DNA from: Pseudomonadota bacterium
GTDB lineage: Bacteria; CALINM01
DNA length: 32,062 nt
Direction of reading: 5' to 3'
NCBI GenBank assembly: GCA_026418415.1
Contig: JAOABK010000021.1
Location: forward strand, 1 to 32,062
The notes beneath the pieces are model-generated. The model ran no database searches. It saw only the letters and a list, made by a program, of their open reading frames with translations, and was not told the origin of the DNA. This document shows positions 1 through 32,062 of the stretch, one piece after another. Each line of letters begins with the position of its first letter. Within the stretch, counting starts at the first letter, position 1. The translations under genes and the position numbers were made by a program.

Positions 1-270
1 GAACTAAAACACTTCATTGAACGCATCTATGTAGTTTATAATGATAAAGAAATAATAACCGAAAAAGATTTGTTTAATGAATTGACTTGTTTTTCAATAA
101 ACGAAGACGAATTAGAAGATAAAATTTCACCTTTTAGAATAAGTGAATATGAAATTATTAAATCCACTTTAGCTAAAACAAATAATGATATTCTCAAAGC
201 TTCTGAAATATTAAGAATTTCAAGAAGTACACTTTATAGAAAGATAAAAAAATACAATTTAATAAGTTAG
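1..270 (+). CDS. sigma-54-dependent (NtrC-type) transcriptional regulator, C-terminal fragment
   Basis: The reading frame is open from base 1 to the TAG at 268-270, so the gene begins outside the window; the first in-frame ATG (base 70) is internal. The 89 visible residues start with the end of an AAA+ sigma-54 activator domain (ELKHFIERIYVV..., the usual 'L.N.IER' region). They finish with a Fis-type helix-turn-helix of the form ALxxTNxDxxKAxxxLxxSRxTLYRKIKKY. Proteins of this family bind upstream DNA and remodel sigma-54 RNA polymerase by ATP hydrolysis. The sensory or receiver domain and the Walker motifs are not visible, so the signal is unknown. It converges with the moaD-like gene with only 3 bp between the stop codons and no terminator between them. 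Family assignment is confident; the target is not known. Confidence 0.85.
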   Translation, partial: ELKHFIERIYVVYNDKEIITEKDLFNELTCFSINEDELEDKISPFRISEYEIIKSTLAKTNNDILKASEILRISRSTLYRKIKKYNLIS

Positions 271-273
271 CTT

Positions 274-513
274 TCAACCACCTGCAATTGGAGGAAATAA
301 ACTTACAAAATCTCCATCTTCTAATTTTTTTTGCAAATCATTACAAATGAAACCATTAACTACTATAATTAATGGTTTCCCTGATAGTGATAAAAGATTA
401 ATTAAGTTTTCAATAGTATAATCTTTTTCCAAAGTAATCCAGTATTCTCCAACATTTTCTTGATGTTTAAACGGCAACTTCAACCCTCCAAATAATTTAA
501 CCTTTATCCTCAT
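274..513 (-). CDS. MoaD/ThiS-family ubiquitin-like sulfur carrier protein
   Basis: A 79-residue protein with the beta-grasp start typical of MoaD (MRIKVKLFGGLK) and the C-terminal tail PPIAGG. The terminal Gly-Gly is what an E1-like enzyme adenylates and thiocarboxylates to donate sulfur during molybdopterin/tungstopterin synthesis. It lies just downstream of the AOR gene; MoaD-like genes often accompany AOR genes because AOR holds a bis-tungstopterin cofactor. No MoaE is present in the window. The start is set by homology: upstream of the ATG I see no convincing Shine-Dalgarno sequence but a GC-rich hairpin (525-548). Low GC like most neighbours but unlike the adjoining AOR gene. It could equally be a ThiS-like carrier; the AOR context favours pterin cofactor synthesis. 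Confidence 0.8.
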   Translation of the reverse strand: MRIKVKLFGGLKLPFKHQENVGEYWITLEKDYTIENLINLLSLSGKPLIIVVNGFICNDLQKKLEDGDFVSLFPPIAGG

Positions 514-524
514 ATGAACAAATA

Positions 525-548
525 AAGGCCTGCACTTAAGCAGGCCTT
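525..548 (-). terminator. 9-bp perfect hairpin between AOR and the moaD-like gene
   Basis: AAGGCCTGC / GCAGGCCTT with a 6-nt loop, followed on the minus strand by TATTTGTT, a poor U tract. It could be an inefficient intrinsic terminator or a processing/stability element separating AOR from the moaD-like gene, which begins only 11 nt after the stem. Confidence 0.5.
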
Positions 549-555
549 CTAAAAT

Positions 556-2289
556 TTACCAATCGAATACTTTATCTAAATCTTCATCTTTTACCATAAA
601 TACCTTATTGTGAGGTGGTAATGGATCTTTATAGAAAAACATTGGCAGTCTATCTTTCTTCGACGTAAATCCCGCTCTTATATTAAAGTCTCTCTCCATC
701 TTCAAAATCCTCTTGCCATACTCAACCACATCACTCTCTTTCATGTTCCAACCATAAAAAGAATTTATCAAGTCCAAAAGAGCTTGGTATGTCTCAGGCT
801 GATCCATCATTGCCATCGCAACAAATAAACACATACCTGTAGAATCTATAAACGCTGTTGCAATCTGTAAAGATCTCGAAAGCTCAATCTGACCCTCTGG
901 CTTTAGTGGATCTACGAATCCACCAGATTTTAAAACATTTGTAGCTATTGAATACCCAGCAGTATGATCCGCTCCCATCGGACTCGTAGCATAAGTAACC
1001 CCTATTCCCTGAACCGCCCTCGGATCATAGGCTGGAAGCCCCTGACCCTTTACCACCGGCACTTTATCTACACCAAAGGCCCTGCCTGTATATTCCGCCC
1101 CATTGCCTATTATCCTACCCATCGGGTTCCCTACTCTTATCTCCTTGAGTAAACTTATCGCTGAATCAGCATCTCCCCACTTTATTAGCCCAGCTTCCAT
1201 CAACACCCCTATCGCTACCCCCATCTCTATGGTATCTAACCCTATATCATCACACAAAAAATCCATCATCGCTATCTTGTCAAGATCATCTATACCACAA
1301 TTGCCACCAAATGCCCAAACAGTCTCATACTCCGGCTGTTTTGTTAAATAATGACCATCTTTATCATGGTATATGCCAGAACACCTTATCACACATCCCC
1401 TATGACATCCATGGGTAGGATTGCCACCCCTCTCTTTCTCTATCTCAGCTTCCACTTCACCACTTATCCTCCTCGCACCAGCAAATTGCCCCTCCCTAAA
1501 ATTGTATGTAGGATAGGCTCCAACCTCATTTATTATATTCGTTAGCACATTGGTACCATATGCAGGTAACCCCTGACCCGTCACAGGATGTCTCTGTAAA
1601 CCCAAAACAAATCTCCTATTCGCATCCCTAAAACCCTCAGGATCCCTCGGCTCTAATGCCTTCGTCTCCGACTCATCTATTATTATAGCCTTCACCCCCT
1701 TCGACCCCATAACAGCTCCTACTCCACCCCTGCCACAATGCCTCGTGGGTCTTAACTCCATATCCGTACATGCAACAGAAGCACCTGAAAGTCTCATCTC
1801 CCCAGCTGGACCTACTGACATCACTGCTATCTTATCCCCATAATCCTTCCTCAACCTCTCTATAAGCTCATAATTGGTTAACATCTTCAAAGAATTGTCC
1901 TTTACCACCCTCACCCCACTCTTGCTCACCTCTATCTTGTATAAATCACCACCCCTTGGCTTACCCTCTATCACTACCGCACCTATACCAAGCCTCGCCA
2001 ACGCCTGACCAGGCTGTCCACCAGCATTAGACTCCTTTATACCCCCAGTTAGTGGACTCTTACAACCCACTGAAAGCCTGCCAGACATCGCAGAAGCAGT
2101 ACCACCAAGTAATCCAGGCGCTATCACAAACTTGTTCTCCTCCCCCAAGGGATGACATAAGGGCTCTACCTCACTCGAAACTATACCAGATGTTAATCCC
2201 CTACCTCCTAATCCCTCATACCTACCCATAGCCTCCTCAACTACCTCTGGTACATCCTTGCTCATATTAATCCTAATTATCTTCTTCAT
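556..2289 (-). CDS. aor: tungsten-type aldehyde:ferredoxin oxidoreductase
   Basis: 577 residues, close to the normal length of the AOR family, which oxidises aldehydes to carboxylates with ferredoxin using a tungstobispterin and one [4Fe-4S] cluster in the cytoplasm. The N-terminal pterin-binding domain runs to about residue 205 (RGGVGAVMGSKG near 187-198). Cluster ligands are probably C295, C299 and C303 plus C487 in DSTGMCLF; H442 (GADHTAGY) and the acidic PEYET stretch (319-323) lie where the W-site residues are expected. The start is well supported by AAGGAGGT eight bases upstream. It follows the radical SAM gene by 28 bp and precedes the moaD-like gene. Two oddities: the first three Cys are spaced CX3CX3C rather than the CX2CX3C of Pyrococcus furiosus AOR, and GC is near 50% in sampled stretches, against about 27% in a neighbouring one. 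Substrate unknown; a relative acting on another carbonyl substrate is possible. Confidence 0.93.
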   Translation of the reverse strand: MKKIIRINMSKDVPEVVEEAMGRYEGLGGRGLTSGIVSSEVEPLCHPLGEENKFVIAPGLLGGTASAMSGRLSVGCKSPLTGGIKESNAGGQPGQALARLGIGAVVIEGKPRGGDLYKIEVSKSGVRVVKDNSLKMLTNYELIERLRKDYGDKIAVMSVGPAGEMRLSGASVACTDMELRPTRHCGRGGVGAVMGSKGVKAIIIDESETKALEPRDPEGFRDANRRFVLGLQRHPVTGQGLPAYGTNVLTNIINEVGAYPTYNFREGQFAGARRISGEVEAEIEKERGGNPTHGCHRGCVIRCSGIYHDKDGHYLTKQPEYETVWAFGGNCGIDDLDKIAMMDFLCDDIGLDTIEMGVAIGVLMEAGLIKWGDADSAISLLKEIRVGNPMGRIIGNGAEYTGRAFGVDKVPVVKGQGLPAYDPRAVQGIGVTYATSPMGADHTAGYSIATNVLKSGGFVDPLKPEGQIELSRSLQIATAFIDSTGMCLFVAMAMMDQPETYQALLDLINSFYGWNMKESDVVEYGKRILKMERDFNIRAGFTSKKDRLPMFFYKDPLPPHNKVFMVKDEDLDKVFDW

Positions 2290-2317
2290 AAGCCTACCTC
2301 CTTACTGCTGTTTTTTT

Positions 2318-3583
2318 TTAAATTAAACAATAAAAAAGATCTCCACACCAAAGACATGCACCACAGGGGATTTCATTAGAATAACAATCATACATAAAAT
2401 CCTCAAGCTCCATTAAATCACACAAAGCAAAATTACAATCATAACAGTAGGGGAACTCATATTTTAGAACGGTCTCACGAAATTTCTTATAAACTCGATC
2501 ATTGTAGATGTCCAGTGGATTTTTTAAATTAATATTACCAAAACTTAATTTTCTAACTGATTTTTTTAGTCCGCCAATATAACAATTAAAACTATGCCAG
2601 AGAAAGTAGCAGGGCGATACATCTCCATCGACAGATATAAACATACACCCCTTTTCTATAAAATCGCAAGCTCTTTTGCTTCTTGGATGAACACCCGGTA
2701 ATTTTACAGCAATACCATTCCTTAAAGAAATATCTTTTACTTCTTCTAAAACTTCCTGAACTGTAAGTAAAAAAAAGTTATCCCTTTCCATCAATTTTTT
2801 AAGATTTAGAGTAAGTCCTTTACTTTCACTTTCATTATACATTTCCTTATAAATTTCATATACTTCTCTATTAAAACCAACATTCTCTCCCGCCATCTTT
2901 TTTGATAATTCTATCCAATCTAATAGATTATATCCCTTATCTTTTAATACCTTTGACCATTTATTAAAAATATTTACAGAGTCTTCATTATTAGTATCAA
3001 AGGCAACTTTTTGAGATAGATATTGAGAATAGGGTATTAAATGGGAAACTATTAGGTAATCAATCTTTAGGCTTATAAGTACATTCAATATTTGAATAAG
3101 CTCGTCTAAATTTTCTTTTGATAAAACAACCTCTACCCCGAATTTAAAATTTCCATAATCTTTTTTCAGGCTTGATAAAACATGAAGAGCTTCTTTAGCA
3201 TTTTCAAGACTGTGACAGTTAAGCCCACCCTCTATCCTATCAACAGAAAGACAAAAGTTTTTTAGTCCCGATTCAATAAGTTTTCTCGCATTATCTTTTT
3301 TTAAAAGAAACCCATTAGTTTGAACACTTATATCAGATTTTTTTGGCATCCTATCTTTAGCAAATTTAACAAATTCATTAATATAGGGATGTAATAGTGG
3401 CTCTCCAAAACCAGAAAAAACAAGGCTCTCTAAATGGGGAAAAATCTCCGATAGATTTTTGAAGGTATCAAAAGATAAAAACGATTTGTCTTTGATATTG
3501 ACATCCTGTTGAATAAAGCAAATATCACATTTAAGATTGCAGATATTAGAAAGCTCAACAATTAGTCTTTTACAAACTTCCAT
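2318..3583 (-). CDS. radical SAM/SPASM protein, probable AOR (tungsten-enzyme) maturase
   Basis: 421 residues. The radical SAM motif CX3CX2C is at C15, C19 and C22 and holds the SAM-binding [4Fe-4S] cluster; the GFGEP motif follows near residue 60. The C-terminal third has a SPASM-like region (CDFIEKGCMFISVDGDVSPC, about 306-325) and a Cys-rich tail (C380, C383, C388, C400, C407, C410, C413, C419), enough ligands for auxiliary clusters. Radical SAM/SPASM proteins beside AOR-family genes are commonly annotated as maturases of tungsten-cofactor oxidoreductases. I assign this one on architecture plus its position 28 bp upstream of AOR; peptide or cofactor modification is not shown by the sequence. 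The start codon has only a weak AAGAG immediately upstream. Low GC, unlike AOR. Alternative: a generic SPASM peptide-modifying enzyme, but no small precursor peptide gene is visible nearby. Confidence 0.8.
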   Translation of the reverse strand: MEVCKRLIVELSNICNLKCDICFIQQDVNIKDKSFLSFDTFKNLSEIFPHLESLVFSGFGEPLLHPYINEFVKFAKDRMPKKSDISVQTNGFLLKKDNARKLIESGLKNFCLSVDRIEGGLNCHSLENAKEALHVLSSLKKDYGNFKFGVEVVLSKENLDELIQILNVLISLKIDYLIVSHLIPYSQYLSQKVAFDTNNEDSVNIFNKWSKVLKDKGYNLLDWIELSKKMAGENVGFNREVYEIYKEMYNESESKGLTLNLKKLMERDNFFLLTVQEVLEEVKDISLRNGIAVKLPGVHPRSKRACDFIEKGCMFISVDGDVSPCYFLWHSFNCYIGGLKKSVRKLSFGNINLKNPLDIYNDRVYKKFRETVLKYEFPYCYDCNFALCDLMELEDFMYDCYSNEIPCGACLWCGDLFYCLI

Positions 3584-3644
3584 CTCTTAAAATTTATCAT
3601 ACATTATGGGAAAAGCAATATATTATTTGGAATAGAATTTTAGA

Positions 3645-4106
3645 TTATATTTGTAAAAATTTTCCTGATATTCCACCTTGAATTTTAAAAAAAATATCTG
3701 TTTTATCTTGTAAAATCATTCTTAATTCTTCAAACTCCTGTTTTTCAATCAACATTCTAATGTGCCTTAGTCCATGATAGAGAACATTTTCCAGAGAAAT
3801 TGATTCAGGACGCGGTTTCAAAAGAGAAATCGATTTTGCTTCTTCGAAAAAAGACAGTTTTTTATAATTATTATAACAAGGTTTACAATCATTTGTTAAA
3901 ACAAGATATGTAACAATTATCATATTATTCTCATAACGCCAACTTGTAGAATGAATAAAAAAAGGTGTCATTTGCATAGACTTTACCCTTTTAAAAACAA
4001 TCCCGTCAGGATCATTATCTAATTTTTCAAAAGAGAGCAATTCTCTCAGATATGATATTTCTTTTTTACAGCAAAAAAATACATAAAATATTTCTAACCC
4101 TATCAT
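3645..4106 (-). CDS. conserved-looking small protein of unknown function, coupled to ABC importer
   Basis: 153 residues, no signal peptide and no clear membrane span; I do not recognise a named family. The start overlaps the stop of the ABC ATPase by ATGA, so it is probably translationally coupled to the importer and likely works with it. Visible marks: Cys pair C12-C13, a motif HSTSWRY at about 52-58 followed by a beta-like IIVTYLVL, a CXXC at C74/C77, and an HGLRHIRML helix at 111-119 with two histidines. The HSTSWR...TYL and HGLRH pattern gives the impression of a conserved uncharacterised family rather than a random ORF. His and Cys residues could bind metal, which would suit the surroundings, but this is inference only. 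Codon use and GC match the importer genes. Confidence 0.7.
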   Translation of the reverse strand: MIGLEIFYVFFCCKKEISYLRELLSFEKLDNDPDGIVFKRVKSMQMTPFFIHSTSWRYENNMIIVTYLVLTNDCKPCYNNYKKLSFFEEAKSISLLKPRPESISLENVLYHGLRHIRMLIEKQEFEELRMILQDKTDIFFKIQGGISGKFLQI

Positions 4107-4849
4107 ACATCAGGTAAAATATATTTTTTGTTCTCAAAAATTATCTTAAAAGGAACCTCAAATATTGATTCTAAAAAACTATTATCAACATTATTTTTAT
4201 CTTTTTTAATCACTTCTCCTTTTTTTATGAATAGAATCTCATCGGAGAATAAAAATGCCATGCCTATTTCATGTATAACTGAAATTATTGTTATACCCTC
4301 AGATACAAGCCCTTTTAAAATATTTAGAATCTTAATTTGATTCTTTAAATCTAAATTTGTTAAAGGTTCATCAAGTACTATTATTTTAGGTGACTGAGCA
4401 ATTACCCTGGCAAGAAGAACAAGTTTTTGTTCACCTCCAGATAAATCTGTATATTTTCTTTCCTTAAAATTTTCAATATTTAATCTTTCTAAAGCATAAT
4501 GGGCGACTTTTATGTCATTTTTGCTTGGATAAAACCTAAAATAGGGCATTCTACCAGTAACTACAACATCAATTACTTTATAGGGATAAATGGGGTTATG
4601 AAATTGAGGTAAATAACCTATAAGCTTAGCAAGATCTCTTAAGGAATAATTTTTCAGATTATGCTCATTGACGAATATTTGTCCACTATAGTTTTTTAGT
4701 TGCCCAGAGAGAATTTTTAAAAGGGTTGATTTTCCGCTCCCATTTTTTCCAAGGATACAAGTTAATTTCCCCTTCTCTATGTCGCAGTTTATGTTTTTGA
4801 AAACTATATTATTATCATAGGAAAAACACAAACCTTTAATAACTATCAT
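4103..4849 (-). CDS. FecE/BtuD-type ABC transporter ATP-binding protein
   Basis: 248 residues, cytoplasmic ATPase of a type II (FecBCD/BtuCDF-like) importer. Walker A GKNGSGKST at 34-42, Q-loop at Q82, signature LSGGEQ at 136-141, Walker B IIVLDEP ending at D160/E161, and the switch histidine H193 are all present, so the ATPase looks functional. It starts 2 bp after the permease stop and overlaps the downstream unknown gene by 4 bp. The family imports iron-siderophores, haem, cobalamin and also molybdate/tungstate (the Haemophilus influenzae MolBCA type), so the substrate cannot be read from this subunit. The downstream AOR genes make a tungsten/molybdenum substrate worth testing. Confidence 0.93.
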   Translation of the reverse strand: MIVIKGLCFSYDNNIVFKNINCDIEKGKLTCILGKNGSGKSTLLKILSGQLKNYSGQIFVNEHNLKNYSLRDLAKLIGYLPQFHNPIYPYKVIDVVVTGRMPYFRFYPSKNDIKVAHYALERLNIENFKERKYTDLSGGEQKLVLLARVIAQSPKIIVLDEPLTNLDLKNQIKILNILKGLVSEGITIISVIHEIGMAFLFSDEILFIKKGEVIKKDKNNVDNSFLESIFEVPFKIIFENKKYILPDV

Positions 4850-4851
4850 AA

Positions 4852-5853
4852 TTAATCCCTTAACACATTATCAATTCTGGTCTTAAGAACATAAACAAAA
4901 AAAGGTGTTCCAATAAGCGTTGTAAAAACTCCTACCGGTAATTCATATTCGAATAAAGATCTTGAAAAGGTATCCACAATAACCAAAAAATTACCACCTA
5001 TTAAAAAACTAAATGGTATAACCTTTCTATTATCAGGACCTACAAACATTCTTACAAGATGGGGTATAATAAGTCCAATCATACCTATAATTCCAGAAAC
5101 TGATATTGCAGATGTAGCAATTAATGCAGTGGGAAATAAAACAAAAATTTTTTCTAAATTAGGATTTAAGCCTACCGCTTTAGACTCAGCTTCACCAAAA
5201 GACAGAACATTCAATCTAAAACTAAATAATAAAAGCCAGATAGATCCTATCAAAATTTGGATGTAAACCATTTTAACTTTCTCAAAATTAGCTGTATGAA
5301 GGTTCCCCATTAGCCAGTGAATTATGGTTTGTAGTTTAAAGGGATCAACAATAAACTGTAAAATTGTAAGAAGCGAAGTAAAGAAACCAGAAACAATAAC
5401 ACCAGATAAAATAAATTCTGTAATAGATCCCCTACCACCAAGCCTTGCAACTAAAAATGTTAAGGTTGTTGCTAATATACCAAAGCAAAAAGATGAGAGT
5501 TGTACATTTAAAAAGGGAAAAGCAACCGCTAAAGCAGCACCGAATGCTGAACCTGAAGTTAACCCAATTACATCTGGAGAAATTAATGGGTTTCTAAAAA
5601 GAGATTGTAATACTGCTCCTGAAATACTAAGTGCTGAACCAACAAGAAAAGAGAGTAAAACCCTTGGAACACGTACTTCTAAAACAATGCTTCTTATTAA
5701 TTCTAAATTATTATCATTCAATGTATTCTGGTTAAAGATTAAAATAATTTCTTTAAAACTTAAAATTTTCGTTGGGCCTATAGATATTGAAAAAAAAATA
5801 AATACTATAGTTAAAGAAATAATTAAAATAAGTCCCTTTAATCTCATAATCAT
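4852..5853 (-). CDS. FecCD/BtuC-type ABC transporter permease
   Basis: 333 residues, almost entirely hydrophobic, with the length and pattern of a FecCD permease (about 10 membrane helices). Family signatures visible: RVPRVLLSFLVGSALSISGAV near the N-terminus, the FRNPLISPDVIGLTSGSAFGA segment, and the coupling-helix region LGGRGSITEFILSG. It ends with the typical VGVFTTLIGTPFFVYVL. It forms the inner-membrane channel, probably as a homodimer with two copies of the ATPase. The start overlaps the stop of the substrate-binding protein gene by one base (TAATG), so the importer genes are translationally coupled. Substrate unresolved. Confidence 0.93.
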   Translation of the reverse strand: MIMRLKGLILIISLTIVFIFFSISIGPTKILSFKEIILIFNQNTLNDNNLELIRSIVLEVRVPRVLLSFLVGSALSISGAVLQSLFRNPLISPDVIGLTSGSAFGAALAVAFPFLNVQLSSFCFGILATTLTFLVARLGGRGSITEFILSGVIVSGFFTSLLTILQFIVDPFKLQTIIHWLMGNLHTANFEKVKMVYIQILIGSIWLLLFSFRLNVLSFGEAESKAVGLNPNLEKIFVLFPTALIATSAISVSGIIGMIGLIIPHLVRMFVGPDNRKVIPFSFLIGGNFLVIVDTFSRSLFEYELPVGVFTTLIGTPFFVYVLKTRIDNVLRD

Positions 5854-6821
5854 TAAAGCTCTTTGTTATAAAAGTATTTCATCAATCTTTTTAGTTCTCT
5901 TTTCAAATCATATGTAAATTTATCAGGATAAAGATAATGAGATATTGCTCTTGTAGCATAAACATATTTTAACGTCCACATATCATAGTGAAAAATATTC
6001 TCATACTCATATACCTTTTTGTCCTTTATCGCATTTATTCCTTGAAGCAAGGGTTCCTTTAAAATATCCTCTGGATCTTTTTTCTCATTGAACCACATAA
6101 TAATTGCATCGGGATTCCATTCTCTTAGTTTTTCTGCATTAACTACTATATGTTCTTTATATATATCTTTACAAACATTTATTCCACCAGCAATCTCTAT
6201 AATTTCATTAACTATACTATCTCCACAGGAAGTATTAAAAATACTTTGAGCCCACATAAAATAAACCCTTTTTTTGTTTTTTATATCCTTTGTCATATTT
6301 TCTATTTTCTTTATTTCTTCTTTAGAAAAACGGACTAATCCTTCTGCTTTTTTTTCTTTTCCAAAGATTTTACCAAAATCTATTATTTCCTTATAAACAT
6401 CGTCAATCTTCCTGATAAAAACTCCATAAACCGGTATATTATGTTTTTCCAGTATATCAATTACATCTTTTTGTTCACTCCAGATAATGACTATATCTGG
6501 CTTAAGAGCAATAATGCTCTCAATATTTGCAAAATCCCAATTTCCAGGAGCTGGAATTTTTTTACTTTTTATTCTCCCATCAAGAAGTGAATAAAAATTA
6601 AACACATTTCCCGTATATACATTTGTAGAGATCCCTACAATTTTATCTTGTGCTCCAAGCATAAAAATTCCACTCAATGCACTTTCGATAAGACAAACTA
6701 CCCTTTCTACTGGTTTTTTCAAAACAATCTCTTTGCCCCGAAAATCACTTATTCTTATCTCGTTAGCATATAAATTTACATGAGTTAGTAAGAAGAATAT
6801 GACAAAGATAATTTTTTTCAT
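5853..6821 (-). CDS. periplasmic substrate-binding protein (BtuF/FepB-like) of the ABC importer
   Basis: 322 residues with a Sec signal peptide (MKKIIFVIFFLLTHVNLYA, cleavage about residue 19). The mature part has the two-lobe, single-helix-hinge type III binding-protein pattern: RISDFRGKEIVLKKPVERVV, WDFANIESIIALKPDIVI, and a C-terminal lobe with REWNPDAIIMWF. It delivers ligand from the periplasm to the permease. Met/Trp/Tyr-rich stretches in the second lobe (YFMWAQSIF, DMWTLKYVYA) may line the pocket but do not identify the ligand. Shine-Dalgarno AAGGAG lies before the ATG. It sits behind a 32-bp perfect palindrome that separates it from the receptor gene. Alternatives are an Fe-siderophore, cobalamin or oxyanion-chelate binder. 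Confidence 0.88.
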   Translation of the reverse strand: MKKIIFVIFFLLTHVNLYANEIRISDFRGKEIVLKKPVERVVCLIESALSGIFMLGAQDKIVGISTNVYTGNVFNFYSLLDGRIKSKKIPAPGNWDFANIESIIALKPDIVIIWSEQKDVIDILEKHNIPVYGVFIRKIDDVYKEIIDFGKIFGKEKKAEGLVRFSKEEIKKIENMTKDIKNKKRVYFMWAQSIFNTSCGDSIVNEIIEIAGGINVCKDIYKEHIVVNAEKLREWNPDAIIMWFNEKKDPEDILKEPLLQGINAIKDKKVYEYENIFHYDMWTLKYVYATRAISHYLYPDKFTYDLKRELKRLMKYFYNKEL

Positions 6822-6840
6822 ATAGACTCCTTAAATATAC

Positions 6841-6872
6841 GGCTCAAAGGGTTAAATTTAACCCTTTGAGCC
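6841..6872 (-). repeat. 32-bp perfect palindrome between receptor and binding-protein genes
   Basis: Two 16-base arms (GGCTCAAAGGGTTAAA and its complement) meet with no spacer. The transcript would form a strong hairpin right after the receptor gene, but the following RNA (GUAUAUUUAAGGAG) lacks a U run, so it looks like an mRNA end-protecting or processing element, or a weak terminator, rather than a classical one. Confidence 0.75.
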
Positions 6873-6903
6873 AATTGGGAGGGTAAAATATGATTAACAA
6901 ACA

Positions 6904-8913
6904 TTAAAACTTTAGTACAAGAGAACCATTCATATTAAATCCTGGATCCTGAAATTGCCATGGCATCTCAAATTTTCTATCAAAGATATTATTTATGTCG
7001 AAATTAAGTTCTATTTTATAATCTTTCTTGCTAACAAGTTCTTTTATTAACTTTAAATTTAAATACTCGTAGGGACCAAAATCACGTCTACCACTCTTGT
7101 TTGTACTATCATAATATTTACCTACAAAGGTAGCATAAGGATAAATTGTAAACCCGTAGGGAAGTTTTGCAAAAACTCCTAAATTTGCCATATATTTTGG
7201 AACAAAAGGTATATCAGAATTGTTTTGATTAATATCAAAGGGATTATCAACATCAGTTTCAGTTAGAGTTGCATTTGCAAACCACCATAAATTGGGTGTA
7301 ATCTCGTTTTTAATTTCAAACTCAAGACCATAACTCTTAGTTTTCCCTGCATTTTCTGATCTTGTTTGAGAAGGAGTTGTAGAGACCACATTTTCAACTA
7401 TTGTCTCCTTTAACCTTGTGTAATAGAGCCTTAAAGCGGTATAAAAATTTTTAAAATACCCTTCTACACCAACATCATAGCTCGTTCCCTTTTCTGGTTT
7501 TAAGCCTGGATTGGGAAGTTGTCCATTTTTTCCGGGAACAAAAATATCTGTTGCTTTAAGAGTTCCTCCTACTTGTTTTGCAGAAGGTGGTATAAAGCTA
7601 TTGCCAGAATTTGCAAAGAAAGAAAAATTATTATTAAGATTATATCTAATGCCCACACTATAAATTAACCTTTGCCATGATTTCTCTCTAATGTCTGGGA
7701 TATTTCCACTAAGGAGATCAAACTCATTGTCTATATTTGCATATCTTAGACCAGCTCTTAACACAAAATTATCCATAACTAATTTTTCCTGTACATATAC
7801 ACCCACTGCTTGACTTTGAGCATCATTACCTAAACTTTTAAAACCATTTACTTCAGCATAAGTATCATAAGTTGCAAACTGATAATCAACCCCAGTTGTG
7901 AATAAACTATTCTTCATATGCCTAATATTTACATTCAGATCAATAGGGAATATTTTTTGCCTTACACCGTCATGTTCTCTTAATTGCAAATTTGCAGGGT
8001 AATTGTCCTCTCCCCATCTACGATGATAATTTCTATAACCCCCTTTTAAAGCAATATTTACATTATCGCTCCACTCATTAGTGTATCCAAAATTAACAAC
8101 ATCATAATTATGATCAAAATCCCTGTTGGGCCTGCCCGCATCTCCAGTATGCTGAGTGTGATGAGCAAAAATCGACAAACTTTCTTTATCGGGCTTAATG
8201 AAGTATGTTACCTTACCATAAAGTTTAGTCTTCTTATATTCAGGATCATCTATCATATTTAACCAGGATGGATTGGTACCATAGTTAGTATAGTTAGATT
8301 GCTCAAAATCTCCGCCAAGAAAATAGTTAAAATCACTAACCTTACCTTGATGATAAATACTGTAAAAATTTGTATCCCAAGTACCATAACCAGCTAAGAT
8401 TTTTGTAGCACTTTTATCAATTTTCTCTTTTAGTACAAAATTTGTCACACCAGCAAGTGGACTCTGAAATCCTGCAAAATCAGCACTTAAATAATTCTGA
8501 TAATGAATGGATGCAGGACCTCTAAATACCTCCACCCTTTCAAGACCATTAACAGAAAGGCTCATTGGATCAACCATATTATCAATCGGAACACCATCAA
8601 GCAAAAAAACATTATATTTAGGGCCTAATCCGCCAAAGGAACCCCAATTAGCGTCATTTCTTGAAAGGGGGTTAACAAAAGAGCCTGGTTGAGTCTCTAT
8701 AATTTCAGATAGATTTCTATTTTTAATAGGAATAACATTTATTTCTTCTTCAGTGACTACATCGATTTTTTGAGTTACATATTGTTCAGATTGTTCAATT
8801 TTTGATTCTGTTACAACTATTTCCCCTAATTTATAACTTGTAACATTTTCTGCGTTAGAAAGGCCATTAAAACCCATAAACAAAAGTATTAAACAAAAAA
8901 TCTTTCTTAGCAT
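6904..8913 (-). CDS. TonB-dependent outer-membrane receptor
   Basis: 669 residues. Signal peptide MLRKIFCLILLFMGFNGLSNA, then a TonB-box-like segment EIVVTES (31-37). A plug domain follows to roughly residue 165 (LSEIIETQPGSF, VFLLDGVPIDNM, VEVFRGPASIHY), then a beta-barrel of aromatic-rich alternating strands ending in GSLVLKF with the terminal Phe used by the BAM machinery. Such receptors take up metal chelates, cobalamin or other scarce ligands using TonB energy; a TonB gene lies at 24782-25720. Strong GGAGG 4 bases before ATG. The gene is flanked by hairpins on both sides (8974-8994 and 6841-6872), which would let its expression differ from the importer genes behind it. The barrel does not reveal the ligand; the ABC importer and AOR cluster suggest a metal complex. 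Confidence 0.92.
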   Translation of the reverse strand: MLRKIFCLILLFMGFNGLSNAENVTSYKLGEIVVTESKIEQSEQYVTQKIDVVTEEEINVIPIKNRNLSEIIETQPGSFVNPLSRNDANWGSFGGLGPKYNVFLLDGVPIDNMVDPMSLSVNGLERVEVFRGPASIHYQNYLSADFAGFQSPLAGVTNFVLKEKIDKSATKILAGYGTWDTNFYSIYHQGKVSDFNYFLGGDFEQSNYTNYGTNPSWLNMIDDPEYKKTKLYGKVTYFIKPDKESLSIFAHHTQHTGDAGRPNRDFDHNYDVVNFGYTNEWSDNVNIALKGGYRNYHRRWGEDNYPANLQLREHDGVRQKIFPIDLNVNIRHMKNSLFTTGVDYQFATYDTYAEVNGFKSLGNDAQSQAVGVYVQEKLVMDNFVLRAGLRYANIDNEFDLLSGNIPDIREKSWQRLIYSVGIRYNLNNNFSFFANSGNSFIPPSAKQVGGTLKATDIFVPGKNGQLPNPGLKPEKGTSYDVGVEGYFKNFYTALRLYYTRLKETIVENVVSTTPSQTRSENAGKTKSYGLEFEIKNEITPNLWWFANATLTETDVDNPFDINQNNSDIPFVPKYMANLGVFAKLPYGFTIYPYATFVGKYYDSTNKSGRRDFGPYEYLNLKLIKELVSKKDYKIELNFDINNIFDRKFEMPWQFQDPGFNMNGSLVLKF

Positions 8914-8957
8914 ATTTCCTCCTTAAATTATTTTGTATTTTATTATCAAAGTAATTT

Positions 8958-8994
8958 AAAAATAAAAAATTACGGCGGTTCAAAAAGAACCGCC
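8958..8994 (-). terminator. intrinsic terminator or attenuator upstream of the TonB receptor
   Basis: Perfect 8-bp stem GGCGGTTC/GAACCGCC with a 5-nt loop, then GTAATTTTTTATT on the minus strand. It lies between the methyltransferase stop and the receptor start, so the receptor needs read-through or its own start; I see no clear promoter in the 60 bp after it. Confidence 0.75.
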
Positions 8995-9018
8995 CAACAA
9001 AAGGGGGAATAGCATGCA

Positions 9019-9723
9019 TTAAAATTTTCTATACCAAACATACATGCCAAATAAATCATTACTCTTACTCCAAAAATGATCATTATAAAAAACCAGATTT
9101 CTTTTAACCTGATTTTTTTCGAAATCACTTAAACTTCTTGCTATTCTAAATTCATAGTGTTCGTATGCTTCATTTAATGAATGATAGGCGTAAGATGTGT
9201 CTGCATAAAAAACCCTGAGCAAATTTAGACTATATTTTTCATAACTAAGTTTAATCTTTCCTTTAACATCTTTTAATTCTGAAACAAGTAATATGCACTT
9301 TGCTCCTAAAGAAAATACTTTATTCAGAGCCATTTCAAAGGGCATATCCATTAGATGTAAGCTATTACAAGCAATAACAAGATCATAATTTTGGTAGGTT
9401 AGAATCGGGATATCTTCCCATCTTCTTGGGTCAACATTTAATGTATGGACTTGCCTTTTTTGGGCCTCTTGAAACAAAAGGTCTCTCATTTTGTCAGAGG
9501 GCTCAATAATTGTTACATCACATCCCAAGCTTATTAGGGGTAAAGCAAGAACTCCATTACCAGCACCAATATCAATTACTTTAAAATCTGGCTCAACAAT
9601 CTTGTAAAGAAATTCTAAAACATGATTGTGAAATGTATTATGCTTGATCCATAAATCATACCATTTAGCATACCTTTCCCAAAAAGTAACCGCTGGTGAG
9701 ATAGCATAATTTTCTAAATACAT
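9019..9723 (-). CDS. class I SAM-dependent methyltransferase
   Basis: 234 residues with the Rossmann methyltransferase core: motif I VIDIGAGNGVLALPL (49-63), an acidic residue at the end of strand 2 (E74 in TIIEPSD) that should bind the SAM ribose, and the post-motif segment YDLVIACNSLHLMDM. No signal peptide or membrane span, so it is cytoplasmic. It is the first gene of the receptor/importer block, starting 5 bases after GGGAGG, behind the promoter at 9857-9884 and a structured leader. Its substrate is unknown; methyltransferases of this type act on small molecules such as metallophores, quinones or bioalkylated oxyanions. In this setting, modification of an imported or exported metal ligand is an inference only. 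The terminator-like hairpin after it may make it the most abundant message of the block. Confidence 0.85.
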   Translation of the reverse strand: MYLENYAISPAVTFWERYAKWYDLWIKHNTFHNHVLEFLYKIVEPDFKVIDIGAGNGVLALPLISLGCDVTIIEPSDKMRDLLFQEAQKRQVHTLNVDPRRWEDIPILTYQNYDLVIACNSLHLMDMPFEMALNKVFSLGAKCILLVSELKDVKGKIKLSYEKYSLNLLRVFYADTSYAYHSLNEAYEHYEFRIARSLSDFEKNQVKRNLVFYNDHFWSKSNDLFGMYVWYRKF

Positions 9724-9850
9724 AAAAACCTCCCGAGTTTTGCTTTCCTTCAGGAAGTTTTAAGACACCTTCTTGGTGGGATTAAAAATTGATTAGCAAA
9801 AAATATTTAACCTATGATGATGATAATACTGATGTCTTCTGACATCTGAT
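9724..9850 (-). promoter_or_regulatory. ~127-nt structured 5' leader of the methyltransferase/receptor block
   Basis: From the predicted start near 9850 to the ATG. It holds a hairpin/palindrome GATGTC-4-GACATC (9831-9846), a short hairpin CACC-5-GGTG (9766-9778) and a hairpin TTCC-4-GGAA (9745-9756). The anti-Shine-Dalgarno UCCC (9778-9781) can pair with the GGGAGG ribosome site (9729-9734) and close a small junction. This is compatible with ligand or protein control of translation, but the helices are short. It does not match riboswitch classes I could recall. Confidence 0.4.
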
Positions 9851-9856
9851 ATAGAG

Positions 9857-9884
9857 ATTTTACAAATTTTTATGGATAAGTCAA
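9857..9884 (-). promoter_or_regulatory. sigma-70 promoter of the methyltransferase/receptor block
   Basis: -35 TTGACT (9879-9884), 16-bp spacer, -10 TAAAAT (9857-9862). A 6+6 bp palindrome GATGTC-TTCT-GACATC (9831-9846) lies just past the predicted start point and could be a repressor operator as well as an RNA hairpin. Confidence 0.65.
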
Positions 9885-9937
9885 CAAAATTAATAAAAAA
9901 TTTTATTTAAAATCTCTTTTTTAATAAGAAATATAAT

Positions 9938-10786
9938 TTAAAACTTTATGAGCTTTGCCTTTACAACTCTATCAAAATCATTTAAATCCTTAATAATATC
10001 AACAGAGTAACCAAATTTTCGAGCATACTCTCTTACATAATCCCCTTGTGTATTGCCAATTTCTAATAAGAGATACCCATTTTTCACTAAATATTTTTTT
10101 GATTCTCTAATTATCTTTTTTATAGCGCCGAGCCCTTTTTCTTTAGACATAAGAGCCCTTTTTGGTTCCTTTCTCACCTCTGGCTCAGCGTTATAATAAT
10201 CTTCAAGACTTAGATAGGGTGGATTGGATACTACTAAATCAAATTCCTGATATTTTACAGGTTCAAAGAAATCGCCTTTCAGAATTTTTATTCTATCTTG
10301 AACTTTATGTAACTCTGCATTCCTTTTTGTTATCTCTATGGCTTTTTCATTTACGTCAGAACAATAAACAACGCTTTTAGGAAAAATCATTAATAATGTT
10401 ATGCTTATTATACCGGTTCCACAACCTATTTCATAAACCCTTATCTTACTATTTATATCAAATATTTTTTTTGCCTCTTCAATTAATAGTTCTGTTTCTG
10501 GTCTTGGACAAAATACCCCTTTTTGGACAAGAAATTTATTGCCATAAAACTCCTTTTCTCCCGTTATGTAAGCTACAGGAAATCTATTAGCCCTTTTTCT
10601 TAAGCTTTTTAGATACTTTTTCCTTTCCCTTTCTTCTAATTCATACTCTGGATAGGCATAGAGAAAGGTTTTGTCCTTCTCGATAGCCTTCATTAGAAGA
10701 ATCTCTGCATCAAGCTGGTAACTTTCGATGTTATTTTTTTTTAAGTAGTTTTTGCCGTAAATTAAGGAGTCTCGAATGTTTGTCAT
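9938..10786 (-). CDS. prmC: peptide chain release factor N5-glutamine methyltransferase
   Basis: 282 residues, normal for PrmC/HemK. It methylates the Gln of the GGQ motif in release factors using SAM. N-terminal helical domain (1-80) and C-terminal Rossmann domain with EIGCGTG (119-125) and the catalytic substrate-binding NPPY (188-191); [12 protein letters not shown] (92-103) is also a PrmC hallmark. The start overlaps the prfA stop by ATGA, so enzyme and substrate are co-translated. It is the last gene of the rho-rpmE-thyX-DUF1385-prfA-prmC operon. Only weak AT-rich stem potential follows, and no clear intrinsic terminator. Confidence 0.96.
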
Positions 10787-11853
10787 AACTGCTGATTTTT
10801 AAGTGCTTCAGCCTGATAATAGGTAATTAGAGCGTCAATAATTTCATCCAAATCACCATCCATAATCATATCAATTTTATAAAGGGTTAAATTTATCCTA
10901 TGGTCTGTAACCCTACCTTGTGGAAAGTTATACGTTCTAATCCTTTCGCTTCTATCCCCTGTTCCAACCATACTTTTTCTTAGGCTTGCCTGTTCCTGCT
11001 CCTTCTCAGACCTTATCTTTTCAAGAAGTCTTGCTCTTAAAACCTTCATTGCCTTTTCTTTATTCTTTATCTGTGATTTCTCATCTTGGCATTGAACAAC
11101 TATTCCAGTAGGTATATGAGTTATTCTTACAGCAGAATATGTTGTGTTAACACTTTGTCCACCTGGTCCTGAAGAACAAAAGGTATCTATTCTTAGATCT
11201 TTGGGATCAATTTTTACATCAACCTCCTCTGCTTCTGGTAAAACTGCAACTGTGACAGCAGAAGTATGAATTCTACCTTGAGACTCGGTCTTTGGAACTC
11301 TCTGAACTCTATGAACACCTGCTTCATATTTTAGTCTACTGTATACTTTGTAGCCCGATATAAGGGCTATTATTTCCTTTAGTCCACCAATTCCAGTCTC
11401 ACTTTTATCAATTATCTCCACTTTCATTTTATGCCTTTCCGCATACCTTGCATACATTCTAAAAAGGTCTGCTGCAAAAAGCGCTGCTTCTTCTCCACCA
11501 GTTCCTGCTCTTATCTCGAGAAATACGTTTTTTTCATCGTTCTCATCTTTAGGCAGTAGCAATATCTTTAATTGCGTTTCTAATTTTTCCTTCTCTTCTG
11601 TTAATAACTCAATCTCTTCTTTTGCCAATTTCTTGAGATCTTCATCTTTCTCGTTTTCAAGAATTTCCTGATCTTCTGCAATTTTCTTTAGCACATCTTT
11701 ATACTGTAAATAGGTATTTACGAGAGGCTCAATCTCTTTAATTTCTTTGGAGTATTTCGTATAAAGTGTATTATTGTTTATTACCTCAGGAGTCGAAATT
11801 TGGGTCTCAAGATTCCTATATTTTTCTACTACAGCATCTAACTTCTCAAACAT
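10783..11853 (-). CDS. prfA: peptide chain release factor 1 (RF1)
   Basis: Recognises UAA/UAG stop codons and triggers peptide release. With the start at 11853 the protein has 356 residues ([12 protein letters not shown]...), matching RF1. The frame stays open to 11898, but that would add 15 residues running back into the DUF1385 gene, whereas this ATG has AGAGG seven bases upstream. The stop-codon-reading PxT motif is PKT (187-189), which makes it RF1 and not RF2 (SPF); the GGQ catalytic motif is at 231-233 in [15 protein letters not shown]. The upstream gene's stop is one base before the ATG, and prmC overlaps its end by 4 bp. Confidence 0.97.
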
Positions 11854-11854
11854 A

Positions 11855-12715
11855 CTAAACCTCTTTATGATCAAGAGCTTTAAAGGCCTGAATAGCAACC
11901 TCTATTTGTTCTAAATCTGGCTCTCTTGTAGTTAATTTTTGTAGCCATAAACCTGGTATAAAAAGAACCTTAAAAAGAGAAATTTTTTCAAGCTTTAATA
12001 ATTCATAAATAAAACCACTTATTACTGGAAAAGCAATAAGTCTTAAAAGAATCTTTCCATATATATTCTCGGTTTTAAAGAGTGAAAAAAAGATTACGCT
12101 AACCAAAATAACAAGGATCAAAAAGCTCGTTCCACATCTTGGATGAAATCTACTGTATTTTATAACCCTTTCTGGAATAAGCTCATCTCCATTCTCATAA
12201 GCGCTTATAACTTTATGCTCTGCCCCATGATACTGAAAAACCCTCTTTATATCTTTCATTAAAGAAATCACAAGTAGATAACCAAGAAAAAATATTATTC
12301 TTATTATGCCTTCATAGAGATTAAACCATAATGAATTGTCTAAGAAGATAAGATATTTTTTTGAAAAATGGGTAACATAGAAGGGCAGAAGAAAGAAAAA
12401 TATTATAGTAAATGTTATTGCTACAAAAGCAGAAAAGGCAAATAAAAGAGTATCTCTTTTTTTAGTTTCACCACCTTCCAAAACAGTAACAGAAAACTTC
12501 AATGCCTCCATACCAAGGATGAGCAGAGAAAATAACTGGAGAAACCCCCTTAAAAAGGGTGTCCTGTACAAAAAAAGTCTTTTTGAATTGGGTACTAAAT
12601 TTTTCGTTTTGATAACAATCTTACCAGCCATATCTCTTACCGCTACAGCCATTGATTTTTCACTCTTTAGCATTACCCCTTCTAAAACAGCCTGCCCACC
12701 TATTTTTGGTATCAT
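11855..12715 (-). CDS. DUF1385 (YqhQ-like) membrane protein
   Basis: 286 residues. The N-terminus [14 protein letters not shown] and the motif [15 protein letters not shown] are hallmarks of DUF1385 proteins, and four to five hydrophobic segments (about residues 50-75, 88-115, 130-150, 195-212, 220-240) make it an inner-membrane protein. Function is not established in the family. In many bacteria it sits beside rpmE, prfA and prmC, as here. The start overlaps the thyX stop by ATGA, and prfA begins one base after its stop. His and Glu in the GAEHK motif are candidates for metal or catalytic residues, but this is inference. Confidence 0.9.
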
Positions 12716-13404
12716 AATTTAGCCAACTCCTTTTTCACCTCAAAAGACTTACCACAGCTCATTTTACCTTCTGGGCATCTTGTTCTAACACATTCAGGTC
12801 CTGCATTATAAAAAATATTTGGCGCAACCTTTCTAACCTCTTTTAACATAAGCTTGGCCATGTTTCTTATTTCCCACTGAGCACGTAAACATAACCTTAA
12901 AGAGAAAAAGTGTAGAAGCTCTCTTGCGTTCATTGTTACTATTATCTTTGTTTCAGCGGCGTTAGGCAGTATATATCTTGCATCTTCTTTATGAACCCCT
13001 TCTTCTATTAACTCATCATAGACCTTTTTCACATAGTTAACTGCTTCTTCAAATTTTTTTAACAATCTTTTATTGCCCTTTATAGACTCTGGAACTATAT
13101 ATTCGAAATTTTCACCAAACTTGACATATCTTTGGCTTTGCTGGGAGTATGATGCTATTCTATGCCTTACTAATTGATGGGAACAAGCCCTTGAAATCCC
13201 TTCTATTCCAAAAGTAAAAGAGGCATGCTCAAAAGCAGATAGATGCCCGCTTTCTGATAGTTTCATAACCATTTCTTTTACCTTAGTTTTTGTAACTGTT
13301 TTTTTTAAATCAGAAATATTAGAAGGAAAATAACAAAGCCTACCCGCCCTTGCGACAACCTCTTCAGGTTTCTCGGTGTAGGCTAAAAGAACTACCTTGG
13401 GCAA
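12712..13404 (-). CDS. thyX: flavin-dependent thymidylate synthase
   Basis: 230 residues. Makes dTMP from dUMP with methylene-tetrahydrofolate, FAD and NADPH. The ThyX signature RHRxxSxxxxSxR is exact at residues 80-92 (RHRIASYSQQSQR), and the C-terminal LRLCLRAQWEIR segment is typical. The start is a TTG directly followed by PKVVLLAYTEKP, with AGGA eight bases before it inside the end of rpmE; no in-frame ATG fits better. Spacing to rpmE is 3 bp and it overlaps DUF1385 by 4 bp. ThyX in place of ThyA suits an anaerobe or microaerophile, since it recycles folate without dihydrofolate reductase. Confidence 0.96.
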   Translation of the reverse strand: MPKVVLLAYTEKPEEVVARAGRLCYFPSNISDLKKTVTKTKVKEMVMKLSESGHLSAFEHASFTFGIEGISRACSHQLVRHRIASYSQQSQRYVKFGENFEYIVPESIKGNKRLLKKFEEAVNYVKKVYDELIEEGVHKEDARYILPNAAETKIIVTMNARELLHFFSLRLCLRAQWEIRNMAKLMLKEVRKVAPNIFYNAGPECVRTRCPEGKMSCGKSFEVKKELAKL

Positions 13405-13407
13405 ATG

Positions 13408-13608
13408 CTATTTCCTGTTATACTTTTTATTAAACTTTTCAATCCTTCCAGCTGAATCGATAAACTTTTGTTTTCCAGTATAAAAGGGATGACAGCTGGA
13501 ACAAATATCTACATGAATCTCTTTTTTTGTAGAAGCTGTCTCAAAAGTATTGCCACAGGCGCATTTTACAATAGCTTTACCATATGGTGGATGAATGTCT
13601 TTTTTCAT
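13408..13608 (-). CDS. rpmE: 50S ribosomal protein L31, zinc-binding type
   Basis: 66 residues, typical of bacterial L31. Four cysteines (C16, C18, C36, C39 in CACG and [10 protein letters not shown]) form the zinc site, so this is the Zn-containing (C+) form and not the zinc-free YkgM type. It begins 40 bp after the rho stop, with GGGAG upstream, and ends 3 bp before thyX. Its position between rho and DUF1385/prfA is a common bacterial arrangement. Confidence 0.97.
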
Positions 13609-13648
13609 AAATCAAACTCCCTTTTGAAAATAAATTTAAAGAATAATT

Positions 13649-15049
13649 TTAATCCATCTTGCCCATGTTTTCAAGGAATTCTTTGTTTGATTTGGTTAAT
13701 CTTAGTTTTTCAAGTAAAAATTCCATGCTTTCCACGGGGCTTAATTGCTGTAGTATCTTTCTTAGTAGCCAGATTCTTTGTAATTCAAAATTACTAACCA
13801 GTAATTCTTCTTTTCTTGTTCCGGACTTATTTATATCAATAGCAGGGAAAATTCTTCTATCGGCTAACTTTCTATCAAGTACTAACTCCATATTACCAGT
13901 ACCTTTAAACTCTTCAAAGATTACTTCGTCCATCCTGCTTCCTGTTTCTATCAAGGCAGTTGCTATAATAGTTAAACTACCACCCTCCTCAATATTTCTT
14001 GCGGCTCCGAAGAACCTCTTAGGCTTCTGGAGTGCATTAGAATCCACGCCACCTGATAAGACTTTACCACTCGCAGGCACAACAGTATTATATGCCCTTG
14101 CAAGCCTTGTAATACTATCAAGGAGAATAACAACATCCTTTTTTGCTTCCACAAGCCTCTTTGACCTTTCAATTACCATCTCAGCAACTTGGACATGTCT
14201 TGAAGCAGGTTCATCAAATGTTGAGCTCACTACCTCACCTTTAACACTTCTTTGCATGTCTGTTACTTCCTCTGGTCTTTCATCTATTAAAAGAACTATA
14301 AGATATATCTCAGGATGGTTTCTTGTTATACTGTTAGCAATATTCTGGAGCAGGACTGTTTTACCCGTTCTTGGTGGAGCAACAATTAATCCCCTCTGTC
14401 CTTTACCTATGGGAGTCAATAGATCCATTATTCTCATAGAATAATTATCAGAATCCGTTTCGAGTTTAATCCTCTCCATCGGATATAGAGGGGTTAAATT
14501 ATCAAATAAAATCCTTTCTCTCGCCTGTTCGACAGGCATATTATTTATTGTCTCCACTTTAAGAAGGGCAAAATACTTTTCGCCTTCCTTTGGCGGCCTT
14601 ATTTGACCTGAGATTAACTCACCAGTTCTTAAATTAAATCTTTTTATCTGAGAAGGTGAAACATATATGTCATCTGGACCGGGAAGGTAATTATAATCAG
14701 GAGATCTCAAAAAACCATATCCATCTGGTAAAACCTCAAGTACACCCTCTCCATAAATAATGCCATTTTGTTCGCTTTGAGCTTGAAGCATTGCATAGAT
14801 AAGCTCTTGCTTTCTTAAAGCATTGGCATTTTCCACGTTCATCATTAATGCCATCTGGGTTAATTCGCTTATCTTTTTTTCCTTTAATTCTTTCAGATTA
14901 ATTCTAATTGGCTGTGCTTGAGGCTGTGTTGATATCTCAGGCTCATTTTCTTTTTCTTGTGTTTCTGATACTGTTTCTGTTACCGCGGTTATTTCAGCAG
15001 TTTCTACTTCTGTGCTTTCTTTTGTTTTTTCTACTCTTCTTCTTACCAT
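13649..15049 (-). CDS. rho: transcription termination factor Rho
   Basis: 466 residues; hexameric RNA-dependent ATPase that ends transcription. Residues 1-48 are a Glu/Thr-rich extension not found in short Rho proteins. The Rho N-terminal helical domain follows ([13 protein letters not shown], 51-63), then the cold-shock-like RNA-binding domain ([26 protein letters not shown]), Walker A APPRTGKT (224-231), [13 protein letters not shown] and the Walker B region [16 protein letters not shown]. All core motifs are intact. Start ATG has AGGTGG upstream. It heads the operon continuing into rpmE, behind its own promoter and a leader of about 95 nt, which could carry Rho autoregulation as in other bacteria. 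Confidence 0.97.
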
Positions 15050-15150
15050 AAACCACCTTTAATGTATTTTTTATTTATAAGATCACCTATTTTCTCATTG
15101 GAAAATATTTCATAATTTGGGAGGGTTACTCAATAATTAACTGTATCTTT

Positions 15151-15179
15151 ACTGTATATTGCAAATTTGAAAATGTCAA
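15151..15179 (-). promoter_or_regulatory. rho: sigma-70 promoter of rho
   Basis: -35 TTGACA (15174-15179), 17-bp spacer, -10 TACAGT (15151-15156). The -35 overlaps the stop codon of the preceding gene. The predicted transcript starts near 15144, leaving an untranslated leader of about 95 nt. Confidence 0.7.
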
Positions 15180-15811
15180 GACCTTTCTTTATAAAAATTT
15201 ATACTTTTTTCCAACTCCCTAATCACATAAGGAATACCCACATCCTGTATACCCTCACTTAAAAGCTTTTTTTCAAGCTCTAACCTCCTTTCTAAATCGA
15301 GTAACAAACTTTTGTTATTAATTGATCTCATTATTATCACTGCATTCATTCTTGTAAACGTATTGCTGTCATTCAAGCTTTTCTTTAACTTCCAGATTAT
15401 AGAACGAGCTTTTGGAGAATTAGCCTCATTTAGTTTTTTAAACGCATTGATTATGTTCTGTGACGCTATCTGCCTTACATATCTATCCAAAATTCTTTCT
15501 CTAATTCCTATTATTTCAAACTCCGCTTCTAAAACAAAATCTAAAAAATTTCCTGACCAAGATTCTACGATAAGCTTTCTTATATTATCATCCTGTGTTT
15601 TCTTAAAAAAATCATACATTTTTTGTGCAACCTGAACATCTTCAATGGTCCCACCGACGACAATTGCAGCCTTTAAAACATTATCTTCTATTCTTTCAGA
15701 ATTTAATATTTCCAAAACTATCTTTTTCCAAAGTAAAGATCCTTCAGGCAAAGGTCTTACAATAGGATTATATCTACGTAGTATTTCATATGCTTCTTTA
15801 ATTTCTATCAT
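15176..15811 (-). CDS. helical-repeat (HEAT-like) protein of unknown function
   Basis: 211 residues, no signal peptide or membrane span, strongly helical with repeated Leu/Ile/Ala heptad-like pairs (for example IVLEILNSERIEDNVLKAAIVVGG, AIVVG and MNAVIIMRSINN), suggesting HEAT/ARM-like repeats. I do not recognise a named family. Its ATG overlaps the stop of the diguanylate cyclase gene by 4 bp, so the two are probably made together; a role as partner or effector of that enzyme is only inference. The rho -35 box overlaps its stop codon. Confidence 0.75.
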   Translation of the reverse strand: MIEIKEAYEILRRYNPIVRPLPEGSLLWKKIVLEILNSERIEDNVLKAAIVVGGTIEDVQVAQKMYDFFKKTQDDNIRKLIVESWSGNFLDFVLEAEFEIIGIRERILDRYVRQIASQNIINAFKKLNEANSPKARSIIWKLKKSLNDSNTFTRMNAVIIMRSINNKSLLLDLERRLELEKKLLSEGIQDVGIPYVIRELEKSINFYKERS

Positions 15812-16863
15812 GCTGACAATATATTATTTCTTGAAGTATTTTTTACCCTATACATGGCATTATCTGCTGCCTTTATTAAACCTTCTTTATCCTTTGCATC
15901 TTCAGGATAGGTTGCATACCCCAAACTCGCTGTGAGTTTCAAATTTAATCCCTCTTCTTTAAGAAACACATTATTTCTAAGATTCTCAAGTATTCTTCTC
16001 GCGACTATTTCTGCTTGTTTTTTACCAGTTTCAGGTAATACAATTACAAATTCATCACCACCATATCTGATTGGTATATCAATATTTCTTACCGATTCTT
16101 TAATTACCTCTGCAACTTGCCTCAATAAAAGACTACCATAAATGTGGCCATAGGTATCATTTACATCCTTAAAATGGTCTAAATCCATAAAAATTAAAGA
16201 CAAATCCCTTTTTTTCCTTATTGCTCTTTTAATCTCTCTTTCTAACATTTCGTGAAAAAATCTTGTATTATAAAGACAAGTAAGATCATCCTTTATGGTA
16301 AGTTCTTGAATCTTCTCGAAATTCTTAGCATTATCGATTGCTATTGCAATATAATCAGCTAAATGAGTTAAAGATTCTAAATCAGATTCCGTAAACTCAT
16401 CACCAATTTTTTTATTTATTAGCTCAATAACACCTAAAACCTTTCCCTTTGAAATTAGAGGGGCACAAATAATTGATTCAGTTTTAAAACCACTTATCCT
16501 ATCCATGCCAGGAAAAAATCTTGGATCCTTTGAAACATCTGGAATTAGTATTGGTTGTCTATTTACTGCAACCCAGCCCGCTATGCCTTCCCCTAACTTT
16601 AGTCTTTTTTTTACTATTTTATCAGCACCATCACCAACCACTATGCCAAAATAAAGTTCTTCCTTTTCTTCATCTAAAAGCAATAGGGACCAATTTTTTG
16701 CAGATAGAAGCTCACCTACCCTTTCAGTTATTAATTGTAAGACCCTTTCTGAATCTAAAGTTGATGTGAGTATTTTCCCTATCTCATAAACACTTTTAAG
16801 AATTTGAAACTTCTTTTCAATATCATTATTAATTACATAATCTTTCTTAGATTTCTTTGTCAT
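15808..16863 (-). CDS. GAF-GGDEF diguanylate cyclase
   Basis: 351 residues from the ATG at 16863 (a TTG three bases earlier is also open). No membrane helices, so a soluble c-di-GMP synthase. GAF domain about 20-180, including SIICAPLISKGKVLGVIELINK; GGDEF domain about 188-345 with DDLTCLYNTRFF and the intact catalytic RYGGDEF (GGDEF at 268-272). The inhibitory I-site RxxD is present (R259-D262 in RNID), so product feedback is expected. The GAF ligand is unknown. No strong Shine-Dalgarno precedes it. The 3' end overlaps the helical-repeat gene by 4 bp. No EAL or PilZ domain is encoded nearby. Confidence 0.94.
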   Translation of the reverse strand: MTKKSKKDYVINNDIEKKFQILKSVYEIGKILTSTLDSERVLQLITERVGELLSAKNWSLLLLDEEKEELYFGIVVGDGADKIVKKRLKLGEGIAGWVAVNRQPILIPDVSKDPRFFPGMDRISGFKTESIICAPLISKGKVLGVIELINKKIGDEFTESDLESLTHLADYIAIAIDNAKNFEKIQELTIKDDLTCLYNTRFFHEMLEREIKRAIRKKRDLSLIFMDLDHFKDVNDTYGHIYGSLLLRQVAEVIKESVRNIDIPIRYGGDEFVIVLPETGKKQAEIVARRILENLRNNVFLKEEGLNLKLTASLGYATYPEDAKDKEGLIKAADNAMYRVKNTSRNNILSA

Positions 16864-16922
16864 CAAAGATAAAAATAATACAAAAACTTAATAATTGTAA
16901 ATGAAAAAATTTTTATTGAAGG

Positions 16923-17180
16923 TTAGTTTTTCAGTCTTACCTTTCTCTCTAAATATTTAGCTATGTTTTCATAACCCCTAATAACAAGCTTTTCCTTTTC
17001 TACAACAAGTATTGGAAGCCCCTCCTCAGCTCTTTTTACTAAACCATGCCAAGCAAGGAGAGCAAGACCTTCAGCATTTTCTTCTGTTAGCTCTTCTATC
17101 CTTATCCCCAATTCCTTCAGATTAAAATTTTTCTTAATATAATTACATTTATCGCACGTTGGTGCTGAAAATAAAATCAT
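16923..17180 (-). CDS. glutaredoxin-like redoxin (NrdH-like)
   Basis: 85 residues of thioredoxin fold: MILFSAPTCDKCNYI with the redox CXXC at C9/C12, and GLPILVV carrying the cis-proline. Slightly longer than NrdH but of the same class. It begins 16 bp after the nrdD stop with AGGAGG upstream, so it is co-transcribed. The likely job is delivering electrons to the reductase disulfide; some class III enzymes use a redoxin instead of formate. No dedicated thioredoxin reductase or nrdG activase gene is visible here. Confidence 0.85.
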   Translation of the reverse strand: MILFSAPTCDKCNYIKKNFNLKELGIRIEELTEENAEGLALLAWHGLVKRAEEGLPILVVEKEKLVIRGYENIAKYLERKVRLKN

Positions 17181-17196
17181 TTTTAACCTCCTACTT

Positions 17197-19299
17197 TTAA
17201 AAATAATCTTTACTTCTAAATCTATCTCTAAGCTCTCCTAATTTTCCTTTGTTCCAGCTTGAAATTCTCGTAAAGTATCCTGTTATTCTTGTCATACCCT
17301 CAATCCTTTCAGAACCACAATAGGAACAGGAATCAAGAAGCCCCCTCATTGTCTTTTTACAATCAAGACAAGTCGTAAATTCAGGAGAAAAGGCTACTTG
17401 ATCGTTCTCGGTATTGTGAAATATCTTTTTGATAAAGTTTGCTAAGGACTTTGTATCGGGTCTCTTCTCTCCTAACCAGATATGAGTTAGTGAACCTGCT
17501 TCAATTAGTGGATGAAAGAGCCCTTCAATCCTAATTCTGTCTATAGGATTTATTGGGTGGCTTACATTTAAATATGTAGAATTAGTATAATAAATCTCTC
17601 CTCTCGAAATATCACCTTTTACTGTTCTGCCAGCTTTTTCAGAAAAATGTTTTAAATCAAGCCTTGCGAATCTATAAGCAGTGCTTTCTGCAGGGGTTTG
17701 CTCTAAAACAAAATGCATGTTATGGATCTTGCTAAATCTATCACACAAAAGTTTCATATGGGCTATCACTTTTAGACCAAATTTAATTGCAAAATCACTT
17801 TCGTGCATCTCCTGACCTAAATGATATTGAACAAGCTCATTCAGACCAACCATACCAATTAAATAAGACACTCTATGCATTCTTAAGTAGGGCTGACCAT
17901 CTTTGTTCATTGTAAGAAGTGCAAGAGGTCCTCTTTCCCCCTGAGAAAGAAGTTTTTCTAAGAACATCCTCTTTTGAATATGAGCCTTGACAGCAAGTTC
18001 GATTCTTTCAGTAAGTAAGTTAAATAGTTTTGTATCATCTCCCTTTGCTTCATAGGCAATTCGTGGTAGGTTAATTGTTACATTTTGGATAGCTGAATAC
18101 CTCATCTTCCAGGGTTGTTTTGCATCCTCAAAATCACTTTTTTCAAGCTTAAAACTTAATCTACAACATTCAGATATCTTAGCAGTATTTCCTCTATCAA
18201 ATACAAAATAGGTATTTCCCTTTTCGCATGCCACATCACAAATTAATTCTAAAAACTCTTCACTACCATCTTCATTCCAGAATTTTTCAGTTATATGAAC
18301 AAGTGGTTTTGGAAAGAAGAAGGGTCTTCCACATCCATCCCCTTCCATGTAAACTTCAAAAAGTGCCTTGACAAACTCCTGAGCAGTCTTAGCATACTCA
18401 CCATAGGTCTTTCCTGTATATTCTCCACCTGGACCTATGGCTGGGACATCCTCAAAATGTTTAGGCACTTCCCAATAAAGATTAATGTCGGAGAAGATTG
18501 CCTGTCCTCCACGGGCAACAGCCTGCTGGGAGAATTCAAAAATAAGCATTTGAGCCAACTGTTTTAGATCCTTCTTTGATAATCCTTCTAAATAGGGAGC
18601 AAAGAATAGATTTACCGCATCCCATCCAATAGCACCTGCAAAATTTGACTGAAGTGCTGCTGCAAATTTAACCATATGAGCCAACAGAACTTCAGGATGT
18701 TTTGCAGGTTTAGCAATTGCAAGAGAATTGGGAAGGGACAGACCAAATTTTTTAATATATTCAAGACTTTGCCCTGAACAATAGGGTCTATCAATAAAAC
18801 CTAAATCGTGCAAATGTATATCACCCTTCATATGGGCATCGGAAACGTCTTGGGAAAAAACATTTAATAAAGCGTATTCTTTCTTTATATTTTCTGCAAG
18901 AGTGAGATTAGTAGCTTCAGGTCCATGTGGGACATTAGCATTTTCTTTATTTGGATACACTATTAACTGTTCCACATCATAAAGGGGCATACCTAAACGG
19001 GTATGCATTTTTCTTGCCTTTTCCAAACCCTTTTCTATTAACTTTGCATCAACAAGCTCACGGATTAATGGAGAAGTAAGGACAGAAATCCCTGACTTTA
19101 ATATAATTTTTTCTACTTCTTCACTTATTATCTCTGCAGTTCCTCTATCTAAAAAGGTTTCTCTAATAAGAGCTTCAACAATCTTTTGCCTATTCCATGT
19201 AACAAGTTCTTCATCGGAGGTCCTAACAAATACAGCTAAATCTGTAGTATCCTTGGTATCAAATAACTTCATTGGTTTTAATTCTAAAACCTCACCCAT
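17197..19299 (-). CDS. nrdD: anaerobic (class III) ribonucleoside-triphosphate reductase
   Basis: 700 residues from the ATG at 19299, which has GGAGG seven bases upstream. The frame is open to 19344, but the promoter -10 box (19333-19338) lies inside that extension, so the longer start is rejected. Reduces ribonucleotides to deoxyribonucleotides using a glycyl radical. N-terminal ATP-cone allosteric domain (about 15-105: WNRQKIVEALIRET), catalytic barrel, zinc ribbon C644/C647/C658/C661 (CLDC, CSYC) and glycyl-radical site RITGY with G674. The radical is made by NrdG, which is not in the window. Oxygen sensitivity implies anaerobic life. A redoxin gene follows at once. Confidence 0.97.
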   Translation of the reverse strand: MGEVLELKPMKLFDTKDTTDLAVFVRTSDEELVTWNRQKIVEALIRETFLDRGTAEIISEEVEKIILKSGISVLTSPLIRELVDAKLIEKGLEKARKMHTRLGMPLYDVEQLIVYPNKENANVPHGPEATNLTLAENIKKEYALLNVFSQDVSDAHMKGDIHLHDLGFIDRPYCSGQSLEYIKKFGLSLPNSLAIAKPAKHPEVLLAHMVKFAAALQSNFAGAIGWDAVNLFFAPYLEGLSKKDLKQLAQMLIFEFSQQAVARGGQAIFSDINLYWEVPKHFEDVPAIGPGGEYTGKTYGEYAKTAQEFVKALFEVYMEGDGCGRPFFFPKPLVHITEKFWNEDGSEEFLELICDVACEKGNTYFVFDRGNTAKISECCRLSFKLEKSDFEDAKQPWKMRYSAIQNVTINLPRIAYEAKGDDTKLFNLLTERIELAVKAHIQKRMFLEKLLSQGERGPLALLTMNKDGQPYLRMHRVSYLIGMVGLNELVQYHLGQEMHESDFAIKFGLKVIAHMKLLCDRFSKIHNMHFVLEQTPAESTAYRFARLDLKHFSEKAGRTVKGDISRGEIYYTNSTYLNVSHPINPIDRIRIEGLFHPLIEAGSLTHIWLGEKRPDTKSLANFIKKIFHNTENDQVAFSPEFTTCLDCKKTMRGLLDSCSYCGSERIEGMTRITGYFTRISSWNKGKLGELRDRFRSKDYF

Positions 19300-19332
19300 C
19301 ACTAAACCTCCATATTTTGTAGTGTAGTGAAA

Positions 19333-19361
19333 ATTAAAACACAATATATAGTGAAAGTCAA
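19333..19361 (-). promoter_or_regulatory. nrdD: sigma-70 promoter of nrdD
   Basis: -35 TTGACT (19356-19361), 17-bp spacer, -10 TTTAAT (19333-19338); start near 19326 and a leader of about 27 nt to the ATG at 19299. Confidence 0.75.
19339..19354 (-). promoter_or_regulatory. NrdR box in the nrdD promoter spacer
   Basis: ACACAATATATAGTGA closely fits the known NrdR consensus (acaCwATATaTwGtgt, palindromic). It fills the space between -35 and -10, so NrdR bound with ATP/dATP would block polymerase. NrdR boxes usually come in pairs; I could not find a convincing second one about three helical turns away. Confidence 0.8.
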
Positions 19362-19380
19362 TTTTTTTAATTTAAAAATT

Positions 19381-19398
19381 TATCAACATGTGTTGATA
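19381..19398. promoter_or_regulatory. 18-bp palindromic site upstream of nrdD promoter
   Basis: TATCAACA-TG-TGTTGATA, perfect 8-base arms. Its centre is about 63 bp upstream of the predicted nrdD start, where class I activators often bind. The half-site order is the reverse of the FNR consensus (TTGAT-4-ATCAA), so the cognate factor is unassigned. Confidence 0.5.
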
Positions 19399-19467
19399 AT
19401 AAAGGATTTGAAGGGGCAAAGCAAAATAAATAACCGTAATTCCAATGACTTATTAGTATCCACTAAA

Positions 19468-19487
19468 CATTTCTCAACAGAGAAATG
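19468..19487. repeat. 8-bp stem hairpin downstream of the PepSY-like gene
   Basis: CATTTCTC-4-GAGAAATG. It lies in the gap between the PepSY-like gene and nrdD. Neither strand has a clear T run after it, so it may be a weak terminator for the PepSY-like gene or an operator. Confidence 0.4.
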
Positions 19488-19533
19488 AACATAAAAATAA
19501 CATTAAAGGGGTAATTGAATTAATTTAAATATG

Positions 19534-19881
19534 CTAATATATACTTCTAAATCTGCCATTTTTTTTGTTAACAACAATGACGTCTATAAGGCTATTCTGT
19601 TCATCAAGAACTTCAATTATAAAAAATCTTCTTCTTTCTTCCACTTCTCCTATTTTAATTTTTCTATCACGATAGTAAGATTTAATTATATCTATTGCTT
19701 CTTCTTTATTGTTAACAACAAAGGGTTTGCCATATCTTCCTCTTTTTTTACTGGATTCATAATCACCATAAGGAGATGGAGACTGTAAATTCTCTATGTT
19801 AGTTTGTGCCCAAGTTATTTGATTCAATGTGAGAACTATGGGTATTATCATAAGTAACTTTTTCATCTTTTTATTATACAT
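19534..19881 (-). CDS. small periplasmic PepSY-like protein
   Basis: 115 residues from the ATG at 19881 (AAGGA just upstream; a second ATG five codons on is possible; longer starts would run through the terminator at 19891-19915). A basic start and hydrophobic stretch ending in ITWAQ form a signal peptide. The rest (NNKEEAIDIIKSYYRD, FFIIEVLDEQNSLIDVIVVNKKNGRF) has the helix plus paired-strand pattern of a single PepSY-type domain, often linked to protease inhibition or envelope regulation. It follows the Spy-like gene and the two-component genes, so it may be part of the same envelope response. Family call is moderate because the domain is short and diverse. Confidence 0.65.
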   Translation of the reverse strand: MYNKKMKKLLMIIPIVLTLNQITWAQTNIENLQSPSPYGDYESSKKRGRYGKPFVVNNKEEAIDIIKSYYRDRKIKIGEVEERRRFFIIEVLDEQNSLIDVIVVNKKNGRFRSIY

Positions 19882-19890
19882 ATTTCCTTG

Positions 19891-19915
19891 ACTAAAAATA
19901 AGGGGGTAGTCCCCC
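19891..19915 (-). terminator. intrinsic terminator after the Spy-like gene
   Basis: GGGGG-ACTA-CCCCC stem followed on the minus strand by TTATTTTTAG. It sits between the Spy-like gene stop and the PepSY-like start, so the latter would depend on read-through or an unseen promoter. Confidence 0.75.
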
Positions 19916-19925
19916 CCCATTTTAT

Positions 19926-20522
19926 TTATTGCTTATTTGTTCTATGTTTTTCTCTTATTGTATCAAGTTCTTTGCTTAACTCATCTATTTCTTTCCTCAA
20001 ATTATCAATTTTGAGTTTATCTGGTGTTTCAGATAGTAGCTCTCTCTCTAACTGGAATTTTTTCTCACTAAGCCTTGCCCTTAAGTCTATTGTCTCTCTC
20101 CTCATCTCTTTTAATCTTGGAGTTAATCCCCTCATTCTTTTCCCATCCAGCGGACCACCCCATTTATAAGCGTCCTTTCTCTGGAAGCCCAATTTGCCTA
20201 ACTCTTCCTTATGTTTTTCACGTATCTTTTGAAGTTCACTCCACATATCGCCTATTTCTTTCTCAATTTGACGCACTTTCTGGCTATCTGGATTTTCTGC
20301 TAATAACTCTCTTTCAAGTTCAAACCTTTTCTTATTAATCTTCTCTCTTAAATCAATTGTTTCCCTCCTAAAATTTTTGTAGTTCTCAATATTCCTGCAA
20401 TAAGGCCCTCCATATCCTAACTCATTGCACCCCAAAAAACCAAAACTCTTACCTCTCGCATCCGCACCGCTAACTGAAAAAATTAAAAAGCCTAAAACTA
20501 ATAAAAATAAAGCTCTCTTCAT
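19926..20522 (-). CDS. periplasmic Spy/CpxP/ZraP-like protein with internal duplication
   Basis: 198 residues from the ATG at 20522, which has GGAGG eight bases upstream; an ATG two codons earlier lies too close to that site. Signal peptide MKRALFLLVLGFLIFSVSGADA. The mature protein has two cysteines (about 32 and 42) that could form a disulfide. Two copies of a helical hairpin follow, at about 52-105 and 141-194, each opening with RRETIDLR and closing with IREKH. Each copy resembles the Spy/CpxP heavy-metal-sensor/chaperone family, in which one copy is usual. Proteins of this type bind misfolded envelope proteins or metals and feed back on a sensor kinase. It lies directly behind a response regulator/kinase pair, with a candidate regulator site at 20595-20611. 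Confidence 0.8.
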   Translation of the reverse strand: MKRALFLLVLGFLIFSVSGADARGKSFGFLGCNELGYGGPYCRNIENYKNFRRETIDLREKINKKRFELERELLAENPDSQKVRQIEKEIGDMWSELQKIREKHKEELGKLGFQRKDAYKWGGPLDGKRMRGLTPRLKEMRRETIDLRARLSEKKFQLERELLSETPDKLKIDNLRKEIDELSKELDTIREKHRTNKQ

Positions 20523-20579
20523 AAACATCTCCTCCTTTTGTTGTTTTTTATGAGTACAGTTTATTCCTTAGATTTGGAG

Positions 20580-20611
20580 ATTTTATGGACGATTTGTGAA
20601 GATTCTGTGAA
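20580..20611 (-). promoter_or_regulatory. candidate OmpR/PhoB-family regulator site and -10 box upstream of the Spy-like gene
   Basis: On the minus strand TTCACA occurs twice, 11 bases apart (20606-20611 and 20595-20600), the spacing bound by dimers of winged-helix OmpR/PhoB regulators. Nine bases later comes a -10-like TAAAAT (20580-20585) with no good -35, as in Pho-box-type activated promoters. Confidence 0.55.
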
Positions 20612-20616
20612 TTTTT

Positions 20617-21957
20617 TCAGTGGGGTAGCAAAATGGTAATTTTTGTTCCGACTCCTATCTCGCTCTGTACTGAAATACTACCGTTAAAAAGCTCAACTAT
20701 TTCCTTTACTATAGAAAGTCCTACACCCATGCCATCTGTATTACTATAAAAGGGATCAAAAATATAAGGTATATCTTCCTGTTTTATACCTTTGCCTGTA
20801 TCCTCGATTTCAATGAATAACTTATTATCCCTATTTTCAGCTCTAACTTTTATATACCCCTTTTCTGTTGCATTAATAGAATTAGAGATTAAATTATATA
20901 ACATCTGCTTTAAAAGCTCTTCATCAGTAAAAACTTTTAAATTTTCTGGAACTTCAATAAAAAATTTAATATCAGTACCCTCTGAAAATTTGTTATTAAA
21001 AAACTTTTCCAGATTTTGAAATAATTTTCTTAAATCGACTTCTTCTTTTTTTATATGCTTCATTTTTTTCTGAATTTTATATAAGTCTTCAAGGCTAAAA
21101 ACCATTTTCTTCAATCTTTCGATCTCTTCAAGCAAGGAGAGTAATCTCTCTTGAGATAATGTTATAACTCCATCTAATGCCCCTTCAATTTCCCCCTGTA
21201 TTATTGTTATTGGCGTTCTAAGTTCATGTGCAAATTTTGCTATACTTACCTTTCTTACTTCTTCCATCTCTTCTAACTTATTTGACATCTTATTGAAAGA
21301 ATCTATTAATTCACCCAACTCATCTTTTGTAGACATCGCTATTTTTATTTTCCTTTTTCCCTCAGCAAGATTTTTTGTAGCATTATATAGTAATCCCAAA
21401 GGACTTAAAATTGATCTTGAAATTAAATAATTAAATAACAATGCTCCTAATAGGGCAATAAAAGTGGCAATTATAAAAAATTGATTTGTTCTTGTAACAA
21501 AAATACCAGTTCTTGCATCTTTTATTTTTCTAATTTCTATTGTTCCAATTTCTTCACCCTGGCTAAAGAGGGGATATGCAAGGAATTCATGATTTTCTGT
21601 TTGTTTCAACTGCTTATAAAAAGAGCTTAACCTTTTTTTTATATTCGGTGACGCTTTATTGAACGCATTATGAGTATCTGTTATAAAAACATCCCTATCG
21701 TCAAAAATTTTAACTTCAAGTCCCACAATCAATGCCAATCTTGCAGTATCTTCTGCAATTTTATTCAGGTCTTTTTCATCTTGATACCTTTGCTCTAAAT
21801 AATTAGTAACCCAATATATCTTATCTTCCAAACTGCCTTCTACAAAATCATGAAAATCTGAAAGTAAGAGTTGACGCATATATAAAAGGGCTATAAAAAC
21901 TATTATGAAAAAGAAAGCTGAATAAAAAAAGATTTTATGTTTTATTTTAAATTTCAT
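20617..21957 (-). CDS. sensor histidine kinase (HAMP-HisKA-HATPase)
   Basis: 446 residues. TM helix 1 about 9-28, periplasmic sensor about 29-158, TM helix 2 about 159-180, HAMP 181-233, HisKA with the phospho-accepting H244 in FAHELRTP, and an HATPase with N box NLISNSINA, G1 DTGKGI, F box FDPFY and G2 GVGLSIV. All catalytic motifs are intact. The periplasmic domain is not a recognised ligand class; its layout is like the CpxA/PhoR type. It overlaps the response regulator gene by 11 bp, so the pair is co-translated. The Spy-like and PepSY-like genes come next, which suggests envelope-stress or metal sensing. Confidence 0.93.
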   Translation of the reverse strand: MKFKIKHKIFFYSAFFFIIVFIALLYMRQLLLSDFHDFVEGSLEDKIYWVTNYLEQRYQDEKDLNKIAEDTARLALIVGLEVKIFDDRDVFITDTHNAFNKASPNIKKRLSSFYKQLKQTENHEFLAYPLFSQGEEIGTIEIRKIKDARTGIFVTRTNQFFIIATFIALLGALLFNYLISRSILSPLGLLYNATKNLAEGKRKIKIAMSTKDELGELIDSFNKMSNKLEEMEEVRKVSIAKFAHELRTPITIIQGEIEGALDGVITLSQERLLSLLEEIERLKKMVFSLEDLYKIQKKMKHIKKEEVDLRKLFQNLEKFFNNKFSEGTDIKFFIEVPENLKVFTDEELLKQMLYNLISNSINATEKGYIKVRAENRDNKLFIEIEDTGKGIKQEDIPYIFDPFYSNTDGMGVGLSIVKEIVELFNGSISVQSEIGVGTKITILLPH

Positions 21958-22639
21958 CTTTTATACAAAGAAAACGGTAACCAACCCCATGAACAGTTTG
22001 AATAAATTTTGGTGTTTTAGGATCATCCTTTAACTTATGCCTTAGATTTTTTATATGAGTGTCTACAGTTCTTTCATAGCCTTCAAACTGATAACCAAAA
22101 ACCTTATCAATTATATCTTCTCTTGTAACAACTTTAGAGTAATTTTGAGCTAAATATAAAAGTATTTTGAATTCTGTAGGTGTTAGAACTACTTCTTTTC
22201 TGTCTAAAAAAACACAATGAGATTTTGAATTTATAACAAGAGCCCCTTTATTAAACGACAAGGCATCTTCTTCATCAAAGCTATATCTCTTTAAAACAGC
22301 CTTTACCCTTGCTACTAACTCTCTTGGACTAAATGGTTTAGTAACATAATCATCTGCCCCTAAAGAAAAACCTGCTAGCTTCTCTTCTTCGGAAGCCTTA
22401 GCAGTCACCATTATTACTGGCACTTTTATTAATGAAAACTCTTCAACTAAAGTCTCACCCATACCATCTGGTAGCATAAGATCGAGAATTGCTAAATCAA
22501 ATTTTTCTTTTTCTATAAATTCAATTGCTTGTTTGATATTAAAAGCTGACTGAACAAGAAAGCCAGCATTTTCTAAGTATGCTTTAATTAAATTCGATAT
22601 TTTTTTATCATCCTCAATTATCAATATTTTCTTTTTCAT
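21947..22639 (-). CDS. OmpR/PhoB-family response regulator
   Basis: 230 residues. Receiver domain 1-120 with the acidic pocket (IIEDD), phospho-acceptor D53 in LAILDLMLPDG, the MVTAKA threonine and the YVTKPFSP lysine. The winged-helix DNA-binding domain about 130-228 has EFKILLYLAQNYSKVVTRE, YERTVDTHIKNLRHKL and VHGVGYRF. Start overlaps the upstream RNA methyltransferase stop by ATGA, and the kinase starts within its 3' end. A likely target is the direct-repeat site at 20595-20611; no separate promoter for the pair is visible, so its basal expression may come from the upstream operon. Confidence 0.95.
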   Translation of the reverse strand: MKKKILIIEDDKKISNLIKAYLENAGFLVQSAFNIKQAIEFIEKEKFDLAILDLMLPDGMGETLVEEFSLIKVPVIMVTAKASEEEKLAGFSLGADDYVTKPFSPRELVARVKAVLKRYSFDEEDALSFNKGALVINSKSHCVFLDRKEVVLTPTEFKILLYLAQNYSKVVTREDIIDKVFGYQFEGYERTVDTHIKNLRHKLKDDPKTPKFIQTVHGVGYRFLCIKDEI

Positions 22640-23958
22640 CTCTTCAATACTGCAAGCACTTCTATATGAAAAGTTTGTGGAAACATATCAAAGGGTATTA
22701 CCTTCTCAAGACTATAGCCACTATTAATAAGTATCTGCAAGTCTCTTGCTAAAGTTGATGGATTACAGGAAAGATAAACTATTGTATTTGCTCCAAGATG
22801 GGGTAGATAGGTAATTATTTCTTTAGCACCGCTCCTTGGTGGATCTAAAAAAATTACATCATATTTCTTTTTCAAATGAAAGTTTTTTATTACCTCTTCT
22901 TTAACGTCATTGTTTACTGGTACTACATTAATTATGTTATTCTTATATAGGTTTTCTTCGAGAGCTTGGATTGATATTGAAGAGCCTTCGACGGCTACTA
23001 CATGTTTAAATAATTTGCTTAAAGGTACTGTGAAATTTCCACATCCTGAATAAAGTTCTAATAATTTCAGGTCTTCACAATTACTAAACTCATCAATAAG
23101 AGTATTTATAACCTTCTCATTAATATATTGATTTGCTTGTAGAAAACCTCCGGCACTAATCTTGATGTCATGATTATTTAAAGCTGTCTTTAATCTATAA
23201 TTTAGTGTGGGATTTTTTATGGTAACACTTCTCTTTGATTTTTTATCGAAAAATATCCCTCCTTTAAAGAGGTCTGGAAGTCTTCTAATATTATTTAATG
23301 CAGTAACATTTCTTGTAATACCATAAAAAATAAATTTATCCTCTAAATCGGAATAATAGACTTCAAAATCGTATAAGCCAATTATTTCTTCCTTAATCTC
23401 TCTTATTTTTTTTATCATTTCAATTATAGGTTTTCTTATAATATAACAAGTTTCTATATCTACAACCTCATTTGAGTTATAAACCGCAAAGCCAAAATTT
23501 ACATCTTGTTTTGCAACCCCTATTTGAAAACGTACTCTATTTCTATAATACCATTCCGATTCTCCAGCAATTATCTCCTTTACAGGTGGATCTATAATTT
23601 TACCAATTCTTTCTAAAAGATCTTTTGTTATCATTTTTTTTGATAAAAGTTGATATTCATAATTAACATGTTGCCATTGACATCCCCCACATTTACCAAA
23701 ATATGGACATAAAGGCTTTCTCCTATAAGGTGAAGAATTTAAAATCTCAATAAGCATCCCTTCACTAAAGGTCTTTTTATCCTTTAACAATCTGTAACTA
23801 ATAATATCCCCTGTGACAGTATAGGGAACAAAAATAACCTTACCATCACTCTTTAAAACCCCATAGGAACTGTATGAAAGATTTTCAACCTTACCTATGT
23901 GTGAGATGTTTAAAGCAACTTCTTTTTTTTGCTTTGTTTTTCCCTTATTCTTTTTCAT
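22636..23958 (-). CDS. TrmA/RlmD-family RNA (uracil-5-)-methyltransferase with Fe-S cluster
   Basis: 440 residues. Makes 5-methyluridine in rRNA or tRNA with SAM. N-terminal TRAM-like RNA-binding domain about 15-73; Fe-S ligands C84, C90, C93 (CPYFGKCGGC) and probably C171, as in E. coli RlmD. The SAM-binding domain includes LLELYSGCGNFTVPL and IFLDPPRSGA; nucleophile C398 in YLSCNPST and general base E433 in FHIEVLAVL. All catalytic residues are present. Which uridine it modifies (23S 747, 1939 or both) cannot be told from sequence. ATGA overlaps with murI upstream and the response regulator downstream. Confidence 0.92.
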   Translation of the reverse strand: MKKNKGKTKQKKEVALNISHIGKVENLSYSSYGVLKSDGKVIFVPYTVTGDIISYRLLKDKKTFSEGMLIEILNSSPYRRKPLCPYFGKCGGCQWQHVNYEYQLLSKKMITKDLLERIGKIIDPPVKEIIAGESEWYYRNRVRFQIGVAKQDVNFGFAVYNSNEVVDIETCYIIRKPIIEMIKKIREIKEEIIGLYDFEVYYSDLEDKFIFYGITRNVTALNNIRRLPDLFKGGIFFDKKSKRSVTIKNPTLNYRLKTALNNHDIKISAGGFLQANQYINEKVINTLIDEFSNCEDLKLLELYSGCGNFTVPLSKLFKHVVAVEGSSISIQALEENLYKNNIINVVPVNNDVKEEVIKNFHLKKKYDVIFLDPPRSGAKEIITYLPHLGANTIVYLSCNPSTLARDLQILINSGYSLEKVIPFDMFPQTFHIEVLAVLKR

Positions 23959-24755
23959 CTTCCTACCTGTACAGTTTTAACTTCTTTCAAAGCACCTCTC
24001 ATAATTTCATTTCCTACCTTTAAAAACCTCTCTGCTGCATCGGTAACAAAAAACATATCTTCACCAGCCCTTATTGAACTTTGTATTTTATTTTCTTCTA
24101 ATATCTTTCTTACAATCTTAGCAGTTTCCTCAGCAGAATCAACTATCTGGATTTTACCTTCAAAAAACTTTTTAATCGTTTGTTTTAAAAGAGGATAGTG
24201 AGTACATCCTAAAACAAGAGTGTCGACACTTTTAGTTTTAAAATCTTGAAGGTACATCTCTACAACTGAATCTGCAACGCGCCCCTTTGTTAGACCTTCT
24301 TCAACAAGTGGTACGAAGAGTGGACAGGGTTTGGCAAAAATTACAGCCCCTTTCTCATAGCTCTTAATTAGATTTTGATAAGCTTTACTTTTGATTGTAG
24401 CAACAGTACCAATTACTCCAATTCTTTTATTTTTAGAAACTTCAACCGCCCTTTTGGCTCCCGGTTCTATTACACCAACTATCGGTATTGTAAACATCTG
24501 TCTTAAAACTTCCAAGCTCATTGCAGTAGATGTGTTACAGGCAATCACAAGCATTTTTATATTGAACTGCATAAGAAACTTAGTATTTTCTATAGAATAT
24601 CTTACTATCGTATCTTTCGATTTATTACCATAGGGAACCCTTGCGGTATCGCCTAAATAAATTAACTGCTCAAGGGGTAATACCCTTTTAATAGCTTTTA
24701 GGACAGTAAGTCCACCAACACCAGAATCAAAAATTCCAATCGGGTTTTCCATCAT
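23955..24755 (-). CDS. murI: glutamate racemase
   Basis: 266 residues. Converts L-glutamate to D-glutamate for peptidoglycan, cofactor-independent. Catalytic cysteines C73 (ACNTSTA) and C184 (GCTHYPLL), with the substrate loop IFDSGVGGLTV (8-18) and LGDTARVPYG. Start: two adjacent ATGs (24755 and 24752) behind GGGAG; the second has the better spacing. It follows tonB by 26 bp and overlaps the RNA methyltransferase by 4 bp. Confidence 0.96.
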   Translation of the reverse strand: MMENPIGIFDSGVGGLTVLKAIKRVLPLEQLIYLGDTARVPYGNKSKDTIVRYSIENTKFLMQFNIKMLVIACNTSTAMSLEVLRQMFTIPIVGVIEPGAKRAVEVSKNKRIGVIGTVATIKSKAYQNLIKSYEKGAVIFAKPCPLFVPLVEEGLTKGRVADSVVEMYLQDFKTKSVDTLVLGCTHYPLLKQTIKKFFEGKIQIVDSAEETAKIVRKILEENKIQSSIRAGEDMFFVTDAAERFLKVGNEIMRGALKEVKTVQVGR

Positions 24756-24781
24756 CTTCTCCCTTAATTTTAATGAGTTTT

Positions 24782-25720
24782 TTATCTTATCACAGTAATG
24801 TGGTAAATAAAAGTTCCTTCAATATTTAGGCGTGATATATCCCATGTCTCGGGAAAGGGAGGAAATGGGCTTGCATCCCTTAAAGCCTTTAATGCTGCGT
24901 CATCCAAAACCTTTAATCCAGAAGAATCAACTAATGAAACTTTCTCGATTTTTCCATCCTTACCAATACTAAAATTTATCTTTAATTGCCCACCTATTCC
25001 CCTTTGCCTTGCATATTCTGGATATTCCCAAACAGTCTCTATTTTTTGCTTCATCTTTTGAAGATAAGCCCAGTATTTAAATTCTTTTGTATTCACTATA
25101 AGTTCTTTACCGCTCTTTACACTACCACTATTTAAATTTATGCTCTCTTCCTTTGGTAACTTAGCAATAATATCTTGAGATTTAGGTATTAATTTACTAA
25201 TGCCAGGTACATTTTCTTGTTTTTTTGTTTCCCTGGTATCAATATTCTTATTTTCCTCTTTTACTACCCTTTCATTTAAGTTATCTCTTTTAGGCATTTG
25301 AAAGCTATCTTCCTGCTTCTTTTCAGGAACTGTTATTGGATGAGCTATCTTTTCATTATCCTTTAAATCCTTTTCATGATTACTTTTTCTTTCCTCCGAT
25401 TTAGGAGAAGCAGATTGAGGAGAGGGAACAATCTGTTCTACATCCCTGCCTTTGGGCATAGTCTCTTCCTTTTTTGTGCCCAAGTCCTTTGGTCCTAAAA
25501 ACCTTGCCTCTTTCTTTGGTTTAGCCAATTCTGGTATATATTTAGGGGTATAGGGTAAGACTTCAAAAATCCGTTCTTTTTCTCTCTCTAATCCTAATAT
25601 TTTCTTTAAAAAAACTTTATTATATAACTCTATAAAACCAAACAAAAAAATATGAATTAGAAAGGACATCAGAAAAGTATAGTAAAGTAATTTATCTCGA
25701 TTCACAGAAATATTATACAA
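24782..25720 (-). CDS. tonB: TonB energy-transducing protein
   Basis: 312 residues. Single N-terminal membrane helix (about 12-32, preceded by basic residues), a long charged Lys/Glu/Pro linker spanning the periplasm (35-220), then the TonB C-terminal domain (225-312: YPEYARQRGIGGQLKINFSI, GLKVLDDAALKALRDASPFPPFP). It links the proton motive force to outer-membrane receptors such as the one at 6904-8913. No exbB/exbD here. The start is uncertain: 25720 is TTG with no clear ribosome site, and a GTG five codons further on is an alternative. It sits 22 bp after bioD, an odd but probably read-through position. Confidence 0.88.
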   Translation of the reverse strand: MYNISVNRDKLLYYTFLMSFLIHIFLFGFIELYNKVFLKKILGLEREKERIFEVLPYTPKYIPELAKPKKEARFLGPKDLGTKKEETMPKGRDVEQIVPSPQSASPKSEERKSNHEKDLKDNEKIAHPITVPEKKQEDSFQMPKRDNLNERVVKEENKNIDTRETKKQENVPGISKLIPKSQDIIAKLPKEESINLNSGSVKSGKELIVNTKEFKYWAYLQKMKQKIETVWEYPEYARQRGIGGQLKINFSIGKDGKIEKVSLVDSSGLKVLDDAALKALRDASPFPPFPETWDISRLNIEGTFIYHITVIR

Positions 25721-25742
25721 TAACTTAAGAAGTTCTTGTAAC

Positions 25743-26405
25743 TTAAAGAATTTTTTTCTTTATTTCATCATTATTTTCAAGAACTGTCAAAATTGGAACA
25801 TTTAGATATTCTTTTAAAACTTGTTCATTTGTCAACTCTGCTACTGTTTTTAAGCCAAGATTATTGTTAAGTATAACCCCTTTAACGGGAATATTCCTTC
25901 TTTCCAAAGCTTCTAAACTTAATAAAGTGTGATTAATAGTACCCAATCCTAATCTTGCAACAAGTATTACAGGTGTATCTAAAAGTATGGGAAAATCTAT
26001 CATCATAAATTTTTTTGTAACTGGAACCATTAAACCACCTGCACCTTCAATAAATAGTATCACCCTATTTTTTCCATAACAATCTACTAATTCATTATAA
26101 ACGTTATCCACATGACTTTTAATTTTATTTAAATCTATATCCACTCTCTCTAATTGAGATGCCACATAAGGAGCAACTGGTGTTTTGAACTTATAAACAC
26201 AAACCTGATCTAAAGGCTGTTTAGTTAATTCTGCAAATTTTCCTGCATCTTCCGGATATAAGGCATTTATCTTTCCCACACACCCTGTTTCCACAGGTTT
26301 TATTGCCCTAACAATATAGCCAGCTGACATATAAAATTTAATTAAAGAAACTGTAACATAAGTTTTACCAACTCCTGTGTCAGTACCAGTTATAAAAAAC
26401 TTCAT
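25743..26405 (-). CDS. bioD: dethiobiotin synthetase
   Basis: 220 residues. ATP-dependent closure of the ureido ring of dethiobiotin from diaminopelargonate and CO2. P-loop GTDTGVGKT (7-15), KPVETGC, and the EGAGGLMVP segment are family hallmarks. The ribosome site GGAGGA is contained in the last codons of bioA, 6 bp upstream. Penultimate step of biotin synthesis; the next enzyme is encoded at the head of the operon. Confidence 0.96.
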   Translation of the reverse strand: MKFFITGTDTGVGKTYVTVSLIKFYMSAGYIVRAIKPVETGCVGKINALYPEDAGKFAELTKQPLDQVCVYKFKTPVAPYVASQLERVDIDLNKIKSHVDNVYNELVDCYGKNRVILFIEGAGGLMVPVTKKFMMIDFPILLDTPVILVARLGLGTINHTLLSLEALERRNIPVKGVILNNNLGLKTVAELTNEQVLKEYLNVPILTVLENNDEIKKKIL

Positions 26406-26411
26406 ATTTTA

Positions 26412-27752
26412 TTATCCTCCTAAAATATCACATAAACTTTTATATAATGCCTCGCAGATGAACTTCAGCTCATCCTGTGTGGTTGATAGCGGTGGCATAA
26501 GAACCAAAACATTACCCAATGGTCTTGTAATCAATCCATATTTTCTTGCATTTTGAGATATCTTAATACTCACCTTCTCTCTAAAAGGAAAGATTTCTTT
26601 TGTTTCCCTATCTTTTACAATTTCAATACCTACCATAAACCCCTTTTGTCTAACTTCCCCAACATTTTTATGATTTTCAAAAATTTTCAAATAATCACTA
26701 AAGAGAGCTATCTTTTCCTTCATCTTTTCTATAACTCTTTCTTCTTGAAAGATCTTTATGTTCTCTATTGCCACAGCACATGCCAACGGATTACCAGTGT
26801 ATGTGTGACCATGAAAAAAGGTTTTGAATTCCTCATATTCTCCTAAAAAGGCATTAAAAACCTCTTCTGTTGTTAACGTCACAGCAAGCGGTAAGTACCC
26901 ACCAGTAATGCCCTTTGCGATACATAAAAAATCAGGAACTACATCTTCATGTTCACAGGCAAACATCTTCCCTGTTCTACCAAAACCAGTTGCAACTTCA
27001 TCAAGAATCAATAAAATGCCAAGATCTTTACATTCATTTGCTAATTCTTTTAAAATCCCATCAGGGTGAACTATCATACCGCCTGCACCTTGAACTATAG
27101 GTTCCATAATAAGTGCTGAAATTGATTCCCAATTCTCTCTTAATATTTCTTTAGCTTTAGACAAGCACTGTTTTTTACAAGTGTTTTTATCTAATCCGAA
27201 CTCACATCTGTAACAATAGAATGAAGGCAGTTTAATAGAGTCAAACAAAAGGGGCTTAAAAATACTATGAAACAAATCTATGCCACCTACACTAACCGCA
27301 CCAATCGTATCACCATGGTAGGAATGGGTTAGATACGCAAATTTTGTCCTCTTCTTTTCACCTTTGTGTTGAAAATACTGGAAAGCCATTTTAAGGGCTA
27401 TTTCGACAGATGTGGAGCCATTATCAGAATAAAAAACTTTGGTTAACCCCTTAGGTACAATATCTATAAGTTTTTCAGCAAGTTCAATCGCTTTATCATT
27501 TGAGAGCCCAAGCAAAGTGGAATGTGCTATTTTGCCTACTTGCTCAATTAATGCTCTATCTAATCTTTCATTTCGATGACCATGAACAGTAACCCAAAGA
27601 GAGGAAACTCCATCAAAATATTTTTTGCCATCAATATCAAATAGATAATTACCATCACCCCTTTCAATAACTAATGGCTCTTCTTGTAACCAATCCTTCA
27701 TCTGAGTAAAGGGATGCCAGATAAATCTTTTGTCTTTCTCTTTTAGCATCAT
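26412..27752 (-). CDS. bioA: adenosylmethionine-8-amino-7-oxononanoate aminotransferase
   Basis: 446 residues, fold-type I PLP transaminase making 7,8-diaminopelargonate. Motifs: WHPFTQMKDW at the N-terminus, YSDNGSTSVEIALKMA, DEVATGFGRTG and the PLP lysine K280 (CIAKGITGG). A small Cys-rich insertion CYRC...C...C (C180, C183, C192, C196) could bind a metal; similar insertions appear in many BioA proteins of anaerobes. Two adjacent ATGs behind GAGG. Follows bioF by 24 bp. Confidence 0.95.
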   Translation of the reverse strand: MMLKEKDKRFIWHPFTQMKDWLQEEPLVIERGDGNYLFDIDGKKYFDGVSSLWVTVHGHRNERLDRALIEQVGKIAHSTLLGLSNDKAIELAEKLIDIVPKGLTKVFYSDNGSTSVEIALKMAFQYFQHKGEKKRTKFAYLTHSYHGDTIGAVSVGGIDLFHSIFKPLLFDSIKLPSFYCYRCEFGLDKNTCKKQCLSKAKEILRENWESISALIMEPIVQGAGGMIVHPDGILKELANECKDLGILLILDEVATGFGRTGKMFACEHEDVVPDFLCIAKGITGGYLPLAVTLTTEEVFNAFLGEYEEFKTFFHGHTYTGNPLACAVAIENIKIFQEERVIEKMKEKIALFSDYLKIFENHKNVGEVRQKGFMVGIEIVKDRETKEIFPFREKVSIKISQNARKYGLITRPLGNVLVLMPPLSTTQDELKFICEALYKSLCDILGG

Positions 27753-27776
27753 TTCTACCTCGCTTTTTAGGTTATT

Positions 27777-28949
27777 TTAATTGAGTATGTAATCTAAATT
27801 TTTCTTCAATATCTGTAAAACAATCTCTATATCTTCATAATTATGCTCAGCTGTTATACAAAATCTTATTCTTGAAGAATTTTCAGGTACTGTTGGTGGT
27901 CTTATTGCCCTTGCATAAATACCTTTTTCATATAGTTTTTTAGATACCCTTATAGCCTTTTCGCTATCCCCTAATATTAATGGCAATATATGAGAAGGCT
28001 CTTCAGACGTTGATAATCCAAGATCTTTTAGCCCTCGCCAAAAATAGGTATATAAAGATTTTAACCTTTCTCTTCTCCATCCTTCTTTTTTTACAACTTC
28101 TATAGAAGCCATTAAGCCAGCTGGTATAGCAGGTATTGCTCCTGTACTATAAATAAAACCTCTACATCTGTTTATTAAATATTTTCTCACAATATCACTA
28201 GAGCAAAAAAATGCACCCGATACGCCAAGAGCTTTACCACCTGTTGCTAAAACCATCACATCCCTGCCCTTAATGCCATAATGTTCCAAACTACCAGAAC
28301 CATTCTTTCCTAATATACCAGTTGCATGGGCATCATCTATTAAAAGTGCACAATCATATCTCTCTGCTATATCTACAAGTTCTTTTATATTAGCAATATC
28401 CCCATCCATACTAAATACACTATCTGTGACAATTAATCTTCTTTTTCCTATTTCAGACTCAAGTTTCTTTTTCAAATCAAAAAAATCTCTATGTTTATAA
28501 ATTATAATCCTTGCCTTGCTTAGTCTACAGCCATCAATGATACTCGCATGATTTAATTCATCACTAAAGACTATATCTCCCTCTCCTACAAGACTTGAAA
28601 TTATAGAAACATTGGCTTGATAACCAGAGGGAAAAATAAGGGATGCCTCTAAACCTTTAAATTTTGCAAGTTTTTTCTCAGCAATTTCGAATAATTCTAA
28701 ATCACCAGAAATTAACCTTGAGGCTCCTGAAGATGTGCCCCATTTTGCAATTGACTCAATCATAGCTTTTCTAATATCGCTATGTCCATTAAGTCCCAAA
28801 TAATTATTAGAGCAAAAATTTATAAAAGACCTTTTACCAATATGAACAATTCTATGACATCCAGATTTTAGTACCTCCATATTTCTATACAATTGTTTTT
28901 GCTTTAGGTCTTCTAAATATCTATTTAAATACTCATTAAAACTTCTCAA
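27777..28949 (-). CDS. bioF: 8-amino-7-oxononanoate synthase
   Basis: 390 residues. PLP enzyme condensing pimeloyl-thioester with alanine. Motifs: NFCSNNYLGL, FPSGYQANV, DDAHATG (205-211) and the PLP lysine K239 in LATGGKALG. The start is TTG at 28949, inside the last 14 bases of the upstream gene; the resulting N-terminus aligns over the full length expected for BioF, and the next ATG would remove 23 residues. It could be confused with 2-amino-3-ketobutyrate ligase, but the biotin context settles it. Confidence 0.95.
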   Translation of the reverse strand: MRSFNEYLNRYLEDLKQKQLYRNMEVLKSGCHRIVHIGKRSFINFCSNNYLGLNGHSDIRKAMIESIAKWGTSSGASRLISGDLELFEIAEKKLAKFKGLEASLIFPSGYQANVSIISSLVGEGDIVFSDELNHASIIDGCRLSKARIIIYKHRDFFDLKKKLESEIGKRRLIVTDSVFSMDGDIANIKELVDIAERYDCALLIDDAHATGILGKNGSGSLEHYGIKGRDVMVLATGGKALGVSGAFFCSSDIVRKYLINRCRGFIYSTGAIPAIPAGLMASIEVVKKEGWRRERLKSLYTYFWRGLKDLGLSTSEEPSHILPLILGDSEKAIRVSKKLYEKGIYARAIRPPTVPENSSRIRFCITAEHNYEDIEIVLQILKKNLDYILN

Positions 28950-30786
28950 GGCTCTTTAACTCCATCATTGCTTCTTTATTATCAGGATTTATGGAAAGAG
29001 CTTTTTTAAAACATAAGATTGCTTCTTTGTTTTCACCTCTCAGTTTATTATGAATGCCGAGGTAATAATAACCTTTATCAAAGTAGGGATTCATATAAAT
29101 TACCTTTTCAAGTAATTTTCTTGATTCTATATCATATTCATCATAATTAGCCTTTTTCTGAAAAAGTAGTGATATTGCAAGAGATAGTAAATACTCTGGC
29201 TCCTTATCGTTTAAAAGTACTGCTTCCCTAAAAAACTTCTCTGCCTCGTTATACTTTCTTTTCTTCAAAAGAATTTCTCCTTTTTTGAAAGCTATTTCAG
29301 CATTTACTATTGCTTCTGTCTTATCAATCATCTCTTTTAAATCAGGTGCACTAAGGGCTTCATCATAACTTGCCCTTGCAGATGGATCAGATAGTGTGTC
29401 ATATGCAATTTGAATCTTTTGAAAAATATGGGAAACCTTTTGCATAATATCCTTTCCCAGAGGAAGATGCTCAAATTTATCGGGATGGTAACTCTTAACA
29501 AGTCTAAGATAAGCCTTTTTTATCTCATCTGCTGTAGCCTTTCTGCTTACTTCTAAAATTTCATAGTAATTTTTATTTTCTAACTTGGCATAATCACTTA
29601 ATATAGCCTCTTTTAACTGAATTATCTTTGGATTTGCTGCAGCACTTAAATTCTTTGCTGTTTCTGGATCATTTACAAACTTTACCATTCCACAAAGCGA
29701 TAAAATTTCCATAATTCTCAATGAATCTATCAGGGATAGCTCTGTTTTTTCCAAAACCTGAACCAACTGTAAGTTTTCATTTAACATTTCTATAAACTGC
29801 TTTTCCACATGATCAAAGGGGAAATTATCCTTATAGACAGGAAAGTTTTCAGTTAAAGCAATAAAATTATTTTTAACTGGTAAAAACTTTTCTTCCAAGT
29901 ACTTTACTGGAACATACTGTTTAATACCATCATAAATAAGAGAAAACATATCTACCTTTGGTAGTATTAAATCTGGTTGAACATCCTCCTTAATGATCTT
30001 ATAACTACCATTGTCTCGAGAAAAAAAGAATAGCAATTTTTCTCTTCTCTGTAGCTCAATAAAGTCTATTAGTTCAGAGGGTTTAATAACCCCAAGTTCA
30101 ATTAAAGCCTCTCCATGTCTGATCTTCTTTTGAAGCATAAGTTCGAGTGATTTAAGATAATCTTCCTCAGATATAATCCCCCTTCTTAATAGCATTCTTC
30201 CTAAAGTACACTGTAATCTGTTAAATTTAATATCAAAGGGTAACCCATCATAAAAAGAAAAAATTCCCTTATCAATTGAACTTTCAACAATTAGTTTACC
30301 CCTAAAATTTCCCCTAAAAAGATAAAATAATATCTTACCATAGGGGTCTTTATTCAAACTTCCACTTATAATTGACTGTTCTTTCTTTACTTTCTCTTTA
30401 AATTCCCCCTTGCAATTAAAACTAAAAAGTATTTGATTTTTCAGATGGGTAGTATTAGTGCTTTTATATGAAAGCTCATCAGGATAATTTCTTACTGAAA
30501 ACATCTTCTTAATATCTTTAAACTTGTCAGGAGTAATTAAAAGTACTATATAGGGTTCATAATTATCTGTATAAGAGTTTCTAATAGTTTCAATTATTGT
30601 CAATGGGTTTTTATACTCTCCATCAACTAAAATTACTTCGTAATTTTTCATTGGTAACTCAAGAAAAGAGATAGAATCGTTGATAAAGTGACTAATCTCA
30701 ATAGAATTCCTCAAGTTATTTCTTAAAAGCTCATAATACTTATTATCTTCCCCAACATATAAAGTCTTAACTAATTTATTCACCAT
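28936..30786 (-). CDS. receiver-like / DUF4388 / J-domain / TPR fusion protein in the biotin operon
   Basis: 616 residues, cytoplasmic. Domains in order: a degenerate receiver-like domain (1-125, VILVDGEY near D55 but without a full acidic pocket), a DUF4388/PatA-like region (about 135-270: SGSLNKDPYGKILFYLFRGN and LGRMLLRRGIISEEDY), a less clear segment (270-400), a J-domain (406-476) with the Hsp70-stimulating HPD at 434-436, and TPR repeats (495-616, for example AILCFKKALSINPDN). Such mosaics occur in delta-proteobacterial-type signalling and surface-motility systems. It has no known role in biotin synthesis, yet it lies between bioB (TAATG overlap) and bioF (14-bp overlap) and must be co-translated with them. 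Its target is unknown; a DnaK partner is expected from the HPD. Confidence 0.85.
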   Translation of the reverse strand: MVNKLVKTLYVGEDNKYYELLRNNLRNSIEISHFINDSISFLELPMKNYEVILVDGEYKNPLTIIETIRNSYTDNYEPYIVLLITPDKFKDIKKMFSVRNYPDELSYKSTNTTHLKNQILFSFNCKGEFKEKVKKEQSIISGSLNKDPYGKILFYLFRGNFRGKLIVESSIDKGIFSFYDGLPFDIKFNRLQCTLGRMLLRRGIISEEDYLKSLELMLQKKIRHGEALIELGVIKPSELIDFIELQRREKLLFFFSRDNGSYKIIKEDVQPDLILPKVDMFSLIYDGIKQYVPVKYLEEKFLPVKNNFIALTENFPVYKDNFPFDHVEKQFIEMLNENLQLVQVLEKTELSLIDSLRIMEILSLCGMVKFVNDPETAKNLSAAANPKIIQLKEAILSDYAKLENKNYYEILEVSRKATADEIKKAYLRLVKSYHPDKFEHLPLGKDIMQKVSHIFQKIQIAYDTLSDPSARASYDEALSAPDLKEMIDKTEAIVNAEIAFKKGEILLKKRKYNEAEKFFREAVLLNDKEPEYLLSLAISLLFQKKANYDEYDIESRKLLEKVIYMNPYFDKGYYYLGIHNKLRGENKEAILCFKKALSINPDNKEAMMELKSLEKF

Positions 30787-31769
30787 TACTCCTCCTGAAA
30801 AACAGCTTCCATACCCAGATCCTTTATCATCTCCAAATCCAGTAGAGTATCCCTACCCGTAGTCGTTAAATAATTTCCAGTCATTAAAGAGTTACAGCCC
30901 GCAACAATCCCTAAGGGTAAAAGCTGTCTTAAATTTTTTTCCTTACCACCACATAGTTTAATATCTTTGTCGGGTAAAAGAAAACGAAAAATTGAGATAG
31001 TAACAAGAATTTCTATGGGTGTAAGAGGAGGCAAATTTTCAAGGGGAGTGCCTTTTATGGGATTCAAGATATTTATAGGTACAGAATCAACATCCAAATC
31101 TCTCAAAGTCATTGCCAATTCTATTCTATGCTCTATCCTTTCTCCAAGTCCAATAATTCCACCACAACATGTAGAAAGTCCTGCCTTTTTAGCGTTTAAA
31201 ACAGTAACAATATCCTCCCTATACTCGTGGGTCGTACATATATTTGGGAAAAAACTTTCTGATGTCTCTAAATTGTGATGGTATCTATAAAGCCCCCTTC
31301 TTTTAAGTTCATAAGCCCTTTCCTCATCAAGTAAACCCAACGAAGCACAAGCTTTGATGCCCAATTTATTAATACCTTCAACAGCCTCGTATATTATATT
31401 CCATTCTTTTTCAGAAGAAATCTTTGTCCCGCTTGTTACAATACCAAACATATGTGCACCAGAATCCTTTGCTTCCTTTGCCTTTTCAATTATTTCATCA
31501 GCAGTTAGCAAAGGATATGTCTGAACCCCAGTTTTATGGTAAACTGACTGAGCACAAAATTTACAATCTTCTCCACATCTACCTGACTTTGCATTAACAA
31601 TCCCACAAAGATTTATCTTCTTCCCCTTAAAATACTCCCTAATTTCCGATGCTAATCCCATCAACAAAAAGGGATAAGACATTCCAAACTCAAAAAGTTT
31701 AATTGCATCATTAAAGTCTAAATCTCTACTTGTTATAGCTCTATCCTTCAACTCCAAAATTTCCTTCAT
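30786..31769 (-). CDS. bioB: biotin synthase
   Basis: 327 residues. Radical SAM enzyme inserting sulfur into dethiobiotin. CX3CX2C at C65, C69, C72 (CGEDCKFCAQS), NLETSE, and the AGLSTCCGGIIGLGE segment bearing cluster ligands. First gene of the biotin operon; AGGAG five bases upstream of ATG. Expression is probably controlled by BirA at 31819-31850. Confidence 0.97.
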   Translation of the reverse strand: MKEILELKDRAITSRDLDFNDAIKLFEFGMSYPFLLMGLASEIREYFKGKKINLCGIVNAKSGRCGEDCKFCAQSVYHKTGVQTYPLLTADEIIEKAKEAKDSGAHMFGIVTSGTKISSEKEWNIIYEAVEGINKLGIKACASLGLLDEERAYELKRRGLYRYHHNLETSESFFPNICTTHEYREDIVTVLNAKKAGLSTCCGGIIGLGERIEHRIELAMTLRDLDVDSVPINILNPIKGTPLENLPPLTPIEILVTISIFRFLLPDKDIKLCGGKEKNLRQLLPLGIVAGCNSLMTGNYLTTTGRDTLLDLEMIKDLGMEAVFQEE

Positions 31770-31796
31770 AAAAACTCCTAAACTTAATTGTTAAAT

Positions 31797-31825
31797 AAAA
31801 TACAAATTTATTTTTGGATTGTCAA
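31797..31825 (-). promoter_or_regulatory. bioB: sigma-70 promoter of the biotin operon
   Basis: -35 TTGACA (31820-31825), 17-bp spacer, -10 TATTTT (31797-31802); start near 31790, leader about 20 nt. Confidence 0.7.
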
Positions 31826-31850
31826 CTTATTTAGATTAATTGGTTAACAA
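31819..31850. promoter_or_regulatory. BirA operator
   Basis: TTGTCAACT-14-GGTTAACAA: two inverted 9-base half-sites with the spacing of the known BirA box (TTGTAAACC-14/16-GGTTTACAA). The left half overlaps the -35 box of bioB, so the biotinyl-AMP form of BirA would occlude the promoter. birA itself is outside the window. Confidence 0.85.
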
Positions 31851-31933
31851 TAAGTTTTTTATTTTATGAAATCATGATGAATAGGAGAAGACAAATTATA
31901 TCCCCTACTTCCCCATCCTGATTTTTTTACCCC

Positions 31934-32062
31934 TCACGGTATGGTTATATTACCTGTGACCTCATTTGATACATTACCCGCTAAGTCTTTGAAGATTACC
32001 TTTATGGTATTATCTCCAACTGGTAAGGTAAGTATCTTTGTGGTCTTGTAACTCTCCCAGGG
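31934..32062 (-). CDS. surface/secreted Ig-like-repeat protein, C-terminal fragment
   Basis: An open frame enters from the right edge and ends at TGA 31934-31936, giving 42 residues (PWESYKTTKILTLPVGDNTIKVIFKDLAGNVSNEVTGNITIP). The pattern W..Y...K..TLP.GDNT..V.FKD.AGN.S...T..I is typical of a beta-sandwich repeat found in tandem in large secreted or cell-surface proteins. It ends right after one repeat, with no sorting signal visible. Minus strand, upstream of bioB; about 80 bp of featureless sequence separates it from the BirA operator. Confidence 0.7.
   Translation of the reverse strand, partial: PWESYKTTKILTLPVGDNTIKVIFKDLAGNVSNEVTGNITIP

Follow-up and report, generated by a model that had tools for sequence, protein, structure and literature searches.

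Import of nickel through an outer-membrane receptor and a FecBCD-type ABC transporter is established in Helicobacter pylori, where NiuBDE represents the FecBCD type and FrpB4 the TonB-dependent route, and FrpB4 is repressed by NikR (PMC5140060). NikK and NikL, which are found with NikMNQO/CbiMNQO ECF transporters, have been assigned to nickel transport (PMC545781). MolBCA (HI1470-1472), the molybdate importer of Haemophilus influenzae, is also of the FecBCD type. In the ANTAR antiterminator dual-hairpin leaders small hairpins compete with a terminator, and their hexanucleotide loops carry A1 and G4. We know of no RNA-level control element for bacterial nickel uptake; the Ni/Co riboswitch described to date acts on efflux, which it switches on. 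In the open-access literature neither an RNA element for nickel uptake nor a TonB route for molybdenum or tungsten was found.

The present study deals with a block of nine genes (274-9884) in a window of 32,062 nucleotides, the whole stretch of Pseudomonadota DNA that was analysed. The original prediction had read this block as a candidate TonB/FecBCD uptake route dedicated to a tungstoenzyme of the aldehyde:ferredoxin oxidoreductase (AOR) family. The reading preferred here, which is given a probability of roughly 70%, is a nickel or cobalt uptake module under RNA control next to an unrelated AOR module, the metal being read from genomic associations. Like FrpB4 and NiuBDE (CeuE/FecDE) of H. 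pylori nickel/cobalt uptake (PMC5140060), the locus combines a TonB-dependent receptor with a FecBCD-type ABC importer; unlike them, it has these in one cassette with a methyltransferase, a Nudix-like 153-aa protein and an RNA leader. NikMNQO/CbiMNQO transporters with NikK/NikL (PMC545781) belong to a different transporter family from the importer of the window, but in relatives the leader and neighbour genes are common to both, and such an operon in the window's own genome has a leader hairpin.

Gene content and layout

The ORF list of the window has nine ORFs between 274 and 9723, all on the minus strand. Protein families were assigned with Pfam/NCBIfam, and all nine gene identities of the original prediction were recovered, in one direction. 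The features are listed below.

274..513, minus strand: MoaD/ThiS-like sulfur carrier (79 aa; ThiS match; C-terminal GG)
524..549, minus strand: terminator-like hairpin between the AOR and MoaD-like genes (hairpin scan)
556..2289, minus strand: AOR family protein (577 aa; AFOR_N and AFOR_C, Pfam/NCBIfam)
2318..3583, minus strand: radical SAM/SPASM putative metalloenzyme maturase of the AOR module (421 aa; Radical_SAM and SPASM, TIGR04311)
3645..4106, minus strand: 153-aa protein whose gene closes the uptake cassette (Nudix-like by fold prediction)
4103..4849, minus strand: ABC transporter ATPase (248 aa; ABC_tran)
4852..5853, minus strand: FecCD-type permease (333 aa; FecCD)
5853..6821, minus strand: periplasmic binding protein, FecB/BtuF-like (322 aa; Peripla_BP_2)
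6904..8913, minus strand: TonB-dependent outer-membrane receptor (669 aa; TonB-dependent barrel and plug)
9019..9723, minus strand: class I SAM-dependent methyltransferase whose gene opens the uptake cassette (234 aa)
9724-9850: leader with three small N-GAA-loop hairpins, upstream of the methyltransferase gene
9729..9734, minus strand: Shine-Dalgarno (SD) sequence GGGAGG of the methyltransferase gene
about 9761-9750 paired with 9735-9724, minus strand: SD-sequestering helix (fold prediction)
9745..9756, minus strand: leader hairpin H3, TTCC-TGAA-GGAA, which cannot coexist with the SD-sequestering helix
9766..9778, minus strand: leader hairpin H2, CACC-AAGAA-GGTG
9831..9846, minus strand: leader hairpin H1, GATGTC-AGAA-GACATC
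9857..9884, minus strand: sigma-70-like promoter, TTGACT-16-TAAAAT (10/12 consensus matches)

The promoter that had been proposed upstream of the methyltransferase gene corresponds to the sigma-70-like site at 9884-9857. This site is weak by itself, because the promoter scan gave 61 promoter-like sites against 46.9 expected; the conserved leader behind it lends it support, and the spacing from promoter to leader hairpin is the same at L006, L075, L126, L127 and other loci. Terminator-like hairpins occur within the block at 8994-8974, 6873-6840 and 549-524, so the whole block need not be a single operon. The hairpin scan found no terminator-like hairpin in the 61 bp that separate the 153-aa gene from the radical SAM gene, and thus read-through between the uptake and AOR halves is possible.

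The radical SAM protein scores 407.7 against TIGR04311 (cut-off 400), a putative metalloenzyme maturase family, in keeping with its proposed role as a likely maturase. The triad at 274-3583 is like the AOR operons that have a MoaD-like carrier and a radical SAM maturase of the TIGR04311 or TIGR04317 families; it has TIGR04311, not TIGR04317, and is otherwise not unusual.

Conservation of the two modules

The block is made of two adjoining, separable modules, a metal-uptake cassette and an AOR with its helper genes. The order TonB receptor, binding protein, FecCD permease, ATPase and 153-aa protein is kept in a sister genus (G002) and, in another phylum, by the two genomes G568 (locus L131) and G491 (locus L191). 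The receptors of these cassettes share 54-61% identity with that of the window, and the methyltransferase is present in two of the three. None of these three loci has an AOR or other recognised Mo/W gene adjoining. The AOR/MoaD/radical-SAM triad is conserved without uptake genes in an unrelated genome (G189, locus L073), whose AOR is 53.7% identical to that of the window, and it is also conserved in G001 (L227). Linkage to AOR as a general rule for the cassette is ruled out by G002, G568, G491 and G189. TIGR04311 was considered as a tie to the cassette and was rejected, as four other genomes have it and none has the cassette adjoining.

The leader RNA of the window

In the minimum-energy fold of the leader, AAAACTTCCTGA is paired with CGGGAGGTTTTT. 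When the SD sequence is held free H3 forms, and that fold is 7.3 kcal/mol weaker. By these predictions the leader hairpins can either block the ribosome-binding site or leave it open. The stem sequence of H1 varies among genomes with pairing kept: a script tallied 95 of 96 cells as paired, against 54 with shuffled arms. The window leader is of the translational form and is not matched by R1, our model of the terminator-form leader, which was built from methyltransferase leaders; its membership in the same family is read from its hairpin loops, its geometry and the orthologous gene that follows. No Rfam 15 family, the NiCo (czcD) riboswitch included, reached the gathering score on the leaders, permissive Rfam searches at the leaders gave nothing credible, and an Rfam search of the window found no cobalamin riboswitch.

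The leader family in other genomes

Before methyltransferase homologues, 24 leaders contain 62 N-GAA-loop hairpins, against 0.75 expected. The leaders of relatives are mostly terminator-type attenuators, and in this form covariation is seen, as nine pairs show two-sided change against 4.1 with shuffling (0/500 shuffles). Across lineages, and in two different output forms, the bases that make up the hairpins are also used by the terminator or the SD helix. Only the loops and the closing pair are conserved and the spacing is variable, which makes several copies of a loop-binding Ni/Co-status regulator likelier than one folded aptamer.

R1 matches were found to precede a barrel-CbiM-CbiQ-CbiO operon, followed in G002 by HypC-HypD, as well as NikK-like DUF4198 genes, NikL-family genes, CbiMNQO, TonB-ExbB-ExbD and TonB-dependent receptors (TBDRs). 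In the window's own genome (G000) the NikMNQO-type operon (CbiM/PDGLE-CbiQ-CbiO) has GCC[ACGAA]GGC just 3' of its promoter; an R1 match at C106 of the same genome (E 0.0018) was too weak to count. Of the 20 leader sites that do not belong to a methyltransferase gene, four stand before genes for which no tie to nickel is known. We rate at somewhat better than even the proposal that the N-GAA hairpin RNA, with two to four hairpins of which one is exclusive with the terminator or SD helix, is a new cis-regulatory class that governs an entire regulon for nickel/cobalt uptake in two or more phyla, through a metal-responsive regulator or the metal directly.

The NiCo (czcD) riboswitch is also an RNA leader tied to Ni/Co genes, but it switches on efflux and has a four-stem aptamer, whereas leaders of the window type are simple strings of hairpins with variable spacing before uptake genes. 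They may resemble the ANTAR dual-hairpin leaders in their small hairpins that compete with a terminator, but have N-GAA tetra- or pentaloops with a closing C-G in place of the hexanucleotide loops.

Methyltransferase and 153-aa protein

A search of 325 genomes from another phylum gave homologues of the methyltransferase in 31, often adjoining CbiM/N/Q/O, TBDR, TonB and CobN genes; at L075, L127 and L148 they lie near CbiM/N/Q/O, TonB/ExbBD, TBDR, SBP-FecCD-ABC and CobN. CobN, CbiZ and cobalamin riboswitches were seen near some of the relatives' loci. Methyltransferase and leader occur together in 27 of the 325 genomes, the methyltransferase only in 4, the leader only in 43 and neither in 251 (p 1.6e-16, a value that ignores relatedness and uses a leader model built from methyltransferase leaders). 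Ten genomes with very strong leader matches (E < 1.5e-11) have no methyltransferase at E 1e-25. It was for this reason that a role of the methyltransferase as trans-acting regulator of the leader was rejected, and the enzyme looks like a target of the leader and not its regulator. Weak matches to the methyltransferase in G044, G189 and G321 (E about 1e-14) belong to a different family with unrelated neighbours.

The 153-aa protein matches no Pfam/NCBIfam family. Its invariant residues (H52, W56, R57, H111 and H115) do not form a Nudix box. The best-scoring matches in the fold search were Nudix proteins (Z up to 8.6), which suggests a Nudix-like fold that has no Nudix box, but no Foldseek match had E < 0.001. 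The family was set aside as a functional guide, since its members turn up across Chloroflexi and Actinobacteria within unrelated gene contexts.

Discussion

The part of the original prediction that spoke of metal uptake is borne out. Genes for a TonB receptor, a FecB-type binding protein, a FecCD permease and an ATPase lie side by side and form a set like FrpB4 and NiuBDE. Nickel or cobalt is indicated by the leader and neighbours in relatives and by the leader hairpin at the own Nik operon, and the same genome encodes a [NiFe] hydrogenase. The mechanism proposed here draws on features that were computed in this work, namely the conservation of the cassette, its separability, the common leader, its pairing and the switching geometry. 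Module 1 (3645-9723, with the leader to 9884) would take up nickel or cobalt with high affinity. The TonB-dependent receptor would bring the metal through the outer membrane as a chelate, and the binding protein, permease and ATPase would move the metal across the inner membrane. The methyltransferase, as an accessory, probably makes or modifies the chelator or frees the metal, and the Nudix-like 153-aa protein could be another accessory. The mRNA leader would act as a switch, able to fold into two to four short hairpins with N-GAA loops. With these formed, the ribosome-binding site may be free (window, G002) or the terminator blocked (most relatives); otherwise the 5' arm of the last hairpin would pair with the SD sequence or the 3' arm of the terminator and expression would be off. 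We infer both the ON/OFF sign of the switch and the existence of a ligand or regulator of the RNA. Module 2 (274-3583), an AOR with a TIGR04311 maturase and a MoaD-like sulfur carrier, would have a substrate unrelated to module 1 and is perhaps transcribed in part by read-through.

Import of tungstate or molybdate by the system, perhaps bound to a metallophore, to supply the downstream AOR would agree with the shared strand of the two halves and the lack of a terminator between them. A profile of the binding protein also finds MolA (HI_1472), the molybdate protein, at E 1.2e-27, but does not single it out, as 4ovk (function unknown) is better at 9.8e-41 and 4hn9 (iron complex) about equal at 5.2e-26; nickel CeuE/NiuB, at 3.6e-18, is more distant than MolA, which counts against nickel. 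MolBCA is a distant homologue in its binding protein, no closer than proteins for other substrates, and has no TonB receptor, methyltransferase or nickel regulon. Cassette and triad occur apart in the four genomes named above, the tungstate importer TupABC is encoded in the window's own genome and TupABC with ModABC in both G001 and G002, and the leader is common to Nik/Cbi operons. Tungsten or molybdenum import is thus very unlikely, and a route dedicated to the tungstoenzyme is not supported. Orthologous importers stand without AOR in three genomes, as the original prediction had named for its refutation, with the difference that their neighbours are nickel/cobalt genes and not the siderophore or cobalamin genes that it had named.

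Ferric siderophore or haem as the cargo is most improbable: FecCD, TonB-siderophore and haem receptor models do score, but all under cut-off, and it is CbiM/N/Q/O, DUF4198, CobN and TonB/ExbBD that recur beside conserved cassettes, and no gene for iron or haem does. The CobN and CbiZ genes and the cobalamin riboswitches near some relatives make cobalt or a corrinoid a real alternative to nickel. Import of cobalamin, cobinamide or another corrinoid by a BtuB-BtuFCD-like system, with the methyltransferase in corrinoid salvage, would also suit the best NCBIfam match of the permease, archaeal BtuC. However, its 233 bits lie far under the equivalog cut-off of 461, as do the scores for TonB-B12 (50 vs 599.7), BtuF (59.6 vs 234) and BtuD (107 vs 281). 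The window has no cobalamin riboswitch, that of the genome serves cobalamin biosynthesis, and the leader is common to NikK/NikL and hydrogenase-linked Nik operons; corrinoid import is considered unlikely. As to the RNA, the hairpins could be plain intrinsic terminators or DNA operators with no switching, for R1 models a terminator, its weak matches elsewhere are probably ordinary terminators, and the palindrome of H1 might serve as a dyad operator. Against this, the stems vary with pairing kept around a constant N-GAA loop, and the hairpins share bases with the terminator or SD helix across lineages and in two output forms, so that an element devoid of switching appears quite unlikely.

A TonB-dependent route for tungsten would have been new, and the evidence removes that proposal. 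What stands in its place is a TonB/FecBCD cassette, probably for nickel or cobalt, with two unexplained partners. The leader RNA, which is absent from Rfam 15, is the new part, and it ties ECF, TonB/FecBCD and the energising TonB-ExbBD genes for nickel/cobalt together. It could serve as a handle for discovery of the regulator, for prediction of nickel/cobalt transporters in little-studied phyla and for the role of the methyltransferase.

Uptake cassette and AOR module

All nine ORFs, with the identities originally given to them, were confirmed by ORF calls and Pfam/NCBIfam matches. The window is the entire contig C75 of a 2.03-Mb genome in 161 contigs, whose lineage has been sampled very sparsely; beyond G001 (same genus) and G002 (same family), the nearest available genomes share only the domain.

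274-3583, - strand: AOR module (TIGR04311 radical SAM maturase, AOR, MoaD-like sulfur carrier)
3645-9723, - strand: uptake cassette (methyltransferase, TonB receptor, FecB-type binding protein, FecCD permease, ATPase, 153-aa protein)
9724-9850: leader upstream of the methyltransferase gene
1-270, + strand: Fis-type HTH (PF02954) from the C-terminus of a probable sigma-54 activator; its gene converges on MoaD and is truncated by the contig end

The promoter proposed for the block is a 10/12 match, weak taken alone, and a single unbroken transcript is not established because terminator-like hairpins lie within the block at 8994-8974, 6873-6840 and 549-524. The last (- strand), a strong one, stands between the AOR stop and the MoaD-like start, about 10 bases ahead of the ATG, and may reduce or control MoaD expression.

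The original idea, tungsten uptake dedicated to AOR, is not supported, as each half occurs without the other. In G002 (JAOAGA010000065.1, 9,394 bases, Proteobacteria bacterium isolate SKW305) the order is TonB, methyltransferase, receptor, binding protein, permease, ATPase and 153-aa protein, followed by type IV pseudopilins in place of radical SAM/AOR/MoaD. Two genomes of another phylum carry, in this order, methyltransferase, TonB, receptor, binding protein, permease, ATPase and 153-aa protein (G568, L131) or a cluster of the same genes from TonB onwards (G491, L191). No AOR was found adjoining these three cassettes, whose proteins are 46-67% (binding protein), 54-61% (receptor) and 50-65% (permease) identical to those of the window. 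Conversely, in G189 (L073) AOR (53.7% identical), MoaD and the TIGR04311 radical SAM protein stand together with no uptake genes beside them. G001 has the rSAM-AOR-MoaD order at the end of a contig (L227); neither methyltransferase nor 153-aa protein was found there, which is only suggestive in an assembly with a completeness of about 91%. Nothing sets the AOR triad apart from the known families to which it belongs. Tungsten import would already be covered in the window genome by a TupA-TupB-TupC set (contig C139, L082), its TupA matching NF041772 best at 233.6 bits, below the 400-bit cut-off. TupABC-like and ModABC-like sets occur in both G001 and G002, and two more AORs of the window genome lie on other contigs without nearby uptake genes.

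The cassette has the anatomy of FrpB4 and NiuBDE, the tested system of H. pylori (PMC5140060), and would work in a similar way. The binding protein is genuinely, though not specifically, homologous to MolA, and the cassette proteins fall short of the NCBIfam cut-offs for BtuBFCD.

The 153-aa protein (3645-4106; relatives L022-L059) belongs to a widespread family, found in Chloroflexi and Actinobacteria, with invariant HST.WRY and H..H; it has no Pfam/NCBIfam model and is predicted to adopt a Nudix-like fold without the Nudix box. In Oscillochloris (L011/L039) a relative follows an SsuABC-type transporter, beside a BadF-type activase and a C_GCAxxG_C_C protein.

Leader RNA

Three hairpins, GATGTC[AGAA]GACATC, CACC[AAGAA]GGTG and TTCC[TGAA]GGAA, lie between the promoter and the start codon. 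Among 24 leaders of methyltransferase homologues, 62 C-closed N-GAA-loop hairpins were seen against 0.75 expected from dinucleotide shuffles, and just one leader had none. This is a fairer test than the stems of the first hairpin (95/96 pairs kept, all stem positions variable; mean 54 for shuffled arms), since those hairpins had been chosen for pairing. In most leaders hairpin 2 (GCC[AYGAA]GGC) shares bases with an intrinsic terminator. The 3' arm of this terminator, TTCGTGGCTT, can base-pair with the 5' arm and loop of the hairpin, which makes the two structures mutually exclusive; in some the terminator uses the hairpin's 3' half, not the 5' arm. Terminator units covary, with two-sided changes in 9/17 pairs, which 0/500 shuffles reach. 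The window and G002 leaders are without a terminator; here the 5' arm of the last hairpin pairs with the Shine-Dalgarno region, a fold better than the one that leaves this region unpaired by 7.3 and 8.8 kcal/mol, respectively. The z-score of the window leader fold is only -1.92. None of the Rfam 15 families fits the leaders.

Probable leader regulon and candidate metals

R1, a covariance model built from 18 terminator units, was used to search 30 genomes, and 20 fetched sites not ahead of the methyltransferase were sorted by downstream genes.

Genes downstream of the 20 R1 sites
Recognisable Ni/Co operons, 10/20: L187, L188, L189, L193, L196, L199, L202, L203, L205, L206
TonB, TonB-ExbBD, receptor or the G491 uptake cassette, 5/20: L191, L192, L194, L197, L201
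Genes without known Ni/Co link, 4/20: L190, L195, L198, L200
Ambiguous, adjoining an RND metal-efflux-like operon, 1/20: L204

At E <= 1e-6, R1 matched in 70/325 genomes of the phylum of G263, of which 27 also have the methyltransferase and 43 do not. The element of G002 lies upstream of barrel-CbiM-CbiQ-CbiO-HypC-HypD, by gene content a putative nickel transporter joined to hydrogenase maturation; the orthologous operon of the window genome (CbiM fused to PDGLE) has GCC[ACGAA]GGC directly after the promoter (L224 628-638).

The G491 contig C53 holds two TonB/FecBCD cassettes, each with a leader element close by: L191, ending in the 153-aa protein, and the paralogous methyltransferase-ExbBD-TonB-receptor-binding protein-permease-ATPase-CobN cluster (L148). 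At L190 (G562:C2) a strong element (E 1.4e-11) lies upstream of a multihaem cytochrome c gene rather than a transporter. At L221 (G673:C36) a leader element is followed by genes for an FmdE-DksA-zinc-finger protein and for another type of methyltransferase, adjoined by a divergent AOR gene. Small proteins of 65-90 aa with the motif HW.EHN.EHA..Y..WA, without a match in a Pfam search, recur in Ni/Co loci (L205 2772-2984; L213-L216, L219; L075 6766-6965).

Methyltransferase homologues occur in 31/325 genomes of the phylum of G263, with neighbours that include CbiM, CbiN, CbiQ, CbiO, TonB-ExbB-ExbD and receptors, and also DUF4198 proteins, an SBP_bac_5 binding protein, DUF2162, CbiZ and CobN. NikL-family proteins match NF058648 below threshold; nikK and nikL (DUF4198/NikK-like, NikL-family) accompany nickel ECF transporters (PMC545781). 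The window genome encodes a [NiFe] hydrogenase and therefore needs nickel. The cassette would carry nickel or else cobalt, which is kept as a candidate because cobalamin riboswitches stand near three of the methyltransferase-homologue loci.

Proposed mechanism

Alternative pairings in two output modes, conserved loops and a regulon-wide common leader are apparent at the sequence level. When nickel or cobalt is scarce, a regulator would bind the N-GAA loops and stabilise the small hairpins, so that transcription runs to the end or translation can start; with enough metal present, either the terminator or the Shine-Dalgarno helix would form instead. The reverse polarity is conceivable, though strange for genes of metal uptake. 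Sensing through a loop-binding protein is favoured over an aptamer because the spacing is variable and a conserved junction is absent. The methyltransferase gene would be a conserved target of the leader, and the simplest guess is that its product modifies a chelator. The transport module is a variation on a known theme; the leader may represent a new class of regulatory RNA.
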